Origin: Prolixibacter denitrificans
Lineage (GTDB): Bacteria; Bacteroidota; Bacteroidia; Bacteroidales; Prolixibacteraceae
Length of the DNA: 64,000 nucleotides
NCBI RefSeq assembly: GCF_003014495.1
Contig: NZ_PYGC01000005.1
Coordinates: 1 to 64,000, forward strand
Direction of reading: 5' to 3'
Numbering within the stretch: position 1 is the first letter of the stretch; every line of letters begins with the position of its first letter. A program made the position numbers and the translations under genes. Below are positions 1 to 64,000 of the stretch, piece by piece. The notes beneath the pieces were generated by a model that saw only the letters and a list, made by a program, of their open reading frames with translations, did no database searches and was not told the origin of the DNA.

Positions 1-67
1 ACTTCGTTAACGACTTGTTTTATAAACCTCTCGCTATACATACTAAATCCTGCCATAAGTTTACTTT

Positions 68-277
68 TTGTGTAAACCTATTTCAGGACAAGACAATGTT
101 CTCCGCGCCAACCGCGAAAAAGAAGGCGGGGATGCCCAATACGCCACCAAAGAACGGAATACCAAAATGGACGAACTCTACGAAGCAGCCAACGAGATTA
201 CCCGGTTGGCCAAGCTCATCTTCGAAGACGACGAAGCACAGTACCTCGAGAAACTCGGTATCATCGCCCGTTCATAA
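68..277 (+). pseudogene. 3' remnant of a small helical protein gene
   Basis: An open stretch of about 69 codons ends at a TAA just before a strong terminator. It has no good ATG at its 5' end, and the same frame is closed by several stops in the first 60 bases. The encoded tail is acidic and helical and finishes with a FEDDEAQYLEKLGIIARS-like ending. From memory this resembles the C-terminus of small Bacteroidota helical proteins of unknown function. I read it as the surviving 3' end of a decayed gene, or one frameshifted near the window edge. A short genuine gene starting from TTG at 68 cannot be excluded. No function is proposed. Confidence 0.35.
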
Positions 278-320
278 TTTGTCATAGGTACAAAAGTAAG
301 GCCCAAAGCCTTCAACCTGC

Positions 321-364
321 AAAGGGACTCCATCGCCAATCAATGACGGAGTCCCTTTTTTTTT
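321..364 (+). terminator. Rho-independent terminator
   Basis: AAAGGGACTCC pairs with GGAGTCCCTTT across a 16-base loop and is followed by a run of nine T. It closes the decayed gene that ends at 277. Confidence 0.85.
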
Positions 365-385
365 GAACACTACTTCACCCCAACC

Positions 386-411
386 CTGTCAGTGGTCTTG
401 TACCCTGACAG
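386..411. repeat. CTGTCAG/CTGACAG hairpin (REP-like)
   Basis: CTGTCAG at 386-392 pairs with CTGACAG at 405-411, with a short inner GGT/ACC helix. The same design recurs at 640-665. A longer perfect version is at 39372-39404. Half or degraded copies are near 2696 and 2930. It lies at the left edge of the large repeat block. Confidence 0.6.
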
Positions 412-416
412 TGGTT

Positions 417-1340
417 ATTTCACCACAACCATCAAAAAAAACGCCCGAACCCCCATTCCAATCACCGGCCAAAGCCCATCTCTATGTTAGAGAGGGGTTG
501 GGGTGAGTAGAAATCAACCGCCCACCCCATAAAAGTATCAATCGACAGCCGGTATTTCACCTTTTCCAAAGTTCAAAACTTTGGAAAAGGTTTATGCTCG
601 ATAAGCAACACAATACCAACGCCAACTGCGGAAATCACCCTGTCAGTGGTCCTGCACCCTGACAGTGGTTCTTTCAACGCAACCATCAAAAACGCCACGA
701 ACCCCCATTCCAATCACCGGCCCAAAGTCCCCCATTTTTCATTGCACATTGTTCATTACCCTTATCCCATAGCCCCTATACCATACACTATTTCAATTCG
801 GCTTTTCAATTTTCATTCCTAATTGCACATTGTTCATTACCCTTTCTCCCACTCTCCGTTTCTCGCCTTCTCCCCATCACAGCGCCCATTCGTGGAAAAA
901 CCTCTGCGCTCTCAGCGAAAATCTCTGCGCCCTCTGCGTGGAATACGATTCTCACATTCACCTGTTCAAAGTCGGCATTGCGGCGCAGGAACGTTATCAT
1001 TTCAAGTCTGGTCTGAATATGCGCCTCTTTTAAATACGTGGCATTCATTACCCAAGGCGTTGCCATTGGGCTGAAGTAATCCGGCCCTTCAGGCCTTCTT
1101 GTAAGCAACATCAAAGCGTCAATCCGTGGCATCCGTGAATCAAATCCGTGTCAATCCTCTTACAACAGCAACATCGAAGCGCCAATTCGCGTAATTGACT
1201 TCGTCGAACTTTGTTTCGCTCTAATTCGCGTAATCCGTGCTATCGTAATTGACTTCGTCGAACTTCGTTCCGCTCTAATTCGTGAAATTTTGCTACAGTG
1301 CAAATCCGTGTCAATCCGCTCGCAACAACAACCTCTACGC
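417..1340. repeat. Interspersed repeat block, copy A (upstream of wecB)
   Basis: This non-coding block is shared with 2697-3590 (copy B) and, for its second half, with 5585-6200 (copy C). Over the first 220 bases A and B differ at roughly a dozen positions. In order it contains: a perfect 14-bp stem hairpin at 560-590 (CCTTTTCCAAAGTT, loop CAA); a CTGTCAG hairpin at 640-665; 7-base-period arrays built on CATTnnn and CATANNC words (740-840); CTCTGCG words (900-940); a 20-base hairpin at 1051-1070; and AATTCGCGT/ATCCGTG words. A 36-base segment is directly repeated at 1191-1226 and 1246-1281. Open frames across the block are by-products of the repeats. Confidence 0.75.
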
Positions 1341-1465
1341 CCCAATTAGCGTCATTCACAATAATTCCTGCAATCAGTTTACTGATATTCGTTTTATTCC
1401 TTTTAAATTCGCGAAATCTCGAACCGGGTTAATCACTGAAATCAAAGAACGAAGCACATTTAGAT

Positions 1466-2662
1466 ATGAAAATTATATCGGTAGTGGGTGCCCGCCCCAA
1501 TTTCATGAAAATAGCCCCTTTTATCAGGGCCATTGAGCAGCATAATCAAACTTGCGCCAACGAGGAAAAGTCTTACATCGAGCATCTGCTTGTACACACC
1601 GGGCAACACTACGATGTTCGCATGTCGGAATCATTTTTCCAGGCCCTGGGGATTCCCGCTCCGGATATTAACCTGGAAATAGGCTCCGGCTCACATGCCG
1701 AACAGGTGGGTAACACCATGATTACTTTTGAAAAGGTACTTACACAGGAAAAACCTGACTGGATCGTGGTGGTCGGTGATGTAAATGCCACCCTGGCCTG
1801 TTCCGTGACGGCAAAAAAACTGAGCATCAAAGTGTGTCACATCGAGGCTGGCCTTCGCAGCGGTGATGAGACCATGCCGGAAGAGATCAACCGGCTCGTG
1901 ACCGACCGGCTCAGCGATCTGCTCCTGACACCCGATAAATTGTCCATGGAAAACCTTCGCAAAGAGGGTGTCCCGGAAGAAAAGATCCGGTTCGTCGGCA
2001 ACATCATGATTGATACCCTCGAGCGTAACCGGAGTCAGTCAGCAGCACTGGATATCAACAGGATTATTCAATCCAACCGGCTAACTGATGCGCTGCCTCA
2101 TAATGACAAGGAGGAAACCCCTGCAACATCACTGCTGGAATCCGGTTCCAATCCATATGCCATCCTCACCATGCACCGTCCTTCCAATGTCGATAAAAAG
2201 GAGATTCTTGCTCCCATCCTCAACTTCCTCACTGAAGAAGTAGCTGCCGACATGCCGGTCATCTGGCCTATCCATCCGCGTACACAGAAGATGTTGCAGC
2301 AGTTTGATTTATGGGATAAGGCAACCGCCTGTAAAAATCTCATCCTCCTCCACCCCATCGGTTACCACGAGATGCTGCGACTGAACATGTCGGCAACCAT
2401 CATGCTCACCGACAGTGGCGGCCTGCAGGAAGAATGCTGTGTATTGGGAACCCCTTGCCTTACGCTCCGCTGGAACACGGAACGTCCGGTTACATTAAAA
2501 GAACATGGCGGCGCCAGCGTGCTGGTGGGAAATAACATCAATCGCATCCGCGAGGAATACCAAACGGCGTTAAGAGCAGGTCGTATTCCCCAACGTCCGG
2601 AGCTGTGGGATGGAAACACGGCAAATCGCTGTGTAGAGGCTATTGTGAACTATCCCGGCTAA
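1466..2662 (+). CDS. wecB: UDP-N-acetylglucosamine 2-epimerase (non-hydrolysing)
   Basis: This enzyme interconverts UDP-GlcNAc and UDP-ManNAc in the cytoplasm and supplies ManNAc units for surface polysaccharide. The 398-residue protein is full length for the family. Visible motifs are GARPNFMK (8-15), HTGQHYD (44-50), GDVNATLA (104-111), HIEAGLRSGDETMPEEINR (125-143), TMHRPSNVD (235-243), HPRT (270-273) and DSGGLQEE (316-323), all typical of the GT-B-fold epimerase family. It stands alone. Nearby polysaccharide genes are two WecA-like transferases at 6564 and 9271. It lies between two near-identical direct repeat blocks, which could allow its loss by recombination. A short leader with no clear promoter precedes it. 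Confidence 0.95.
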   Translation: MKIISVVGARPNFMKIAPFIRAIEQHNQTCANEEKSYIEHLLVHTGQHYDVRMSESFFQALGIPAPDINLEIGSGSHAEQVGNTMITFEKVLTQEKPDWIVVVGDVNATLACSVTAKKLSIKVCHIEAGLRSGDETMPEEINRLVTDRLSDLLLTPDKLSMENLRKEGVPEEKIRFVGNIMIDTLERNRSQSAALDINRIIQSNRLTDALPHNDKEETPATSLLESGSNPYAILTMHRPSNVDKKEILAPILNFLTEEVAADMPVIWPIHPRTQKMLQQFDLWDKATACKNLILLHPIGYHEMLRLNMSATIMLTDSGGLQEECCVLGTPCLTLRWNTERPVTLKEHGGASVLVGNNINRIREEYQTALRAGRIPQRPELWDGNTANRCVEAIVNYPG

Positions 2663-2696
2663 TACGACTGAAAAAACGCCGGCTGTGGAACTAGCC

Positions 2697-3590
2697 TGTC
2701 AGTGGTTATTTCACCAGAACCATCCAAAAAACGCCCGAACCCCCATTCCAATCACCGGCCAAAGCCCATCTCTATGTTAGAGAGAGGTTGGGGTCAGTAG
2801 AAATCAACCACCCAGCCCATAAAAGTATCAATCGACAGCCGGTATTTCACCTTTTCCAAAGTTCAAAACTTTGGAAAAGATTTGCGCTCAATAAGCAACA
2901 CAATACCAACGCCAACTGCGGAAACCACCCTGTCATTGGTCGTGCGCCCTGACAATGGTCATTCCGGCCACCCATAAACCCTATACCATACACTATTTCA
3001 GTTCGGCTTTTCATTTTTCATTCCTAATTGCACATTGTTCATCACCCTTTCTCCCAATCTCCTTTTCTCGCCTTCTTTCCATCACAGCGCCCATCCATAG
3101 AAAAAACTCTGCATTCTCCGTGAAAATCTCTGCGCCCTTTGCCTGGCCCCCTCGCAATTCAAAATTTAAAATTCAGCATTTCTAATTCTCCCATCTCCCT
3201 TTTTCCCTTCTTACTTTTTACTTTAACCTTCGCCTGTGCCTGAGCCTTCTCCCTTTCACCTATTCAAAGTCGGCATTGCGGCGCAGGAACGTTATCACTT
3301 CAAGCCTGCCTGAATATGCGCCTCTTTTAAATGCTTCGCATTCGCCCCCGGGGTGGCGTCGTCCCTCCTTACCCCGGGCTTTGGACTTACGGCCCTTCAG
3401 GCCTTCTTGTAAGCAACATCAAAGCGTCAATCCGTGGCATCCGTGAGTCAAATCCGTGTCAATCCTCTTACAACAGCAACATCGAAGCACCAATTCGCGT
3501 AATCCGTGCTATCGTAATTAACTTCGTCGAACTTTGTTTCGCTATAATTCGCATAATCCGTACGACCCTTCCAATTCAAAATTCAGCATT
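2697..3590. repeat. Interspersed repeat block, copy B (downstream of wecB)
   Basis: This is a direct-orientation copy of the block upstream of wecB, with the same order of elements: half CTGTCAG element, TTAGAGAG segment, 13-bp stem hairpin at 2851-2879, degraded CTGTCAG pair, CATACAC/CATTGTT words, CTCTGCG words, GCGGCGCAGGAACG segment, then ATCCGTG/AATTCGCGT words. It differs from copy A in the CCCGGGG segment near 3350-3380. The tract continues to about 3780 with 7-base words of AATTCAAAATTTAAAATTC type (3153-3185, 3664-3700) and TCTCC words. Confidence 0.7.
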
Positions 3591-3869
3591 TCTAATTCCC
3601 CCTTCACAGCGCCCATCCGTGGACAATCCTCTGCGCTCTTTGCGGAAATCTCTGCGCTCTCTGCGTGGAACCTTCCCAATTCAAAATTTAAAATTCAGCA
3701 TTATTAATTCCCCCATTCTCCTCTTCTCCCAATCGCCCTCTTCCCCAGCCTCAGCGCCTCATCCGCCATACATTTATCACTTTTCTAACACAATCGTTGT
3801 ATGGTGAAAAATTTTTCACGAACTTCAAACATTGGCAGACGGTCTTTCCAAATCTTGAAACGTACGGAC

Positions 3870-3900
3870 AAAAAAAGGGAAGCAGCGGCAACTGCTCCCC
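3870..3900 (-). terminator. Rho-independent terminator (minus strand)
   Basis: On the minus strand GGGAGCAG pairs with CTGCTTCCC around TTGCCG and runs into seven T. It lies just past the stop of the minus-strand gene at 3928-4494. Confidence 0.85.
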
Positions 3901-3927
3901 TCGTAGTACACCTCAAAGAATAGTGAT

Positions 3928-4494
3928 CTACAATGTAAATTCCTCTGAGGTTTCATTGCCCGGCAGGTCGGTAGCCCTCACGACAACGCGGCTACCGGTC
4001 AACTCACTCACCGAACCGGTGGTGGTATAGACCCAGTACCTGCCCGTTTCCAGGAAGACTGCATCACCATGTTCTGCTTCGGTGCCGTCGGGGTTGTAAA
4101 TTTCCACATGAACCGTATTGACGCGAAAATCATCGGTTACATACATTGGGATTTCTTCCCCCGGCTGCCCCGAAAATCCATCCAACACCACCGAGTCAAT
4201 CTTCGGTGCATGAAAGAAATCCGAAACAGCCACACTGCGCCCGCTCGACGTCCCCCTCGATTTAGCCACAGCTTCATAAGCTGCTTTCAATTCCGGGTTC
4301 GCCATCGCTCGACTGGCATAAAACGAAGCCAGCTTAAAACGCTCGCGATGTGCTGTTTGCTTCTCGGTGGCTACCCGGGGGGTGTCATCCGGTGCCGCCG
4401 ATACAACGGTCTTTCCGTTTACAGTGCGGTAGACCAGCGTATCGCCAATCATACCGCGTAGCCCCTTGACGGCTACATTTTTAATTCGTGCCAT
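3928..4494 (-). CDS. Hypothetical protein, possibly DUF6266-like N-terminus with beta-rich C-terminus
   Basis: The protein has 188 residues and no signal peptide or membrane segment. The N-terminal ~45 residues (MARIKNVAVKGLRGMIGDTL, then VYRTVNGKTVVSAAP) have a short beta-like opening followed by a conserved-looking RVATEKQTAHRERFK segment. This layout is reminiscent of the Bacteroidota DUF6266 family, but I cannot confirm it. The C-terminal ~90 residues look like a small beta-sandwich (YVTDDFRVNTVHVEIYNPDGTE, then GRYWVYTT). A strong terminator follows, and the upstream DNA is AT-rich with only a weak -7-like box. It is monocistronic, between repeat tracts. The function is not known. Confidence 0.8.
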   Translation of the reverse strand: MARIKNVAVKGLRGMIGDTLVYRTVNGKTVVSAAPDDTPRVATEKQTAHRERFKLASFYASRAMANPELKAAYEAVAKSRGTSSGRSVAVSDFFHAPKIDSVVLDGFSGQPGEEIPMYVTDDFRVNTVHVEIYNPDGTEAEHGDAVFLETGRYWVYTTTGSVSELTGSRVVVRATDLPGNETSEEFTL

Positions 4495-5171
4495 GTTTAA
4501 ATAATTTAAAATTAATACAATAACGTATCGATAATAAAATTAAGGATAAATGATCGTACGAAAATGGACAAATTAGCACCACAACTTAAAAGTTATCAAC
4601 CATGACATGTTTACTGATTGATTAGCTGCACTTTGCATTTTTGATAACTGTTTAAAAGTTAGCATCTATTTTCTATGAATTAAAAAAATAAAAACAGTAT
4701 TATCTATCACGAACACAGACAAAACAACACGCAACCATCTCATTTTCAGACATATTAATCAAACCCCACAGTATTCTCTTTCTAACCCGATCAGACCACG
4801 ACAAAACCACACGAAATAAACATAACTATCAGACAAACACAATTAAAAACGCCTAAAAAGTGAACCACAATGAATTTTAAATCAAAATTTTACCAACAAA
4901 TAACTGAGCAAGCAAAACAGATCGACTTTGTTAACTAATATAGCATTCTAAGAGTGTATTAACAGACAGAATCGCCTCAATAATTATCTTGCACCCTGGT
5001 TTTCTATTCCTTTTCTATATACCCTCTACAAATTCTTGTGCATTGTCACTTTGCTCTTCTCCATTTATCCATACCTTGCTTGCCATCACCTCCACAAATC
5101 TGTTTTTCACTTTCACCTTTCCCCTTCCTTCCCGGTCCGGCACTTTGAATCATCACTATTCTGATTTACAT
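4495..5171. other. AT-rich intergenic DNA without a convincing gene
   Basis: This is very A/T-rich sequence upstream of the minus-strand gene that ends at 4494. Short open frames (for example 4989-5180) have low-complexity F/S/T-rich translations and no start context. No RNA gene or strong hairpin was seen. It probably contains the minus-strand promoter. Confidence 0.5.
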
Positions 5172-5282
5172 AATAGGTAGTTTTCTATAGGGCCTGTATA
5201 TAAAAGTTCTATGAAACCTATATGGCGGCTGTAAGGTTTCTATACGGTCCCTGTATAGTGCCTCTATGGTGCCTGTATGAAA
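5172..5282. repeat. Degenerate tandem repeat of about 11-base period (CTATAG/CCTGTAT words)
   Basis: The trinucleotide TAT/TAA recurs about every 11 bases for roughly 95 bases (spacing 9, 11 or 13, mean near 11), within words such as CTATAGG, CCTGTAT, CTATGG and TTTCTATACGG. Individual units vary but the spacing is kept. One minus-strand open frame over it is repeat-derived. Confidence 0.65.
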
Positions 5283-5584
5283 TGCCGGACAAACAGGTTG
5301 TACTTCGCTGTTACGGTCGTTTCTGTTGTTAAGATTGTGCGGCTTCGATGAAGTTTCTCTCTTCGCATTTTTGTGAAAATCTTTGCGATCGCTGCGTGGA
5401 ACCACGAAAGTTTCATGTATTAATTATTTTAAGAAGAAAGACGCCACGCCAGACTACTCACATCAACAGATTGTTCATTTTTCATTTCTCACTGTTCATT
5501 ATTTCTTCTTCTCCTTCTCAGCCTGTGCCTGAGCCTATTTTAACCTTTCTCTGGTAATGCAAACAATCAACGCCGCAAGGCTCC

Positions 5585-6200
5585 TGTTAATCACCAGCCC
5601 AAAGTCCCCCATTTTTCATTGCACATTGTTCATTACCTTTATGCCCTATCCCATACACCATAAACCCTATACCATACACTATTTCGTTTCGGCTTTTCAT
5701 TTTTCATTCCTAATTGCACATTGTTCATTACCCTTTCTCCCACTCTCCGTTTCTCGCCTTCTCCCCATCACAGCGCCCATCCGTGGAAAAACCTCTGCGC
5801 TCTCAGCGAAAATCTCTGCGCCCTCTGCGTGGAATAAGATTCTCACATTCACTTGTTCAAAGTCGGCATTGCGGCGCAGGAACGTTATCATTTCAAGTCT
5901 GGTCCGAATATGCGCCTCTTTTAAATGCGTGGCATTCATTACCCAAGCCTGTCCCGACGAACGTCGTGGGGCGTTGCCATTGGGCTGAAGTAATCCGGCC
6001 CTTCAGGCCTTCGTCCCGAAAACCTCGAAGCTCATCCGTGGCATCCGTGAATCAAATCCGTGTCAATCCTCTTACAACAGCAACATCGAAGCGCCAATTC
6101 GCGTAATCCGTACTATCGTAATTGACTTCGTCGAACTTCGTTTCGCTTGAATTCGAGAAATTTTACTACACCGTGGCATCATGAAAACAATCCGTGTTAA
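5585..6200. repeat. Interspersed repeat block, copy C
   Basis: This is the third copy of the second half of the block found at 700-1290. The CATTGCA/CATACAC 7-base words, CTCTGCG words, GCGGCGCAGGAACG segment and the ATCCGTG/AATTCGCG tail are in the same order and orientation. Relative to copy A it carries a 23-base insertion at 5947-5969. The insertion contains its own hairpin (CCCGACG, AAC, CGTCGTGGG region) and splits the 20-base CCCAA/TTGGG hairpin. From 6201 to 6520 the tract decays into ATCCGTG/AATTCGTG words. Confidence 0.7.
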
Positions 6201-6524
6201 TCCATCAACGAAAACAGCCCCGAAGCACCAATCATTTTCAATTCTCAACTATCGCCCGATATTTCGGGACTCAATTAGGCTCTGTGCACATCCGTGGATC
6301 AAATCCAGATGAATCATTTTTTCACTGTAGCCTCGAAGTAATTAGCGTAATTCGTGAGGGTTGACTGGGCTGGGGCAAAAAATTCGTGTAATTCGTATTT
6401 TCAGGCAACCTTTTCCAAACAAAGAGCATCATTTATGGAGATGCACACAATGAAAACCCAACTACTACGTTAAAGTTAAGTATGATTTAAAGTAGAAGTA
6501 ATACGGGTTATAGCGCAGATTGCC

Positions 6525-6532
6525 TACATTTG
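6525..6532 (+). promoter_or_regulatory. -7 box of Bacteroidota type
   Basis: TACATTTG matches TAnnTTTG exactly, 32 bases before the ATG at 6564. No clear -33 TTTG is seen at the expected distance. Confidence 0.5.
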
Positions 6533-6563
6533 TGCGTCTCTTAACCTCAAACTTATAAAAGAC

Positions 6564-7775
6564 ATGCCAGAAATTATTTATGTGATACTGAGTTTTGGAC
6601 TTTCGCTACTGATTGCGGTCAGAAGCATCCCGACTATCATCAGTGTCGCCCACCAGAAACACCTGTTCGACGAACCGAACGGACGTTCAGCCGCCACACA
6701 GGTGGTACCTACCCTCGGAGGAATCGCCATCTTTTTAGGTTTTGCACTCAGCGTAACCATTGCCGGCAACGGCTTCGTGATGCCCGGTTTGAAATACATC
6801 CTGGCTGCGGTCACCATCATGTTCTTTGTGGGGCTGAAAGACGATATTCTGACTGTTTCTCCCTGGAAAAAACTGATAGCACAACTAGGCTCAGCCTTCA
6901 TGCTAATTGTTTTGGCAGATATTCGTTTCACGAACCTCCACGGATTCATGGGAGTTCACGAAATAAGCTACCCGGTGAGTATGCTGCTTTCCGGTTTTGT
7001 GATGATTGTTTTCATCAACGCCTTTAACCTGATCGACGGCATCGATGGCCTCGCTTCCGGTATCAGCATTATCGCAGCCGGCGTGTTTGGCGTGTGGTTT
7101 TACCTGGCAGGACACATCGAGTATACCATTCTGGCCTTTTCACTCATTGGTGCGCTGAGCGGATTTTTCTACTTCAATGTCTACGGAAAAAAGAACAAAA
7201 TATTCATGGGCGATACCGGCTCCCTTATTCTGGGAACCATCATGTCGGTACTCGTCATTCAGTTCAACGAGCTGAACATCATACAAACCCGTCCGTTTGC
7301 AATCGCATCGGCGCCGGCAGTATCGTTTGGCATTCTCATCTACCCGCTGTTCGATACCATCCGGGTATTTGCCATCCGGATGTACCAGGGACGGTCGCCA
7401 TTTTCACCCGACAAGAACCACATCCACCACCGCCTGCTGGCTTTGGGGATGTCGCATAAGCAAGCCACCTTTACTTTATTGGCCGTTTCGGCACTTTATG
7501 TTGTTCCGGTGTTTTTGCTGCAGGGACTGGGCATCTGGGGACTGATGGCTGTCAACCTTGCATTTGCCATGGGCTCGGTAATGCTGCTGGGAAGGCACAT
7601 CCAAATCAAACAACTGATTCGGAAAGACGATCCGTTCCAGCAGATTTTAATTCCCCGGCGCAACGAACGCCTAATCGACATGCCAGGATTGGAAAGGCAG
7701 GATAAAAAACCGGCGGCTGTACGTCGTGGCCTGGTGAGAGCACTCAGTCAGCTCGATAAAATCAGTTTCTGGTAA
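6564..7775 (+). CDS. WecA/TagO-like undecaprenyl-phosphate sugar-1-phosphate transferase
   Basis: This is an integral membrane member of the MraY/WecA (glycosyltransferase 4) superfamily. It transfers a sugar-1-phosphate, typically GlcNAc-1-P, from a UDP-sugar to undecaprenyl phosphate to start a surface glycan. The 403 residues form about ten membrane segments. Family motifs are GLKDD (90-94), NLIDGIDGLASG (155-166), FMGDTGS (214-220) and DKNHIHHRL (283-291), the last being the cytoplasmic His-rich loop. The C-terminal ~50 residues are basic and extend beyond the paralogue at 9271. It is monocistronic, with a -7 box 32 bases upstream and a terminator directly downstream. The sugar specificity cannot be read from sequence. 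Confidence 0.92.
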   Translation: MPEIIYVILSFGLSLLIAVRSIPTIISVAHQKHLFDEPNGRSAATQVVPTLGGIAIFLGFALSVTIAGNGFVMPGLKYILAAVTIMFFVGLKDDILTVSPWKKLIAQLGSAFMLIVLADIRFTNLHGFMGVHEISYPVSMLLSGFVMIVFINAFNLIDGIDGLASGISIIAAGVFGVWFYLAGHIEYTILAFSLIGALSGFFYFNVYGKKNKIFMGDTGSLILGTIMSVLVIQFNELNIIQTRPFAIASAPAVSFGILIYPLFDTIRVFAIRMYQGRSPFSPDKNHIHHRLLALGMSHKQATFTLLAVSALYVVPVFLLQGLGIWGLMAVNLAFAMGSVMLLGRHIQIKQLIRKDDPFQQILIPRRNERLIDMPGLERQDKKPAAVRRGLVRALSQLDKISFW

Positions 7776-7801
7776 AAAAGGCTTCAGAGATATATACAGA
7801 G

Positions 7802-7834
7802 AAGCTCTCCCAATTCAAATGGAGAGCTTTTTTT
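7802..7834 (+). terminator. Rho-independent terminator
   Basis: AAGCTCTCC and GGAGAGCTT pair across a 10-base loop and are followed by seven T. It lies 26 bases past the WecA-like stop. Confidence 0.9.
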
Positions 7835-7840
7835 ATTAGC

Positions 7841-9175
7841 ACGAATCAAAGCGGAACGAAGTTCAACGAAGGCAATTGGGTTTCGATATTATTCGAGTTC
7901 ACGGCCTGAAAGGCTGGCTTAATTCAGCCCAATGGCAACGCCTTGGGGTAGTAAACACCAAGAGCATCCAAAGTGGCGCACCTTTCTACTCCTATTGAAA
8001 AACTGAATAACTTGCGCCGCAGATGCTGACATCGAATTGAAATAGTCATTAGGGGCGTACATCCGGCAACGGCGTATCGTGGTCTTGGCAGGCCGGAAGC
8101 GAAATCATCGGTCAACCATATTCAGGATCCACAATCTACGTCTCTCTTCTAATATCTGATGTCTTTTATCTTAACCACAGAAACTGCGCAGCCCAACCTA
8201 ACCGGTAAAAGCTGATATAGGCACGACCAATCGCGTGCTCTTACTCCTCCCCGGGTGGGGAGGCTGGGTGGGGCAAAAAAAACAAGCCTGAAATTCTTAT
8301 ATGTTAACCATCACCGCTTCCCCCGATAGCTGTCGTGAGGTACGGTGCAACAACGCATCCGCTTTTCATGAGGCCGTAATGTGCGCCTTGGATTGTTGCC
8401 TACCATCCAACCCGGGCTTTCCCGGAACGCCACCCAGGATCAAATACCTGCATCGAAACGTCTTTTCTTAAAACTTAACACCTAACAATCAAAACTTTTT
8501 TCAACTTGAAACGATTATCTATCAATATTCCCGCGTGCGGCGCAACAACTTCTCTTCTCTAATTAACGTCGAATATGCGCCTCTGGCTCTCGATACAACC
8601 ATTCCCGGAATTTCCCGGAACGCCACCCCAAGACCACATGCCTGCATCGAAACGCCTTCTCTTAAAACTTAACACCTAACACTTAAAACTTTTTTTAACC
8701 ATAGGAAGGGGATAATACAAAGCCACGATATATCGTGGCCCTACCAGGCCGGTGCTGAATGGAACCAGGTGCTCATCCCTGTTCAACGATGCCTTTGTGA
8801 ACATAGCGGTTTCTTTGTGTTCCTGGTGGTTACTCTCTTTTACCACGGAGCACACTAAGTTTTACACACAACGGACACAAAAATCCCCTTCATCAAAGTC
8901 AAACGACAAACCAAGGTTAAAGTTGACAGGGGTAAAGGTTGAGCGATGCCAAATCCCGGCCGTAGCGTCGGAGTCAAAGGTCTAATGTCTAAAATCTCTT
9001 ATCTGGAGTCTTTTACTTAAAACTTAACACCTAAAACTTAACACGCTACTCTAACCACAGGAGCCACAAAGCCCAACCTGAAACCAGACTATCTAACATC
9101 AGAATCCAATTTGGAATAATTCCACCGACAATCATCTAAATATCAACACATGAAGCCCCAAAATATGCTGTAGAA
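7841..9175. repeat. Repeat-filled intergenic region
   Basis: About 1.3 kb with no supportable gene. It contains an inverted copy of the CCCAATGGCAACGCCTTGGG hairpin (7928-7947, with its GGCCTGAAAGG neighbour) and 7-base arrays of TCTAATA/TCTGATG type (8145-8175). Two CTTAAAA/CTTAACA arrays lie at 8467-8500 and 8662-8695. A further array at 8979-9047 passes from GTCTAA words to CTTAAAA words without losing its 7-base phase. Proline-rich CCCGGAACGCCACCC segments occur at 8430-8450 and 8615-8635. The frame at 8752-8985 is not coding in character. Confidence 0.6.
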
Positions 9176-9179
9176 TTAT

Positions 9180-9209
9180 TTTGTTTACAAAAATATTCAT
9201 TTAACTTTG
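9180..9209 (+). promoter_or_regulatory. Bacteroidota promoter (-33 TTTG, -7 TAACTTTG)
   Basis: TTTG at 9180-9183 and TAACTTTG at 9202-9209 are 18 bases apart, close to the 19-21 spacing of the phylum's housekeeping promoters. The ATG at 9271 lies about 55 bases after the predicted start of transcription. Confidence 0.65.
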
Positions 9210-9270
9210 CACAGATTATATTAAGACAGACACCAACAGTTCTTATTGTAATAAACTTTAACCTCAAAAA

Positions 9271-10365
9271 ATGAACACTCTGAAGGAAGTCATCTATTTG
9301 TTTGTCACCTTCATCATGGCCGCCGGATTAACCTATTTTTCCATCCCGACCTTAATCAAGGTAGCCAGATTGAAGCACCTCTACGACGAACCCAATCACC
9401 GTTCAGCCGCAACCACGATTGTTCCCACACTGGGGGGTGTAGCCATTTATGTCGGTTTTATCATTAGCATGATTATCGGCAGCAATGGTTTCATGTTTTC
9501 CGAAGTCAAGTACATCATCGCAGCGTTGACCATCATGCTGTTTGTTGGTTTGAAGGATGACATTGTTGAAATGGCGCCAAAGAAAAAACTATTAGGGCAG
9601 ATTCTCGCCTCACTTATCGTCATCATCCTGGGGAACATCCGCTTCACCAGCCTTCACGGATTTCTCGGTATTTACGAAATCCCGTTCCTGGTTAGTGTAC
9701 CGTTAACGTTGTTTGTGATGATCGTGCTGATTAACGCCCTCAACCTGATTGACGGCATCGATGGACTGGCATCGGGAATCACGATCCTGACCGCGGCGAC
9801 CTTTGGCGGTTGGTTTTTTGCTACCGGACATTACGCTTACGCGATAACAGCGTTTGCACTGGCCGGTTCACTAACCTCGTTCTTCTGGTTCAACGTGTTC
9901 GGCAAAGAAAATAAGATATTTATGGGTGACACTGGCTCCCTCATTTTGGGAACCATCATGTCGGTACTGGTCATTCAATTCAACGAATTCAATATCGGCC
10001 TGAGTGGTATCCACGCCTTCAGAGGTGCACCGGCCATTTCCATCGGCATCATGATTATCCCGTTGATTGATACGCTGCGGGTATTCGTACTGCGCATTCT
10101 TCGTGGTACTTCGCCTTTCACGGCCGACCGGAACCACATCCACCACAAACTGCTCGACTTGGGAATGAGCCATCTGCAGGCAACCCTCACTATTCTGACG
10201 ATTAACCTCGGCTTCATTGCCCTGAGCATATCACTGCAAAACGTCCCGGTAGGAAAAGCATTTATGATCATTGCACCGCTGGCCGTTTTAATGTCAAGTG
10301 TTCCATCATACCTGCTGCGCCGCAAAAAAATCCGCGAAACAGCATTACAGACTTATCCGGATTAA
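9271..10365 (+). CDS. WecA/TagO-like undecaprenyl-phosphate sugar-1-phosphate transferase (second paralogue)
   Basis: Second member of the MraY/WecA superfamily in this window, 364 residues. It is alignable almost throughout with the enzyme at 6564, sharing the DEPN-RSAAT-VPTLGG start, GLKDD, NLIDGIDGLASGI, FMGDTGSLILGTIMSVLVIQ and the DRNHIHHKL loop. It lacks the basic C-terminal extension of the first copy. All catalytic Asp motifs are intact, so it should be active at the inner membrane in initiating a lipid-linked glycan. It has its own promoter at 9180-9209. The two copies probably feed different polysaccharides, or arose by local duplication and were then separated by repeats. Confidence 0.92.
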   Translation: MNTLKEVIYLFVTFIMAAGLTYFSIPTLIKVARLKHLYDEPNHRSAATTIVPTLGGVAIYVGFIISMIIGSNGFMFSEVKYIIAALTIMLFVGLKDDIVEMAPKKKLLGQILASLIVIILGNIRFTSLHGFLGIYEIPFLVSVPLTLFVMIVLINALNLIDGIDGLASGITILTAATFGGWFFATGHYAYAITAFALAGSLTSFFWFNVFGKENKIFMGDTGSLILGTIMSVLVIQFNEFNIGLSGIHAFRGAPAISIGIMIIPLIDTLRVFVLRILRGTSPFTADRNHIHHKLLDLGMSHLQATLTILTINLGFIALSISLQNVPVGKAFMIIAPLAVLMSSVPSYLLRRKKIRETALQTYPD

Positions 10366-10408
10366 AAAAAATCAGACATTAGACGATAGAATAAAGATAT
10401 TAGACAAA

Positions 10409-10433
10409 GAGCCGGGTGCGAAAAGCCCGGCTC
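10409..10433 (+). terminator. Probable terminator hairpin
   Basis: GAGCCGGG and CCCGGCTC form a perfect 8-bp stem around TGCGAAAAG. The 3' side reads ATTTGTC rather than a clean T run, so this is weaker than the other terminators. Confidence 0.5.
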
Positions 10434-10439
10434 ATTTGT

Positions 10440-10762
10440 CGATATATAAATCTCACATTCAAGCCTTGAACATTACAACTACAGAAACTACAGGCAGTAA
10501 CTTGAAACCTCTCCTACCTTCAAACCTCAAATCTGAAAACTTCCCCTTAAACTTAAAACTTCTTTCGCCTACTTGTCTTTCATCTAACGTCTAAAGTCTG
10601 GCGTCAGTCTCCTTTAAACTCTTCGAACGATATAAGCTACAGAAACGGCTAGGCCCAAACATGAAACCTGAAACCATCTTAAAACTCTTCTTACAACAGT
10701 AACAACAGAAACTCTCCTAACAACAGGAACCGTATAATATCTGCCATCTGCCGTCTTTTTCT
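10440..10762. repeat. Low-complexity 7-base-period word tract
   Basis: About 320 bases of degenerate words at near 7-base spacing. The best runs are near 10565-10615 (CATCTAA, CGTCTAA, AGTCTGG, CGTCAGT) and 10740-10760 (ATCTGCC twice, then GTCTTTT). CTTAAAC words lie near 10548-10562 and GAAACCT/ACAACAG words at 10660-10730. No gene is present. The tract runs up to the promoter region of the Smr-domain gene. Confidence 0.55.
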
Positions 10763-10793
10763 TACCTTCGCAGGAATAAAAAAAGACAGCAAC

Positions 10794-11879
10794 ATGCAAA
10801 TCAAAATAGGAGACCGCGTACGGTTTTTAAATGATGTAGGCGGCGGGAAAGTAACATCCATCATCAACCCGAATATGGTGAATGTGGAAACGGAAGACGG
10901 GTTTGAATTGCCTACCCTCGTGACCGAACTGGTTGTAGTGAGTGGCGGCGAAACCTACGGTATGCCCGATGAAGCTTCCGAAAAGAATACGGTAGCGAAT
11001 GCCCCTACAACAACGAAAGCAGCTTCAGAAGACGAAGAGGAAGAAGCCGAGCCGGAATTTTATGGCTTTGCCGAAATCAACCAGGTGGAAGGAAACGACC
11101 AGCCACGATTCATTTTTGCCGTGGTTCCTGAAGATGCCAACAATGCGGTAGGTGCAGGAATTACCCTCTACCTAATCAACGATTGCAACTACTCCATTTT
11201 ATACCAGTTTGCCTATCGTCGTGACAAGAACTACGAAACACGCGACAGCGGCACACTGGAACCCAATACCCGCATTCAGTTGGAGCAACTGACGCAGGCT
11301 GATTTAGGTGATCTCCCTGCTTTCTGTTTCCAGTTACTATATTTCCGGAAGCATTCCACTTCGATGGAAGCCCCGGTACAAAAGGAAATCACGCTCAACC
11401 CGGTCAAATTCTATAAACAAAACTCGTTTTCGAAAAACGACTACTTCCGGAAACCGGCCATGACCTTTTCCCTGGTGACCGATCCGCTGACAGCAGAATT
11501 GGAAAAACTGTCTGATAAAGAATTCAATAAAATGGTCAGGGAAAAAGAGAAGCCGTCCAAAAAGAAGATGAAACCGGTCACACTTCCCAACCAGGATTTA
11601 GTGGAAATCGATTTGCACATCCAGGAGTTGATGGACGACACCCGTGGCCTGTCCAATACCGACATGCTGAAGATTCAGATGGACACCTTCCGGGAAGAAC
11701 TGGCCAAAGCCATCGAAATCGGAGTGAAAAAGATTGTCTTCATACATGGTGTAGGCAATGGTGTGCTGAAAAATGAGCTCCGTCGCGAATTACAACGCAA
11801 ATACCGTAAATATTCCTTTCAGGATGCCTCTTTCCAGGAATACGGATTCGGTGCTACGATGGTGAATCTAAAACGATGA
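10794..11879 (+). CDS. DUF2027 and Smr-domain protein (MutS2-related)
   Basis: 361 residues. The N-terminal ~50 residues (KIGDRVRFLNDVGGGKVTSI) form the SH3-like part of the Bacteroidota DUF2027 family. An acidic linker at about 70-90 leads into a central beta domain. The last ~90 residues are a Smr domain, with EIDLHI near 273 and IHGVGNGVLKNELR near 320 matching the two Smr signatures (LDLHG- and HGxGxGxLR-type). Smr domains are nucleases acting on nucleic acids in MutS2-like proteins; the cellular role of the DUF2027-Smr proteins is not established. A TACCTTCG box at 10763-10770 is a candidate -7 element. The gene is cytoplasmic and monocistronic. Confidence 0.88.
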   Translation: MQIKIGDRVRFLNDVGGGKVTSIINPNMVNVETEDGFELPTLVTELVVVSGGETYGMPDEASEKNTVANAPTTTKAASEDEEEEAEPEFYGFAEINQVEGNDQPRFIFAVVPEDANNAVGAGITLYLINDCNYSILYQFAYRRDKNYETRDSGTLEPNTRIQLEQLTQADLGDLPAFCFQLLYFRKHSTSMEAPVQKEITLNPVKFYKQNSFSKNDYFRKPAMTFSLVTDPLTAELEKLSDKEFNKMVREKEKPSKKKMKPVTLPNQDLVEIDLHIQELMDDTRGLSNTDMLKIQMDTFREELAKAIEIGVKKIVFIHGVGNGVLKNELRRELQRKYRKYSFQDASFQEYGFGATMVNLKR

Positions 11880-11887
11880 TCTTGAGA

Positions 11888-11941
11888 GCGGAACTGAGAA
11901 TGGGAGAAACGGTGAATTGGTGAAAAGGAGAGTGGGAGATT
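11888..11941 (-). repeat. 8-base-period array, left inverted arm around the first S23-family gene
   Basis: Octads GGGAGAAA, CGGTGAAT, TGGTGAAA, AGGAGAGT and GGGAGATT follow one another exactly. The reverse complement matches 12464-12514 almost base for base, apart from a 5-base insertion and one or two changes. The two therefore form inverted arms around the gene at 12023-12400. Confidence 0.7.
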
Positions 11942-12022
11942 AGCGATAAGAAGACCAGGTGACTTGAAAACGGATTAATGGGCTATTTTTCTTAATTTCA
12001 TTATGTCTTAAAAGTCGACCTC

Positions 12023-12400
12023 ATGAAGAAAATGATTCGGACGCATAATGAGTTGGAAGTATATCAGATAGCATTTAAAACAGCCCAAAAGATTCACCAA
12101 CTGACCATTCATTTTCCGATTGAGGAACGCTATTCGTTGACAGACCAGATCAGGAGAAGTTCAAGATCGGTTGCCGCAAATTTGGCCGAGGCTTACCGAA
12201 AAAGGCGTTATCCAAAGGCTTTTGTTTCAAAACTATCGGATGCAGAAGGAGAGGCTGCAGAAACGCAGGTCTGGCTTCAGTTTGCTCGTTCATTTGGCTA
12301 TCTCTCACAAGATGAAGAACAGCACCTAAGTTCGTTATATGACCAAATCATTGGAAAAATTGTCACCATGATAAATGCTCCGGAGAAATGGTCGCTTTAA
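12023..12400 (+). CDS. Four-helix-bundle protein (23S rRNA intervening-sequence/S23 family), copy 1
   Basis: 125 residues, soluble and helical. It carries the family signature LTDQIRRSSRSVAANLAEAY (about 39-58) and a helix-rich C-terminus with AEGEAAETQVWLQFA. Members of this family were first found inside intervening sequences of 23S rRNA genes. They also occur as free-standing genes, and a related fold serves as the accessory protein of diversity-generating retroelements. Their function as single genes is unknown. Here the gene sits between the Smr-domain gene and rnpB, and a second, only distantly similar member lies just past rnpB. Inverted octad arrays flank it. No reverse transcriptase is in the window. 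Confidence 0.85.
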   Translation: MKKMIRTHNELEVYQIAFKTAQKIHQLTIHFPIEERYSLTDQIRRSSRSVAANLAEAYRKRRYPKAFVSKLSDAEGEAAETQVWLQFARSFGYLSQDEEQHLSSLYDQIIGKIVTMINAPEKWSL

Positions 12401-12453
12401 TACCGATGAGAAATTCTCCCGGTTCCCCTCTCGCCACTTCCTTCAATCACCTC

Positions 12454-12571
12454 TTCTCTCCGTTTCTCCCACTCTCTTTTTCACCAATTCGCCTCACCGT
12501 TTCTCCCCTTCTCATCTTCTCCCCATCTCCGTTTCTCCCACTCACCCACTCTCCATTTCTCCCTCTCCCAT
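12454..12571 (+). repeat. 8-base-period TCTCC array, right arm
   Basis: About fifteen consecutive octads of the form TCTCCGTT, TCTCCCAC, TCTCTTTT, TCACCAAT, with one 5-base break. The array ends immediately before the rnpB promoter. Single or short versions of the same word occur in the large repeat blocks (840-870, 3050-3070, 5730-5760). Confidence 0.7.
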
Positions 12572-12592
12572 ACAGTTCTCGAAATAATTCAG

Positions 12593-12600
12593 TATTTTCG
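12593..12600 (+). promoter_or_regulatory. -7 box of rnpB
   Basis: TATTTTCG is one mismatch from TAnnTTTG and ends about six bases before the first helix of RNase P RNA. Confidence 0.55.
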
Positions 12601-12604
12601 CCCC

Positions 12605-12999
12605 GTCGCAGACCGTTCTATCGCGTTCCTTACGGGGAATGAGGAAAGTCCGGGCAACACAGGGCACCATGCTTCCTAACGGGAAGGCGGGTGTAAGCCT
12701 GCAGCAGTGTAACAGAAAACAACCGCTGCTCCGGACCTCGGTCCGAAACAGTAAGGGTGAAAAGGCGGGGTAAGAGCCCACCGGTATCTGTGGCAACACA
12801 GGTAGCCGTACGCCTCATGGGTTGTAAGGCCAAATATATTGCGAGTCCGCAAGGACACAGTGCGGCCCGCGCTGGTTCCGGTTAGCCGGAAGTCGCAAGG
12901 GGTAGGCTGCTCGAGGCTGCCGGTGACGGTAGTCCCAGATAAATGATAGAAGCCTTGCTTCGGCAAGGTACAGAACCCGGCTTACAGGTCTGCGATTTT
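12605..12999 (+). ncRNA. rnpB: RNase P RNA, bacterial type A
   Basis: This is the catalytic RNA that cuts 5' leaders from pre-tRNA. The first strand of helix P1 (CGCAGACC, 12607-12614) pairs with GGTCTGCG at 12987-12994. The universally conserved GAGGAAAGTCCGGGC (12641-12655) and ACAGAACCCGGCTTA (12970-12984) are present. So are AGGGTGAAAAGG in the specificity domain and the AGATAAATGATAG segment near the 3' end. The length of about 390 nt is normal. It has its own -7 box and ends in a T-rich stretch. Two S23-family genes flank it. Confidence 0.97.
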
Positions 13000-13010
13000 T
13001 TAGATAAACA

Positions 13011-13040
13011 GTTTTAAGATTTAAGTATTAAGTTTTAAGA
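13011..13040 (-). repeat. 7-base-period array (GTTTTAA words), left arm
   Basis: Heptads GTTTTAA, GATTTAA, GTATTAA and GTTTTAA follow exactly, just after rnpB. They are inverted relative to the CTTAAAA array at 13499-13528, on the other side of the second S23-family gene. Confidence 0.7.
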
Positions 13041-13111
13041 CAATTGAATGAGTTTTAATTTGCGCTGAAGACCAGTAGAATCTTCTGACAACTTTCTGAA
13101 AAACGAGAGAA

Positions 13112-13477
13112 ATGTACCATTCATTTGAGAATCTGGAAGTATGGAAAAAAGCATATCGATTGATCATCCAAATCTATTCTGCCTTTTCCAGCACCAAAGA
13201 ATACTTTATCAGAGACCAGATATTACGTTCATCCTTGTCTATCCCGAGCAACATTGCAGAAGGAGCTGAACGAAATTCGAAACAAGAGTTCATTCGGTTT
13301 TTACATATTGCGAAAGGTTCTTGTGGAGAATTGCGGACGCAGTTGATGATTGCCCGTGATTTAAAATTGATGGATAACGCAGAAGAGTTCATCAATCAAA
13401 CAATTGAAATCTCATCTATGCTTCATGGCCTGATCAAAAAAATCGAAGCATCTCAAAACAAAACCTCAAAGCAATAA
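13112..13477 (+). CDS. Four-helix-bundle protein (S23 family), copy 2
   Basis: 121 residues, soluble and helical. It begins MYHSFENLEVWKKAYRL, the most typical start of the family, and continues with FIRDQILRSSLSIPSNIAEGAERNS (about 32-56) and AKGSCGELRTQLMIA (about 70-84). It is the better match of the two to the canonical 23S intervening-sequence protein. It starts about 115 bases past the end of rnpB and is bracketed by inverted 7-base-period arrays, paralleling copy 1 and its octad arms. The biological role of free-standing members is unknown. Confidence 0.9.
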   Translation: MYHSFENLEVWKKAYRLIIQIYSAFSSTKEYFIRDQILRSSLSIPSNIAEGAERNSKQEFIRFLHIAKGSCGELRTQLMIARDLKLMDNAEEFINQTIEISSMLHGLIKKIEASQNKTSKQ

Positions 13478-13498
13478 TCGAGGCGCATTGCCCCTTCT

Positions 13499-13528
13499 CT
13501 TAAAACTTAAAACATAACACTTAACACT
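13499..13528 (+). repeat. 7-base-period array (CTTAAAA words), right arm
   Basis: CTTAAAA, CTTAAAA, CATAACA and CTTAACA are in exact 7-base register, between the second S23-family gene and the Wzi-family gene, eight bases before its ATG. Confidence 0.7.
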
Positions 13529-13536
13529 ATTTTTTA

Positions 13537-14949
13537 ATGAAATATTTCGCCACCATCATCCTCCTGAGCATCAGCTCGGTGTTATTTGCCCAGAAATCCG
13601 GATTCACTCCGGAGTTTAGCACTTCTTTCAGCAGTTATGCCTCTTCGGGTGATGACCTGCCCTTTTGGATGACGGCCAACCAAAACGGTATGTTCACCAT
13701 GCAGAACAATACATACCAGTTGCTGCAGGCCGGACTGACAAGAAGTCTGGAGCGTGATTCAGCCAAAACCTGGGGATACATGTACGGAGCCAATTTCGTG
13801 TATGGTTATGCGGGCGCTTCCGATTTTCAGGTCAACCAATACTGGGCTGGATTACGTTACAAGTGGCTGGTGCTGCGTGCCGGAGCGAAACCGGAGCCGA
13901 TTCAATATGCCGGCCTCTCCTCCACCAATGGCAACATGTACTGGTCCAATAATTCACGCCCGCTGCCGGGAGTTACCCTCTCGACCGATGGTTTCATTCC
14001 GTTTCTCTTTTGGAAGAACTGGTTCTCGTTTAAGGCCGAATACCAGGAAAATTTCCTTCGCGACAACCGCTATGTAATGGACAGCCATCTGCATCATAAG
14101 AGTCTTTATTTAAGGGCGCAGCTACCGAAAAACTGGAGCATTACAGCTGGATTGGATCACAACGTATTCTGGGGGGGGACTTCGCCTGACTATGGTAAAC
14201 TACCCGGGATAAAAGATTATTTCCGTTACATATTGGGGATGGCAGGGAGTAAAACTGCGCTTCAAACCGATATTCTTAATGCCGAAGGCAACACGCTCGG
14301 AATGTACCTGTTGAAAGTAGGGAAAGCATACAATAACTTCTCGTTGACATTCTACTACAACCATCCGTTTGAAGATCGATCCGGCCTGGAAATGGCCAAC
14401 CTGCGGGACGGTTTGTGGGGGCTGCATTATGCCAACGTAAACCGAAAAGCGTTCCTCACCGATGCAGTGGTCGAATACATGAATACCCGCAACCAGAGCG
14501 GCTCTTTCCATTTGGTTCCCGATCCCACTCCAACCGAGCCGACACGAAGGCATGGTAGGGGTAGAGACAATTATTTCAATAACAGTGTTTATCGCTCTGG
14601 TTATGTATATCAGAACCGCATGATGGGAACGCCGTTCTTCATTCCCAACATTAATAGCGAGGGAATCTCTACTGGTTTTCACAGCACGAGAATGTGGATG
14701 CAACATTTCGGCTTAAAAGGTAATCTGTGCACTCATTTGACGTGGAAAACCATGTTGTCCTGGTCACGCAACTTCGGCCAATATGGTGACCCGTATCCGT
14801 CGCCGTTGAATGAATTCTCATTTCTGGCGGAAAGCCGGTACCACAGCAGCAAATTACCATTCGATGTGAAGTTCGGTGTAGCCGGAGACTATGGCGACCG
14901 CTTTCAGAAACGTATCGGCGCTTATGCCGGGATTCACTACGCATTTTAA
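13537..14949 (+). CDS. Capsule assembly Wzi family outer-membrane protein
   Basis: 470 residues with a signal peptide (MKYFATIILLSISSVLFAQ). After it comes a long run of alternating, aromatic-rich beta segments expected of an outer-membrane beta barrel. Residues around DDLPFWMTANQNGMFT and the repeated WGGTSPDYG/PGIKDYFRYI type segments fit the Bacteroidota branch of the Wzi family (Cap_assemb_Wzi). Wzi proteins help attach or organise capsular polysaccharide at the cell surface. Its neighbours are not capsule genes, but wecB and two WecA-like genes lie within 12 kb upstream. Only 39 bases separate it from queA, so the two may be co-transcribed. Confidence 0.85.
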   Translation: MKYFATIILLSISSVLFAQKSGFTPEFSTSFSSYASSGDDLPFWMTANQNGMFTMQNNTYQLLQAGLTRSLERDSAKTWGYMYGANFVYGYAGASDFQVNQYWAGLRYKWLVLRAGAKPEPIQYAGLSSTNGNMYWSNNSRPLPGVTLSTDGFIPFLFWKNWFSFKAEYQENFLRDNRYVMDSHLHHKSLYLRAQLPKNWSITAGLDHNVFWGGTSPDYGKLPGIKDYFRYILGMAGSKTALQTDILNAEGNTLGMYLLKVGKAYNNFSLTFYYNHPFEDRSGLEMANLRDGLWGLHYANVNRKAFLTDAVVEYMNTRNQSGSFHLVPDPTPTEPTRRHGRGRDNYFNNSVYRSGYVYQNRMMGTPFFIPNINSEGISTGFHSTRMWMQHFGLKGNLCTHLTWKTMLSWSRNFGQYGDPYPSPLNEFSFLAESRYHSSKLPFDVKFGVAGDYGDRFQKRIGAYAGIHYAF

Positions 14950-14988
14950 TCACTGAGATATTCATCTAAATCAGGATTTTTCGTTTTC

Positions 14989-16218
14989 ATGGTTCAGACA
15001 AAGAATCTTCAAAATATTTCCGTTCAGGAGTTCACATACGAGTTGCCCGATGAACGCATTGCCAAATATCCATTGGCAGAACGAGACCAGTCGCAACTTC
15101 TCATTTGGAACCGGGGAGCAATCTCCGATGATGCATTCAAAAATCTTTCCACGCATTTACCGGAAAGCTCGTTACTTGTATTCAACAACACAAGGGTCAT
15201 TCGGGCACGGTTGCATTTTCGGAAACAAACCGGCGCCCGAATCGAGATATTTTGCTTAGAACCGACCACACCTGCTGATTATGCTCTTTCTTTCACACAA
15301 ACGGAAAAATGCCGGTGGAAATGCATCGTGGGTAACCTGAAAAAGTGGAAAGGTGAAATCCTGGAACAAACACTGGAGCTTGACAATCAGCCAATAAAAT
15401 TTCGTGCGGAAAGAATTGGCGAAGCAGGCAATGCGCAGGAGATTGAGTTTTCCTGGGATAACCCGGCTTTTACCTTCTCCGAACTGCTGGAAGCGACCGG
15501 AAACATTCCTATTCCTCCGTATCTACACCGCGAGTCGGAAGAAAGCGACCTGACACGCTATCAGACCGTTTATTCCCGTATTAAAGGCTCTGTTGCAGCG
15601 CCAACCGCCGGTTTGCATTTCACCGAAAGGGTATTTGACTCTTTACCTGAAAAAGGTATTGAACGGGCAGAGCTAACCCTGCATGTCGGTGCCGGTACCT
15701 TTCAGCCGGTGAAGTCCGACACAATTGGTGGCCATGAGATGCATACCGAACATATCCTGGTGGAGAAAACATTCATCGAGCAACTTCGTGATAAGCTGGA
15801 TTCGGTGGTAGCCGTGGGAACGACTTCCATCCGCACACTGGAAAGTCTGTACTGGATTGGCAAAAAGCTGATGGAAAATCAGAACCTGAGTGAAAAGGAA
15901 TTGCTGGTAGCCCAGTGGGAACCTTACCAGGAAGAGAATCATCTTCCCTCTCCAAAAGAAGCTTTGACAGCGGTGATTGATTACCTTTCCCGCAAAAACA
16001 TGGACAAGCTGAATACAGCCACACAGATTATCATCCTGCCGGGATACGAGTTTCGCATCGTCAGGGGAATGATTACCAATTTCCACCAGCCGCAAAGTAC
16101 CTTGCTGCTACTCATTTCAGCTTTTCTGGGCGACGACTGGAAGCGCGTCTACCAGCATGCCCTGGAAAACAATTACCGGTTCCTCAGTTACGGCGATTCG
16201 AATTTGTATATCAAATGA
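14989..16218 (+). CDS. queA: S-adenosylmethionine:tRNA ribosyltransferase-isomerase
   Basis: QueA transfers and isomerises the ribosyl group of SAM onto 7-aminomethyl-deazaguanine in tRNA, the penultimate step to queuosine. The 409-residue length matches the Bacteroidota form, which is longer than the ~350-residue E. coli enzyme. Visible family segments include YELPDERIAKYPLAERDQS near the N-terminus, LLVFNNTRVIRARL, GNIPIPPYL, GSVAAPTAGLHFT, HVGAGTFQPV and the C-terminal GMITNFHQPQSTLLLLISAF. It follows the Wzi gene by 39 bases. An inverted pair of CTTAAAA arrays separates it from the convergent symporter gene. Confidence 0.96.
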   Translation: MVQTKNLQNISVQEFTYELPDERIAKYPLAERDQSQLLIWNRGAISDDAFKNLSTHLPESSLLVFNNTRVIRARLHFRKQTGARIEIFCLEPTTPADYALSFTQTEKCRWKCIVGNLKKWKGEILEQTLELDNQPIKFRAERIGEAGNAQEIEFSWDNPAFTFSELLEATGNIPIPPYLHRESEESDLTRYQTVYSRIKGSVAAPTAGLHFTERVFDSLPEKGIERAELTLHVGAGTFQPVKSDTIGGHEMHTEHILVEKTFIEQLRDKLDSVVAVGTTSIRTLESLYWIGKKLMENQNLSEKELLVAQWEPYQEENHLPSPKEALTAVIDYLSRKNMDKLNTATQIIILPGYEFRIVRGMITNFHQPQSTLLLLISAFLGDDWKRVYQHALENNYRFLSYGDSNLYIK

Positions 16219-16388
16219 GTTTTAAGTCATAAGTTTTAAGTGTTAAGAACTTCTGCGCCGGAATAGAAGCAGAGCCTTTATTTCTCCTTTATTTCGAGGA
16301 TTATGAGCGTAAAATATTATTGACTCCCATTGTATAGACGCGGCCAAAGCTCTTTCTTAAAACTTAACACTTGAATTCTTAAAACTTT
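16219..16388. repeat. Inverted pair of 7-base-period arrays with a 105-base centre
   Basis: GTTTTAA, GTCATAA, GTTTTAA and GTGTTAA at 16219-16246 face CTTAAAA, CTTAACA, CTTGAAT at 16356-16376 with an added CTTAAAA. The array overlaps the last base of the queA stop codon and lies between two convergent genes. The centre contains no gene. Confidence 0.65.
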
Positions 16389-16391
16389 CGT

Positions 16392-18083
16392 TTACCCTTT
16401 CGGGACCTTCTCTCCTGGGAAACGATCGGCATATTCCACCCAGAAGTTTTTGACCTCCGATTTCATCTCTTTCCGGAGCAATAAAATACCGATCAGGTTG
16501 GGAATGGTCATCATAGCGATGGTGATGCCGGAGAATGTCCAGACGATCGTCGTATCGACAAACGAAGCCAGGAAGAATCCGATAACGTAAATGATACGGT
16601 AATAAATTACGGTATGTACACCGAATAGATAGGTCATGGCCCGACCACCGTAATACGACCAGGAAATAGCTGTAGAAAACGCAAACAACAGCAAGCCTAT
16701 CGAAACGATATAACTACCGTAACGACCAAACCAACTCTTAGTAAAGGCCACCGTCGTTAACGGTGCGCTATGTAATAATGACCTTCCCCTGAAATAATAA
16801 TCACTCAATTCGGGGACTTTCCCGTCAGCTACTTCAACTTTTCCCGTATAGAGCTCATTATCCCGGGTGTATACTTTTACATGATCGGCAATCGAACGAG
16901 CATGGATAATGGTCAGGTTATTCTGAATAACGCCGTCTTTCACGGTTAAATCACCTGAGAAACGAGGAAATTCGGAATCATTTTCCCGTCCATTCAGGTC
17001 TTTTCTCAAATCTTTCAGTTCGGCTTTATTACTTTGATCTACCGGATGGGCCAGAATTTCCAAATCGGCAGCCTGAAAACGGTTTTCAAACTTTTTGTTC
17101 CACACTCCCGATGACAACAGCACCAGTCCGGTTAGCGAACAGATAATAATGGTGTCGATAAATGGCTCCAACAAAGCAACCAATCCTTCCGATACCGGCT
17201 CGTGTGCACGGGCAGCGGCGTGGGCAATCGGCGCCGATCCCTGACCGGCCTCGTTCGAAAATAGTCCCCGGTTCACACCCCGGTTAAAGGCAAATGAAAA
17301 ACCAGCACCCAGGAATCCTCCGGCAGCTGCCGTCCCGGTGAAGACATCACGGAAGATGGAGATAAAAGACGGGATAATATTTTCGTAGTTATATAGAATA
17401 ACAGCAAATGCGCCAACAAAATAGATAAGCGCCATGGCCGGCACCAGCTTGGACGTCACCTTGGCAATACGCTTAATTCCACCGATAATAACCAGTCCAA
17501 GTAAAACAGCCAGGATGGCCCCTGATAATATCTTATTGATGCCCCACGTAGCAAACAACGAGTTGGAGATGCTGTTGATCTGCGGTAGGCTTCCTGTTCC
17601 GAAAGAAGAAAGAATGGTGGCGATAGCGAAAATGACCGCCAGCCACCGCATATTCAGACGGTTTTTCATGTAAAACATTGGTCCACCGGCAATACTGCCA
17701 TCCGATGCTTTTTCGCGGTATTTATGCGAAAGAGTTACCTCCACAAATTTGGTGGTCATACCCAACGCGGCCGTCACCAGCATCCAGAATAAAGCTGCCG
17801 GACCTCCCAGGTGAATAGCCAAAGCTACACCGGCAATGTTTCCTGTTCCTACGGTTCCCGAGAGTGCTGTCGTTAATGCCTGAAAATGGGACGTGTCCCC
17901 TTCATCGCCTTCCTTATCGAACTTACCTCGAACAATACGAAGAGAGTGTTTCAAATAACGGAATTGGGGAAATTTCAGGTAAATGGTAAAAAACAAGCCG
18001 GTTCCCAAAAGCAAAAAAACGAACCACTGCGAACCGCCTACATAACTGTCAATCAGCGAAAGAATCTCGTTCAGTTTTTCCAT
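16392..18083 (-). CDS. Alanine/glycine:cation symporter (AGCS family)
   Basis: Sodium-coupled amino-acid importer of the inner membrane, 563 residues with about eleven membrane segments. Family hallmarks include [27 protein letters not shown] (about 74-100) and [25 protein letters not shown] (about 277-301). The protein is about 100 residues longer than typical bacterial AGCS members. The extra part is a soluble insertion at about 330-450 (from [14 protein letters not shown] to [13 protein letters not shown]) between two late membrane segments, as seen in some Bacteroidota homologues. A good promoter lies at 18115-18144. It is monocistronic and convergent with queA. The substrate is inferred as alanine or glycine from the family only. 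Confidence 0.92.
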
Positions 18084-18114
18084 GAAACAGGTTTTAAGGT
18101 TAAGCGACAGCTTC

Positions 18115-18144
18115 CAAAAATAGGAATATTACAATGGAATCAAA
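18115..18144 (-). promoter_or_regulatory. Bacteroidota promoter of the symporter gene
   Basis: On the minus strand TTTG (18141-18144) and TATTTTTG (18115-18122) are 18 bases apart, matching TTTG-N19-TAnnTTTG closely. The gene start is 31 bases downstream of the -7 box. Confidence 0.7.
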
Positions 18145-18313
18145 GATTTGGTGGGGATTAATCCTTTCGGCGAGCCGCTCTTCCAAGTGATAACATCACA
18201 AAGCATCCGCCGGATAAAATCTATATTCTGACCTTGCCAATTAAATATTTCCGGGAAACCGGAATGATAATGAAGATTAACATTCGGGCATCAATTACTT
18301 TACAAAAATTCCT

Positions 18314-18321
18314 TACTTTTG
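18314..18321 (+). promoter_or_regulatory. -7 box
   Basis: TACTTTTG matches TAnnTTTG exactly, 57 bases before the ATG at 18379. It overlaps a small CCTTAC/GTAAGG dyad. No clear -33 element was found. Confidence 0.5.
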
Positions 18322-18378
18322 GTAAGGATTCCGGCAGGTCCGGTTCATTTGAATTTTAATCAATCAAATTCAGATACT

Positions 18379-18639
18379 ATGTTACCAAAGTTTCTTTTTG
18401 CTGATAACTCGCAAGAGTTACCTGATAACATCTTCATTGTTCACACCGAACAACCTCGTTTTATCGTTCAATGTGACATTGAAGGTTTCTGGACCAACCA
18501 GGAAGTTTATTGGCTCGACGATAAGCCGGAAAGCGATGAATTAATCTCCGAGCTGCTCGATCAGGCTGCCGATTTTATGGAGATGGAGCTGGAAAATCAG
18601 GAGCGCCTGTACGACGAAGAAGAAGATGATGAAGACTAA
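18379..18639 (+). CDS. Small acidic hypothetical protein
   Basis: 86 residues from ATG at 18379. A longer frame opens at 18319, but that start coincides with the -7 box, so the later ATG is preferred. The protein begins MLPKFLFADNSQELPDNIF and ends in a strongly acidic helical tail (MEMELENQERLYDEEEDDED). No signal peptide or membrane segment is present. It is followed after 12 bases by a PspC-domain gene, so the two probably form an operon. I recognise it only as a conserved Bacteroidota type of unknown function. It is probably cytoplasmic. Confidence 0.75.
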   Translation: MLPKFLFADNSQELPDNIFIVHTEQPRFIVQCDIEGFWTNQEVYWLDDKPESDELISELLDQAADFMEMELENQERLYDEEEDDED

Positions 18640-18651
18640 AATAAACTAATC

Positions 18652-18852
18652 ATGCAAACCGGAGCACCTAAACGACTGATACGCTCGAGAACCGATCGAA
18701 TGATTGCCGGTGTTTGCGGAGGGTTGGCTCTGTATTTTGATTTAGATGTCAGCCTTATTCGGATTCTGTTCGTGATATTAACACTTTTCACCGCAGGATT
18801 TCCCGGTATTCTGGTTTACATTATCATGTGGATAGTCGTACCCGAACAATAA
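18652..18852 (+). CDS. PspC-domain membrane protein
   Basis: 66 residues covering a single PspC domain. It has a basic N-terminus with KRLIRSRTDRMIAGVCGGLALYF, a short helix DLDVSLIRILFVILTLFT, then a hydrophobic segment FPGILVYIIMWIVVPEQ ending the protein. PspC proteins are inner-membrane components linked to envelope-stress responses in proteobacteria. Stand-alone small PspC proteins in Bacteroidota have no defined role. It is co-transcribed with the acidic protein upstream. No terminator was found directly downstream. Confidence 0.9.
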   Translation: MQTGAPKRLIRSRTDRMIAGVCGGLALYFDLDVSLIRILFVILTLFTAGFPGILVYIIMWIVVPEQ

Positions 18853-19232
18853 CCCTTTTCTCATCTGCATTTTCTTTTCACCTGATGAAGGTGCGGGCTT
18901 GGTGTGTCTTGTCCAAAAATACTCATGTTTCTATCAGAACTACTTCCTAATTTTCATTCGGAATACTACTAAAAAGCACATTGCCAACCTATTGACTTTC
19001 TCAAATAGATTCCTTAATTTTCATTAAGTAAACTAACCGGAATTTAGTTGTATTACTGAGCGCCTCCCCCTTCACGCCTGTATCAGTAATCATCACATCT
19101 ATTCATTCTATTCGTATGATGGGGAGCGTTCACCCTTTACGGGAAAAGTATACGCCAGATTTCGTGCGTTCATCAGAAAACGAGCAACCAATCAAACCCA
19201 AATACAATTAACCAATCTTAAAACGTAACATT
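18853..19232. promoter_or_regulatory. Long leader/intergenic region before the curlin-like gene
   Basis: 380 bases without a gene. A 16-base palindrome CTTAAT-TTTC-ATTAAG lies at 19013-19028, and AT-rich promoter-like sequence follows at 19040-19060. The last 150 bases before the ATG could be a long 5' leader. No riboswitch family was recognised. Confidence 0.35.
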
Positions 19233-20399
19233 ATGAAACGACTTTTTACTCTAATCTTTTCCCTGCTGATCTGTATGTCGCTTTCAGCCATTGCTGATGA
19301 AGGCGGCGGAAACAACGGCAACAACGGAAATAACTCCGGCCAGCAACAGGGTAACAACGGTAATAATGGCAATCAGGGAAACAACGGCAACAGTGGTAAC
19401 CATGAAAATGGAGAAGAAGGCGAAGAAGATGAAGGTGATCACGAAGGTGGCTCCGGTGGTAATCACGAAGATGGCGATCACCAAGAAGGTGAAGAAGGCG
19501 GCGGTCAGGGAAACAATTCTGCTTACATCATGCAGATTGGCGGAAATAACCGTGCCTACATCAACCAGGAAAGCGTGCATAACGGAATAGCTTCCATCGT
19601 TGTCAACGGAGACAACAACAATGCCTATATCATGCAAAAGGGAAACGGAGGTATTTCCGGCTTTGGCTACGAAGTCGGTGATTTTGATGTTTGTTCCGGA
19701 TTCTCTCCGATTCTGCCCCCCGATGAAGAGCAGCCATTATGGGATGTTTCTACTGCTTTTAGTAACATTGAACTTGTTTGCGGAGGTGAATTGGTTATTA
19801 CAGATGCCGGTTTCTCCTTTCACACAGTTGCACCGGGTATTTATATCACCGGAGACAATAACAAAGCTTCCATTGAACAACGCGGTAAAACAGGTATCGC
19901 CGGAATCCGAATTACAGGCGACAAGAATGGCGCGAAAATCGATCAGTGTGGTAATTCCGGTCAGGCCTATATTGATATTACTTCAGCTAAACTAAGCGAT
20001 GGAACAAAAGGACTAACGGCCGTAATCTCACAACAAGGCAAAACCAACTTTGCCTATAGTATCCTTAAGGGGGTTTCCAATGATCCGACCATTCATGCCG
20101 GTTCGAACATCACACAGCATGGAAATAGCAACAGCGCATTTCAATACTCCGAAGGCGATAACATTCGGTTGGGTGTCACTCAGGAAGGTGGATTTAACAC
20201 AGCCCGGCAAATCAATGTAGGCGATCATACATTCATGGGCATTGCACAAAGTGGTAGCCAGAATATCGCTGTTGAGATGTCGACCGGAAACTATAACAAC
20301 AGCTATATCCAGCAAGATGGCAGTCGGAACGAGGCGTTAATTCTTCAAGGTAATCCGGCAGTTACCGGCGTAACGGTTCCGACGATAACCATGAATTAA
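19233..20399 (+). CDS. Secreted curlin-repeat protein (amyloid-like)
   Basis: 388 residues with a signal peptide (MKRLFTLIFSLLICMSLSAIA). Next comes a low-complexity zone at about 25-95 made of GNN repeats and then Gly/Glu/His-rich acidic sequence. From about 98 onward, curlin-type repeats of pattern AxIxQxGxxNxAxIxQ recur: AYIMQIGGNNRAYINQ, AYIMQKG, ASIEQRGKTG, AKIDQCGNSGQAYI, AVISQQGKTNFAY, SNITQHGNSNSAF, SYIQQDGSRNEALILQ. Two longer insertions break the series. CsgA/CsgB repeats of this form build extracellular amyloid fibres, but no csgE, csgF or csgG homologue is nearby. A strong terminator follows. Regulation is unclear, as the leader is long. Confidence 0.82.
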   Translation: MKRLFTLIFSLLICMSLSAIADEGGGNNGNNGNNSGQQQGNNGNNGNQGNNGNSGNHENGEEGEEDEGDHEGGSGGNHEDGDHQEGEEGGGQGNNSAYIMQIGGNNRAYINQESVHNGIASIVVNGDNNNAYIMQKGNGGISGFGYEVGDFDVCSGFSPILPPDEEQPLWDVSTAFSNIELVCGGELVITDAGFSFHTVAPGIYITGDNNKASIEQRGKTGIAGIRITGDKNGAKIDQCGNSGQAYIDITSAKLSDGTKGLTAVISQQGKTNFAYSILKGVSNDPTIHAGSNITQHGNSNSAFQYSEGDNIRLGVTQEGGFNTARQINVGDHTFMGIAQSGSQNIAVEMSTGNYNNSYIQQDGSRNEALILQGNPAVTGVTVPTITMN

Positions 20400-20462
20400 T
20401 GCGACGCAAGCTTATAAGAAAAACAGTCTTGTGTATTTCAAATATCGTAATTTGGGTGAGAA

Positions 20463-20495
20463 AAGGCAGACTCTCGGGTCTGCCTCTTTTTTTTA
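20463..20495 (+). terminator. Rho-independent terminator
   Basis: GGCAGAC and GTCTGCC pair around TCTCGG, followed by TC and eight T. It ends the curlin-like transcript just before the convergent tex gene. Confidence 0.9.
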
Positions 20496-20519
20496 TACTT
20501 GCGAAAGAATGAACTTATC

Positions 20520-22652
20520 TCAGTTATCAGCTTGCTTCAAAGAAAGAGAAATTCGCTTTCGCGGAATATCGACCTCCAATACTTTTACCGTCACGTGTTG
20601 GTGCAATTTCACCACTTCGTTCGGATCGGAAATAAACCGGTCGGCCAGCTCACTGATGTGCACCAAGCCATCCTGTTTCACTCCCACATCGACAAAACAG
20701 CCGAATTTGGTGATGTTGGTAACAATTCCGGGCACGACCATTCCCGGCTGCAAATCGGTGATGGAGAAAATGCCCTCAGCAAATTCAAATACCTTGATTC
20801 CGGAACGCGGGTCACGTCCCGGTTTCGCTAATTCCGCGATAATATCGGTCAATGTCGGCACCCCAACCTCGTCATCCACATAGCGGTTCAAATCAAGCGA
20901 CTTCCGCAACTCTTCACTGGCCACCAAATCGGTTACCTGCTTGCCCAAATCCTTCGCCATTTTCTGCACCAGCGAATAACGCTCAGGATGCACAGCCGAA
21001 TTGTCCAACGGATTAGTTGCATCCGGAATGCGAAGAAAACCGGCACTCTGTTCGTATGCTTTGGGGCCCATCCGGGGAACTGTCTTCAACGCTTCACGCG
21101 AAGCAAAAGGGCCGTTTTCTTTTCGATAGTCAACAATATTCTGAGCCAGCGTAGCACCCAGACCGGAAACGTACGTTAGCAAATGTTTGCTCGCCGTATT
21201 CACATTCACTCCCACGAGGTTCACACACGATTCAACGACCGTGTCCAGACTTTTCTGCAATTGCTTTTGATCAACATCGTGCTGGTACTGCCCTACTCCG
21301 ATGGATTTCGGTTCAATCTTCACCAGCTCAGCCAAAGGATCCATCAGGCGGCGACCGATAGAAACCGCACCGCGGACCGTGACATCGTATTGCGGAAACT
21401 CTTCACGCGCCACTTTCGATGCGGAATAAATGGAGGCTCCGTCTTCGCTCACCACAAACACCTGCAAATCGCGATCGTAATGGGTGTTCTTCACAAAATG
21501 CTCTGTCTCACGACTGGCAGTTCCATTTCCGATGGCAATCGCTTCAATCTTATAGGTACTAACCAATGCCGCCAGTTTCTTCTTCGACTGCTTCACTTCC
21601 GACTGCGGCGGATGCGGATAAATGGTTTCATTGTGCAACAGGTTACCCTGCGCATCCAGGCAAACCACCTTACAACCTGTCCGGTATCCCGGATCGACTG
21701 CCAAAACCCGCTTTTGTCCAAGTGGTGAAGACAGCAGTAACTGACGAAGGTTTTCAGCGAATACACCAATTGCTTCCGTATCGGCTCCCTCTTTCGAGGA
21801 GTTAAAAAATTCCGTTTCGATGGAGGGTGCCAGCAAACGTTTATAGCTATCCTTCACCGCAAGGGAAACCTGGTCAGCACTCGCATTACGGCCTTTTACA
21901 AAAAGTCGCTCCAAACGCTCCATTACGCGATCTTCGTCAGGAGAAATCGACAGTTTCAGGAAGCCCTCTTTCTCGCCACGACGCATCGCCAGCATCCGAT
22001 GCGATGGACAACGCTTCAACGGCTCTTCCCACTCAAAATAGTCGCGGTATTTAATTCCATCCTCTTCCTTTCCTTTCACCAAACGGGAACGGATAATTCC
22101 ATCGCGGGCGAAAATATTCCGGACAATGTTTCGGGCAGCCGTATTCTCATTGACCCATTCAGCAATAATATCACGAGCGCCGGCCAACGCATCCTCAACT
22201 GTTGGAACCTCATCCGACAGAAAACGTCCGGCACGCCCTTCCGGATCATTCTCAAACTGCTTCATCACAATTTTCGCCAGCGGTTCCAATCCTTTTTCCC
22301 GGGCAATGGTAGCTCGGGTGCGGCGTTTGGGTTTGTACGGAAGGTAAATGTCCTCCAACTCATTCGGATCGAGACATTGTTCTATTTTTTGCTGAAGCTC
22401 CGGAGTCAGCTGCTCCTGTTCTTCAATGGTCTTCAGAATTGTCGCTTTACGCTTTTCCAACTCCGTCAGCTTTTCCAGCTCCTCCTTGATGTTGCCAACG
22501 GCTACCTCATCCAGGCTACCGGTCGCTTCTTTCCGATAACGGGAAATAAACGGAACCGTAGCGCCTTCTTCCAGCAAAGAAATGGTATTCCGAACCTGAC
22601 GTTCATTGATATTCAGCCTTTCGGCGATGATATGATTGAATTTTGCGTCCAT
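20520..22652 (-). CDS. tex: Tex-family RNA-binding transcription accessory protein
   Basis: 710 residues with the full Tex layout. A helical N-terminal domain (INERQVRNTISLLEEGATVPFISRYRKEATGSLDE) is followed by a YqgF/RNase H-like domain with VLAVDPGYRTGCKVVCLD near residue 315. Next come helix-hairpin-helix motifs (VSGLGATLAQNIVDYRKENG, VPRMGPKAYEQSAGFLRI) and a C-terminal S1 domain (LQPGMVVPGIVTNITKFGCFVDVGVKQDGLVHISEL). Tex is a conserved nucleic-acid-binding protein associated with RNA polymerase; its exact bacterial role is unsettled. A perfect -7 box TAAATTTG lies at 22673-22680. Monocistronic. Confidence 0.96.
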   Translation of the reverse strand: MDAKFNHIIAERLNINERQVRNTISLLEEGATVPFISRYRKEATGSLDEVAVGNIKEELEKLTELEKRKATILKTIEEQEQLTPELQQKIEQCLDPNELEDIYLPYKPKRRTRATIAREKGLEPLAKIVMKQFENDPEGRAGRFLSDEVPTVEDALAGARDIIAEWVNENTAARNIVRNIFARDGIIRSRLVKGKEEDGIKYRDYFEWEEPLKRCPSHRMLAMRRGEKEGFLKLSISPDEDRVMERLERLFVKGRNASADQVSLAVKDSYKRLLAPSIETEFFNSSKEGADTEAIGVFAENLRQLLLSSPLGQKRVLAVDPGYRTGCKVVCLDAQGNLLHNETIYPHPPQSEVKQSKKKLAALVSTYKIEAIAIGNGTASRETEHFVKNTHYDRDLQVFVVSEDGASIYSASKVAREEFPQYDVTVRGAVSIGRRLMDPLAELVKIEPKSIGVGQYQHDVDQKQLQKSLDTVVESCVNLVGVNVNTASKHLLTYVSGLGATLAQNIVDYRKENGPFASREALKTVPRMGPKAYEQSAGFLRIPDATNPLDNSAVHPERYSLVQKMAKDLGKQVTDLVASEELRKSLDLNRYVDDEVGVPTLTDIIAELAKPGRDPRSGIKVFEFAEGIFSITDLQPGMVVPGIVTNITKFGCFVDVGVKQDGLVHISELADRFISDPNEVVKLHQHVTVKVLEVDIPRKRISLSLKQADN

Positions 22653-22672
22653 TTAGATTGAATTAAGGAACC

Positions 22673-22680
22673 CAAATTTA
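22673..22680 (-). promoter_or_regulatory. -7 box of tex
   Basis: Minus-strand TAAATTTG matches TAnnTTTG exactly, 21 bases before the tex ATG. The -33 element is not obvious. Confidence 0.5.
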
Positions 22681-22863
22681 CTGAAAACAGCAGGGATTTC
22701 CGCACGATAGTTATCCACAATAATGGAGTTACGAGGCAAAAACAGATTCCGGTTCGAAGGGCAAAATCAACGATTCATGGACACGATTCTCCTACCCAAA
22801 CTCTTTTTCTTTCTTCCCGCCTTATGTCACCGTTACTTTGGACTAAACCTTAAAAAATAAGCC

Positions 22864-23829
22864 ATGAAAAAATCAAACACTTTTTATCACATCGTCGTCA
22901 TTACACTGATGATAGCCTTCGGTTCAGGATTAAATGTGACAGCACAACCGTTGACCGAAAATCTGGCCGGGACATATGATCTGGCTGCTCCCCGCACCGC
23001 TAAAGTGCAGTATTTTCATATGGAAACCGAATTAATTAATCGTGCTCCCGACGGAGTGGAAACCGGAAGAGAGAAATACATTCTCGATTTGAAATGTGAG
23101 CCTTCCGGGTTAACCGGAAAAAATGGAGATACCTACACCTGCCTCCAGTTTGCTGTCAAAAAGGACAGCGGTAAAGTCGCAACTATCCCGGCACTCAAAA
23201 ATTGGAGTTATGTTTTCACTGGCGGTCACGATGACAAAGGCCAGGTATTAGGCATCGAACATGCCAAATTTGAAAACCTAACCGACAGCAACGGACAACC
23301 GTTAGCAGCCAATCAATCGTACTTTGTATACAATACATTCATCGATTTTCATGCCTTTTGCGATGTTTTTGGCAGTCCAACCCAGGCTGGAAAAGGCATA
23401 CAGGATCTCCATAAGATTGGAGACAGAATTATCCATGCCGCAGCCAACTCCGAAGCACCGGTCGACTTAGGAAGTAGTGTGGGCAAAGGCTCAACATTCA
23501 CAAATGGAGAAATCACACTCAAATTCAAAGGTCTGTCAAGAGAAAACGATACACCTTTGGCTTTGGTCGGATTCGATTCAGGCGATAGCCACTTCGTTAT
23601 GAACATGGAACCGGCTCCCGGGTTTACGGTAAAAACCCGCGGAAGTTCACATTATTGGGGCGATTTGTACGTCAACCTGAAAACCCACTGGATTAACCGT
23701 GTGGAAATGGAAGAAGTGGTGGCAGCGCAAACCAAACTTCCATCGCCCAACGCTCCGGTTTCTTCCGTTACCGTTCGTCATTCCGTTATCCGGAATATGG
23801 CTCAGCCCGAGATTCTCTCAATCAAATAA
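22864..23829 (+). CDS. Secreted protein of unknown function
   Basis: 321 residues. A hydrophobic signal peptide (HIVVITLMIAFGSGLNVTAQ) suggests export to the periplasm or outer membrane; no lipobox is present. The mature part is beta-rich with segments such as HYWGDLYVNLKTHWINRVEMEEVV, and is without a cysteine-rich or repeat region. I do not recognise the family. A TTACTTTGG element near 22833-22841 could be the -7 box. A sensor kinase/response regulator pair follows, but a 13-bp hairpin at 23842-23881 separates them. Co-regulation with that pair is possible but not shown. Confidence 0.8.
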   Translation: MKKSNTFYHIVVITLMIAFGSGLNVTAQPLTENLAGTYDLAAPRTAKVQYFHMETELINRAPDGVETGREKYILDLKCEPSGLTGKNGDTYTCLQFAVKKDSGKVATIPALKNWSYVFTGGHDDKGQVLGIEHAKFENLTDSNGQPLAANQSYFVYNTFIDFHAFCDVFGSPTQAGKGIQDLHKIGDRIIHAAANSEAPVDLGSSVGKGSTFTNGEITLKFKGLSRENDTPLALVGFDSGDSHFVMNMEPAPGFTVKTRGSSHYWGDLYVNLKTHWINRVEMEEVVAAQTKLPSPNAPVSSVTVRHSVIRNMAQPEILSIK

Positions 23830-23841
23830 TTTGTAACTTTT

Positions 23842-23881
23842 AGCCGGGTGGAAGATGCAGACTTATGCCTTTCATCCGGCT
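23842..23881 (+). other. Hairpin upstream of the sensor-kinase gene
   Basis: AGCCGGGTGGAAG pairs with CTTTCATCCGGCT over 13 bp with two G-U pairs. The loop contains an ATG (23855) in frame with the kinase. There is no T run, so it is more likely a leader structure or attenuator than a terminator. It argues that translation begins at 23900 instead. Confidence 0.5.
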
Positions 23882-23899
23882 GACAAAACCAACAAAGCC

Positions 23900-24946
23900 A
23901 TGAAAACAACGTATAGTGGAAATTTCTTCCGTCCCGATACAGCCAGATACCACATCGTCATGTTCGCGGTTTCTGCAGGCCTCATCCTAATAGTATCCCT
24001 GCTACAGCGCTCTCCGGTATTCACCGAAGGACATATTGCCGGCTTTATTCTGGTCATGTTACAGGTGGAACTCTTTACCTGGCTGGGAATTCAGTTTTTC
24101 CGCTCCCTTCCCGGGGAATCGGGTAAAGATGTAACCCGCAAAATACTGAAGCGTTTTATCTGGTTTTATTTAACCTGTTTCGTGGCTTCCGCCATCATTT
24201 TTACACTGGTAACCGGAGGTTTGTTTCTCTTGCACGGCGATTCCCTCAACGGCTTGTTCCCCCACCTGATTCATCGGGAACTGAAAGGATGGCTCATCGG
24301 AACCAACCTGGGACTGCTGGGTGGTACCCTGATTTTCTTTTACGTTCAGTGGAATGATGCTATGAAACGCGAACAGCAACTGAGAGAAGAGAATCTCATC
24401 TTTCAAAATCAGACGCTGAAGAACCAGGTCAATCCACATTTTCTTTTCAATAGTCTGAACACACTGTCTTCACTGGTCAATACCAATCCGGAGCTGGCCG
24501 AACAATTTACCGGTAAACTGGCACAGATCTATCGATACATACTGGAAAACAATGCGAAGGACAGCGTCATGTTAAATGACGAATTAAATTTCGTTCAGGA
24601 CTATTTCTACCTGCATAAAATACGCGATGAAGACAAGATCAACCTGACAATTGATATTCCGGATACAAACGGCTACCAAATTCTGCCGGTTTCGCTGCAA
24701 TTGCTCATCGAAAATGCGCTGAAACATAACATGGCGACACGGGAAAATCCGTTGGAAATAGAACTGCAAATAGAGGACAATTCAATCGTCGTTTCCAACA
24801 ACCTGCAGCCTATGGCCACGCTTCCGCAATCGGTGGGAACCGGACTGAAAAACCTGGCTGAACGAATCAGGTTGTCCACAGGAAAAGAACTAATCGTTGA
24901 AAATAACCGGAAAACCTTTACTGTTAAGATACCTTTGCTATTATGA
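23900..24946 (+). CDS. LytS/YehU-type sensor histidine kinase
   Basis: 348 residues from the chosen ATG at 23900. An in-frame ATG at 23855 lies inside a hairpin loop and is less likely. Four membrane segments occupy about residues 15-160, with almost no periplasmic domain. The cytoplasmic His_kinase domain has NQVNPHFLFNSLNTLSSLV, where the His of NPHF is the predicted phospho-acceptor. An HATPase_c-like domain has LLIENALKHN (N box) and VGTGLKNLAERI (G box). Such kinases usually act with LytTR-type regulators. The next gene overlaps by four bases (ATGA) and is exactly that, so they form a translationally coupled pair. The signal sensed is unknown. Confidence 0.93.
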   Translation: MKTTYSGNFFRPDTARYHIVMFAVSAGLILIVSLLQRSPVFTEGHIAGFILVMLQVELFTWLGIQFFRSLPGESGKDVTRKILKRFIWFYLTCFVASAIIFTLVTGGLFLLHGDSLNGLFPHLIHRELKGWLIGTNLGLLGGTLIFFYVQWNDAMKREQQLREENLIFQNQTLKNQVNPHFLFNSLNTLSSLVNTNPELAEQFTGKLAQIYRYILENNAKDSVMLNDELNFVQDYFYLHKIRDEDKINLTIDIPDTNGYQILPVSLQLLIENALKHNMATRENPLEIELQIEDNSIVVSNNLQPMATLPQSVGTGLKNLAERIRLSTGKELIVENNRKTFTVKIPLLL

Positions 24947-25698
24947 AAGTACTGCTTGTCGAAGATGAAAAGCCGGCAGCACAAAAGATGGCCCGGCTGC
25001 TAAAACAGACGGCTCCTGATGCCGACTTAGTAGCGACAACCGAAACCGTAGAAGATACGGTGAACTGGCTACAGGAAAACGGAGAACCCGATTTGATCCT
25101 GATGGACATTCATCTGGACGACGGATTATGCTTCGAAATTTTCGACACAGTGAAAGTAACTGCCCCGGTTATTTTCACCACTGCATATGATGAATATGCA
25201 GTACGGGCATTCAAAGTCAACAGCATCGATTACCTGCTGAAACCGGTTGGTGAAGAAGATTTACGAAAGGCCCTCGATAAATACCGTGCCATCCACGAAA
25301 AATACCATTATGGTCAGGCTGGTTACCGCCATTTGCTTCAGGAATTTTCGGCAGCTTACAAATCGCGTTTTCTGCTTAAAATCGGAAGTCGTTACAAATC
25401 GGTATCCGTTAACCAAATCAAGTATATCTTCAGCAGCGAAGGGAACGTTTTTCTACAAAATACCGATGGACAGGCATTCGCATTGGAATTTTCGCTCGAC
25501 CATGTTCAAAAGCTACTCGACCCGGCCGATTTTTTCCGGATCAACCGCAATTGTCTCATACACATCGATGCTGTTGAAGAGATGGTTGCTTACTCTTCAA
25601 GCCGTTTGCAACTGCATGTTAAAGAAGAAAAACCGCAGGAAATGTTTGTGGTGAGCCGCGACCGCGTTCCCGAATTTAAACGTTGGATGGATCGGTAG
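24943..25698 (+). CDS. LytTR-family response regulator
   Basis: 251 residues. The receiver domain spans 1-120 with the acidic pair ED at 7-8, phospho-acceptor Asp55 in LILMDIHLDDG, and a conserved Lys in YLLKPVGEEDL. A LytTR DNA-binding domain covers about 145-250 (FLLKIGSRYKSVSVNQIKYIFSSEG, FFRINRNCLIHIDAV). It starts within the kinase stop codon region and is the cognate partner. LytTR domains bind DNA through beta strands, usually as dimers at direct repeats. Targets cannot be named from here. Confidence 0.95.
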   Translation: MKVLLVEDEKPAAQKMARLLKQTAPDADLVATTETVEDTVNWLQENGEPDLILMDIHLDDGLCFEIFDTVKVTAPVIFTTAYDEYAVRAFKVNSIDYLLKPVGEEDLRKALDKYRAIHEKYHYGQAGYRHLLQEFSAAYKSRFLLKIGSRYKSVSVNQIKYIFSSEGNVFLQNTDGQAFALEFSLDHVQKLLDPADFFRINRNCLIHIDAVEEMVAYSSSRLQLHVKEEKPQEMFVVSRDRVPEFKRWMDR

Positions 25699-25751
25699 AC
25701 CGGAGAAATCTGATATCTTCGTGGCAATATACACCACAAAAAGTCATACTT

Positions 25752-25997
25752 ATGAAAAATCCAATTGTATCCGTTGTTCTATTTGCCATCGTAGGCTTGA
25801 TACTAGGCTACCTGATTTTTGGACGTATTTCAGGGGAATATGTCGACATCAGCACCATATTCCACGGTTCATCAGGTGCGCTGGAGTCATTTGGCCGCAA
25901 ACTGGCCGGCATTACCAAAATGCGCCAGAACATCCTCATATCGGGTGGCGTTGGAGCCGTTGTCGGATACATCGTTTACCTGATTCGCAAGAAGTAA
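25752..25997 (+). CDS. Small two-segment membrane protein
   Basis: 81 residues from ATG at 25752. It has two predicted membrane helices, at about 5-25 (VSVVLFAIVGLILGYLIFG) and 58-78 (ILISGGVGAVVGYIVYLI), with a Gly/Ser-containing polar loop between and a basic C-terminus (RKK). A TATCTTCG box at 25714-25721 could be its own -7 element. I do not recognise a family. A position 54 bases past the response-regulator stop allows either a shared or a separate transcript. Confidence 0.7.
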   Translation: MKNPIVSVVLFAIVGLILGYLIFGRISGEYVDISTIFHGSSGALESFGRKLAGITKMRQNILISGGVGAVVGYIVYLIRKK

Positions 25998-26028
25998 ATT
26001 TGCTGACAGCCGTTGGCAAAAAATAAAT

Positions 26029-26805
26029 TTACCAACCGCCCTGAAGTCCTTCCTTCAGGGCTTTTTGATATTGTTCCAGATTGAATTTGTACAAATACGG
26101 CGCTTTATGTGCACCACCTTTACGCCGCTCATCCAATCTGTCGAGGATGCCGTAAGCCAGCATTTTTCGCTGAAAGTTTCTCCGGTCGAGCGTTTTGCCC
26201 AGGATGGTTTCATACAACTTTTGTAGCTCCGGCATCGTAAATTTTTCCGGAAGAAGATTATATCCGATAGGCAGAAAATTCAATTGCCGCCGCATAGTTT
26301 CCAGGGCAGCACCAATAATTTTATTGTGGTCGAGTATCAATTCTCCGACGTTATCCAGGTCGAACCATTCACAAGCTTCACTGTCCCATCCTTCTGCAGG
26401 AATAGCCTTTTCATAGTCGACCAACGCATAAAACCCAACGGAAATAAATCGCTTTGTCAGCCAGTTATTCTCCTCAACCACGATTCCTTCACTACGCATC
26501 AGCTCTAAAAACTTCTCGGTATTGGAGCGATGAATGTCGCTAAACACATGAAACTGGCGCAGAAAGATATCATTCAGTCCCGTTCGTTCATTCAATACAC
26601 GGTCGGCAGCTTCTTCCATGGTTTCTTCTTTTAAAACGAAACCTCCGGGCAATGCCCACCGATCGTCATGACGGATTTTCAACAGGAGAACTTTCAACTG
26701 GTTGGCATGAAATCCAAAAATGACACAATCGAGTGAAATATGCGCCATGAAGTGCTCATCTCCCCGATTGATAAACTCGTGCATCTCCTGTTTTTGCTCC
26801 ATCAT
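26029..26805 (-). CDS. Nudix-domain transcriptional regulator (NrtR/AraR-like)
   Basis: 258 residues. A Nudix domain (about 20-150) is followed by a winged-helix region (about 165-240: MPELQKLYETILGKTLDRRNFQRKMLAYGILDRLDERRKG). The Nudix box starts at GGFVLKEETMEEAADR, but the catalytic REUxEE core reads RVLNER, so two metal-binding Glu positions are lost. In characterised NrtR and Bacteroides AraR proteins such a degenerate Nudix domain is a ligand-binding regulator rather than a hydrolase. The divergent neighbour is a GH3 beta-glucosidase, so sugar-responsive control of that gene is a reasonable inference. A perfect dyad at 26889-26902 in the shared upstream region is a candidate operator. 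The ligand is unknown. Confidence 0.88.
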   Translation of the reverse strand: MMEQKQEMHEFINRGDEHFMAHISLDCVIFGFHANQLKVLLLKIRHDDRWALPGGFVLKEETMEEAADRVLNERTGLNDIFLRQFHVFSDIHRSNTEKFLELMRSEGIVVEENNWLTKRFISVGFYALVDYEKAIPAEGWDSEACEWFDLDNVGELILDHNKIIGAALETMRRQLNFLPIGYNLLPEKFTMPELQKLYETILGKTLDRRNFQRKMLAYGILDRLDERRKGGAHKAPYLYKFNLEQYQKALKEGLQGGW

Positions 26806-26888
26806 GAAAATTTTACTGCAAATAAAATCAATTTTTGTTTCAGTTTCGAATGAAATTAAATATCATTGTGTCAGAAAAACACATTGGT

Positions 26889-26902
26889 AAATGTAGACAT
26901 TT
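26889..26902. promoter_or_regulatory. Candidate operator palindrome
   Basis: AAATGTAGACATTT is a perfect 6-2-6 dyad between the divergent regulator gene and the GH3 gene. An imperfect dyad (CATTGTGT, ACACATTG) lies next to it at about 26863-26886. Assignment to the Nudix-type regulator is an inference from position. Confidence 0.45.
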
Positions 26903-27074
26903 TCTTAATCACGAAAAAGTCCGTATTTTAAACAAAGCTAACCAACAGATATACAACCAACCGGAAAGCTTTATCTCGAAATACAAATTTGGTGTTCTAC
27001 TGAGAGATTGGTAAAAATAAAACGACCTGCAGAAGCTTGTTAAAAACAATAGAACCAGATTTAATTACGAACCT

Positions 27075-29534
27075 ATGAAACAATTTCACAAACATTTGCT
27101 CCTGGGAGCATTATTCTTGATGTTCTCATCACACTGGGCAACAGCCCAGAAACCGAAGTTGGGTGAAGCCTCGATTTCGAAGGTAATTTCGGCCATGACA
27201 CTGCAACAAAAAGCCGAATTAGTCATTGGTACCGGAATGCATTTCGAAATTCCCGATTCCATCAAAGACAAACTACCCGGAGGAGGCGCCAATTCACCTT
27301 TTTTCCAGGCTCCTGATACAACACTGGGAAAGGCCTACAATGAAATGCTGGAGAAACTGCAGAAGATAGTTCCCGGTGCTGCCGGACATACAGCCATGTT
27401 CCCCGAGTTCAATATTTCAACGATGGTATTGACCGACGGCCCTGCCGGGCTGCGCATTCAGCCAAAGCGAAAGGGAACCGATCAAACTTATTATTGTACC
27501 GCTTTCCCAATTGCAACATTACTGGCATCAACCTGGGATAAAGACCTGGTGACCAAAGTTGGTGAAGCCATGGGTAACGAGGTATTAGAATACGGTTCAG
27601 ACGTGCTGTTGGCACCCGGAATGAACATTCAACGTAACCCGCTGTGTGGCCGCAACTTTGAATATTACTCGGAAGATCCGTTTGTGACCGGACAAATGGC
27701 AGCTGCTATGGTGAAGGGTATCCAGTCGGAAGGCGTGGGAACTTCCATCAAGCACTTTGTGGCCAACAACCAGGAAACCAACCGTCTTTCAGTAAATACT
27801 ATTGTCAGCGAGCGGGCACTTCGCGAAATCTATCTCGAAGGATTCCGGATTGCCGTAGAAGAAGCCAATCCATGGACAGTGATGTCATCATACAACAAAG
27901 TGAACGGAACGTATACTTCCGAAAGTGGTGACCTGTTGACCAAAATCCTGCGTGACGATTGGGGATTCAAAGGTTATGTAATGACTGACTGGACCGGAGG
28001 AAGCGATGTGATTGCTCAAATGGAAGCTGGCAACGATTTGATTATGCCGGGAAATACCAAACAGATTCATGAAATTATCAACGCTGTAAAATCAGGAAAA
28101 CTGGACGAAAAAATACTCGACAGGAACATTGCCCGCATCCTGAAAGTGTTGATGATGTCTCCCGATTACAAAGGATTTCATCATACCGACAAGCCCGACC
28201 TGAAAGCACACGCTGCCATCACCCGCCGGGCTGCTACCGACGGAATGGTACTGTTGAAAAACAATAATTCTGCACTTCCTTTTGCAGAGAACATTAAGGA
28301 TGTAGCAGCTTTTGGAAACACATCCTATGAAATGATTACCGGTGGAACCGGAAGTGGCGATGTAAACGAAGCATATACCATTTCTCTGACCGATGGTCTG
28401 AAAAATGATGGTTACACAACCGATGCATCCCTGAAAGGTACTTACGAATCTTACATCAAGGACGAAAGAGCTCATCAGCCCAAACCGAAGAACATTCTGG
28501 CTGCCATGATGGGTGCCAGGATGCCGGTTACTGAAATGAATGTAACGCCGGAACTGGCAAAAGAGATGGCTGCCAAAACCGATGTGGCTTTGATTACCAT
28601 TGGACGTAACTCAGGCGAAGGTGGTGACCGCGAAGCAGCTCCCGGCGATTTCGATCTGACGAAAACCGAAAAGGCGATGATTCAGAATGTAACCGATGCT
28701 TATCACGCAGCCGGTAAAAAGGCCATTGTCATTCTGAATATTGGTGGCGTAATCGAAACAGCCAGCTGGCGCGATATTCCGGATGCTATTCTGCTGGCAT
28801 GGCAACCTGGTCAGGAGTCGGGTAACTCCATTGCCGACGTATTGAGCGGAAAAGCCAATCCGTCCGGAAAACTCGCTGTTACTTTCCCAATGAAGTATTC
28901 CGATGTTCCCTCATCTGACAATTTCCCCGGACATGCTGTGAAAACTGACAAGCCAATGGACGACAAAGCGGATGGCTCCGGTTTCTCTTTCATGCGCCGC
29001 GTGCCGTGGGAAGTAACGTACCACGATGGTATTTATGTAGGCTATCGTTACTACGATGCATTCAATGTAAAACCGGCTTATGAGTTCGGTTATGGATTAT
29101 CGTACACAACGTTCGAATACAGCAACCTGAAACTGAGCTCTGACAAATTCGATGGCTCGCTGACCATTACCATGAATGTGAAAAATACCGGAAAAGTAGC
29201 CGGACAGGAAGCCGTTCAGCTTTATGTAAGTGCTCCGAAAGGTTCCATCAACAAGCCGGTTAAGGAATTGAAGGATTTTGGTAAAACGAAATCGCTGAAA
29301 CCGGGCGAATCGCAGACACTCACCTTCAAACTCAGCCCAAGAAGCCTGGCATCATTCCACACCGATTCGTCGGAATGGATTGCCGATGCCGGAACGTATA
29401 AAGTAGAAGTTGGTGCTTCGTCGCGGGATATTCGTTTGAACGGAACCTTCGACCTTGACAAGGAACTGATGGTGAAAAAGGTGAACAAAGCATTAGCTCC
29501 GGCAGCACCTGTTAAGGAGATTCAACCCAAGTAA
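27075..29534 (+). CDS. Glycoside hydrolase family 3 beta-glucosidase
   Basis: 819 residues with a signal peptide (LLLGALFLMFSSHWATAQ), so exported to the periplasm or surface. The GH3 N-terminal barrel includes LTDGPAGLR and GTSIKHFVANNQE. The predicted nucleophile is Asp305 in GYVMTDWTGGSD. The GH3 C-terminal domain (ATDGMVLLKNNNSALPF, NIGGVIETASWRDIPDAILLAWQPGQESGNSIADVL) is followed by a fibronectin-III-like domain (EYSNLKLSSDKFDGSLTI, VKNTGKVAGQEAVQLYV). It is complete. It should release terminal beta-linked glucose or a related sugar; the precise substrate is open. It is divergent from the Nudix-type regulator and ends at a strong terminator. Confidence 0.95.
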   Translation: MKQFHKHLLLGALFLMFSSHWATAQKPKLGEASISKVISAMTLQQKAELVIGTGMHFEIPDSIKDKLPGGGANSPFFQAPDTTLGKAYNEMLEKLQKIVPGAAGHTAMFPEFNISTMVLTDGPAGLRIQPKRKGTDQTYYCTAFPIATLLASTWDKDLVTKVGEAMGNEVLEYGSDVLLAPGMNIQRNPLCGRNFEYYSEDPFVTGQMAAAMVKGIQSEGVGTSIKHFVANNQETNRLSVNTIVSERALREIYLEGFRIAVEEANPWTVMSSYNKVNGTYTSESGDLLTKILRDDWGFKGYVMTDWTGGSDVIAQMEAGNDLIMPGNTKQIHEIINAVKSGKLDEKILDRNIARILKVLMMSPDYKGFHHTDKPDLKAHAAITRRAATDGMVLLKNNNSALPFAENIKDVAAFGNTSYEMITGGTGSGDVNEAYTISLTDGLKNDGYTTDASLKGTYESYIKDERAHQPKPKNILAAMMGARMPVTEMNVTPELAKEMAAKTDVALITIGRNSGEGGDREAAPGDFDLTKTEKAMIQNVTDAYHAAGKKAIVILNIGGVIETASWRDIPDAILLAWQPGQESGNSIADVLSGKANPSGKLAVTFPMKYSDVPSSDNFPGHAVKTDKPMDDKADGSGFSFMRRVPWEVTYHDGIYVGYRYYDAFNVKPAYEFGYGLSYTTFEYSNLKLSSDKFDGSLTITMNVKNTGKVAGQEAVQLYVSAPKGSINKPVKELKDFGKTKSLKPGESQTLTFKLSPRSLASFHTDSSEWIADAGTYKVEVGASSRDIRLNGTFDLDKELMVKKVNKALAPAAPVKEIQPK

Positions 29535-29560
29535 ATTTTAGGTAAAGCGATTAGTAATAA

Positions 29561-29604
29561 AAAGGTGTTTCCCTGCGTATCTCTTGCCAGGGAATACCTT
29601 TTCT
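29561..29604 (+). terminator. Rho-independent terminator of the GH3 gene
   Basis: AAAGGTGTTTCCCTG pairs with CAGGGAATACCTTTT with one mismatch around a short loop. The T-rich 3' side completes it. Confidence 0.8.
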
Positions 29605-29721
29605 CCAAATGCTTAAAGAGAAGATTTTTGATTTTCATGGATTAACAAATACAAGGAAGAAGTTTTAGACAACTAGATTTTTTCACTTTTTGATTGACTG
29701 TTAATTTACATTTGAAGTGTA

Positions 29722-29752
29722 AAAAAAGCGCCTCTGAGCAGGGCGCTTTTTT
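29722..29752 (-). terminator. Bidirectional terminator
   Basis: AAAAAAGCGCC and GGGCGCTTTTTT form a symmetrical hairpin that could act on both strands. It lies 24 bases past the minus-strand aldo/keto reductase stop. Confidence 0.85.
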
Positions 29753-29775
29753 CATTTGTATGATTATATGTGTTC

Positions 29776-30717
29776 TTAATCAAGATTCTCCCGGATGGCT
29801 TTGTTGATTTTCTGCAAATCATCTAAGGTCAGAGTGAAACTGCAGGCTTCTGCATTCTCACGAGCTTGCTTGTCACTCTTCGCTCCCACCAAAACCGAAG
29901 TAATTCCCAACTGACTAAATGTCCAGTTGATGGCCACCTGTGCAACGGTTTTATTATGCTCCCGGGCAACTGATTTCAATACCTTGATGACTTTTTGCAC
30001 TTTCGACCATTCCGGTTCGTGGTAGTAGTTATAAAATTTGTCCCGGAAATCACCTTCTTTGAAAGTAGGAATCTCCTTAAACTTTCCGGTCAGTAGTCCA
30101 CCAGCCAGTGTTCCGTACGAAATAATTCCCAATCCGTTTTCCTGGCAATAGGAAACCACATCTTTCTCGATGCTTCTCTCTAATATAGAGTACTGAGGCT
30201 GCAGGCTAACCAGCGGAGTAATTTTTCTGACCTCATCCATCTGCTCAGGCGTAAAGTTGGAAACACCCAAATAACGGAATTTACCCGCTTTCTTGATTTT
30301 CTCAATCGCCTCCAGCGTATCTTCAATCGGGGTATCGGGATCAGGCCAGTGAAGTTGGTACAAATCGATGTAGTCGGTATTCAGGCGACGAAGCGAATCG
30401 TCGATCTCTTTCATCACCGATTCCGGCTTCAGATTTTTGATGAAATCATCTTTTGTCCGAACGATTCCGCATTTGGTCGCCACAACCACCTGGTCGCGAT
30501 AGCCTTTAATGGCTTTTCCAACCACTTCTTCTGCGTGACCGGCTCCATACGCGGGAGCTGTGTCAATCAAATTAATTCCCGCATCTATTCCGGCCCGAAG
30601 CGCATAAATCGATTCACTGTCATCGACATGGCCGAAAAAATCGTTTCCCATGGCCCATGTTCCCAGCCCAACGGCAGTAACACTCAAGTCCGTGTTATGG
30701 ATTCTTCGTATGAACAT
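29776..30717 (-). CDS. Aldo/keto reductase
   Basis: 313 residues, a complete (beta/alpha)8 NADPH-dependent oxidoreductase acting on aldehydes, ketones or sugars. Catalytic elements visible are Asp and Tyr in INLIDTAPAYGAGHAEEVVG (about 48-67), Lys in VVVATKCGI, and His in YQLHWPDPDTPIEDTL. The cofactor-binding C-terminal part has SVLVGAKSDKQARENAEA. It looks like the AKR12/13-type group often annotated as putative sugar or voltage-channel beta-subunit-like reductases. The substrate cannot be deduced. It is monocistronic, with a terminator directly downstream. Confidence 0.95.
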   Translation of the reverse strand: MFIRRIHNTDLSVTAVGLGTWAMGNDFFGHVDDSESIYALRAGIDAGINLIDTAPAYGAGHAEEVVGKAIKGYRDQVVVATKCGIVRTKDDFIKNLKPESVMKEIDDSLRRLNTDYIDLYQLHWPDPDTPIEDTLEAIEKIKKAGKFRYLGVSNFTPEQMDEVRKITPLVSLQPQYSILERSIEKDVVSYCQENGLGIISYGTLAGGLLTGKFKEIPTFKEGDFRDKFYNYYHEPEWSKVQKVIKVLKSVAREHNKTVAQVAINWTFSQLGITSVLVGAKSDKQARENAEACSFTLTLDDLQKINKAIRENLD

Positions 30718-31090
30718 AATAACATTTTAATTTTTTCCACTGCATCGTGCACACAAACAATGGATCAGCTTAATTTGCATGCGCTGCAACGTAATATGAA
30801 GTTTCAATTTAAGCTAAACTCAGAACGTATAACTAAAGTCAACGGTTCAGCCGCAATGGCAAAGAAGTCAGGACGAAGGTCCGGACAAAAGGAAATCAGG
30901 TTGTTGGTTGCACTTTTCACCCAAAAGGCGATTAAAGATAAAAAGTCGTGGCGTTCCTCCCAAAAGAATTCCGGTTCAAACCCGGAAAAATGGTTTTCGG
31001 AAGCGTTATCTTTATGGAAGCATAAAGTTAATTAACCTAAGGCCATTACAAAACGGTCTGTTGAATTCAAACCACTAAATAACTGAACCG
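30718..31090. other. Divergent intergenic region, with a doubtful small basic ORF at 30796-31035
   Basis: This space separates the aldo/keto reductase from the plus-strand propeller gene. A 79-codon plus-strand frame from ATG 30796 would give a Lys/Arg/Ser-rich basic protein (MAKKSGRRSGQKEIRLLVAL segment). A candidate -7 box TATCTTTA (31007-31014) for the next gene lies inside it, and its composition is poor, so I leave it as unconfirmed. Confidence 0.3.
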
Positions 31091-32056
31091 ATGAAAAAAA
31101 TGCTTCTTCTCCTCGTCCTGTTGACTGGAATTAGTATCACGGGACACACGCAGGACTCATCGCAGGAAATCGTTCCTTTTATGCCGGAATTAATGAATCG
31201 TTTTCCCAATGTGCGCGATGTAGCCATATCTCCCGACGGCTCCGAAATCTATTTCTCTGTTTCTTCCTTCCGGAAAGAATTCTACGCCATCGTTGTCATT
31301 AAAAGAAATGGTGACGAGTGGAGCGAACCCGTCGTTGCTCCGTTCTCAGGTCAGTACAACGATTTGGAGCCAGCCATTTCACCCGATGGATTAAAGCTCT
31401 TTTTCGCCTCTCAACGCCCACTGAATGACACCATCAACGAGCCTAAGGACTGGGACATCTGGTACGTCGAACGAAAAAGTGCGGATGCTGAATGGTCGGC
31501 ACCAATCAATCCGGGTGCGCCCCTCAATTCCGACGGAAACGAATTTTACCCTTCGGTAACGAACAAGGGCGATGTATATTTTACAACCACACCGAACGAA
31601 AATACCGACAAGGAAGATATTTTTGTCAGTCGTTACAGCAAGAAAGGCTTTTCCCAGCCCGTTGCACTTCCGGCCGAAGTAAACACTGATGGTTACGAAT
31701 TCAACGCGTTCATCGCACCCGACGAATCCTACCTGATTTTTTCATCGTTCGGACGGAAAGATGGCAACGGCGGTGGTGATCTGTATATCGCTTTCCGCGG
31801 AAGCGATGGAAAATGGCAGACTGCACAAAACATGGGGCCAGAAATTAACAGCGAACAACTCGATTATTGTCCGTTTGTTGATGTTCCAACGCAAACCTTA
31901 TACTTTACCAGTGAAAGCAGCAACGTCCGAAAATATTTCGACCGGCCGCAAACACTGGAAGCGCTTGAAGACGAGTTTTATCAGTTCGAAAACGGATTGA
32001 GCCGGATTTACCAAATGCCATTTTCGCCGGAAGATTACCAAACAAAAACCGAGTAA
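31091..32056 (+). CDS. Exported TolB-like beta-propeller protein (PD40 repeats)
   Basis: 321 residues with signal peptide (MLLLLVLLTGISITGHTQ). Repeats of the WD40-like PD40 type are visible: VRDVAISPDGSEIYFSVSS, DLEPAISPDGLKLFFAS, DGNEFYPSVTNKGDVYFTT, EFNAFIAPDESYLIFSS and QLDYCPFVDVPTQTLYFTS. Together they predict a five- to six-bladed propeller in the periplasm. Such proteins usually bind other proteins or ligands; no catalytic residue is evident. The downstream HAD and CAT-like genes are 63 bases further on and may share the transcript. Confidence 0.88.
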   Translation: MKKMLLLLVLLTGISITGHTQDSSQEIVPFMPELMNRFPNVRDVAISPDGSEIYFSVSSFRKEFYAIVVIKRNGDEWSEPVVAPFSGQYNDLEPAISPDGLKLFFASQRPLNDTINEPKDWDIWYVERKSADAEWSAPINPGAPLNSDGNEFYPSVTNKGDVYFTTTPNENTDKEDIFVSRYSKKGFSQPVALPAEVNTDGYEFNAFIAPDESYLIFSSFGRKDGNGGGDLYIAFRGSDGKWQTAQNMGPEINSEQLDYCPFVDVPTQTLYFTSESSNVRKYFDRPQTLEALEDEFYQFENGLSRIYQMPFSPEDYQTKTE

Positions 32057-32119
32057 AAAAGGTATAAATTGAAAACCGCGGGACTGTTATTAAAATCCCG
32101 ACAGGAATGAAACTTAGAA

Positions 32120-32818
32120 ATGAAAAACATTAAAGTAATTGCCTTTGACGGCGACGACACCCTTTGGGTGAATGAACCGTATTACCAGGAAACAGAAACA
32201 CAATTTTGCAACTTACTAACGGCTTACCTTCCCGAAGAGGAAATTCGAAAAGTCCTCTTCCAGACCGAAATAGAGAACCTCTCGCTTTATGGTTACGGAG
32301 CCAAAGGTTTTACCCTTTCGATGATGGAAACGGCTCTGAAAATATCGGAAAACCGATTGGAACCAGCCGTTCTGCAAGAAATCATCCGCTTGGGAAAAAC
32401 ACTGCTCGATAAGCCAATCGAACTGCTCGACGGCGTTCAGTCCGTTCTTGCCTCGCTTCAAAACCGATACGAACTCGTATTGGCCACCAAAGGCGATTTG
32501 CTCGACCAGGAACGAAAACTGTTCAAATCGGGTTTAAACCCGTTTTTTCACCACATCGAAATCATGAGCAATAAGAAAGAAGACGACTACGAAAAGTTGC
32601 TTCACCATCTCGATATAGAACCGGAAGAGTTTTTGATGGTAGGCAATTCGCTGCCTTCCGATATCATTCCGGTCGTCAAACTCGGCGGATTTGGAATCCA
32701 CGTGCCTTATCACACGACCTGGCAACACGAGGAGGTTGCCAGGCACAACCTGGATACAAAATACTACCGTGAAATCGAAGAACTCAGTGAAATCCCGGAA
32801 CTTTTAAGCCATGAATAA
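32120..32818 (+). CDS. HAD-superfamily hydrolase
   Basis: 232 residues. Motif I is IAFDGDDTLW at about 5-14, containing the nucleophile Asp and acid/base Asp. Motif II is LVLATKGD (Thr), motif III the Lys in SNKKEDDYEKLL, and motif IV GNSLPSDIIPVVKLG. The cap is of helical (subclass I) type. It is expected to be a small-molecule phosphatase in the cytoplasm. Its last eight bases overlap the start of the CAT-like gene, indicating translational coupling. The substrate is unknown. Confidence 0.93.
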   Translation: MKNIKVIAFDGDDTLWVNEPYYQETETQFCNLLTAYLPEEEIRKVLFQTEIENLSLYGYGAKGFTLSMMETALKISENRLEPAVLQEIIRLGKTLLDKPIELLDGVQSVLASLQNRYELVLATKGDLLDQERKLFKSGLNPFFHHIEIMSNKKEDDYEKLLHHLDIEPEEFLMVGNSLPSDIIPVVKLGGFGIHVPYHTTWQHEEVARHNLDTKYYREIEELSEIPELLSHE

Positions 32819-33437
32819 AATTGATCTTTCCACCTGGAACCGGCGCGAACATTTCGCCTTTTTCAGTCAGTTCGACGAGCCTTTTTTCAGCATCGTTAGC
32901 GAAGTAGATTGCACTGTTGCCTACCGGAAAGCGAAAGAGCACGGCATTCCATTTTTCATCTGGTATCTCTACCAATCGCTGCAAGCTGTCAACCTGACAG
33001 AGCCTTTCCGCTACCGGATTATCGATGATGAAGTGGTTGTTTTTGATGAAGTCCACGCCTCCTCAACCGTTGCCCGCGACGACCACACATTCGGCTTTAC
33101 TTTCATGCCCTACCGGGAAGATATGAAAGCCTTCGTTGCTGAAGCCTTACCCGAAATCGAACGGGTTCAACAACTGGAAGGACTTTGCTTTGACGAGCAA
33201 ACCAGTCGTACCGATGTCATTCACTATTCGTCGATACCATGGATCAACTTTACGGCATTAACCCACGCCCGTCACAATGCGCGAAAAGATTCTGTTCCGA
33301 AAATCTCATTCGGACAGTACCGCGAAAAAGAAGGAAAACTGATGATGCCGGTATCGATATCCGTACACCATGGACTCATGGACGGATATCACGTTGGACA
33401 GTTTTTGGCGAAATTTCAGGAACTACTTGAATCATAG
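32811..33437 (+). CDS. Chloramphenicol acetyltransferase-like (CatA fold) acyltransferase
   Basis: 208 residues, complete for the trimeric CAT family. The C-terminal catalytic signature SISVHHGLMDGYHVGQFL supplies the active His (HHxxxDG). The substrate-side segments (FFSIVSEVDCTVAYRKAKE; SSIPWINFTALTHARHN) match the family. Chromosomal Bacteroidota members are widespread and need not confer chloramphenicol resistance. The natural acceptor is not known. It is coupled to the HAD phosphatase gene upstream, which hints at a shared small-molecule pathway. Confidence 0.88.
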   Translation: MNKIDLSTWNRREHFAFFSQFDEPFFSIVSEVDCTVAYRKAKEHGIPFFIWYLYQSLQAVNLTEPFRYRIIDDEVVVFDEVHASSTVARDDHTFGFTFMPYREDMKAFVAEALPEIERVQQLEGLCFDEQTSRTDVIHYSSIPWINFTALTHARHNARKDSVPKISFGQYREKEGKLMMPVSISVHHGLMDGYHVGQFLAKFQELLES

Positions 33438-33550
33438 GAGATGGAAAATTACATATTACAAGGTGATACTGAACAAAGATTTCATTTTTCGGTTTTAATC
33501 CGAAAGCATCGAATCCCGATGCAGAATGACAGTATGTAACCTATAAACGA

Positions 33551-34486
33551 ATGACCATGCAAACCATTTTAGGCGCAGGAGGTGCCATTGGCATTGACCT
33601 CGCCAAAGAACTTCTGGCTTACACCGACAAAATCCGGTTGGTGAGCCGGAACCCGGTAAGAGTAAATGCCGGAGACGAGCTTTTCCCGGCCGATTTGACC
33701 AAAGCCGAAAGCATCGATGAAGCAGTAAAAGGTTCCGACGTTGTTTACCTCGTAGTTGGATTTCCGTACGACATCAAAGTATGGCGTAAAGTATGGCCGC
33801 AAGTAATGACCGACGTGATTGCCGCCTGCAAGAAACATAATGCCAAACTGGTTTTCTTCGACAATGTTTACATGTACGATCGGGATGCGATTGGATTCAT
33901 GACCGAGGAAACACGCGTCCGCCCTACCAGTAAGAAAGGGGAGATTCGCCGCCAGATTGCCCAGCAATTACAAGATGAAATGGCTTCCGGTGAACTCACT
34001 GCCCTCATCGCACGTTCGGCCGATTTCCTTGGATTGACCAACAGTGTTCCCGTCGAGATGGTGTATAAAAACCTGGCCAAAGGCAAAAAGGCACAATGGC
34101 TGGCCGATGCCAACAAAGTGCATCAATATACATTCGTTCCCGATGCAGCCAAAGCGACCGCTATGCTGGGTAATGCCCCCGATGTATGGAACCAGGTGTG
34201 GCATTTGCCCACCGACCATTCACGGTTAACCGGAAAAGATTGGATCGGGCTTTTTGCCAAAGCGCTAAACACCGAGTCCAAGTTTACCGTCGTTCCCGGT
34301 TGGATGCTGGGAGTCATCGGACTTTTCATGCCCATCATGCGGGAGCTGAAAGAGATGAATTACCAGAATGATCGCGACTATGTTTTCGACAGTACAAAAT
34401 TCGAGCAACGTTTCGGCTTTACGCCAACCAAACCGGAAGATGCCGTAAAATATGTGGTCGGGAAATTAAAAGAGGCGGAAAGCTGA
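33551..34486 (+). CDS. NAD(P)-binding epimerase/dehydratase-like protein
   Basis: 311 residues. The Rossmann fold opens with QTILGAGGAIGIDLAKELL (GxGGxxG). Then come LVSRNP, a DL-type acidic segment FPADLTKAE, VVYLVVGFPYDIKVWRK and NVYMYD in place of a canonical YxxxK motif, where the Tyr is in VYMYDRDAIG. This suggests an atypical SDR (NAD(P)H-binding, sugar-epimerase-like) protein. Two ATGs six bases apart (33551, 33557) are both possible starts. The substrate is not deducible. It stands alone. Confidence 0.88.
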   Translation: MTMQTILGAGGAIGIDLAKELLAYTDKIRLVSRNPVRVNAGDELFPADLTKAESIDEAVKGSDVVYLVVGFPYDIKVWRKVWPQVMTDVIAACKKHNAKLVFFDNVYMYDRDAIGFMTEETRVRPTSKKGEIRRQIAQQLQDEMASGELTALIARSADFLGLTNSVPVEMVYKNLAKGKKAQWLADANKVHQYTFVPDAAKATAMLGNAPDVWNQVWHLPTDHSRLTGKDWIGLFAKALNTESKFTVVPGWMLGVIGLFMPIMRELKEMNYQNDRDYVFDSTKFEQRFGFTPTKPEDAVKYVVGKLKEAES

Positions 34487-34568
34487 GTTGGTATTTGAGG
34501 TATTGTTAACCTATCGTCATAAAGCCGGGCCGCTGACAAAACAATCGCCGCCACCTTGAAAAAATTCC

Positions 34569-34576
34569 TAAATTTG
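34569..34576 (+). promoter_or_regulatory. -7 box of the RpiB-family gene
   Basis: TAAATTTG matches TAnnTTTG exactly, 29 bases before the ATG at 34605. Confidence 0.55.
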
Positions 34577-34604
34577 CTCAGCTAAAAATTAAAAACACAC
34601 ACAA

Positions 34605-35060
34605 ATGATTTACCTGGCATCTGACCACGCAGGATTCGAGCTAAAAAAACAAATCGGCGAGTTCCTGAAAGAGATGAACCTTGATTTTGAAGATGTGGGT
34701 CCACACACCTATGACGCACAGGATGATTATCCCGATTTCATTATTCCGGCAGCCGAGAAAGTAGCCGAAAAACCATTGGAAAACAAAGGCATTGTGCTGG
34801 GTGGTTCCGGTCAGGGCGAAGCACTGGCGGCCAACAAAGTAAAAGGCGTACGGGCAGCGCTTTATTACGGCGGTTCAACCGACATCATCACCTTGTCGCG
34901 CGTGCACAACAACGCCAACGTACTCTCTCTGGGAGCCCGTTTTCTGACGATGGATGAAATCAAAGAAGTCATCAAACTCTGGCTGGCGACCGATTTCACG
35001 GAAGAAGAACGCCATGCAAGACGGTTGGACAAAATTCTCGACTACGAGATGAAGAAATAA
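34605..35060 (+). CDS. RpiB/LacAB-family sugar-phosphate isomerase
   Basis: 151 residues, the usual length. It starts MIYLASDHAGFELKKQI with the conserved Asp-His. The active-site loop reads GGSGQGEALAANKVKGVRAA rather than the Cys-containing CGSG form of E. coli RpiB. This is the arrangement of the mycobacterial type, where a Glu after GSGxG acts as the base, so the enzyme can still be active. Further conserved parts are RVHNNANVLSLGAR and the C-terminal EERHARRLDKI. The likely reaction is ribose-5-P to ribulose-5-P in the pentose-phosphate pathway, although related sugar phosphates are possible. It has its own -7 box and terminator. Confidence 0.92.
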   Translation: MIYLASDHAGFELKKQIGEFLKEMNLDFEDVGPHTYDAQDDYPDFIIPAAEKVAEKPLENKGIVLGGSGQGEALAANKVKGVRAALYYGGSTDIITLSRVHNNANVLSLGARFLTMDEIKEVIKLWLATDFTEEERHARRLDKILDYEMKK

Positions 35061-35090
35061 GTCGGTTCAAAATATTTGGATAAAGGCTAA

Positions 35091-35122
35091 AAAGGCTTCC
35101 TGTTAACGGGAAGCTTTTTTTT
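35091..35122 (+). terminator. Rho-independent terminator
   Basis: GGCTTCC and GGGAAGC pair around TGTTAAC, followed by eight T, 30 bases past the isomerase stop. It marks the edge of the cassette island. Confidence 0.85.
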
Positions 35123-35237
35123 CAGCAGGAAGGCGCAAAGCCATCCAGGAATAGGACAAAAGCAGTGTGCGTTTCGCGAAAAAAGAATGTAACTGAAACA
35201 TTGTTCAACCGGGGAGCGATACCGGGTCGTTTCGACC

Positions 35238-35375
35238 GCCTAACGTTCCCGCGGTGGAGTGTCGTGCGGTTGACTGTCCCACGAATTGGAGACTGTCAAG
35301 CCGAAAACGACAGCATACGGAATAAGATTTTGCAAGTTAAAAAGAAACCGCATGCACTATGACCGTTTGTTGTGC
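35238..35375 (-). other. attC-like recombination site C (cassette array 3' end)
   Basis: Read on the minus strand, an R''-like core GCACAAC (35369-35375), lying inside the end of the cassette gene, is followed by a segment ACGGTCATAGTGCATGCGG. That segment aligns with the same position in sites A and B. About 100 bases later the site closes with a CGGGAAC-GTTAGGC core (35238-35244). GTTAGGC is a canonical integron core (GTTRRRY). Confidence 0.55.
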
Positions 35376-35842
35376 TTTCGTGCTTTTTCAATTAATTTTA
35401 TTTTTTCTCTAAATTCTTTGCTGTTGTGAGGCGGAGTGTCTTCATAGGTTATATAACCTTCGTCACTCTCGCAAAATTCTTTGATTTCCTTAAAAATCTT
35501 GTCTTCAATCTCCGTGTTGGGATATTTTGTCTCACAAAAAATTCCCATGATTACATAGCCATCATCTGTGAAGAAAATCTCAGCTCCCCTTAATTCTGAT
35601 TTTATAGGGTTTGCCCAATATAGGCTGTGTTTAATTGATTTATTCTCAACTAAGAATTTTACAGCTTCATGAGCTGTTTTGAAATTCTCAACAGGGTTGT
35701 TCGCATATTGAGGAACTTCATATTCGTCTGCCGTCTCTCTTCTTTCCGGAACGAAATGGTCAAGGAATTCTTTAATAAAAGATTCAGTCCTTTTATCAGT
35801 TAATGCATAACAGTCCGCAAAATATCCTTCGTATTCGTCCAT
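35357..35842 (-). CDS. Cassette-borne hypothetical protein
   Basis: 161 residues from the ATG at 35842, chosen because a purine-rich AAGAGAG lies just upstream and the longer frame (to 35956) runs through the attC-like site. The protein is soluble and acidic, with segments TESFIKEFLDHFVP, NNPVENFKTAHEAVKFLVENKS, RGAEIFFTDDGYVIMGIFCETKYP and a basic tail. Its alternating alpha/beta pattern is reminiscent of small immunity-like or cassette proteins, but I do not recognise a family. AT-rich compared with the flanking core genes. It lies between attC-like sites B and C on the minus strand. Confidence 0.75.
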   Translation of the reverse strand: MDEYEGYFADCYALTDKRTESFIKEFLDHFVPERRETADEYEVPQYANNPVENFKTAHEAVKFLVENKSIKHSLYWANPIKSELRGAEIFFTDDGYVIMGIFCETKYPNTEIEDKIFKEIKEFCESDEGYITYEDTPPHNSKEFREKIKLIEKARKHNKRS

Positions 35843-35868
35843 TAGTTTCTCTCTTCTTTTTGCATGAA

Positions 35869-36017
35869 GCATAACGGTTGGTACATGTTGTCGGGGCGGT
35901 TTTCGAAGAGCGTTCCTGTCCGAAGGACACGGAACTGCGATGCGAGCCCCGACCAATCGGGGCGCAGTTGGCGTACCACCGAACCCCGCCCTGCAATATG
36001 TACTGTGTTGTGGGTAG
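35869..36017 (-). other. attC-like recombination site B
   Basis: On the minus strand the site opens with CTACCCACAAC (36007-36017), which is the near-complement of the start of its own cassette (GTTGTGGGTAA at 36742-36750). It continues with ACAGTACATATTGCAGGGCG and a GC-rich imperfect hairpin (GCCCCGATTGGTCGGGGC region), and ends in CCAACC-GTTATGC (35869-35875). Confidence 0.55.
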
Positions 36018-36022
36018 TTTTT

Positions 36023-36433
36023 TCATTTTAATAACCATTCAAGTCCGAAAATACCAGCGATTGTCAATATCAATAATAGAAAATTGAAGATATAATCCCC
36101 AAAATAGATTCCTCGACCATCTGTAATGTCAAAATTTGAAGCATATGTCGAAACTGGTTCTCTCCCTGTGTCTTTTTTGTAAAAATACCTCAATGTCTGG
36201 TAGATACTAAAGAATAAAAGAGGGCTAAACATAAATACGTAAAGTATTGTCTCAATTTTATACAAGACTCCTAAAAGTCCAAAAACTCCAATTATTGCAA
36301 TTATGCTTGAAACAATAAATGAAAACTTAATCCCTTTAGTATCTCTAACAATTCGATAGTAAGCGAAAGGCGTTGAAATCAATACTACGCATATGCCTAA
36401 AACAATTATTATGAATATTGGTATTTTCATCAA
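36023..36433 (-). CDS. Cassette-borne four-helix membrane protein
   Basis: 136 residues with four predicted membrane helices: IPIFIIIVLGICVVLISTPF, FSFIVSSIIAIIGVFGLLGV, ILYVFMFSPLLFFSIYQTLR and YIFNFLLLILTIAGIFGLEW. A polar loop (YKKDTGREPVSTYASNFDITDGRG) sits between the last two. No family is recognised. The gene follows the 92-residue gene by three bases, so the two form a bicistronic cassette, and ends just before attC-like site B. Strongly AT-rich. Confidence 0.75.
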   Translation of the reverse strand: MMKIPIFIIIVLGICVVLISTPFAYYRIVRDTKGIKFSFIVSSIIAIIGVFGLLGVLYKIETILYVFMFSPLLFFSIYQTLRYFYKKDTGREPVSTYASNFDITDGRGIYFGDYIFNFLLLILTIAGIFGLEWLLK

Positions 36434-36436
36434 CTT

Positions 36437-36715
36437 TTAGTCTTTTAATTGATTAGGGTATTCTGAAAGATATAAGTCAAATCCTTTATCTGCCATCATT
36501 TTCATTAGTTTAGAATCAATTACAGCTCCACCTCCAGTAGAATTGGGTTGAATGTCAAATCCAATGTCAATCACATATTCATCTTTTTGCAGTAATTTTG
36601 TTTCGCTCTCTAACCATTTTCCAAGTTCTATAATTTGGTTAGGCAAATCCCAAACACCGTTGCAAATCCAAGCAATTTCTTCATTCGTTTTTTGTCTATA
36701 AATTTTTATCGGCAT
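36437..36715 (-). CDS. Cassette-borne small soluble protein
   Basis: 92 residues, soluble, mixed alpha/beta (KIYRQKTNEEIAWICNGVWDL, then EYVIDIGFDIQPNSTGGGAVIDSKLMKMMADKG). No family is recognised. It is the first gene of a two-gene cassette, separated by three bases from the membrane-protein gene. The pairing of a small soluble and a small membrane protein is seen in some toxin/immunity or effector pairs, but nothing in the sequence proves that here. Confidence 0.7.
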   Translation of the reverse strand: MPIKIYRQKTNEEIAWICNGVWDLPNQIIELGKWLESETKLLQKDEYVIDIGFDIQPNSTGGGAVIDSKLMKMMADKGFDLYLSEYPNQLKD

Positions 36716-36741
36716 ATTCTGTTTCGTGCTTTTTTAAAATT

Positions 36742-36877
36742 ACCCACAACGGTTCCGGCTATGAGCAGTGCTGGATTTGAAAACTTTCACTGTGTAACTA
36801 CCGGTTTGCTTTATTATTGATTTCATTTTGTATTTACTCTTTTCGCCCGCATTGCTTATGAGCCAGTGTTAGGGCAA
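36742..36877 (-). other. attC-like recombination site A
   Basis: On the minus strand the site begins TTGCCCTAAC (36868-36877). This is the exact inverse of the sequence that opens its cassette (GTTAGGGCAA at 37513-37522), the relation expected for an integron cassette's own attC ends. It continues ACTGGCTCATAAGCAATGCG, later CACTGCTCATAGCCGGAACC, and closes at GTTGTGGGT (36742-36750). The two CTCATA(A/G)GC arms can pair imperfectly. Confidence 0.65.
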
Positions 36878-36878
36878 G

Positions 36879-37490
36879 TTATTTATTTTTAATTATCTCT
36901 TTTAACCTTTCTCTAAGTTTAGGTAATTCCTTTTCGACCTGATTGTCATATATCTCATTCAATGCTTCAATCTCAGGTGTAATATATTCCCATGGCATTT
37001 TCATTGATTTAAAATTTTCAATTGTTTTTTGATGTTGAATACATTTTAAAACAATACCACGTATTTCATGAACTACTTTTACAACATCCGAATCAAATAA
37101 TATTTCCTTTGAATCAAAATATAAGACGTACTCATTATACTTATCTATAATCTCATTTAAATAATCGGCAAAACTTTTAGGGTCGTTAAATTTTACAGGC
37201 CTAAAAGCGTCAGTTGCTAATTTCACTAGTCCATCAGTTAATTCAAAGATTCTGTGATGAGCAATAACTGTTTGTTCTGACTTATAATCACCTTTTGATT
37301 CATTGTCATATTGATTTGTAATAATTTGAATATTATTGTTTTGAGATTTTTTTAGATTAATATTGCCCAATCGAAATGATTTTACTCTTTCTTTTATCCT
37401 CTTAGAAAATACAATTGTCAAAGTTGCAGCAAGTAAGGTCGCAATTGAAGGAACAATCCAATTTAAATTATTCATGAGGTAAGTTTTCAT
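36879..37490 (-). CDS. Cassette-borne membrane-anchored helical protein
   Basis: 203 residues, or 197 if translation starts at the second Met (37472). One N-terminal membrane helix (WIVPSIATLLAATLTIVF) is followed by a basic stop-transfer (SKRIKERVKSFR), a polar Asn/Gln-rich linker, then a long helical cytoplasmic domain (from ELTDGLVKLATDAFRPVKF to KELPKLRERLKEIIKNK). The fold resembles single-pass helical proteins of unknown function. It is AT-rich. A cassette-type boundary starts 23 bases upstream of its ATG and attC-like site A begins directly downstream. Confidence 0.78.
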   Translation of the reverse strand: MKTYLMNNLNWIVPSIATLLAATLTIVFSKRIKERVKSFRLGNINLKKSQNNNIQIITNQYDNESKGDYKSEQTVIAHHRIFELTDGLVKLATDAFRPVKFNDPKSFADYLNEIIDKYNEYVLYFDSKEILFDSDVVKVVHEIRGIVLKCIQHQKTIENFKSMKMPWEYITPEIEALNEIYDNQVEKELPKLRERLKEIIKNK

Positions 37491-37512
37491 AAGTCGTAGC
37501 GTTTTTTATAAT

Positions 37513-37522
37513 TTGCCCTAAC
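37513..37522 (-). other. First cassette boundary (GTTAGGGCAA core)
   Basis: Minus-strand GTTAGGGCAA lies 23 bases before the first cassette gene and is inverted relative to 36868-36877. Upstream sequence does not resemble sites A-C, so this may be the entry edge of the array. Confidence 0.5.
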
Positions 37523-37718
37523 TAGTTTACATGTCTACTAAAACTACCATATATTTCCCGTACGGAAGTGCTATGTGTACCTTTTGTATTTTATATTTCC
37601 GGTTCAGATTGACAACGGCTACTTGTTTGTTCGATTCACATTTCGTAGGTCCCTTTGGTCTCTCAAGGTAAAAAAATCTCCCATAAACTCATTCTCAGTT
37701 TCTTCAGTGAGTCCTGTT

Positions 37719-37823
37719 TTTGGGGCTCCCAAATTTCCGTTCGCATACCAGATCCATACGTTCACATACCAGATCCGACCGTTCATCAAAAAAATCGGGC
37801 CTTTCGTCAATAAAATTGGGTAG
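37719..37823 (+). repeat. 21-base tandem repeat, five units
   Basis: Five consecutive 21-base units, each opening TTC or TTT, for example TTCGCATACCAGATCC(ATACG) and TTCACATACCAGATCC(GACCG). Units two and three are near-identical; the others share only spacing and first bases. 21 is a multiple of three, so the plus-strand frame reads as seven-residue repeats (FAYQIHT, FTYQIRP, FIKKIGP). The surrounding frame has no good start, so it is treated as non-coding. Confidence 0.65.
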
Positions 37824-38017
37824 GCTAAAATTTTCAAATTATATTCAATTCACGGTTTTCGACAGACAGATTTATTAGCAAAAATTTAGTGAGGAATGGA
37901 ACGAGAGATGGAAAAACCGTCACCGCGTTCATTGATCAAATCAGCTTGTTATACTCACACACTACTGAACAATTCGCTGTGGCTGCCGATGGCATGTTAG
38001 CACGTTAACTGAGGAAT
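37824..38017. other. Intergenic, nothing recognised
   Basis: AT-rich spacer between the 21-base and 41-base tandem arrays. No hairpin, promoter or gene is supported. Confidence 0.4.
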
Positions 38018-38345
38018 CTGGCTTCAGCCAGGCTATTCGTTTTTGCTAAACGGAGCATCTGGCTCCAGCTAGCCTGTCCGTCCAAATTTTTTGGTGTGGC
38101 TGGCGCGAGCCAACCTGTTCATCAAAATTAATCGGAGTACCTGTCGCCGCCCAGCCTCTTCTTTTAAGATTTTCGGACTATCTGGCGCGGGCCAGGCGGT
38201 TCATTTGCGTCACGCGATGTAGCTGGCTCCAGCCAGGTTGTTTATCTGAATTAAACGAAGCGTCTGGCCTCAGCCAGGGAATTCATTTGAATCACACGGG
38301 GCGTCTGGGTAGCGCCATGCAGTTCAAAGCGGTTTGGCAGGGTAC
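38018..38345 (+). repeat. Eight-unit tandem array with exact 41-base period
   Basis: Units begin at 38018, 38059, 38100, 38141, 38182, 38223, 38264 and 38305, always 41 bases apart, although the unit sequence is diverged. Each starts with a dyad of the form CTGGCTCCAGCCAG, continues (g)CTGTTCATT-like, and ends in an A/T-rich stretch leading to CGGAGCGT. The array ends about 75 bases before the ATG at 38419. Units are too degenerate in the repeat part for a CRISPR, and no cas gene is near. Confidence 0.8.
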
Positions 38346-38418
38346 ACCGGAAATTGATAGCTGTTACCGCCATACCAAATGAAGACTAATTAACAAACCA
38401 CTAATAAAATCAATACTT

Positions 38419-39138
38419 ATGGAAAGACCAGCGTTTTATCAACTCACCCAGGATGATGTTTATACATTTACCGATCGTTTTTTAGCATTGCAGAAGAATG
38501 CCACTTCAGAAACACTGGATTTATCACTCATTATTAGTCCGCTGGATAGCATCTTTCAACGGTACGAATTAGTTCTCCGCAAGGAGCGAAAGAGTCAATA
38601 TACCGCGAAGTTAGCTGCAGCCGACGAGGTGCGCGACCGGGCCTACCTGGCGTTGCGCCATTACCTGGTGGCCTGCTCGTATGCCAGTTTGGAGGGGTAT
38701 ACTGCTGCCGCCGATACCCTACTGAGTATTTTCAAACGGCTGGGCTGGTCGATGCACAGTTTAGGATACCAGAACGAATCGTCGCGGATGGGAAACCTGA
38801 TTGCCGAACTGCAGACGGACGAAAACGCCGCTCTGCTGAACACGGTCCAGGCAACGGCCTGGCTGGAGCGTATGATGACGGCAGCCGATGCATTTGAGGC
38901 AATGTTCCAGCAGAAACTGACCGCGGAGGCCGCCGATAATACCACTTCGGCGTACCGGTTGCGGAAGGTTCTGCAACAGCAAATCGAAATGAACTTGTCG
39001 TGGATGGAAGTGCAGCAGCAGTTCAACAAATCGGACGAACTGGCCACCCTCATCGAGCAAGTAAACGAGTTAACCGCAAATACCATGACCACCGCCCGGG
39101 CCAACACCACCCGGAAGTCTTCGGTGGAAGAAGAATAA
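38419..39138 (+). CDS. DUF6261-like hypothetical protein
   Basis: 239 residues, entirely helical, soluble, with no signal peptide. Order: MERPAFYQLTQDDVYTFTDR, a central FQRYELVLRKERKSQYTAKLAAADEVRDRAYLAL segment, then SMHSLGYQNESSRMGNLIAELQ and a helical C-terminus ending in an Arg/Ser/Glu tail. The pattern recalls the Bacteroidota DUF6261 family of unknown function, recognised from general layout only. It is GC-richer than the cassettes upstream, so not part of that array. The 41-base tandem array lies directly upstream and a strong terminator follows. Monocistronic. Confidence 0.75.
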   Translation: MERPAFYQLTQDDVYTFTDRFLALQKNATSETLDLSLIISPLDSIFQRYELVLRKERKSQYTAKLAAADEVRDRAYLALRHYLVACSYASLEGYTAAADTLLSIFKRLGWSMHSLGYQNESSRMGNLIAELQTDENAALLNTVQATAWLERMMTAADAFEAMFQQKLTAEAADNTTSAYRLRKVLQQQIEMNLSWMEVQQQFNKSDELATLIEQVNELTANTMTTARANTTRKSSVEEE

Positions 39139-39194
39139 TTGTTTTATTGGTTATCATTTTTGTTACTCATGCTTGTAGTTACATTTTTGGTTTA

Positions 39195-39227
39195 GTCGCC
39201 GGGCAAATGTCCGGCGGCTTTTTTTAT
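39195..39227 (+). terminator. Rho-independent terminator
   Basis: GTCGCCGGGC and GTCCGGCGGC pair around AAAT and run into seven T, 56 bases past the DUF6261-like stop. Confidence 0.88.
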
Positions 39228-40158
39228 TCTCCCCTGTAAGTGGTTGGAAATCCCGACATTGGTTCGCTTTGGAGCAGATGCGTTGAATTGATTTTTATTG
39301 CCCCATCCGGGGAAGAGATGGGTCGCGAAGGATAGTGCATTGAATTAGCTTGCCAATGTTGCATTTAGCGGAAACCTGTCAGGTTTCGAAGACCTGACAG
39401 GTTTGTTCCGATGCGGATTATCCCTGTCGGTGGTTGGAAACCCCTACGGTGGTCTTCGACTGCAGCGATTCCAACGAGCCTGAAGGGCTCCAATTCCAGA
39501 GCTGACTGCGGTTTGCATCGAAAGGTCGCGAACTCATCCCGGAGGGATGGCATATTGTTAGAATGGCGGACAACGAACAAACATGCGACCCTGGCCAGGG
39601 TCGTACATCCTATTCGGCATTCCTGATTTCTAACAACATTTGAATCCTCCGGATTCGGTTTGTATGAAGGGGTTTGGGGTGCAGGTTAGAGAAGCGTTGG
39701 GATGAGTAGCTAAACCGGCATCAGGTTGCCCGTAGGGCATTTAGTATTGTAGATGATGCGATGTGATGGAAGGCCTGTACCCCGTAGGAGTTATACATTG
39801 ACATTTATCTAATCGAAGGGAGAGGGTGCAAATCCAAACCACATAGTACACGAAGAAGCCAACCTTGCGTTTGTGTAAAGCTAACGGCCCTTTGTGGTAA
39901 AGTTTCGTGTCGACCGCCATGGAGCGGAGCATTTCAAAAAAGATAAATTTCATGTTAACCCGCCCTTACAGGGCGACGGTCATTTCGTGTGCTACTATCC
40001 CAAGGCGGTGCCATTGGGCTGAATTAAACTGTCCCTTCGGGACGGAATATCATGATCTGCAAAAGTCCCGTGAAGGACAATATGATGGTAGAAACGGGGT
40101 ACACCGGAACATCAGGAAACAATCCGGCGGCCTGATTCGTTGGACAAATAAAAAGCTT
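39228..40158. repeat. REP-like repeat region without genes
   Basis: About 930 bases. It contains: a perfect 13-bp stem hairpin at 39372-39404 (AAACCTGTCAGGT, loop TTCGAAG); the 18-base palindrome CGACCCTGGCCAGGGTCG at 39586-39603; CCCGTAGGGCATTTAGTATT and CCCCGTAGGAGTTATACATT words (39729-39795); and the 20-base CCCAA/TTGGG hairpin at 39999-40018, followed by TCCCTTCGGGA. Open frames across it give only repeat-type translations. Confidence 0.6.
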
Positions 40159-40392
40159 ATGAAGTGGGAAGAAAAAAACAATCAACTGGAAAAAGAATTC
40201 ACCTTCAACAACTTTGTGGAAGCGGTCGATTTCGTTAACCGGGTAAAAGAACCGGCTGAAGCGATGCAGCACCACCCCGATATTTTTATTCACAGCTATA
40301 AAAAGGTCAAAATTACGCTGACCACGCACAGCGAAGGTCATGTGACGCTGAAAGACCACGAACTGGCCGGAAAAATCGACGAGCTTGCTTAA
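40159..40392 (+). CDS. Pterin-4a-carbinolamine dehydratase
   Basis: 77 residues from ATG at 40159. A longer frame runs upstream through repeat DNA but has no coding character. The protein shows the catalytic pattern AEAMQHHPDIFI with adjacent His residues, then KVKITLTTHSEGHVTLKDHELA with the third His and Asp. It dehydrates 4a-hydroxytetrahydropterin, regenerating pterin cofactor for aromatic amino-acid hydroxylases; many bacterial homologues lack such a partner nearby, as here. The length is near the short end of the family (about 75-115). It overlaps the convergent MprF-like gene by four bases. Confidence 0.9.
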   Translation: MKWEEKNNQLEKEFTFNNFVEAVDFVNRVKEPAEAMQHHPDIFIHSYKKVKITLTTHSEGHVTLKDHELAGKIDELA

Positions 40393-43013
40393 GGCTTGAT
40401 GACTTTCCGCAGTACGCCCGGCAAACTGAACAGGTCGTAATCGTTGTTGTAGATGATGTACTTGTTGACCCAGCGGGGAGAAAATTTATCCTTGAAACTT
40501 TTCAGTCCTTTGTAGTGGGCAAACGAGCGAAGTTTTTCGTACGCAAAGCGGATAGACTTCTCGGGGAAGTTACGCCCTGCATCGATGCCCGCCATTGGGG
40601 CAAAGCCCATATTCACCGCTTTAAATCCTTCCTTTTTCAGGAAGAAAAACATCTCCACCATCAAAAACTCGATGGTGCCGTTGGGGGCATCTTTCGTTTT
40701 ACGGATTAAATCGTAGGTGGCCTCGCCTTCCACATAATCAGGCATGATGTTGGCAAAAGCAATCACCTTCTCCTCCGGACTCTCGATCGTCAGAATGGTT
40801 TGCTGCTTCAACTCGTCAAAATCGAAAACGCCCTGCGAAAAGACCATTTCGCCATAACCGCGGTCGTCGAGCCATTCGTTCGATACCGCGTGGATTTTCT
40901 GTAGCGTTCCGTCCTTTACCGGGGGACGGTGCACCTTGAACGTGTAACCGGCATCGCGCAGCTTATTGTTCGAGTTTCGCAGCGACTTCTTCTCTTTCCC
41001 GTCCGTGTTGAAGGTATCCATCTCGAGAATCGCCTCCTGTCCGAAGTTCAGCGATTTCAGTCCCAGCGATTCATAAACCGGCACATTCTCTTCCGGCACC
41101 CGGTAATAAATGCTCTTCATCCCGTTGCCTTTGCAGAATTTTTCGAACTCAAGAATAACAACCGCCATCTCCTCATCGTTGGCGCTAACCGGATTTTCGA
41201 GTACAACAGCATAATTTCCAGCCACCCGGTACGAAACAAATCCTTCTACACCTTCAGCTATGTAGAGCAGCTTATCGGAATAGGTTTTGAAATAATCGAG
41301 CGGCGAACGCCCGTATTTATGCACTAGTTTCTTTGCTTTCTCCAGTTCCGTTTCATCAATTTCCACCTCAATCACGTAAGGGCGAATGAGTGAGTAGAGC
41401 AAAAATGCCATCGAAAGGAAGCCGGAAATATTGATCGAACGCAGGAAAGCTCTTGAATAAGCACTGGTAGGATGCAGTATATCGCTGCGATACAAAAAGA
41501 AGTTCTGAATCGTATATTTCACCGACTGGTAGAAACTGAAGTCGATATTGAAGCGGGTTTTATCGAGAAAATAGAACCCCACCACACCGTAAATCAATAC
41601 CGCCAACATGGTAAGAAGCGATGCCGCCAAACCGATGCGTCCCAGCCGGGCGCTGTTCTGCACATAATATTGTCTGCGGGTTATCACCAATGCAATCAAC
41701 AGAAAGAGCGAAAGCGTCGCCTCTTCGTAGTCGATGGCTTTGAACAGGTTTCCGAGGATGGACACAACGGTCAATCCCAGGGCCATATACCAGGCCGTTT
41801 TCGAACCCTTTAGCAGGAAAGCGGAAACCACCAGCAACAACAGCCCCACCGCGAACACCGCGTCATTGGAGATGTGCATAGCCGACAAGGGAAGGAAATT
41901 GTGCAGCATCTGGACCCGGCTGTGAATGGCCGGCGTCAAGGCTGAGATAATATTGACAATTCCGACCGCGAAGGTCAGGAAAACCGGTAGCACGCGCAAT
42001 ATCAGGTTATTTCTGACAAAGAGAAAACTAAAAGCGCCTGCCAGCAGCATTAACCAGAATTCGAAAAAGCGGTAGAGGAACGTGGCCGCAACAGCATCCG
42101 TCAGCGAGTAGCCATAGCGGACGAGAATAAAACTCAGGGAAAGCTCGATGGCGCCCAGTCCGCGCAGGAAAGGCGAGGCGATCAGGAACAACACCGAGAT
42201 GATGTAGCCCATCACCGCTGCTTCGACCGAAATGGGCAATCCCAACGCCCACATCGCGATAAGCAAGTGAGCAATCCCGATAAATTCAATAACTACCGAG
42301 ACGATAACCGTCGCCAGAAAGCCTTTCCGGTTAACGGCTACAGCCAGTATTTCATTGATCTGGGCTTCGAATGACGGACTCAGTTTGACAATCCACTGAT
42401 ACAGCTTCCCTCTCCGGACAATGGAGCGGAAAGCCCAGACAAATAACAGAATCAATAAGATGGAACCACCCAGGGCGTACACCTCGTCGGATGAAACGGT
42501 GTGTTGAACTGCCGAAATGAGGATGGCCGGAACCGCCACAATCACCACCGACAGAATACCCACAAAAGCGTAGATGGAAGAGGCAAAGTGAATCTGCGAT
42601 TTGGTCACCTGCTGCTCTTCAATGTCGCGGGTGAAGAATGCCAGCGAAGAGATTCCGCCCGCCGGCAGGAAAACGCTCACAAAATTGCGTTTCAGAAACA
42701 AAATCATGGCGCTACGCAAAGTGATACGCTGATTCACACTGCGAAAACTGTAGAAATACATGAGTCCCTGCACGCCGATGTAAATAGCTGCCAGAACAAC
42801 CCCTGCCAGCACCTTCATACGGGAAGCGTTTTCCAGCGTCTCACGGATTTGCACCAACTCCGACCGTTCGTGTTTCACGAAGTAAATGGCGAGGCCAATA
42901 AACAGAAAAGCCAGAATGGCCTGAAAGATAATACGGCGGTTTTCGCGAATGAGGGTAATCGTCATTTGCGGTAATTCGCGCCGCCAGCGAGCACTCTTCA
43001 AATTTATTTGCAT
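40389..43013 (-). CDS. MprF-like bifunctional membrane protein (flippase plus phosphatidylglycerol aminoacyltransferase domain)
   Basis: 874 residues (858 if the second Met at 42965 is used). The N-terminal half has about twelve membrane segments, including the flippase-type region (LFLKRNFVSVFLPAGGISSLAFF). The C-terminal ~320 residues are a cytoplasmic DUF2156/LPG-synthetase domain with two GNAT-like folds (YFKTYSDKLLYIAEGVEGFVSYRV; KAVNMGFAPMAGIDAGRNF). In Firmicutes MprF adds Lys or Ala from aminoacyl-tRNA to phosphatidylglycerol and flips it, conferring resistance to cationic peptides. The amino acid used here is unknown. A perfect -7 box lies at 43041-43048, consistent with the upstream start. 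Confidence 0.9.
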   Translation of the reverse strand: MQINLKSARWRRELPQMTITLIRENRRIIFQAILAFLFIGLAIYFVKHERSELVQIRETLENASRMKVLAGVVLAAIYIGVQGLMYFYSFRSVNQRITLRSAMILFLKRNFVSVFLPAGGISSLAFFTRDIEEQQVTKSQIHFASSIYAFVGILSVVIVAVPAILISAVQHTVSSDEVYALGGSILLILLFVWAFRSIVRRGKLYQWIVKLSPSFEAQINEILAVAVNRKGFLATVIVSVVIEFIGIAHLLIAMWALGLPISVEAAVMGYIISVLFLIASPFLRGLGAIELSLSFILVRYGYSLTDAVAATFLYRFFEFWLMLLAGAFSFLFVRNNLILRVLPVFLTFAVGIVNIISALTPAIHSRVQMLHNFLPLSAMHISNDAVFAVGLLLLVVSAFLLKGSKTAWYMALGLTVVSILGNLFKAIDYEEATLSLFLLIALVITRRQYYVQNSARLGRIGLAASLLTMLAVLIYGVVGFYFLDKTRFNIDFSFYQSVKYTIQNFFLYRSDILHPTSAYSRAFLRSINISGFLSMAFLLYSLIRPYVIEVEIDETELEKAKKLVHKYGRSPLDYFKTYSDKLLYIAEGVEGFVSYRVAGNYAVVLENPVSANDEEMAVVILEFEKFCKGNGMKSIYYRVPEENVPVYESLGLKSLNFGQEAILEMDTFNTDGKEKKSLRNSNNKLRDAGYTFKVHRPPVKDGTLQKIHAVSNEWLDDRGYGEMVFSQGVFDFDELKQQTILTIESPEEKVIAFANIMPDYVEGEATYDLIRKTKDAPNGTIEFLMVEMFFFLKKEGFKAVNMGFAPMAGIDAGRNFPEKSIRFAYEKLRSFAHYKGLKSFKDKFSPRWVNKYIIYNNDYDLFSLPGVLRKVIKP

Positions 43014-43040
43014 TAGTGATTGTGATTATACCACCGTAAA

Positions 43041-43048
43041 CAAAGTTA
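43041..43048 (-). promoter_or_regulatory. -7 box of the MprF-like gene
   Basis: Minus-strand TAACTTTG matches TAnnTTTG exactly, 28 bases before the ATG at 43013. Confidence 0.55.
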
Positions 43049-43116
43049 ACAAAATGAAGTTTTGCTTTCACGACTTTTTATGAGCAGGTATGTTTACCGG
43101 CCGACCACTTTTCAAG

Positions 43117-45219
43117 CTATTCCTCCGTACCGGTTACCATTTTTCGCTTCAGCAGCTGAGCATTGATGGCTACGATGACGGTACTCAGACTCATGAAGAC
43201 AGCACCCACAGCCGGGCTAATCAGGATTCCGGCACCATACAGCACACCGGCTGCCAGCGGGATAGCCACTACGTTGTAGGCAGTTGCCCAGATGAAGTTC
43301 TGAATCATCTTCTTATACGTTTCTTTACCGAAAAGAATCAACGCCGAAATGTCGAGCGGATTACTGTTGACCAGGATGATATCGGCAGTTTCGGCAGCGA
43401 TGTCGGTTCCCGAACCTACGGCAATTCCCACATCAGCGGTCGCCAGTGCCGGTGCATCGTTGATACCGTCACCCGTCATGGCCACAAACTCGCCGCTTTT
43501 CTGGTATTCCTTCACTTTTTCCAGCTTCTGATCGGGCAGCACGCCAGCGAAATAATCGTCGAGGCCCAGCTCGTCCGCCACACTTTTGGCCACCTGTTCG
43601 TTGTCACCGGTCATCATTACCAGCTTTAATCCTGCTTTTTTGAGCTGCTTCACTGCCTCGTAGGATTCTTCCCGTATTTCGTCAGCCATGGCGATGAAAC
43701 CGGCCAGCTCTTCGTCGACCAGTACGAACACAACCGTTTCCTGGTTATTTTTAAACGCCTCGTCCGGCAGTTCGATGTTTTGCTCCTTCACGTAATCCGG
43801 GCTTACCACCTTCACGTTCTTCCCGTCGACGGACGCCTGAATTCCTTTTCCCGTTAACGAATCGAACTCTTTCGCCCCGGGAACATCGACGCCTTCGTCT
43901 TTCACCTTCTGCATAATTCCGGCAGCCAACGGGTGTTCCGATTGCGCCTCGAGTGCACCTGCCAGTTTCAGCACTTCTTCGTCTGAAAATTTTTCCGCGA
44001 AAGCGCCATAACGGGTTACCCCGAAGTTCCCTTTTGTGAGCGTACCCGTTTTATCGAACGCCAACAGCGAAACTTTCCGGGCATTCTCGAAAGCCGTCCG
44101 GTTCCGGATGAGCAGTCCGCGCCGGGCCGACACAGCAGTAGAAATAGCCACGACCAACGGAACGGCCAGTCCCAATGCGTGCGGACAAGTAATCACCATC
44201 ACGGTGGCCATCCGCTCCAGCGCGAAGACAAACGATTTTCCCAGAGCCAGCCAGGTCGCCAGTGTTCCGAACCCGATGGTCAGTGCAATCAGCGTCAGCC
44301 AGAAAGCAATCCGGTCGGCCAGGTGTTGCGTGCGCGACTTCTCAGCCTGCGCATCCCGCACCATGTTGATGACCTTGTTCAGATAGGCATCCTCGCCCAC
44401 CTGTTTCACCGTCACTTCCAGTGAGCCATTTCCGTTGACCGTACCGCCAATCACCTCGTCGCCGGTCGATTTCTTCACCGGTTTCGATTCGCCGGTTACC
44501 ATCGCTTCGTTCACGTTACTCTCGCCTTTGCTCACCTCGCCGTCCACGGGAATTTTCTCGCCCGGGCGTACCAGCACAACATCATCTTTATTAAGTTGGT
44601 CGACTTTTACATCTTCGGTTTCGCCATTCGACAAACGGTGCGCCTCCGAAGGCATCATCTCGACGAGCATCTGCAACGAGCGGGATGCTCCCACCACCGA
44701 TTTCATCTCGATCCAGTGGCCCAGCAACATGATATCGATTAAGGTGGCCAGCTCCCAGAAAAAGGTCTGTCCTTTCACACCAAACGTAGTGGCTGAGCTG
44801 TATCCCCAGGCAACGGTTACCGCTACCGCGATAAGCGTCATCATGCCCGGCAACTTCTTTTTCAGCTCCGACACGAGGCCTTTCAGGAATGGCCAACCAC
44901 CATAGAAATAGATGAAGGTGGACAGGACAAATAACAGGTAGTTGCTGAAGCCCAGGTTGAGCTGATAGCCCAACAGGTTTTGAATCATAGGCGACAGCAC
45001 CAGAATCGGGATGGTCACAACCAACGAAATCCAGAACCTTCGCAGGAAATCGACAATCATGTGCGCGTGGTGCCCCGCATGATCGTGATGGGAATGGTGA
45101 TGATTCCCGTGTTCCGAATTTTCGTGTTGATGGTGATGTTCCTGGTGTTGATGATGATGTTCTTCATGATGATGTTCACCATGCTGATGATCGGTATGAT
45201 GTTCGTGTTGATGATCCAT
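43117..45219 (-). CDS. copB: Copper-type P1B ATPase (CopB-like) with His-rich N-terminus
   Basis: 700 residues. The first 53 residues are about half His (27 His), a metal-binding extension replacing the usual heavy-metal-associated domain. Eight membrane segments follow, with CPH at 345-347 in the sixth ([15 protein letters not shown]), the CopB (P1B-3) signature rather than the CPC of CopA. The phosphorylation motif DKTGTLT has Asp389. The actuator TGES ([11 protein letters not shown]) and the hinge [16 protein letters not shown] are present. P1B-3 pumps export copper, reportedly Cu(II) and/or silver, from the cytoplasm. Downstream of a Met-rich exported protein and a Cys-rich small membrane protein, it forms a probable copper-handling module. 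Confidence 0.95.
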
Positions 45220-45376
45220 AGTTGCTTTTTTAGGTTAACAAAATCGATAACTGAACGAATGCACCGTCCGGAGGAGATTGATGACAACGCAAAAATTTTC
45301 GGAACGGGTGAAGCCGCAACACGACTTCACTCATTCCGAATAAGGGTATTTCTATTTAATAATACGCCTCAACTCA

Positions 45377-45982
45377 TTAATTGTTCATCATTCCTCTTCT
45401 CATTCTGTTGTTGTACATGTTGCCATTCTGCATGGAATTCATCATCCAACCCTGAAATTCCTTCTGCTGTGAATCGTTCAGAACTGACTCCATCTGTTGC
45501 ACTGTTTTATAGGCGTCTATTCCGATATTAATTCCTGCCTCGGTGCAACTTTGCAGCTGTTTACGCACTACTTCGGGTGAAGCGTTATTTTGCAGCAATG
45601 ACTGCAGTTTCAGTTGACGTTTTTGTCGTAAAGCCTGCATGTCGACCTCTTTCTTCTGATAAGCCGTTTGCAGGTCAATCAGTTTCTCGGTCTGGTCGGA
45701 AGTAAGCGCCAATTGTGACTGCATATGAGGCAGCATGGCCACCACGCGTTCGTACCGCCACATGGGCAAAGTTCCGCCCATCATCATCATGTGAGAATAG
45801 TTACCATTCATCATGCCCTGGCCCATCATTCCGCCGGACATCATTCCGTAGTTTCCCTGCATCATCATGCCGGATTGGTTATGCATGTTACGCATGCTTC
45901 CCTGATTCATGTTTGATTGTGCTTCAGCTGTTAGCCCTGTTGCCAGGAGTACAGCGACAATCAGTACCGCAATTTTCTTCAT
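45377..45982 (-). CDS. Exported Met-rich Spy/CpxP-like protein
   Basis: 201 residues with signal peptide (MKKIAVLIVAVLLATGLTAEA). Residues about 22-75 form a Met/Gly/Asn/His-rich stretch (MMMQGNYGMMSGGMMGQGMM), of the kind that binds Cu(I) in periplasmic proteins. The remaining part is helical with LTSDQTEKLIDLQTAYQKKEVDMQALRQKRQ, the LTxxQ-type arrangement of Spy/CpxP and heavy-metal sensor proteins. The C-terminus is again Met/Asn-rich. It lies between the CopB-type ATPase (downstream) and the small Cys-rich gene (upstream), so a role in periplasmic metal buffering or folding stress is likely but inferred. Confidence 0.85.
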   Translation of the reverse strand: MKKIAVLIVAVLLATGLTAEAQSNMNQGSMRNMHNQSGMMMQGNYGMMSGGMMGQGMMNGNYSHMMMMGGTLPMWRYERVVAMLPHMQSQLALTSDQTEKLIDLQTAYQKKEVDMQALRQKRQLKLQSLLQNNASPEVVRKQLQSCTEAGINIGIDAYKTVQQMESVLNDSQQKEFQGWMMNSMQNGNMYNNRMRRGMMNN

Positions 45983-46036
45983 CTTAAATTCTCCTCTAAT
46001 TTTTTATTTCAACATCTGATTCTTTACATCGGGCCA

Positions 46037-46249
46037 TCACCCGGAAACAGTTTGTGCCGATTTATTTTCGTTGCAATCGGTAATTTCTTTCACCTGGCAG
46101 GCTGCGCATCCTTCCGAGCTATCGTTGGGATCCATCGAGCAGGAATGGGCTTCGAATGTTGCTTTCGGATCGAAAAGCATTTTCACTCCCAACGCTAACA
46201 TCACGATGGCTACCAGTACAATTGATATGAGAAATATTTTGAAAAACAT
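46037..46249 (-). CDS. Small Cys-rich membrane protein
   Basis: 70 residues. One membrane helix at 3-26 (FKIFLISIVLVAIVMLALGVKM) is followed by a short hydrophilic tail with four Cys (HSCSMDPNDSSEGCAACQVKEITDC). The shape recalls small NqrM-type (DUF539) assembly proteins, also one helix plus a Cys cluster, but the sequence does not clearly belong to them. Being the first gene of the copper module, after a perfect -7 box, it may bind metal. I give no function. Confidence 0.7.
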   Translation of the reverse strand: MFFKIFLISIVLVAIVMLALGVKMLFDPKATFEAHSCSMDPNDSSEGCAACQVKEITDCNENKSAQTVSG

Positions 46250-46368
46250 GACTTCTGATTTTTATGATTCAACTTCGGTTATCTGTGTATTGTATACCAT
46301 TGCTAGTTCCTGTTGTGTAGCTTTTGATCGATTTCCGTTTTCATCGGAACCTCCTTCCCTTTTGATTT

Positions 46369-46376
46369 CAAAGGTA
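46369..46376 (-). promoter_or_regulatory. -7 box of the copper module
   Basis: Minus-strand TACCTTTG matches TAnnTTTG exactly. It is 120 bases before the Cys-rich gene, leaving a leader that contains an ATCGATTTCCG/CGGAA dyad. The -33 box is unclear. Confidence 0.45.
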
Positions 46377-46513
46377 AAACCAACCCACAAGCTAGCTGTT
46401 ACACAATCTGTGATAAGATTTATACATTCTGCAGGTTATCCTGTTTTTTAGATTTTTTAACATGAAATCTTCTTATGAGGCTGTTGGTTGTCTTCAATTT
46501 CCTGTTGCTGGAA

Positions 46514-46543
46514 TTGAGTTTTATGAATTAACTGCTAACTTTA
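46514..46543 (+). promoter_or_regulatory. Bacteroidota-type promoter of the DUF2007-dgkA operon
   Basis: TTG (46514-46516) and TAACTTTA (46536-46543) are 19 bases apart, fitting the phylum's promoter, with one mismatch in the -7 box. Confidence 0.55.
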
Positions 46544-46561
46544 GTCATCATCAAAGTATCC

Positions 46562-46810
46562 ATGACCATGAATGATATAAAAGCCGTTGAAGTGTTTGCC
46601 GGAACCAGTTGGGAATCCGGTTTAGTGAAAAGCCTGCTGGAAAATGCGGAGATTGAAGTATTTGTTCAGGATGAAATACAGGGAAATTTAGTGCCCTGGT
46701 ACACGAGTCCCGGAGGAACAAGTTCGATCCGACTGGTTGTTTCCAGCGAAAATGAAGAGAAAGCCCGTGAAGTAGTAAACCAGTACATGACCGATATAGC
46801 CCGCCGGTAG
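46562..46810 (+). CDS. DUF2007-domain protein
   Basis: 82 residues (80 from the second ATG at 46568). It carries the DUF2007 pattern EVFAGTSWESGLVKSLLENAEIEVFVQDE, then SSIRLVVSSENEEKAREVVNQYM. The ferredoxin-like fold is PII-related, and these are described as putative signal-transducing proteins. No ligand is known. Six bases separate it from dgkA, and the VOC gene follows, so the three probably form an operon driven by the promoter at 46514. Confidence 0.9.
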   Translation: MTMNDIKAVEVFAGTSWESGLVKSLLENAEIEVFVQDEIQGNLVPWYTSPGGTSSIRLVVSSENEEKAREVVNQYMTDIARR

Positions 46811-46816
46811 TTGTAA

Positions 46817-47203
46817 ATGGAAGAATCAAACGATAACTTTTTTGTTCGAAGAAAACGAGCCTTTGGCCATGCCGGGAGAGGATTGCGTCTCCTCGCCGGG
46901 AAAGAGGTTCATTTCCGTATACATTTGGCTGCTTTTATGTTGGTACTGCTGGTCGGCTGGTGGACAGAAATCTCCCCTGCCGAATGGCTGAGCATTATCA
47001 TCGTGAGCGGACTGGTGCTTGCGGCCGAGGCCTTTAACAGCGTACTGGAACGACTTTGCGACTTCGTATCGCCGGAGTATCATGCACGAATAAAAGATAT
47101 CAAAGACATGTCGGCCGCAGCCGTTACCCTGGCAGCGATTGCGGCCTTTGTCACCGGATTGATCATTTTTATTCCCAAACTTATTTTCCCACTGTTTTCA
47201 TAA
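46817..47203 (+). CDS. dgkA: Diacylglycerol kinase family membrane protein
   Basis: 128 residues, three membrane helices. The conserved core AAEAFNSVLERLCDF (about 70-84) and HARIKDIKDMSAAAVTLAAI (about 91-110) carry the Glu, Asn and Asp-Lys-Asp residues of the DgkA active site. It phosphorylates diacylglycerol, or undecaprenol in Gram-positive bacteria, at the inner membrane. Bacteroidota members of this short class may prefer undecaprenol; the sequence alone does not settle this. It is the second gene of the operon. Confidence 0.93.
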   Translation: MEESNDNFFVRRKRAFGHAGRGLRLLAGKEVHFRIHLAAFMLVLLVGWWTEISPAEWLSIIIVSGLVLAAEAFNSVLERLCDFVSPEYHARIKDIKDMSAAAVTLAAIAAFVTGLIIFIPKLIFPLFS

Positions 47204-47216
47204 CTGAAAAGAATAG

Positions 47217-47600
47217 ATGAAGATTGAACATATTGCTATCTGGACGCTCCATCTGGAAGAGATGAAAACGTTCTATGAGACTTATTTCTCGGCGAAAGCC
47301 GGAAACCAATACCACAACCCGAACAAACAGTTTCGATCGTATTTTCTTTCATTCGATGAAGGTCCGCGAATGGAGCTAATGCATCGACCGGGAATGAGTC
47401 AGAACTCAGGCAGCACCGACTTGACCGGCATCACACACCTGGCCTTTTCGGCAGGCAGCAGGGCAGCTGTTGACCAACTCACGGAAAAGTTGCGCCGCGA
47501 AGGATATGTTGTTGCAGGAGAACCCCGCGTAACCGGAGACGGTTACTACGAAAGCGTCATTCTCGATCCGGATGGAAATCATATCGAAATAACTGAATGA
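47217..47600 (+). CDS. VOC-superfamily (glyoxalase-like) protein
   Basis: 127 residues, the size of a single VOC domain with two beta-alpha-beta-beta-beta modules. It opens MKIEHIAIWTLHLEEMKTFYETYF with the metal-binding His5, then RMELMHRPG with Glu, ITHLAFSAGS with His, and a final VILDPDGNHIEITE with Glu. This is the usual H/E/H/E metal set. Family members are glyoxalases, dioxygenases or resistance proteins. The substrate is unassigned. It follows dgkA by 13 bases. Confidence 0.9.
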   Translation: MKIEHIAIWTLHLEEMKTFYETYFSAKAGNQYHNPNKQFRSYFLSFDEGPRMELMHRPGMSQNSGSTDLTGITHLAFSAGSRAAVDQLTEKLRREGYVVAGEPRVTGDGYYESVILDPDGNHIEITE

Positions 47601-47738
47601 TATACAAGCCGGATATTCATGTCTTCTTTTTTCGATACTTAGGTTGATTTGCCGTGCCGAATCGTGTAAATTTAGGATGCAGACACTCCAACCATATCTG
47701 AAACATTATTCTGTAACTAACCAGTAAACAATTATTTT

Positions 47739-48992
47739 GTGAAGAGTTCCATTTATAATAACCTGAATGATCCTGAAAAGCTGGAAGAGCTTTACCAGTC
47801 CAATCCCAAGCGGTTTGCAGAAGCCTTCCGGGAACTATCTCCTTACCTCACCGACAAGCCGGGCGTTGACTTTTGGATGGCCCGCCTTGATTACCAGAAA
47901 ACGGAAACACCGGCCGAAAAGGAACGGTACCGAAATAGTCTTTGGTTGCTGGTTCTTTGCAGTGTTTTTGCCATTTTCCTCATCCGGCTTCCCGATATCG
48001 CCGGATGGAAGGCCGAGGAGTTTTATCCACCCAATGCGCCGTTTATCGTCTTTGCAGCGATGACTATTTACATTTTCTTCGACCGGAAAAGATGGAGCAA
48101 AAGCCGCTTTGGCCAGGTTATCGTCTTGCTGATTGTCCCCGCGATCTACATCAATCTGCTGCCGGGCTATTTCAACAACGACATTAGCACGTTAATCTAC
48201 ATCCATTCCCCGGTGCTTCTTTGGGGAATCTTTGGCTGGGTTTATATTAATTTCAACCGGAGGGATTTATCACGTCGCGCTGTTTTCATCCGTGCCAACG
48301 GCGATATCATCATACTGACGGGCTTGTTCCTGATTGCCGGCGGCATCATGACCGGGTTAACACTAGGCCTCTTCGACGTCATCCACGTCAACATTGAGAA
48401 ATTTTACCTTTATAATATTGTTCCGGCCGGATTGGTTTCCGCTCCCGTAGTCAGTTTATGGGTTATCCGACACCACCCGACCATCACGAATAAACTCGCT
48501 CCGGTCATTGCACGGATTTTCACGCCATTGGTTTTTCTCTCGCTGCTCGCCTACCTCATTGCGCTTCCCTGGGCCGGACCGAATTTATTCAGCGACCGTG
48601 AATTTTTGTTGCTCTTTAACCTGATGTTGCTCGCCGTTGCGGCCATCATCGCCTTTTCGATATCGGAAACCAAGCAGAAAGCCAGCCGCTTCAACCTGGC
48701 CATGTTGTTTGGACTGACCATTATGGCCGGCATTGCGAACCTGATGGCTTTAGTTGCCATTGTGCACCGCATCAGCGAATATGGGATTACGCCCAACCGC
48801 TTTTCGGTTATCGCCATCAATATCCTGCTGTTTGTCCATTTGATATTTATCGGAAGGCGATTGGGACAGGTCATTTTTCAGGGCAAAAAAGTTCAGGTTG
48901 TGGAAAAAGCGATCACCTCTTATTTGCCGGTCTATCTACTGTGGGCAGGATTCGTCGTTTTCTTCTTCCCGATTATTTTCGGTGCTTATTAA
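47739..48992 (+). CDS. DUF4153-family membrane protein (GTG start)
   Basis: 417 residues starting at a GTG. The N-terminal ~65 residues are soluble (LNDPEKLEELYQSNPKRFAEAFRELSPYL), followed by about ten membrane helices. The layout matches the DUF4153 family of polytopic membrane proteins of unknown function, common in Bacteroidota. No signal peptide or catalytic motif is visible. Monocistronic. It overlaps the convergent dinB gene by four bases at its 3' end. Confidence 0.85.
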   Translation: MKSSIYNNLNDPEKLEELYQSNPKRFAEAFRELSPYLTDKPGVDFWMARLDYQKTETPAEKERYRNSLWLLVLCSVFAIFLIRLPDIAGWKAEEFYPPNAPFIVFAAMTIYIFFDRKRWSKSRFGQVIVLLIVPAIYINLLPGYFNNDISTLIYIHSPVLLWGIFGWVYINFNRRDLSRRAVFIRANGDIIILTGLFLIAGGIMTGLTLGLFDVIHVNIEKFYLYNIVPAGLVSAPVVSLWVIRHHPTITNKLAPVIARIFTPLVFLSLLAYLIALPWAGPNLFSDREFLLLFNLMLLAVAAIIAFSISETKQKASRFNLAMLFGLTIMAGIANLMALVAIVHRISEYGITPNRFSVIAINILLFVHLIFIGRRLGQVIFQGKKVQVVEKAITSYLPVYLLWAGFVVFFFPIIFGAY

Positions 48993-50062
48993 AATTCCAG
49001 CGTAAGCTGAACAGGAATTCCTTCGCCCGGAAGGGTAAGATTGGAAAGCGTCAATCCCAGAAGGCGTACTCCTTTTTGGGCCGCTTCGTAATATGGCAAC
49101 AAATCAACGCCGGTGCGGTAAAGCTGTTCCATGCCAATAACGTTTCCCGTGAAGGTGTGGCTCCTGGTAATCTGCTCGAAGTCGGCATATTTCACTTTGA
49201 GCGTGATGGTTTTTCCCATGGCCTGCTTCTTTTTCACCCGGTTCCAGACGATTTCGGCAATGATTTCCAGTTCGTGTTGCAACTCTTTCGCATCATACAA
49301 ATCACGATCAAAGGTCCTCTCACCGCCAATGGATTTTCGTTCCCGATTTGGGTTTACCGGACGATTGTCAATTCCGCGGGCAATATCGTAGTAATAGCTT
49401 CCGGCTTTGCCAAACGAACGAATAAGTTCGGCCCGATCGAATTTCTTCAGGTCGCGCCCAAAATGAATGCCCATTTCATGTAAGCGGCCTGCCGTCACTT
49501 TTCCAACTCCGAAAAATTTATCGATTTCCAGTTTCTCCACAAATGCTTCCGCATCCTCTGGCGGAATGACAAACAAACCATCTGGTTTCCGGTAGTCGGA
49601 AGCAATCTTAGCCAGGAATTTGTTGCAGGAAACGCCCGCCGAAGCAGTCAGGTTCACTTCTTCTTTAATTCGCTGCTTGATTTCACGGGCAATCAGCGTT
49701 GCCGAAGGTTTTCCTTTTTTGTGAAAAGTGACATCCAGAAAAGCCTCGTCCAGCGAAAGGGGCTCGACCAAATCAGTGTATTCATGAAAAATGGACTGGA
49801 TTTGTTCCGACACTTTGCGATAAGTATCGAAGTGTGGCTTAATGAAGATGAGATCGGGACATTTTCGGGCTGCCGTTACGGAAGGCATGGCTGAGCGAAC
49901 ACCAAACTTACGCGCTTCGTAGCTGGCTGCAGCCACTACCCCCCGCTGACGACTTCCGCCAACAGCAACAGGTTTTCCACGCAATTCGGGATTGTCGCGC
50001 TGCTCCACCGACGCGTAGAATGCGTCCATGTCGATATGGATAATCTTCCTGACCGGTTCCAT
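48989..50062 (-). CDS. dinB: DNA polymerase IV (Y family)
   Basis: 357 residues from the ATG at 50062 (an ATG seven codons earlier is possible). Catalytic motifs are IIHIDMDAFYASVEQRDNPELRGKPVAVGG with the first Asp pair, and EPLSLDEAFLDVT with Asp and Glu. GVGKVTAGRLHEMGI is the helix-hairpin-helix of the thumb. The little-finger domain ends with LLGLTLSNL. There is no obvious beta-clamp QLxLF motif, but the C-terminus is VQLTLEF, which is close to one. It performs error-prone translesion synthesis. It is the last gene of the minus-strand run of nucleic-acid genes. Confidence 0.96.
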   Translation of the reverse strand: MEPVRKIIHIDMDAFYASVEQRDNPELRGKPVAVGGSRQRGVVAAASYEARKFGVRSAMPSVTAARKCPDLIFIKPHFDTYRKVSEQIQSIFHEYTDLVEPLSLDEAFLDVTFHKKGKPSATLIAREIKQRIKEEVNLTASAGVSCNKFLAKIASDYRKPDGLFVIPPEDAEAFVEKLEIDKFFGVGKVTAGRLHEMGIHFGRDLKKFDRAELIRSFGKAGSYYYDIARGIDNRPVNPNRERKSIGGERTFDRDLYDAKELQHELEIIAEIVWNRVKKKQAMGKTITLKVKYADFEQITRSHTFTGNVIGMEQLYRTGVDLLPYYEAAQKGVRLLGLTLSNLTLPGEGIPVQLTLEF

Positions 50063-50141
50063 AACAGGATTTCCTTCGTACAAATGTAACAGGGAAATCC
50101 GAAATGTGGAGACAAATACCGGTCAGTCGATGTTGCCCGAT

Positions 50142-51410
50142 TTATTTCTTAGGAGATGACTGGCCAGGTTTCCGTCCTTGTCCTCCGGAACGTTTGCCTC
50201 CTCCCTTTCCACCTTTGTGGTAAGGTTTCCTTTGTCCACGGCCTCTTCCCTTAAATTCCCTGGGATTATATTCAGGCGATTCACCCAGTTCAGCAGGAAC
50301 CGGTACTTTGGTCACTTCCCGTTCAATCAGGTTTTCAATTTTTTTGAAGTCGTGCTGGTCCCTATCGGTGATAAAGGTAATTGCCACACCGGAGCGCTGC
50401 GCGCGGGCTGTACGGCCAATGCGGTGCACATAATCCTCGGCATCGTTTGGCACATCGAAGTTCAACACAAGGTCGATGCCTTCGATATCGATTCCACGCG
50501 AAAGAATATCGGTAGCCACCAGAATCTGCGTTTTCTTATTCCGGAAGTTGCGCAAAACTTCTTCTCTTTCGCCCTGATCCAAATCGGAGCTGATACCGTC
50601 GGTACGGAATTTCATCTTCTTCAGCTCCCTCACAATCTGTGTTACATTCGCCTTCCGGGAAGTAAAAATGATGATGCTTTCGAAATCCTCTTTGTCCTTC
50701 AACAGACTGCTGACCAAATGCAATTTCTGAGGCTCATAAGTCATGTAAGCCACCTGCAGAATGTTCTCAGCCGGTTTGGAAATGGCAATATTGACTTCCT
50801 CCGGCTCGCGAAGGATGCTGTTAGCTAATTTGCGGATTTTGGGTGGCATAGTAGCCGAGAAAAGCAAGGTTTGTCTTTCTACCGGCAACTCGCGCACGAT
50901 TCGCATAATATCGTCAAAGAAGCCCATGTCGAGCATCCGGTCGGCTTCATCCAGAATCAGGTGACGAACCGTCGAGAAATCGCCGTAACGCAGATTCATG
51001 TGCGCCAGCAACCGGCCAGGTGTTGCCACAATAATGTCGGCACCTTTTCGCAACGCAACCCGCTGCCGTTCGAAAGCGTTTGCTTCACCGCCACCATAAA
51101 CAGCAATCGATGAAACCGGGCAGAAATAAGAAAAGCCTTCGATTTGCTGATCGATTTGTAACACCAGTTCCCGGGTGGGAGCGATGATGAGTGTATCGAT
51201 TCCTTTGCTGCCTTCGCGGGAAACGCGGTTAAGCACCGGCAACAGATAAGCTGCAGTCTTTCCGGTTCCGGTCTGGGCGCAGGCAATCAGGTCCTTTTCC
51301 TGAAAAATAACCGGCATGGCTAACTCCTGCACGGGCGTGCAATCCTCAAATCCCATGGATTCGAGTCCGTCCATTACTTCCGGTTCAAAATTAAATTCGG
51401 TGAATTTCAA
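50142..51410 (-). CDS. DEAD-box RNA helicase (RhlE type)
   Basis: 422 residues. The Q motif FTEFNFEPEVMDGLESMGFEDCTPVQELAMPVI is followed by Walker A AQTGTGKT, LDEADRMLDMGF with the DEAD box, and SAT (LLFSATMPPKI). The second RecA domain has RGIDIEGIDLV and HRIGRTARA. The C-terminal ~45 residues are rich in Arg/Gly/Lys, a non-specific RNA-binding tail as in RhlE-type helicases. It unwinds short RNA duplexes in RNA metabolism. It is separate from dinB by 80 bases and probably has its own promoter. Confidence 0.95.
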   Translation of the reverse strand: MKFTEFNFEPEVMDGLESMGFEDCTPVQELAMPVIFQEKDLIACAQTGTGKTAAYLLPVLNRVSREGSKGIDTLIIAPTRELVLQIDQQIEGFSYFCPVSSIAVYGGGEANAFERQRVALRKGADIIVATPGRLLAHMNLRYGDFSTVRHLILDEADRMLDMGFFDDIMRIVRELPVERQTLLFSATMPPKIRKLANSILREPEEVNIAISKPAENILQVAYMTYEPQKLHLVSSLLKDKEDFESIIIFTSRKANVTQIVRELKKMKFRTDGISSDLDQGEREEVLRNFRNKKTQILVATDILSRGIDIEGIDLVLNFDVPNDAEDYVHRIGRTARAQRSGVAITFITDRDQHDFKKIENLIEREVTKVPVPAELGESPEYNPREFKGRGRGQRKPYHKGGKGGGKRSGGQGRKPGQSSPKK

Positions 51411-51510
51411 TGTTATTGGGTTTACTGTTTTTTACTTATTTAAACTGAGTTGGGTATCCGTTTCCGGAGAATCTACTCCGGTGTTTTTCATTTTCCTGCT
51501 AAGCTATAAA

Positions 51511-52698
51511 CTATTCGACATAAAGCACTAATCCCTTCAAATATTCTCCTTCCGGATGATAAATATCGATTGGATGATCAGCTGGTTGCGTCAGTTGATG
51601 CAGGATGCGCACCTTCCGTTTCGCGATAGCAGCGCCTGAAAAAACCGCCTGCCGGAACTGGTCCTTGCTCACCGCTTGCGAGCAGGAGAAGGTGAAGACA
51701 ATTCCGCCGGAACGAATCTGCGAAAAAGCCCGCGCATTCAGTTTCTTGTATCCTTGCAAAGCTTGTCGCACCACACGTTGATGCTTCGCAAAAGCGGGCG
51801 GGTCAAGTACAATCAGGTCGTACTTGTCTTTGATGTCTCGCATGAAATCAAATGCGTCGGCTGTAAAAGCCTCGTGCCTTTTGTCGCCCGGAAAATTCAG
51901 TTCCACATTCCGGTTGGTCAATTCAATGGCTTTCGCTGAAGCATCGACTGAATGGACGAGTCGCGCACCACCATTCATGGCATAAAACGAAAAGCCTCCG
52001 GAATAGCAGAACATATTCAGTACATCGCGATCTTTGGCGTAATCGGCCAACAGTTTCCGGTTTTCTCTTTGGTCGACAAAGAATCCGGTTTTCTGTCCGG
52101 TTTCCCAGTCCACTTCGAATTTATTGCCATACTCCATCACTTCCCGGGTGAGCGATTCGCCCCACAGGTAACCATCTTCCGGTTCTACATCCGCTTTGTA
52201 GGGAAGCGTTTTCGCACTTTTATCATAAATAGCTGTTACCCGATCGCCCAGAACGTTCCGGATGGCTTCCGCAATCAACGAACGGTTGAGCCACATGCCC
52301 ACCGAGTGCGCCTGGTAAACCACCGTGCCATTGTAATAGTCGACGATGAGTCCCGGCATACCGTCGCCTTCGCCATGAATGAGCCTGAATACATTGGTAT
52401 CGTCCCGTTCCGTTAATCCGATCTCCTGACGGAGTTTCCATGCCGATGCAATTTTTTCAGTCCAGAAAGCCAAATCAGGAACTTCCTCCTCGAAAGAGAA
52501 AACCCGCACCATGATGGAACCAATCTGGTAGTGTCCAAATCCAAGAAAACGACGCTCGTGATTGTAAACAGCCACCACATCGCCCTCTTCCACCGGACCT
52601 TTTACTTTTTGAATAGCACCTGAAAAAATCCACGGATGAAACCGAAGCAACGATTCATCCTTACCCTTTTTCAGAATGATTTTTGAAAAACCTTGCAT
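51511..52698 (-). CDS. Class I SAM-dependent rRNA methyltransferase (RlmI-like)
   Basis: 395 residues. The N-terminal PUA domain (FSKIILKKGKDESLLRFHPWIFSGAI) is followed by a middle EEHEA-like region. The Rossmann methyltransferase domain has DVLNMFCYSGGFSFYAMNGGA, DASAKAIELTNRNVELN and LIVLDPPAFAK, the last being the catalytic DPPxF motif. Close relatives are RlmI (23S rRNA m5C1962). The residue methylated here is inferred. It is preceded by a 60-base gap to the exonuclease gene. Confidence 0.92.
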   Translation of the reverse strand: MQGFSKIILKKGKDESLLRFHPWIFSGAIQKVKGPVEEGDVVAVYNHERRFLGFGHYQIGSIMVRVFSFEEEVPDLAFWTEKIASAWKLRQEIGLTERDDTNVFRLIHGEGDGMPGLIVDYYNGTVVYQAHSVGMWLNRSLIAEAIRNVLGDRVTAIYDKSAKTLPYKADVEPEDGYLWGESLTREVMEYGNKFEVDWETGQKTGFFVDQRENRKLLADYAKDRDVLNMFCYSGGFSFYAMNGGARLVHSVDASAKAIELTNRNVELNFPGDKRHEAFTADAFDFMRDIKDKYDLIVLDPPAFAKHQRVVRQALQGYKKLNARAFSQIRSGGIVFTFSCSQAVSKDQFRQAVFSGAAIAKRKVRILHQLTQPADHPIDIYHPEGEYLKGLVLYVE

Positions 52699-52758
52699 TT
52701 GCTTTATTGATGGTTAATTAACGATACCGGGAATGAATAAGGTATCGTCCTGTCGGGA

Positions 52759-53367
52759 TCAGATAGCCATCTGACCTTCCATTTCGAGCAGGCGAACATA
52801 TATTTCATACGAAACCCAGGCATCGGTTGCCGCATAAATTTGCTGTGGCACCGTTAAAACCGGAGCTTCCCAGTTAGTCAAACGCTGTGATTTAGAAATA
52901 CGGAATCCCAATACAATACCAGCCAGTTTCTTCAGGCTGAAGTTCTCGATGCCGAAATCCTTGACGTATTCCTGCAATTCGACAAATCCTCCCGGGCGAA
53001 AATGGTTGACATTCTTCAAAATCTTAATATCATCACGAATGGCCGCTCCACTTTTTACAATCTTCGGATTAGCCAGAATATCGGCCAGCCTTTCCGGCAA
53101 ACCGATTTTATTAATCCGGAATAAAAATGCTTTGTCAGAAGTAGAAAGCTGAAGAAGAGCCACCGGATTGGTTTGCCCTTTTTTGAAGGAAGGACGCGTT
53201 TCTGTGTCAAAACCGAGGATGAGCTGCTGCTCCAGATAACGAGCCGCTTCATCCACCTGTTCCAGTGTTTCGACAAGCTGAATCTCTCCCTCAAAATGAC
53301 TCAAAGGCAATTCATTCAGTTCATCTTTCGAAATACACTTATGTAAAACAGTTGTTTCTTCCTTCAT
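52759..53367 (-). CDS. DEDDy 3'-5' exonuclease (RNase D-like)
   Basis: 202 residues with one DEDD-type exonuclease domain and no HRDC domain. Catalytic residues are Asp and Glu in LGFDTETRPSF, Asp in SGAAIRDDIKIL, and Tyr/Asp in IYAATDAWVSYEIY, marking the DEDDy subclass. Likely processes or trims 3' ends of nucleic acid; the precise target is unknown. It is located 14 bases past the DUF5063 gene and probably co-transcribed with it, with recQ further upstream. Confidence 0.92.
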   Translation of the reverse strand: MKEETTVLHKCISKDELNELPLSHFEGEIQLVETLEQVDEAARYLEQQLILGFDTETRPSFKKGQTNPVALLQLSTSDKAFLFRINKIGLPERLADILANPKIVKSGAAIRDDIKILKNVNHFRPGGFVELQEYVKDFGIENFSLKKLAGIVLGFRISKSQRLTNWEAPVLTVPQQIYAATDAWVSYEIYVRLLEMEGQMAI

Positions 53368-53381
53368 AATTAAAAATCTTC

Positions 53382-54014
53382 CTACTCCCCTCTGAAATTC
53401 TTGAATTGCTGTTTCAGAATCCAGTCGGGACTATCAATTTGTTCCTTGTCATCTTTCTTTTCAGCCTCTTTCTTCTTTGCATCTTCCGACAGATCCACAT
53501 CCCCAAAAGTGAGATTGTGCAATGCCCGAAGACCGTTAACAAGCTGCTGGCCCCAATACTCCGCAAAATTGTTACGGCACTCTAATAACGCGTCGTTCAT
53601 CACTTCAACGGTGCCAATGCGATAAGAGAGAATGAAATCCTTCAAATCCTGGTAAATGTCGGCCATATTTTCCGCCAGACTTCCTTCAACAGGACCTTCG
53701 CTGTATTGAATCAACGGATCGAAAACCTCCAGATAGCCGTCGTGTTCGGCAAGCTTCACCTGCAATTTCCGATGCAGGTAGTTGTAGTCTTCCTCTGCAA
53801 CAAACTTTTCCGGCTCATCCTCCAGCATTTCCTCGACTTCCGGAAGCAGAGAAGCTTTCAGGTATAACAACGGAAAAATCTTCTGCATTTTATGCACGAA
53901 ATCCTTCCTGTTAAGATCGTCCATCGTTTCCAGCGTGGCACAATACTCATTGGCCACTGTCACGAACTCGATAACGTTGACTGAATAGACAATATGTGAC
54001 GTTTCCCCTTCCAT
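53382..54014 (-). CDS. DUF5063-domain protein
   Basis: 210 residues, helical and soluble. Start MEGETSHIVYSVNVIEFVTVANEYCATLETM, then FPLLYLKASLLPEVEE and NYLHRKLQVKLAEHDGYLEVFDP, with an acidic-basic tail near DAKKKEAEKKDDKEQIDSPDWILKQQFKNF. This agrees with DUF5063, a Bacteroidota family of unknown function, typically sitting next to the DEDDy exonuclease gene. That repeated pairing suggests a functional link, but no activity is known. Confidence 0.88.
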   Translation of the reverse strand: MEGETSHIVYSVNVIEFVTVANEYCATLETMDDLNRKDFVHKMQKIFPLLYLKASLLPEVEEMLEDEPEKFVAEEDYNYLHRKLQVKLAEHDGYLEVFDPLIQYSEGPVEGSLAENMADIYQDLKDFILSYRIGTVEVMNDALLECRNNFAEYWGQQLVNGLRALHNLTFGDVDLSEDAKKKEAEKKDDKEQIDSPDWILKQQFKNFRGE

Positions 54015-54100
54015 TAGCTGATGAGAGATATTTTTTCTAAATCAGCCACAAAGGTAATATAAAAAAGCGAGAGACCTCAGGAGTTTGCCTTAAGCTTCAG

Positions 54101-56008
54101 TCAGGATTCTCTACAATGTAAACGTCCGTCGGAACCATTTATTATGCTTCCATTATCGAGCATCCAGCGTGTTACGCCCAACACCTGTTTCTCCTTTCCA
54201 TCTACTTCGCGCACCAACTCTTGAATAGCCAGCGGCTGTTCAAGTAGCAATTCGTTTACCTTCCGGGAAATATGTTCGAACTCCGAGCGGGTTACGCCCG
54301 CCTTATGTTCCCGCCGGCAAACATCGCATTCGCCGCATGGTTGCCCATCGGATTGCCCGAAATAATTGAGCAAAACCACGCTCCGGCATTGCTCTTCCTG
54401 AGCAGCATAATCAATGACGGCATCCACCCGTTCGAGAAACCGCTGTTTGCGAATGGCATAATTCTCCGGACTGATTTTGATGCGTTTTTCTTCGATGCGC
54501 TCTTTCGTGAAAATGACCAGCGCACTTTTTCGACGCGGAATGTAGTGAACCACTTTCAATGTATTCAGCCGGCTCAGGTATTCCTTCACCACATCGACCG
54601 TGGTTTTGGCCCGTTGCGCCAGAATTTGCTCATTTACTACCGTGAATTCGCTGAAAACACCTGTATACGAGCGGAGCAGCAACTTGATAAACGCATCGAA
54701 CGAAGCATTGGCGACCTGAAACTTGTATAATTCATCGCGGGTTACCCGGAAAAAAATACGCGACGAATGTTCCAGTTCATCGGTGAATTCGATGTACCCC
54801 TCGCGCTGCAATATTTTCAGACAATGAAAAACCGCCAATGGCTGGAGGTTGAAATTACGCGAAAAGTCAGCCAGGTTAAAATCGAACACGCGTCCTTTTC
54901 CCGTCCCAACAGCTACACTAAAATAATTTCCCAGCGCCTTGTACACACGGCGAATCATGTCCATTTCCGGGAAACTGTCAGTCACTTGCTTGTGCAATCG
55001 CCGTTTGTCGGTTGCATTGAACAGTAAAACAGCCGCTGCCTTTTTTCCGTCACGACCGGCCCGGCCCGCCTCCTGAAAATAAGCCTCCAGCGAATCGGGC
55101 AAATCGACGTGAATCACAAAACGAACATCCGGCTTATCGATGCCCATCCCAAATGCATTGGTCGCTACAATGACCCGCGACTTACCATTCATCCATTCAT
55201 CCTGCTTTCGTGCGCGAATCTCCGGTGCCAGTCCAGCATGATAAAAATCGGCGGAGACACGCTCTCTTCTCAGCAATTCGGTAATCTCCCGGGTTTTCTT
55301 CCTACTGCGAACGTAAACCACACCGCTGCCTTTCGCTTTTTTCACCGATTCGACCAGATAGCCCAGCTTGTCTTCCTTTTGCCGGACCATGTAAACCAGG
55401 TTTTCACGGTAGAAACTCTTTTGCAGGACATTCTTCTCGCGGAACTTCAGCTTATCCTGAATATCATCGACTACATCGGGAGTAGCCGTCGCTGTCAGCG
55501 CCAATATTGGAACCTCCGGGAAATGCTCACGCAAAGAAGCGATGTTCAGATAGGAAGGACGAAAATCATACCCCCACTGCGAGATACAATGCGCTTCATC
55601 CACCGTAATCAGATTCAGGTTCATCCGGTGCAGGTATTCCTGAAACGATGAGCTAACCAACCGTTCGGGCGAGACGTATAGGAATTTGTAATCGCCGTAA
55701 ACCGCGTTCTTCAGAGTTACATCGATCTCTATCGAAGTCATTCCCGAGTAAACGGCCAATGCTTTGATACGGCGCTTTTTCAGATTCTCCACCTGGTCCT
55801 TCATGAGCGCAATTAATGGCGTTACCACCAGGCACAAGCCTTCGTTTGCCATTGAGAAAACCTGGAACGTAATGGACTTTCCTCCTCCGGTAGGCATCAA
55901 TCCCAACGTATCATTCCCCGAGGCAACCGAATGGATGATCTCCTCCTGCAACGGTCGGAAATCATCGTAGCCCCAGTATTTCTTTAATATTTCGTGAAAA
56001 TCGCTCAT
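54101..56008 (-). CDS. recQ: RecQ ATP-dependent DNA helicase
   Basis: 635 residues. DEAH-family motifs: FRPLQEEIIHS, MPTGGGKSITFQ (Walker A), TVDEAHCISQWGYDFRPSY (motif II and the aromatic-rich loop), LTATAT. The second RecA domain has FGMGIDKPDVRFVIHVDLP and EAGRAGRDGK. The zinc-binding region is EEQCRSVVLLNYFGQSDGQPCGECDVCRR, and a winged-helix RQC domain lies between. The HRDC domain is absent or short, as in shorter Bacteroidota RecQ forms. 3'-5' helicase in recombination and repair. A perfect -7 box is 14 bases upstream of the ATG. Confidence 0.95.
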   Translation of the reverse strand: MSDFHEILKKYWGYDDFRPLQEEIIHSVASGNDTLGLMPTGGGKSITFQVFSMANEGLCLVVTPLIALMKDQVENLKKRRIKALAVYSGMTSIEIDVTLKNAVYGDYKFLYVSPERLVSSSFQEYLHRMNLNLITVDEAHCISQWGYDFRPSYLNIASLREHFPEVPILALTATATPDVVDDIQDKLKFREKNVLQKSFYRENLVYMVRQKEDKLGYLVESVKKAKGSGVVYVRSRKKTREITELLRRERVSADFYHAGLAPEIRARKQDEWMNGKSRVIVATNAFGMGIDKPDVRFVIHVDLPDSLEAYFQEAGRAGRDGKKAAAVLLFNATDKRRLHKQVTDSFPEMDMIRRVYKALGNYFSVAVGTGKGRVFDFNLADFSRNFNLQPLAVFHCLKILQREGYIEFTDELEHSSRIFFRVTRDELYKFQVANASFDAFIKLLLRSYTGVFSEFTVVNEQILAQRAKTTVDVVKEYLSRLNTLKVVHYIPRRKSALVIFTKERIEEKRIKISPENYAIRKQRFLERVDAVIDYAAQEEQCRSVVLLNYFGQSDGQPCGECDVCRREHKAGVTRSEFEHISRKVNELLLEQPLAIQELVREVDGKEKQVLGVTRWMLDNGSIINGSDGRLHCRES

Positions 56009-56021
56009 ATGATCAGTTGCA

Positions 56022-56029
56022 CAAATTTA
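56022..56029 (-). promoter_or_regulatory. -7 box upstream of recQ
   Basis: Minus-strand TAAATTTG matches TAnnTTTG exactly but is only 14 bases before the ATG, giving a very short leader. Confidence 0.4.
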
Positions 56030-56142
56030 GGAAATACCCTCATCAAAAACAGAGCAATTCATTTTCTTTCATATCACTGTTGATTTCTAGTCTAAACCTA
56101 CATATCAGATGAAGTACATTTCACACATTTTTCTTATTTTAG

Positions 56143-57648
<1,506 letters not shown>

Positions 57649-57712
57649 TTTCATTTTCGACAACACAAAAAACGACATACTTTTCATTTTTAGCTAAATA
57701 GCCCTTAAGTTC

Positions 57713-59662
57713 ATGTTCAAATCCATTTGCAGTGTACTGCTCCTTCTCCTACTAACGTTAACCGGAATTTCGGCTAATGCCAAAGAGAAACAGGTCATCA
57801 TGACCATTGGCGGAGATAAAATTTACAGCGACGAATTTCTCCGGATGTACCGGAAAAATAACTTAAGTCTTCCTGATTCCCTCCAGAAAACACCACAAGA
57901 GTATCTACAGCTTTTCATCGACTTTAAACTAAAAGTCAGGGCAGCAGAAGCACTCGGAATGGATACGCTCAGTTCCTTTAAACGCGAATTGGCCCGTTAC
58001 CGGGAAGAATCGGCTGCTCCTTACCTTACCGATTCCACCATCGACGAACAGTTAGTACGGACAATGTACCACCGGATGACCACCGAGGTAAAAGCTTCGC
58101 ACATTCTGATAAGGATTCCACGCAATGCCTCCCCGGCCGACACACTGAAAGCATGGAATCAGATCAACGATTTACGTCAGCGGGCCATGAGTGGTGACGA
58201 TTTTGCCAAGTTGGCCCTCAACTATTCACAAGATCCTTCGGCCAGGAACAACAAAGGAGAACTGGGTTATTTCAGTGGCTTCATGATGGTATATCCATTT
58301 GAAAAAGCAGCTTACGAAACGCCGGTGGGACAAATTTCGCCCATCGTTCGCACCCGTTTTGGTTATCACCTGATAAAAGTTGAAGACAAAAGGCCATCGC
58401 CGGGCGAAATGCACGCGGCCCACATCATGTTTTTTGTCCGTCCGGGAAGTAGCCCGGAAGCAGAGGCACAAATCCACGCGAAAGCCGATAGTGTATACAA
58501 AATGCTGCAAAACGGAGCCGACTTTGCTCAACTGGCAAAAAAATACTCCGACGATAAAAAGAGTGGTGCAAATGGTGGCGTGCTCCCCTGGTTCCGTTCC
58601 GGACGAATGATTCCCGAAATTGCTGAAACCGCCTTTGCTCTGAAGAAAGATGGCGACTACTCGAAACCCGTTCGCTCGCCATATGGCTGGCACATTATTA
58701 AAAGACTAGCTGTCAGGCCAGTCCCCACCTTCGATGAATTACGCCCGAAGATTATCGAGAACCTGAAAAAGTCTCCGGAAAGAAACAAGGAAGCCAAAGC
58801 AGCTTTTATCAGGAAATTGAAATCGGAATACACACTCAACGAAAATCCAACTACACAGGAATGGCTTTCTTCATTAAAAGGAAGTACCAAAGATTCACTT
58901 CAGGCGAAAGCCGAACCGATGACAAACAAACCATTGTTCAGCATCAACAAAAAACCTTTCAGCCAGGCTGAATTCATCGATTTCATCCAGCGAAAAGAAC
59001 ACAGCCACAAGCCACTCAAAAAAGAACAAATCGATAATTATTACGACCATTTTAAAGACCAAAGTTTTCTGAATTACGAAGATTCTCAGCTTGAAAAGAA
59101 ATACCCGGATTTCCGGTTATTGGTAAAAGAGTATCACGATGGCCTTCTGTTATTCAACATTACCGACCAAAAAGTCTGGCAAAAAGCAGCAAAGGACACG
59201 ACAGGGCTGAAGGAATTTTATGCAAATCATCGTGAAAATTACCGAACGGAAAGGTATTTCGGCGGGACTGTTTATCTTTGTCCCTCGCATAAAATTGCGA
59301 CTGAGGTTGATAAAATGGTAGAAGCGGGCAAAGACAGTACAATCATCATCCAAAAACTTAAAAACCTTGAAGGATTTTCCCACCAAACGGGAAAATTTAG
59401 AAAGGGAGACAACCCCGCTGTCGATTTTTACATCTTCAATGATAAGGACGCAATAACAGAGGCACAAGCCGGATTAGCTGTATTGCAGGGCAAAGCGCAC
59501 CCCAATGGGTATGAACCGCTAAAAGACGTAAGGGGAACCTGCCTGGCAGACTACCAGGATTACCTTGAAAAACAATGGGTAAAACAGCTGCGGCTGAAAT
59601 ATCCGGTGAAAGTGAAACAGCAGGCGATGAACAAAATTTTGAAGCACACGGCAGAAAAATGA
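57713..59662 (+). CDS. Periplasmic peptidyl-prolyl isomerase with two parvulin domains
   Basis: 649 residues with signal peptide (VLLLLLLTLTGISANA). An N-terminal SurA-like helical part (VIMTIGGDKIYSDEFLRMYRKNN) is followed by two parvulin domains. The first is VKASHILIRIPRN to FGYHLIKVEDKRP; the second runs from AAHIMFFVRPGSS to YGWHIIKRLAVRP. A ~270-residue C-terminal region completes the protein, with the layout of Bacteroidota SurA-type paralogues. It assists folding of outer-membrane proteins. The gene overlaps the following lipoprotein gene by four bases (ATGA), so translation is coupled. Confidence 0.93.
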   Translation: MFKSICSVLLLLLLTLTGISANAKEKQVIMTIGGDKIYSDEFLRMYRKNNLSLPDSLQKTPQEYLQLFIDFKLKVRAAEALGMDTLSSFKRELARYREESAAPYLTDSTIDEQLVRTMYHRMTTEVKASHILIRIPRNASPADTLKAWNQINDLRQRAMSGDDFAKLALNYSQDPSARNNKGELGYFSGFMMVYPFEKAAYETPVGQISPIVRTRFGYHLIKVEDKRPSPGEMHAAHIMFFVRPGSSPEAEAQIHAKADSVYKMLQNGADFAQLAKKYSDDKKSGANGGVLPWFRSGRMIPEIAETAFALKKDGDYSKPVRSPYGWHIIKRLAVRPVPTFDELRPKIIENLKKSPERNKEAKAAFIRKLKSEYTLNENPTTQEWLSSLKGSTKDSLQAKAEPMTNKPLFSINKKPFSQAEFIDFIQRKEHSHKPLKKEQIDNYYDHFKDQSFLNYEDSQLEKKYPDFRLLVKEYHDGLLLFNITDQKVWQKAAKDTTGLKEFYANHRENYRTERYFGGTVYLCPSHKIATEVDKMVEAGKDSTIIIQKLKNLEGFSHQTGKFRKGDNPAVDFYIFNDKDAITEAQAGLAVLQGKAHPNGYEPLKDVRGTCLADYQDYLEKQWVKQLRLKYPVKVKQQAMNKILKHTAEK

Positions 59663-60510
59663 GGAATATATTTTTAGCACTGGCAGGCATAGTGATTCTT
59701 TTTACAGCCTGTCAGAAAGAAAACAAGGGAAACAGGAAAAATGCAGTTGCAAAAGTTGGTGACAAATACCTTTACCGGGAAGATTTAGCCAGTGCCCTGC
59801 CCAACGACATCAACAGCACAGACAGTACACGACTGGCGACCGACTACATTCAACGATGGATTCATCAGGAATTGATTCTGCAAAAGGCGGAAGAAAACCT
59901 GACCCCGGAACAGAAAAATGTGGAACACGAACTGCAGGAATACCGTGCTTCGCTGTTAATCCATAAATACCAGGAAGAATGGGTTCGCCAACGACTCGAC
60001 ACCGTGGTAACAGAAAAAGACATTCGGGATTTTTACGACCATAACCCTGAGAAATTCAACCTCAACCAGGACCTGATTCAGGGAATTTACATGGAAGTTC
60101 CCAAGGAAGTAGACCATTCCAGAGAAATAAAAAAGTGGATGTTGTCCAATAAATCGGAAGACATCTCGGCCTTGGAAGTATTTAGTTTTCAATATGCTAC
60201 CAAATATGACAATTTCTCCGACAAGTGGATGGAATTCAGCCGTATCGAGTCGCGGTTACCGATGGAAATCATAAATACGGACCGCTTTTTGCGACGGAAT
60301 AATTTCATTGAAACCACCGATTCGGTCAGTGCTTATTACGTTGCTATTAAAGATTTTCGCGTAAAAGGGGAAAAAGCTCCGTTCAACTTTGTGAAGGATC
60401 GGATAGAAAACTTAATTTTGAACAGCCGAAAAATGGAGCTAATAAAGGAGCTAGAGAAAAAAATTTACGAAAAAGGGGAAGAAGACAATCTTTTCACCAT
60501 CATGAAATGA
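59659..60510 (+). CDS. SurA-related lipoprotein lacking a clear parvulin domain
   Basis: 283 residues from the ATG that overlaps the upstream stop. Signal peptide with a lipobox (LFTAC near residue 16-20) predicts a lipoprotein. The SurA-like N-terminal helical module is evident (VAKVGDKYLYREDLASALP, then LATDYIQRWIHQELILQKAEENL). The region equivalent to a parvulin domain is degenerate (FYDHNPEKFNLNQDLIQGIYMEV) without the conserved GxLGxF motif. It is therefore likely a chaperone-type subunit without isomerase activity. It lies between two parvulin proteins in one operon. Confidence 0.88.
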   Translation: MRNIFLALAGIVILFTACQKENKGNRKNAVAKVGDKYLYREDLASALPNDINSTDSTRLATDYIQRWIHQELILQKAEENLTPEQKNVEHELQEYRASLLIHKYQEEWVRQRLDTVVTEKDIRDFYDHNPEKFNLNQDLIQGIYMEVPKEVDHSREIKKWMLSNKSEDISALEVFSFQYATKYDNFSDKWMEFSRIESRLPMEIINTDRFLRRNNFIETTDSVSAYYVAIKDFRVKGEKAPFNFVKDRIENLILNSRKMELIKELEKKIYEKGEEDNLFTIMK

Positions 60511-60618
60511 ATATGATTCCCGGAAGCACTTATTGAAATAACGTTTCCCAATCATGCGAATTCCATGTGGCAATTAAAAAGATTAGAAATAAACACAAGA
60601 AATGATAACCATTACGAT

Positions 60619-61974
60619 ATGCTGAAACATACATTGAAAATTTTACTGCCAGTTCTGTTTTTATTCGCAGGTTCGGCTCAAACCTTTGCTCAGGACAAAG
60701 TTATCGACCAGATAGTTGCTGTTGTTGGAGGAAACATCATTCTGAAATCGGATATCGAAACACAGTATCTGCAGATGCAGGCACAGGGTGCCACCTCTAC
60801 CGGAGACATGAAGTGTGAGATTCTGGAGAACCTGCTCGAACAAAAATTGCTGTTGGCAGAAGCACAACTCGATACAACCATTACGGTAACGGATAACCAG
60901 ATCAACCAGGAGATGGACCGCCGTATGCAGTACTTTATTGAGCATATTGGTTCGGAAAAAGCCGTGGAAGAGTATTTCCATAAGCCCATCATCCAAATTA
61001 AGGCCGATATGGAAGACGCCATCCGGGAACAATTGATGACACAACAGATGCACTCAAAAATCACTGAAAACGTGTCTGTAACGCCTTCCGAAGTTCGTCG
61101 TTTTTATAAAAACATGAAGCCGGACGAAATCCCAATGGTAAAAGAACAACTTCAATATGCTGAAATTACCGTTCTTCCAAAAATCAGTGAGAAAGAAGAC
61201 CTCCGGGTAAAAACTCAGCTTCGTGACCTGAAAAAAAGGGTGGAAAACGGAGAAAACTTTGCCACACTGGCTGTACTCTATTCCGAAGGACCTTCGGCTC
61301 GTAACGGTGGTGAACTGGGCTACCTGGGACGTGGCCAGCTCGACCCGGCGTTTGCAGCCGTTGCTTTTAACCTGAAACCGGGTAAAGTATCGAAAGTTGT
61401 GAAGAGTGAAATGGGTTATCATATCATTCAGCTCATCGACCGGAAAGGTGAAAAAGTGAACGTTCGCCACATCATTATTAAACCGAAAGTGAGCCCGAAA
61501 GAACTGGATCACGCCAAAGAGCATATCGACAGCATAGCCGACTACATTCGCCGTGACAGCATTTCATGGGAGCGCGCTGCTTACCTCTACTCGTTCGATA
61601 AAGATACGCGGAACAATAGCGGGCTGGTAATTAACCCGAATACCGGTTCTTCCAAGTTCGAAATAAGTCAATTAGATCCGGCTGTCAGTAAGGTGATCAC
61701 AAAAATGAAAATCGGTGAAATTTCCGATCCTTTCCTCATGCAGGATCCCAAACGTCAGCGGCAGGTTTACACCATCGTTAAGCTGCTGGACAAAAGCAAA
61801 CCACACAAAGCGAATCTGGCCGAAGATTACCAGATGCTGAGTGATATGTGCCTGCAGAAGAAAAAGGAAAAGGTATATCAGAACTGGATTGCTGACCGGG
61901 TAGCCAAAACATACGTTCGTATCGACGACTCGTATGTCAATTGCAACTTCAAGTTCAAGAACTGGGTTAAATAA
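60619..61974 (+). CDS. surA: SurA-type peptidyl-prolyl isomerase/chaperone
   Basis: 451 residues from ATG 60619 (an upstream ATG at 60565 would precede the signal peptide by 18 residues). Signal peptide LKILLPVLFLFAGSAQTFAQ. The SurA N-domain is DQIVAVVGGNIILKSDIETQYLQMQ with the downstream ENLLEQKLLLAEAQ. The first parvulin domain is intact (GPSARNGGELGYLGRGQLDPAFAAVAF; VKSEMGYHIIQLIDRKG), the second diverged (VRHIIIKPKVSPKELDHAKEHI). It delivers unfolded outer-membrane proteins in the periplasm. It is the third member of the local chaperone cluster, with moxR 12 bases downstream. Confidence 0.94.
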   Translation: MLKHTLKILLPVLFLFAGSAQTFAQDKVIDQIVAVVGGNIILKSDIETQYLQMQAQGATSTGDMKCEILENLLEQKLLLAEAQLDTTITVTDNQINQEMDRRMQYFIEHIGSEKAVEEYFHKPIIQIKADMEDAIREQLMTQQMHSKITENVSVTPSEVRRFYKNMKPDEIPMVKEQLQYAEITVLPKISEKEDLRVKTQLRDLKKRVENGENFATLAVLYSEGPSARNGGELGYLGRGQLDPAFAAVAFNLKPGKVSKVVKSEMGYHIIQLIDRKGEKVNVRHIIIKPKVSPKELDHAKEHIDSIADYIRRDSISWERAAYLYSFDKDTRNNSGLVINPNTGSSKFEISQLDPAVSKVITKMKIGEISDPFLMQDPKRQRQVYTIVKLLDKSKPHKANLAEDYQMLSDMCLQKKKEKVYQNWIADRVAKTYVRIDDSYVNCNFKFKNWVK

Positions 61975-61985
61975 TCACCTGGAAC

Positions 61986-62951
61986 ATGATGTTTAAGAAT
62001 GATACAGAAGCCGTCGATGCTTTGCGTGTTAAGCACGATGAGCTTCTTAGCGAAATACAAAAAGTTATCTATGGTCAGGACGAGATTATTAAGGAAGTCC
62101 TGATTTCCATTTTCAGTAAAGGGCATTGTCTGCTGATTGGTGTTCCCGGGTTGGCGAAAACGCTTTTGGTAAACACCATTGCCCGGGTACTTGGCTTGCA
62201 TTACAAACGCATCCAGTTTACACCCGACCTGATGCCTTCCGATATTATCGGGACGGAAATTCTGGATAAAGACCGGGCATTCAAATTTGTCAAAGGCCCG
62301 TTGTTCGCGAATATCATTCTTGCGGATGAAATCAACCGGACACCGCCGAAAACGCAGGCAGCTCTGTTGGAAGCCATGCAGGAAAAGTCGGTAACCTCTG
62401 CCGGAACAAGCTATAAGTTGGAAGAACCTTTCTTTGTGTTGGCCACGCAGAATCCAATCGAGCAGGAAGGAACCTATCCCCTACCCGAAGCACAGCTCGA
62501 CCGTTTTATGTTCTCCATCTGGCTCGATTATCCGGCTCACGAAGATGAAATGACTATCGTGAAGAACACCACTTCCGATTTTAAGAATGAAGCAAAGAAT
62601 GTTATTTCGGCTGAAGAGATTCTTCATTTTCAGGAATTGATTAAACGTGTGCCCATCAACGACAACGTGCTACGATATGCTGTAACGCTGGCCGCCAAAA
62701 CCCGTCCGGGAACCGAGCATGCACCGGCAATTACCAACGAATACCTGAAGTGGGGCGCTGGGCCAAGAGCATCACAATATCTTGTAACAGGAGCTAAAAC
62801 CCACGCAGCGCTGCATGGTAAATACTCGCCCGATATCGAGGACGTAAAAGCGGTCGCGACGGCCATTCTACGCCACCGGATTATCAAAAACTACAAGGCG
62901 GAAGCCGAAGGAATTGGTGTGGATGACATCATCGCACAACTCATGAAATAA
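61986..62951 (+). CDS. MoxR-family AAA+ ATPase
   Basis: 321 residues. Walker A is GVPGLAKTLLVNT, Walker B ILADEINRTPPKTQAALLEAMQE, sensor 1 VLATQNPIEQEGTYPLPEAQLDRFM. The C-terminal lid domain follows. MoxR ATPases act as chaperones for complex assembly, usually next to DUF58 and von Willebrand-A-domain genes. Here the neighbours are surA and an OstA-like gene instead, and DUF58 may lie outside the window. Two adjacent ATGs (61986, 61989) are possible starts. Probably in the same operon as surA (12-base gap). Confidence 0.95.
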   Translation: MMFKNDTEAVDALRVKHDELLSEIQKVIYGQDEIIKEVLISIFSKGHCLLIGVPGLAKTLLVNTIARVLGLHYKRIQFTPDLMPSDIIGTEILDKDRAFKFVKGPLFANIILADEINRTPPKTQAALLEAMQEKSVTSAGTSYKLEEPFFVLATQNPIEQEGTYPLPEAQLDRFMFSIWLDYPAHEDEMTIVKNTTSDFKNEAKNVISAEEILHFQELIKRVPINDNVLRYAVTLAAKTRPGTEHAPAITNEYLKWGAGPRASQYLVTGAKTHAALHGKYSPDIEDVKAVATAILRHRIIKNYKAEAEGIGVDDIIAQLMK

Positions 62952-62982
62952 CCACATCTGCCACTAATTTGAAAAACCACGA

Positions 62983-64000
62983 ATGAAGCTACCGGCAACA
63001 TATCGAAATGCCTTTCTCTTTTTGATAACAGTTATTGCCCTGTTTTCACTGCAGTCCTACACACCTCAGTCGCAGCCGCAGAAAAAAAAGAGACGAATAG
63101 AACTGGATCATGCCGATAGCTTGATGTACAACGAGAAGATCGTCGCTGATGCACAACGTCTAATCGGACATGTGCGACTGCATCACCAGGGAATTGTCAT
63201 GATGTGTGACAGCGCCTATTCATACAATAGTAAAAACATGGTAGATGCCTTTGGAAATGTTCACATCATCCAGGGCGACACACTCAACTTATACGGACAA
63301 TACATCAATTACAACGGCGACACCAAAATGGCTAAAGTCCGTCGGGACGTTAAGCTTGTCAACAAAACCATCACCCTGACCACCGACTCGCTCGATTTCA
63401 ACATGAATACGAATATCGGGTATTATAATCACGGTGGAAAAATCGTCGATACGGCCAATGTACTGACCAGCTGGGTTGGCCGCTATTATGCCGACCGCGA
63501 TCTGTTTTTCTTCAAAGACTCGGTGAAGGTGACCAACAAGGATTTTGTGATGCACGCCGATACGTTGGAATATCAAAGTGAAAAAGAACGTGTCATCATT
63601 GTCGGCCCGACAACCATCGAAGGAACCAAAGAAAAAGGAAAGCTCTTCTCCAGAAGTGGATGGTACGATACACAGACGAATATTTCGGAGTTGTACAAAG
63701 ATTCGCGGCTCGAACGCAATGACCAGATTCTGGAAGGCGATACATTATACTACAACAAAACGACCGGCGACGGACGGGCTTTTCACAAGGTGAAGCTTAC
63801 CGACCTGAAGAACCACACCGTCATTACCGGGAAGCATGCCATTTACAACGAAGTCAGCGACAAAGCGATGGTGACCGATTCGGCGTTATTTATGCAGTAT
63901 TCCAAAAAGGATACACTGTTCATGCATGCCGACACGCTGCGTTCGGTTCCTGATACATCAGTAACTAAAGATACATTACGAACTAAAAAAGACGACAAGA
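62983..64000 (+). CDS. OstA/LptA-like periplasmic protein (cut by window end)
   Basis: The frame is open from ATG 62983 to the end of the window (339 codons seen), so the C-terminus is missing. A hydrophobic N-terminal segment (AFLFLITVIALFSLQS) acts as signal or anchor. Then come repeated OstA-type strands: IELDHADSLMYNEKIVADAQ with RLIGHVRLHHQGIVMMCDSA, VDAFGNVHIIQGDTLNLYG and MHADTLEYQSEKERVIIVG. OstA/LptA folds are beta-jellyrolls that bridge LPS transport from inner to outer membrane. It is 31 bases after moxR. The paralogous, longer Bacteroidota OstA-like proteins fit this layout. Confidence 0.88.
   Translation, partial: MKLPATYRNAFLFLITVIALFSLQSYTPQSQPQKKKRRIELDHADSLMYNEKIVADAQRLIGHVRLHHQGIVMMCDSAYSYNSKNMVDAFGNVHIIQGDTLNLYGQYINYNGDTKMAKVRRDVKLVNKTITLTTDSLDFNMNTNIGYYNHGGKIVDTANVLTSWVGRYYADRDLFFFKDSVKVTNKDFVMHADTLEYQSEKERVIIVGPTTIEGTKEKGKLFSRSGWYDTQTNISELYKDSRLERNDQILEGDTLYYNKTTGDGRAFHKVKLTDLKNHTVITGKHAIYNEVSDKAMVTDSALFMQYSKKDTLFMHADTLRSVPDTSVTKDTLRTKKDDK

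Follow-up and report, generated by a model that had tools for sequence, protein, structure and literature searches.

The link between S23 proteins and rRNA intervening sequences dates from the early 1990s. Among short repeats, the cyanobacterial STRR are short tandem heptamer repeats, and REP/BIME and MITE elements are intergenic inverted repeats. The Coxiella rRNA intervening sequence is described as containing an S23 ORF that is in reductive evolution, a 28-bp terminal stem, and heptamer repeats, the first of which carries an RNase III site (PMC4990558). The same paper leaves S23 proteins without a known function. Structures of Avd and of PF05635 proteins are reported to suggest homology between the two (PMC10053308). 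A paper on TAACTGA repeats in Beggiatoaceae describes intergenic 7-bp arrays, contains a section on Bacteroidetes and raises a possible mobile repeat-binding protein (PMC4679880); the term S23 occurs 0 times in its main text. Among the open-licence PMC papers listed by our searches we found no title or abstract on intercistronic S23 or GxxExxY elements; in the same literature the term GxxExxY occurs in 2 papers and the term TIGR02436 is absent.

The window analyzed here is a stretch of 64,000 nucleotides from Prolixibacter denitrificans (contig NZ_PYGC01000005.1). Within it, the class A RNase P RNA gene, rnpB (12605-13000, forward strand; Rfam RF00010, 248.1 bits with a gathering threshold of 100), is bracketed by two S23-family genes on the same strand. 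Copy 1 (12023-12400) encodes an S23/four-helix-bundle protein of 125 amino acids that matches PF05635 and TIGR02436, while copy 2, referred to here as type A (13112-13477), encodes a four-helix-bundle protein of 121 amino acids that matches PF05635 and NF008912. This bracketing had been proposed in the sequence-only reading and is confirmed by the RF00010 match and by the presence of PF05635 in both proteins. The host spacers are Smr|rnpB and rnpB|Wzi, and thus neither element sits inside an rRNA gene; the flanking protein genes, DUF2027/Smr upstream and Wzi downstream, lie on the same strand as the elements.

Each S23 gene lies between two arms, all of them on the forward strand. The 5' arm of element 1 (11884-11941) is purine-rich and of GGGAGAAA type, begins 4 nt downstream of the stop codon of Smr, has a period of approximately 8 as judged by eye, and, in the MFE fold, forms a stem with the 3' arm. 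TRF called no array in the upstream arm of copy 1 (11888-11941), and this arm is evidenced by complementarity instead. The 3' arm array of element 1 (approximately 12415-12571) is of TTTCTCCC type, called by TRF at 12497-12567 with period 8/16 at 12497-12539, and the outermost stem partner in the MFE fold lies near 12537. In element 2, the 5' arm (13010-13040; GTTTTAA, period 7 by TRF and present in the MFE fold) is placed directly behind the T-run that trails rnpB, and the 3' arm (13499-13528; CTTAAAA, period 7 by TRF), with its outermost MFE pair at 13528, stops 8 nt short of the Wzi start codon. Inverted period arrays around both genes were part of the sequence-only reading and stand for both elements, with the bounds of element 1 corrected to a start at approximately 11884 and a 3' arm at approximately 12415-12571. 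A further inverted array pair (16219-16387, no strand assigned), identified from the sequence and its ORFs, holds no S23 gene and uses the same GTTTTAA/CTTAAAA word; it fills the gap between a convergent pair of stop codons, has an inverted self score of 33, and is a bare relative of element 2.

Arm complementarity was scored by Smith-Waterman comparison of the 300 nt upstream with the reverse complement of the 300 nt downstream, with a threshold score of 31 that mismatched flanks exceed in 1% of cases. Copy 1 scores 72 and copy 2 scores 41. Both ORFs are enclosed within an arm-arm stem in MFE RNA folds. The fold of copy 1 has a z of -3.86, with 0 of 20 shuffles equally stable, and that of copy 2 is only modestly unusual (z -1.89; 3 of 100 shuffles equally stable).

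Family assignment of the two proteins is clear for PF05635 (104 bits for copy 1 and 116.7 bits for copy 2; cut-off 33.8) and TIGR02436 (103.2 and 119.5 bits; cut-off 24), and copy 2 also exceeds the NF008912 cut-off of 124 with 144.9 bits. Two solved S23-type structures match the window proteins in sequence, 2gsc (XCC0516) with E values of 1.3e-14 and 2e-14 and 2rld with E values of 3.2e-7 and 7.1e-6. Copy 1 is also distantly related in sequence to the DGR accessory protein Avd/bAvd, with both scores under the curated cut-offs (PF22296, 34.9 bits with a cut-off of 40; NF033474, 25.4 with a cut-off of 80), and neither model matches copy 2 at E 0.001. The two copies share 32% identity (34/105), and an S23 tree of 133 rows and few columns puts them in different clades with a support of 100/97, in agreement with the earlier statement that they are not recent duplicates.

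In these features the locus is like the rRNA intervening sequences of Leptospira and Coxiella, which have an S23 ORF looped between complementary ends and show patchy, site-specific residence within a transcribed unit. Heptamer repeats beside the stem are likewise found in Coxiella (GACAGAT; PMC4990558), and intergenic arrays with a 7-bp period are shared with the TAACTGA repeats of Beggiatoaceae. However, unlike rRNA intervening sequences, elements of the window type reside in protein-gene spacers or beside rnpB rather than in 23S rRNA, and their arms are arrays whose word changes with each element. The arms also differ from STRR and Beggiatoaceae repeats, whose descriptions give direct repeats, with one inverted case. 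We propose, with a probability of roughly 0.58, that the S23 genes beside rnpB are cargo of intercistronic elements built like the rRNA intervening sequence, in which a 5' arm (an array of 7-8 bp units), an S23 ORF in the loop, and a complementary 3' arm follow one another.

Behind rnpB, congeners differ in carrying type A or type B. These types are sisters in the tree (support 98/89) and are 54-59% identical across species, and their origin as two unrelated arrivals was rejected on the basis of this sister relationship. We treat them as products of allelic exchange or of an ancient tandem pair whose members were lost differentially; in G039, a type A tail is retained behind type B. In G027 and G039, the type B gene next to rnpB has an arm score of only 16-17, with arms visible by eye alone. 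Copy 1 is intact in the window, frameshifted in G027, truncated in G006, and absent in G039; overall, species differ at rnpB in cassettes that have been swapped, truncated, or frameshifted. The identity of G000 to G027 is 91-100% per 100-base bin in the block that starts at 11101, where the data begin, and ends at 13000, and 69-93% beyond this block, with a fall after 14100. Because the high identity is confined to the block, a recombined block explains the sharing of copy 1, and recent independent insertion of copy 1 in G000 and G027 was rejected. On the upstream side of rnpB, copy 1 and class C belong to a common 21-row clade (support 100/97) and may share an ancestor in that slot. Two separate arrivals of the window copies, as earlier suggested, fit their different clades, but a label test on the nine rnpB-side S23 genes, in which the least change forced is 1, allows one origin.

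Across S23 genes, flanks were complementary above the 1% threshold in 82 of 170 genes from at least seven phyla, in a non-random sample in which family loci are the best-scoring of 374 hits and named loci were picked by similarity to copy 2. None of 26 cold-shock genes and none of 145 other genes passed the same test (0/171 controls). The generic controls numbered 148, of which three above the threshold were themselves S23 genes (two in L040 and one in L162), leaving 145. The other 88 of the 170 S23 genes score below the threshold, with some (L141-L143, L145) at background, and direct-orientation flank matches were found for 14 of 170. The arm test dropped S23 hits below 35 bits as well as flanks that were duplicates or had fewer than 150 nt, and pieces of two broken genes were merged (172 to 170 genes, 83 to 82 passing); counts for period, strand, slot, and arm start are based on the unmerged set. 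The flanks of S23 elements show periodicities of 7, 8, or 14, compared with 0-2% of controls at those lags. The 5' arm is G-rich in 64 of 83 elements and C-rich in 11 of 83, and begins at a median of 2 nt past the upstream stop codon (n=75). Both neighbors lie on the strand of the element in 135 of 162 cases, compared with 188 of 366 gene triplets, a baseline taken from the window's genome only. In 455 kb (two contigs) of that genome, arrays were found in 17 of 291 spacers, and 2 S23-less inverted pairs among these 17 passed the strict test.

S23 genes are mostly found in spacers of co-directional protein genes, and the slots they occupy are recurrent. Slot classes seen at least two times hold 108 of 171 elements and slots recur across genera, with the caveat that classes were formed by single linkage, which possibly lumps transporter genes, and that near-identical relatives make up part of some classes. 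Slot neighbors were defined as the longest open frame found on the same strand no more than 1 kb away, some of which are perhaps spurious, and classes were named by Pfam on representatives. Several slots lie between partner subunits (mutA|mutB, sdhA|sdhB, cysD|cysN, and Lpd|E1); a preference for subunit partners would, as a separate property, be unproven, because operon neighbors often are partners. The mutA|mutB spacer, followed in 30 genomes, holds S23 in 12, a GxxExxY cassette in 4, a remnant in 1, a bare hairpin (by eye) in 4 (G035, G057, G042, and G052), a short spacer in 6, and other sequence in 3. At the metH junction there are 16 split genes, with S23 in four and GxxExxY in one, and 11 fused genes; the four S23 spacers of this slot have arm scores of 17-25. 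At a PfkB|lactate-racemase-type site, S23 is present in G000 and G027, the same arms occur without S23 in G006, and a remnant is found in G039. Relatives with spacers of just 8-20 bp exist, and presence is patchy even inside a genus.

GxxExxY (PDDEXK_3, PF13366) genes are like S23 elements in that they are co-directional with their surroundings (25 of 29), can have inverted arms (10 of 31 non-duplicate elements), and use the same mutA|mutB and metH slots, but the protein is unrelated to S23 and the array words have a longer period (CACAGAG/CACAAAG, by eye). For the 25 of 30 GxxExxY loci whose flanks were tabulated, direct repeats were found in 12 and inverted repeats in 9; the arm rule is weaker for this cargo because direct repeats are at least as frequent as inverted ones. 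As far as comparison of genome sequences can carry, our data show the anatomy of the elements, their residence in slots across genera, the exchange, decay, and loss of cassettes in place, and the alternation of S23 and GxxExxY genes in one slot.

Purifying selection acts on the intact type A and type B genes beside rnpB (dN/dS 0.082 for copy 2 with G006, and 0.095), unlike the Coxiella ORF as portrayed in PMC4990558. Long persistence in a slot and low dN/dS are as compatible with a host function as with a parasitic one. The hairpins might be owned by the host, serving 3' end protection, partial termination, or subunit stoichiometry in operons, with S23 and GxxExxY kept as regulators or assembly helpers and the spacer itself useful. 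Low dN/dS, the many slots between partner subunits, the sharing of one slot by many genera, the persistence of bare hairpins without S23 (in G006 and in the four mutA|mutB spacers), and the exact filling of the convergent gap by the pair at 16219-16387 all agree with this account. However, partner-subunit neighbors are expected from any residence in conserved operons, and a useful host hairpin is difficult to reconcile with patchy presence within a genus, relatives with 8-20 bp spacers, the frameshifted and truncated copy 1 of congeners, and a slot that takes unrelated cargo. We consider host ownership unlikely.

Inverted arms both with and without cargo, many different slots, and congeners that differ in place could also describe a DNA transposon-like unit, in which the arms would be terminal inverted repeats read by a recombinase, the bare hairpins would be MITE-like, and S23 would be a mobility protein or accessory. 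We judge this improbable, given that ORF lists for five elements of the window's genome contain no other long ORF between the arms, that the strand bias toward the host operon (135/162) is unusual for DNA transposons, and that in-place swaps are accounted for by exchange through the flanks. Furthermore, the arm words of these five elements differ by eye, and no shared terminal motif was seen. The lack of a visible motif common to the elements of one genome, together with arms that lie several hundred bases apart and enclose an ORF, would also set them apart from REP/BIME and MITE elements.

The sequence-only reading found the association of S23 with a second catalytic RNA gene striking; in the form considered here, S23 proteins would be drawn to genes for catalytic RNA and would act on RNase P RNA. 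Beyond the bracketed rnpB of the window, 7 of 54 family genomes carry S23-type genes (three divergent classes) no more than 1.5 kb from rnpB, where uniform placement would predict approximately 0.24 genomes in a post hoc comparison. A random genome-wide distribution of S23 genes with none near rnpB in relatives is therefore contradicted, as placement is non-random and adjacency recurs within the family. This recurrence does not extend further: in 90 Bacteroidales genomes outside the family, with shorter flanks where a contig ends, 0 S23 genes were found within 1-1.5 kb on either side of rnpB. Nor are S23 genes near structured RNA genes in general, since ARAGORN found just 2 tRNA genes at 60 other S23 loci. 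With approximately 50 tRNA genes per genome, this number is about as expected. Rfam searches of 40 of the 60 loci found nothing beyond those two tRNAs, and Rfam had no match at S23 loci L001, L002, and L005. In addition, the identified slots are mostly protein operons, and S23-less arrays occupy the Smr|rnpB slot in other genera. Arrays were found in 11 of 28 Smr|rnpB slots compared with 2 of 38 spacers around cold-shock genes (P 0.001) and hairpins in 12 of 28 compared with 7 of 38 (P 0.053, borderline), where both P values are post hoc because the slot was picked for its odd look. Catalytic-RNA tropism as a general rule was rejected on the rnpB surveys, ARAGORN (60 loci), and Rfam (43 loci), and we consider the reading in this form very improbable. 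Instead, adjacency to rnpB looks like one hot spot of a wider element pattern; both rnpB spacers would be usable slots, giving two such neighbors. Finally, a chance meeting of ordinary repeats with two unrelated genes beside rnpB can practically be dismissed, for although short-period arrays are abundant in the genome (at a low threshold, TRF gives 46 rows for the window), the complementarity and period controls and the array frequencies of 17/291 and 2/38 spacers versus 11/28 Smr|rnpB slots speak against it.

If the S23 genes beside rnpB are cargo of elements built like rRNA intervening sequences, such an element would have no promoter of its own and would be transcribed along with the host operon. 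Its arms would pair in the RNA, and an RNase III-type double-strand nuclease would, by analogy with rRNA intervening sequences, cut the stem and free Smr mRNA, rnpB, and Wzi mRNA with function intact. Functional release of both cistrons would therefore make the element tolerable to the host. The S23 protein might bind the nucleic acid of its own element. Exchange between species within a slot may occur by homologous recombination via the conserved flanking genes, as the identity profile at rnpB suggests.

At somewhat less than even odds, we extend this proposal to a widespread and unnamed class of intercistronic hairpin elements that run from an upstream stop codon to the next start codon, with arms that are built from a short word of the element's own choice (7-8 bp, and perhaps more in the case of GxxExxY), differ between elements, and yet stay complementary, with exchangeable cargo (an S23 four-helix bundle or a GxxExxY protein of nuclease fold) or no cargo, and with rRNA intervening sequences as a special case. 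If true, scattered GxxExxY genes and many short-period arrays could fall into one kind of element, and the odd neighborhood of rnpB would receive a plain account. It could also point to an RNA hairpin that is tolerated within operons of central enzymes, between the subunit genes, and suggest RNA processing, rather than splicing, as a way in which such inserts can become near-neutral. If many non-rRNA S23 genes are cargo of inverted arrays in ordinary operons, their biology could be tested in harmless bacteria in culture, without touching rRNA.

The RNase P RNA gene rnpB (12605-13000) lies between two genes of the four-helix-bundle protein family S23, copy 1 upstream (12023-12400) and copy 2 downstream (13112-13477), both on the rnpB strand. 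Each matches the PF05635 and TIGR02436 profiles well over the cut-off, and on these matches we place both predicted proteins, which share 32% identity, in the S23 family. The spacers on either side of rnpB, reaching to an Smr-domain gene upstream and to a Wzi-family gene downstream, are nearly all arm, S23 gene, and arm, the arms being complementary short-period repeat arrays. In predicted RNA folds, the paired arms enclose each S23 ORF in a long hairpin. Sequence, profile matches, and RNA folds all agree with the sequence-only reading of an RNase P RNA gene bracketed by two S23 genes with inverted arms. Elsewhere in the window, an S23-less TTAGAC / GTCTAA array pair was seen by eye in the intergenic region preceding the Smr gene (10374-10600), and CTCTGCG / TCAGCG-type arrays lie in long spacers (897-938, 3618-3670, and 5788-5829). 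The latter resemble arrays around genes of another family, GxxExxY (PF13366), and no GxxExxY gene was seen in those spacers.

A PF05635 profile search found five S23 genes in the 4.73 Mb genome. By eye, inverted short-period arms surround all five; four pass a strict arm test and the remaining one (L005) equals its threshold. The arm word differs for each element (GGGAGAAA, GTTTTAA, GATCAGTG, GTTTCAG, and GGCAAA types). Pfam matches on these or orthologous loci show which genes flank the three elements away from rnpB: those of a UDP-glucose-type dehydrogenase and a UDP-GlcNAc epimerase for one, of membrane-fusion and RND transporter proteins for another, and of a PfkB and a lactate-racemase-type protein for the third.

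We scored arms across S23 genes by matching the upstream 300 nt to the reverse complement of the downstream 300 nt, with a threshold of 31, a value exceeded by 1% of 860 mismatched pairs. The window and 255 loci (256 sequences in all) gave 172 S23 ORFs with flanking sequence, or 170 genes once two broken genes were merged: 96 from genomes of the family Prolixibacteraceae, drawn mainly from the hits with the highest scores, and the other 74 from named genomes. Scores exceeded 31 for 82 of the 170 (38/96 family and 44/74 named) and for none of 26 cold-shock and 145 other control genes, and direct-repeat matches exceeded the threshold in 14/170. The 88 genes that miss this strict threshold include weakly armed ones and ones without arms. 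Armed named loci come from records titled Bacteroidota, Verrucomicrobia, Gammaproteobacteria, Epsilonproteobacteria, Anaerolineae, Omnitrophota, Syntrophaceae, and candidate-phyla bacteria. Upstream flanks have a period of 7, 8, or 14 in 33, 10, and 15% of cases (controls 0-2%), and the 5' arm is G-rich in 64/83 and C-rich in 11/83.

We found that 135 of 162 elements (84/91 family and 51/71 named) have both neighbors on the strand of the S23 gene; the baseline, taken from 455 kb of this genome only, is 188 same-strand triplets out of 366 (P ~1e-12). Among armed elements, pairing begins a median of 2 nt past the stop codon of the upstream gene (n = 75; 47 cases between -10 and +20) and ends a median of 12 nt ahead of the next ORF (n = 71). 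Both neighbors are homologous in 265 locus pairs, and slots (spacers between two given genes) occurring at least twice take in 108/171 elements, some via near-identical relatives. As named from Pfam families matched by class representatives, these slots lie between methylmalonyl-CoA mutase subunits (15), methionine synthase halves (8), ABC permease pairs (7), ABC ATPase and permease (7), redoxin and HisH-type amidotransferase (7), succinate dehydrogenase A and B type (5), lipoamide dehydrogenase and E1 type (5), CysD and CysN type (5; four Pseudomonadota and one genome of the window's family), HlyD and ABC (4), MoxR and DUF58 (4), Gmd and fucose synthase type (3), HisH and HisA type (3), and HlyD and RND (3). 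On each of five contigs (G038:C200, G010:C31, G042:C9, G009:C56, and G052:C11), three S23 genes are clustered in a few kb, several of them between ABC transporter genes.

The cargo of a slot can differ. Among the mutA|mutB spacers of the best 30 of 55 family genomes with a match, 12 hold an S23 cassette and 4 a GxxExxY cassette whose arms are of the ACACAAAG type; 4 have an array hairpin lacking any ORF (by eye), 1 has an array remnant, 6 measure 8-49 bp, and 3 hold other sequence. The methionine synthase junction was readable in 27 of 30 loci fetched from the class (L374-L403). The gene is fused in 11 of these; in the other 16 it is split between the first two domains, and the junction holds S23 in 4 (weak arms, 17-25), GxxExxY in 1 (arm score 54), less than 60 bp in 8, and other sequence in 3. 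Of 31 GxxExxY elements, 5 occupy slots that hold S23 elsewhere, each of the 5 with array arms (L348, L357, L360, and L368 at mutA|mutB; L379 at metH). GxxExxY surroundings are co-directional in 25/29, and inverted arms occur in 10/31; in their flanks, direct repeats (12/25) are at least as common as inverted ones (9/25).

Of the 54 family genomes having rnpB, 7 have an S23-type ORF no more than 1.5 kb from it (four from the window's genus, two from a second, one from a third), where uniform placement of 374 S23 hits over 60 genomes would give approximately 0.24 in a post hoc comparison. Three classes occur there: copy 1 upstream, the sister types A (copy 2 kind) and B downstream, which share 54-59% identity, and, again upstream, a divergent class C (G026, G050, and G052), with 15-30% identity to the others, the lowest figures coming from short alignments. 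The proposal of two separate arrivals was upheld in part: the rnpB-side genes fall in two distinct clades (support 100/97) and copies 1 and 2 are dissimilar, yet a label test on their tree stays compatible with one origin. The suggestion that S23 is tied to catalytic or structured RNA genes was not supported: no S23 or GxxExxY ORF occurred in 1-1.5 kb on each side of rnpB (less where contigs end) in 90 Bacteroidales genomes from outside the family, part of 139 with a full rnpB match, 60 other S23 loci contained two tRNA genes in total, and Rfam on 40 of these loci found nothing beyond the two tRNAs. Because S23 is absent near rnpB in those 90 genomes and RNA genes are few at other S23 loci, rnpB is a family-level hot spot with no sign of RNA tropism. 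A role of S23 in RNase P is not indicated. One locus of the congener G039 (L065, C2:650208-650259) gave a second RNase P RNA match of 19.9 bits, under gathering and probably due to chance.

Smr lies directly upstream of rnpB (spacer below 1 kb) in 27/54 family genomes. This spacer holds copy 1 intact in the window genome (G000), frameshifted in its congener G027, and truncated in the congener G006; an S23-less unit in G039; class C in three further genomes; by eye, S23-less inverted arrays of other words in five (G029, G057, G030, G018, and G007) and arrays in G002; and 13-51 bp free of arrays in eight (G003, G005, G017, G021, G025, G036, G048, and G058). An automatic test found a period 6-8 array in 11/28 of these spacers vs 2/38 around cold-shock genes; hairpins beat 20 shuffles in 12/28 vs 7/38, a borderline difference. 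Downstream of rnpB, one place holds type A in G000 and G006 and type B in G027 and G039, and in G039 the type B gene is followed by what is left of a type A cassette, its 3' tail and 3' arm. The type B arms in G039 share the word type of the pair at 10374-10600. Identity between G000 and G027 per 100-base bin is 91-100% over 11101-13000, 69-76% across 13101-13500, 81-93% over 13501-14100, and 73-78% over 14101-14400, near the fetched locus end. The cassette downstream of rnpB is a step of reduced identity, and this pattern indicates that copy 1 is carried by one recombined block.

Turnover of this kind is seen at two further sites among the congeners. The PfkB site carries S23 in G000 and G027, an S23-less small hairpin built of the same arms in G006, and a remnant in G039. 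The S23 genes at the transporter site of G000 and G039 are 51% identical with different arms, and their neighbors 94-96%. The dehydrogenase site has the same S23 gene and arms in G000 and G039, with an additional tail in G039. Locus L339 of G039 resembles the region behind rnpB in that genome: an intact S23 gene is followed by the tail of another S23 gene and by a further 3' arm. S23 lineages tend to remain with their own slot, and all 15 mutA|mutB S23 genes fall within one 23-row clade. Exchange inside one slot occurs as well: the neighbors in G021 and G036 are 95-99% identical and the S23 genes 53%.

We found no description in the open-licence literature of S23 or GxxExxY elements that lie between cistrons and carry inverted array arms. 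The layout of the S23 elements, an ORF between complementary ends, is that of rRNA intervening sequences, and we therefore propose that an element would be transcribed with its host operon, that its transcript would fold, and that RNase III may cut it out or open, leaving both host cistrons functional. By analogy, we file the elements as working like rRNA intervening sequences without being such, because those sit within rRNA and the window elements, tested for this, do not. Intact type A and type B genes have dN/dS values of 0.082 and 0.095, similar to the adjoining Wzi gene (0.07-0.08). Such low values and old slots are compatible with a host regulator as well as with a tolerated parasite; cassette decay, exchange, and short spacers in relatives favor the parasite. 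Our preference is that these elements are tolerated parasites.
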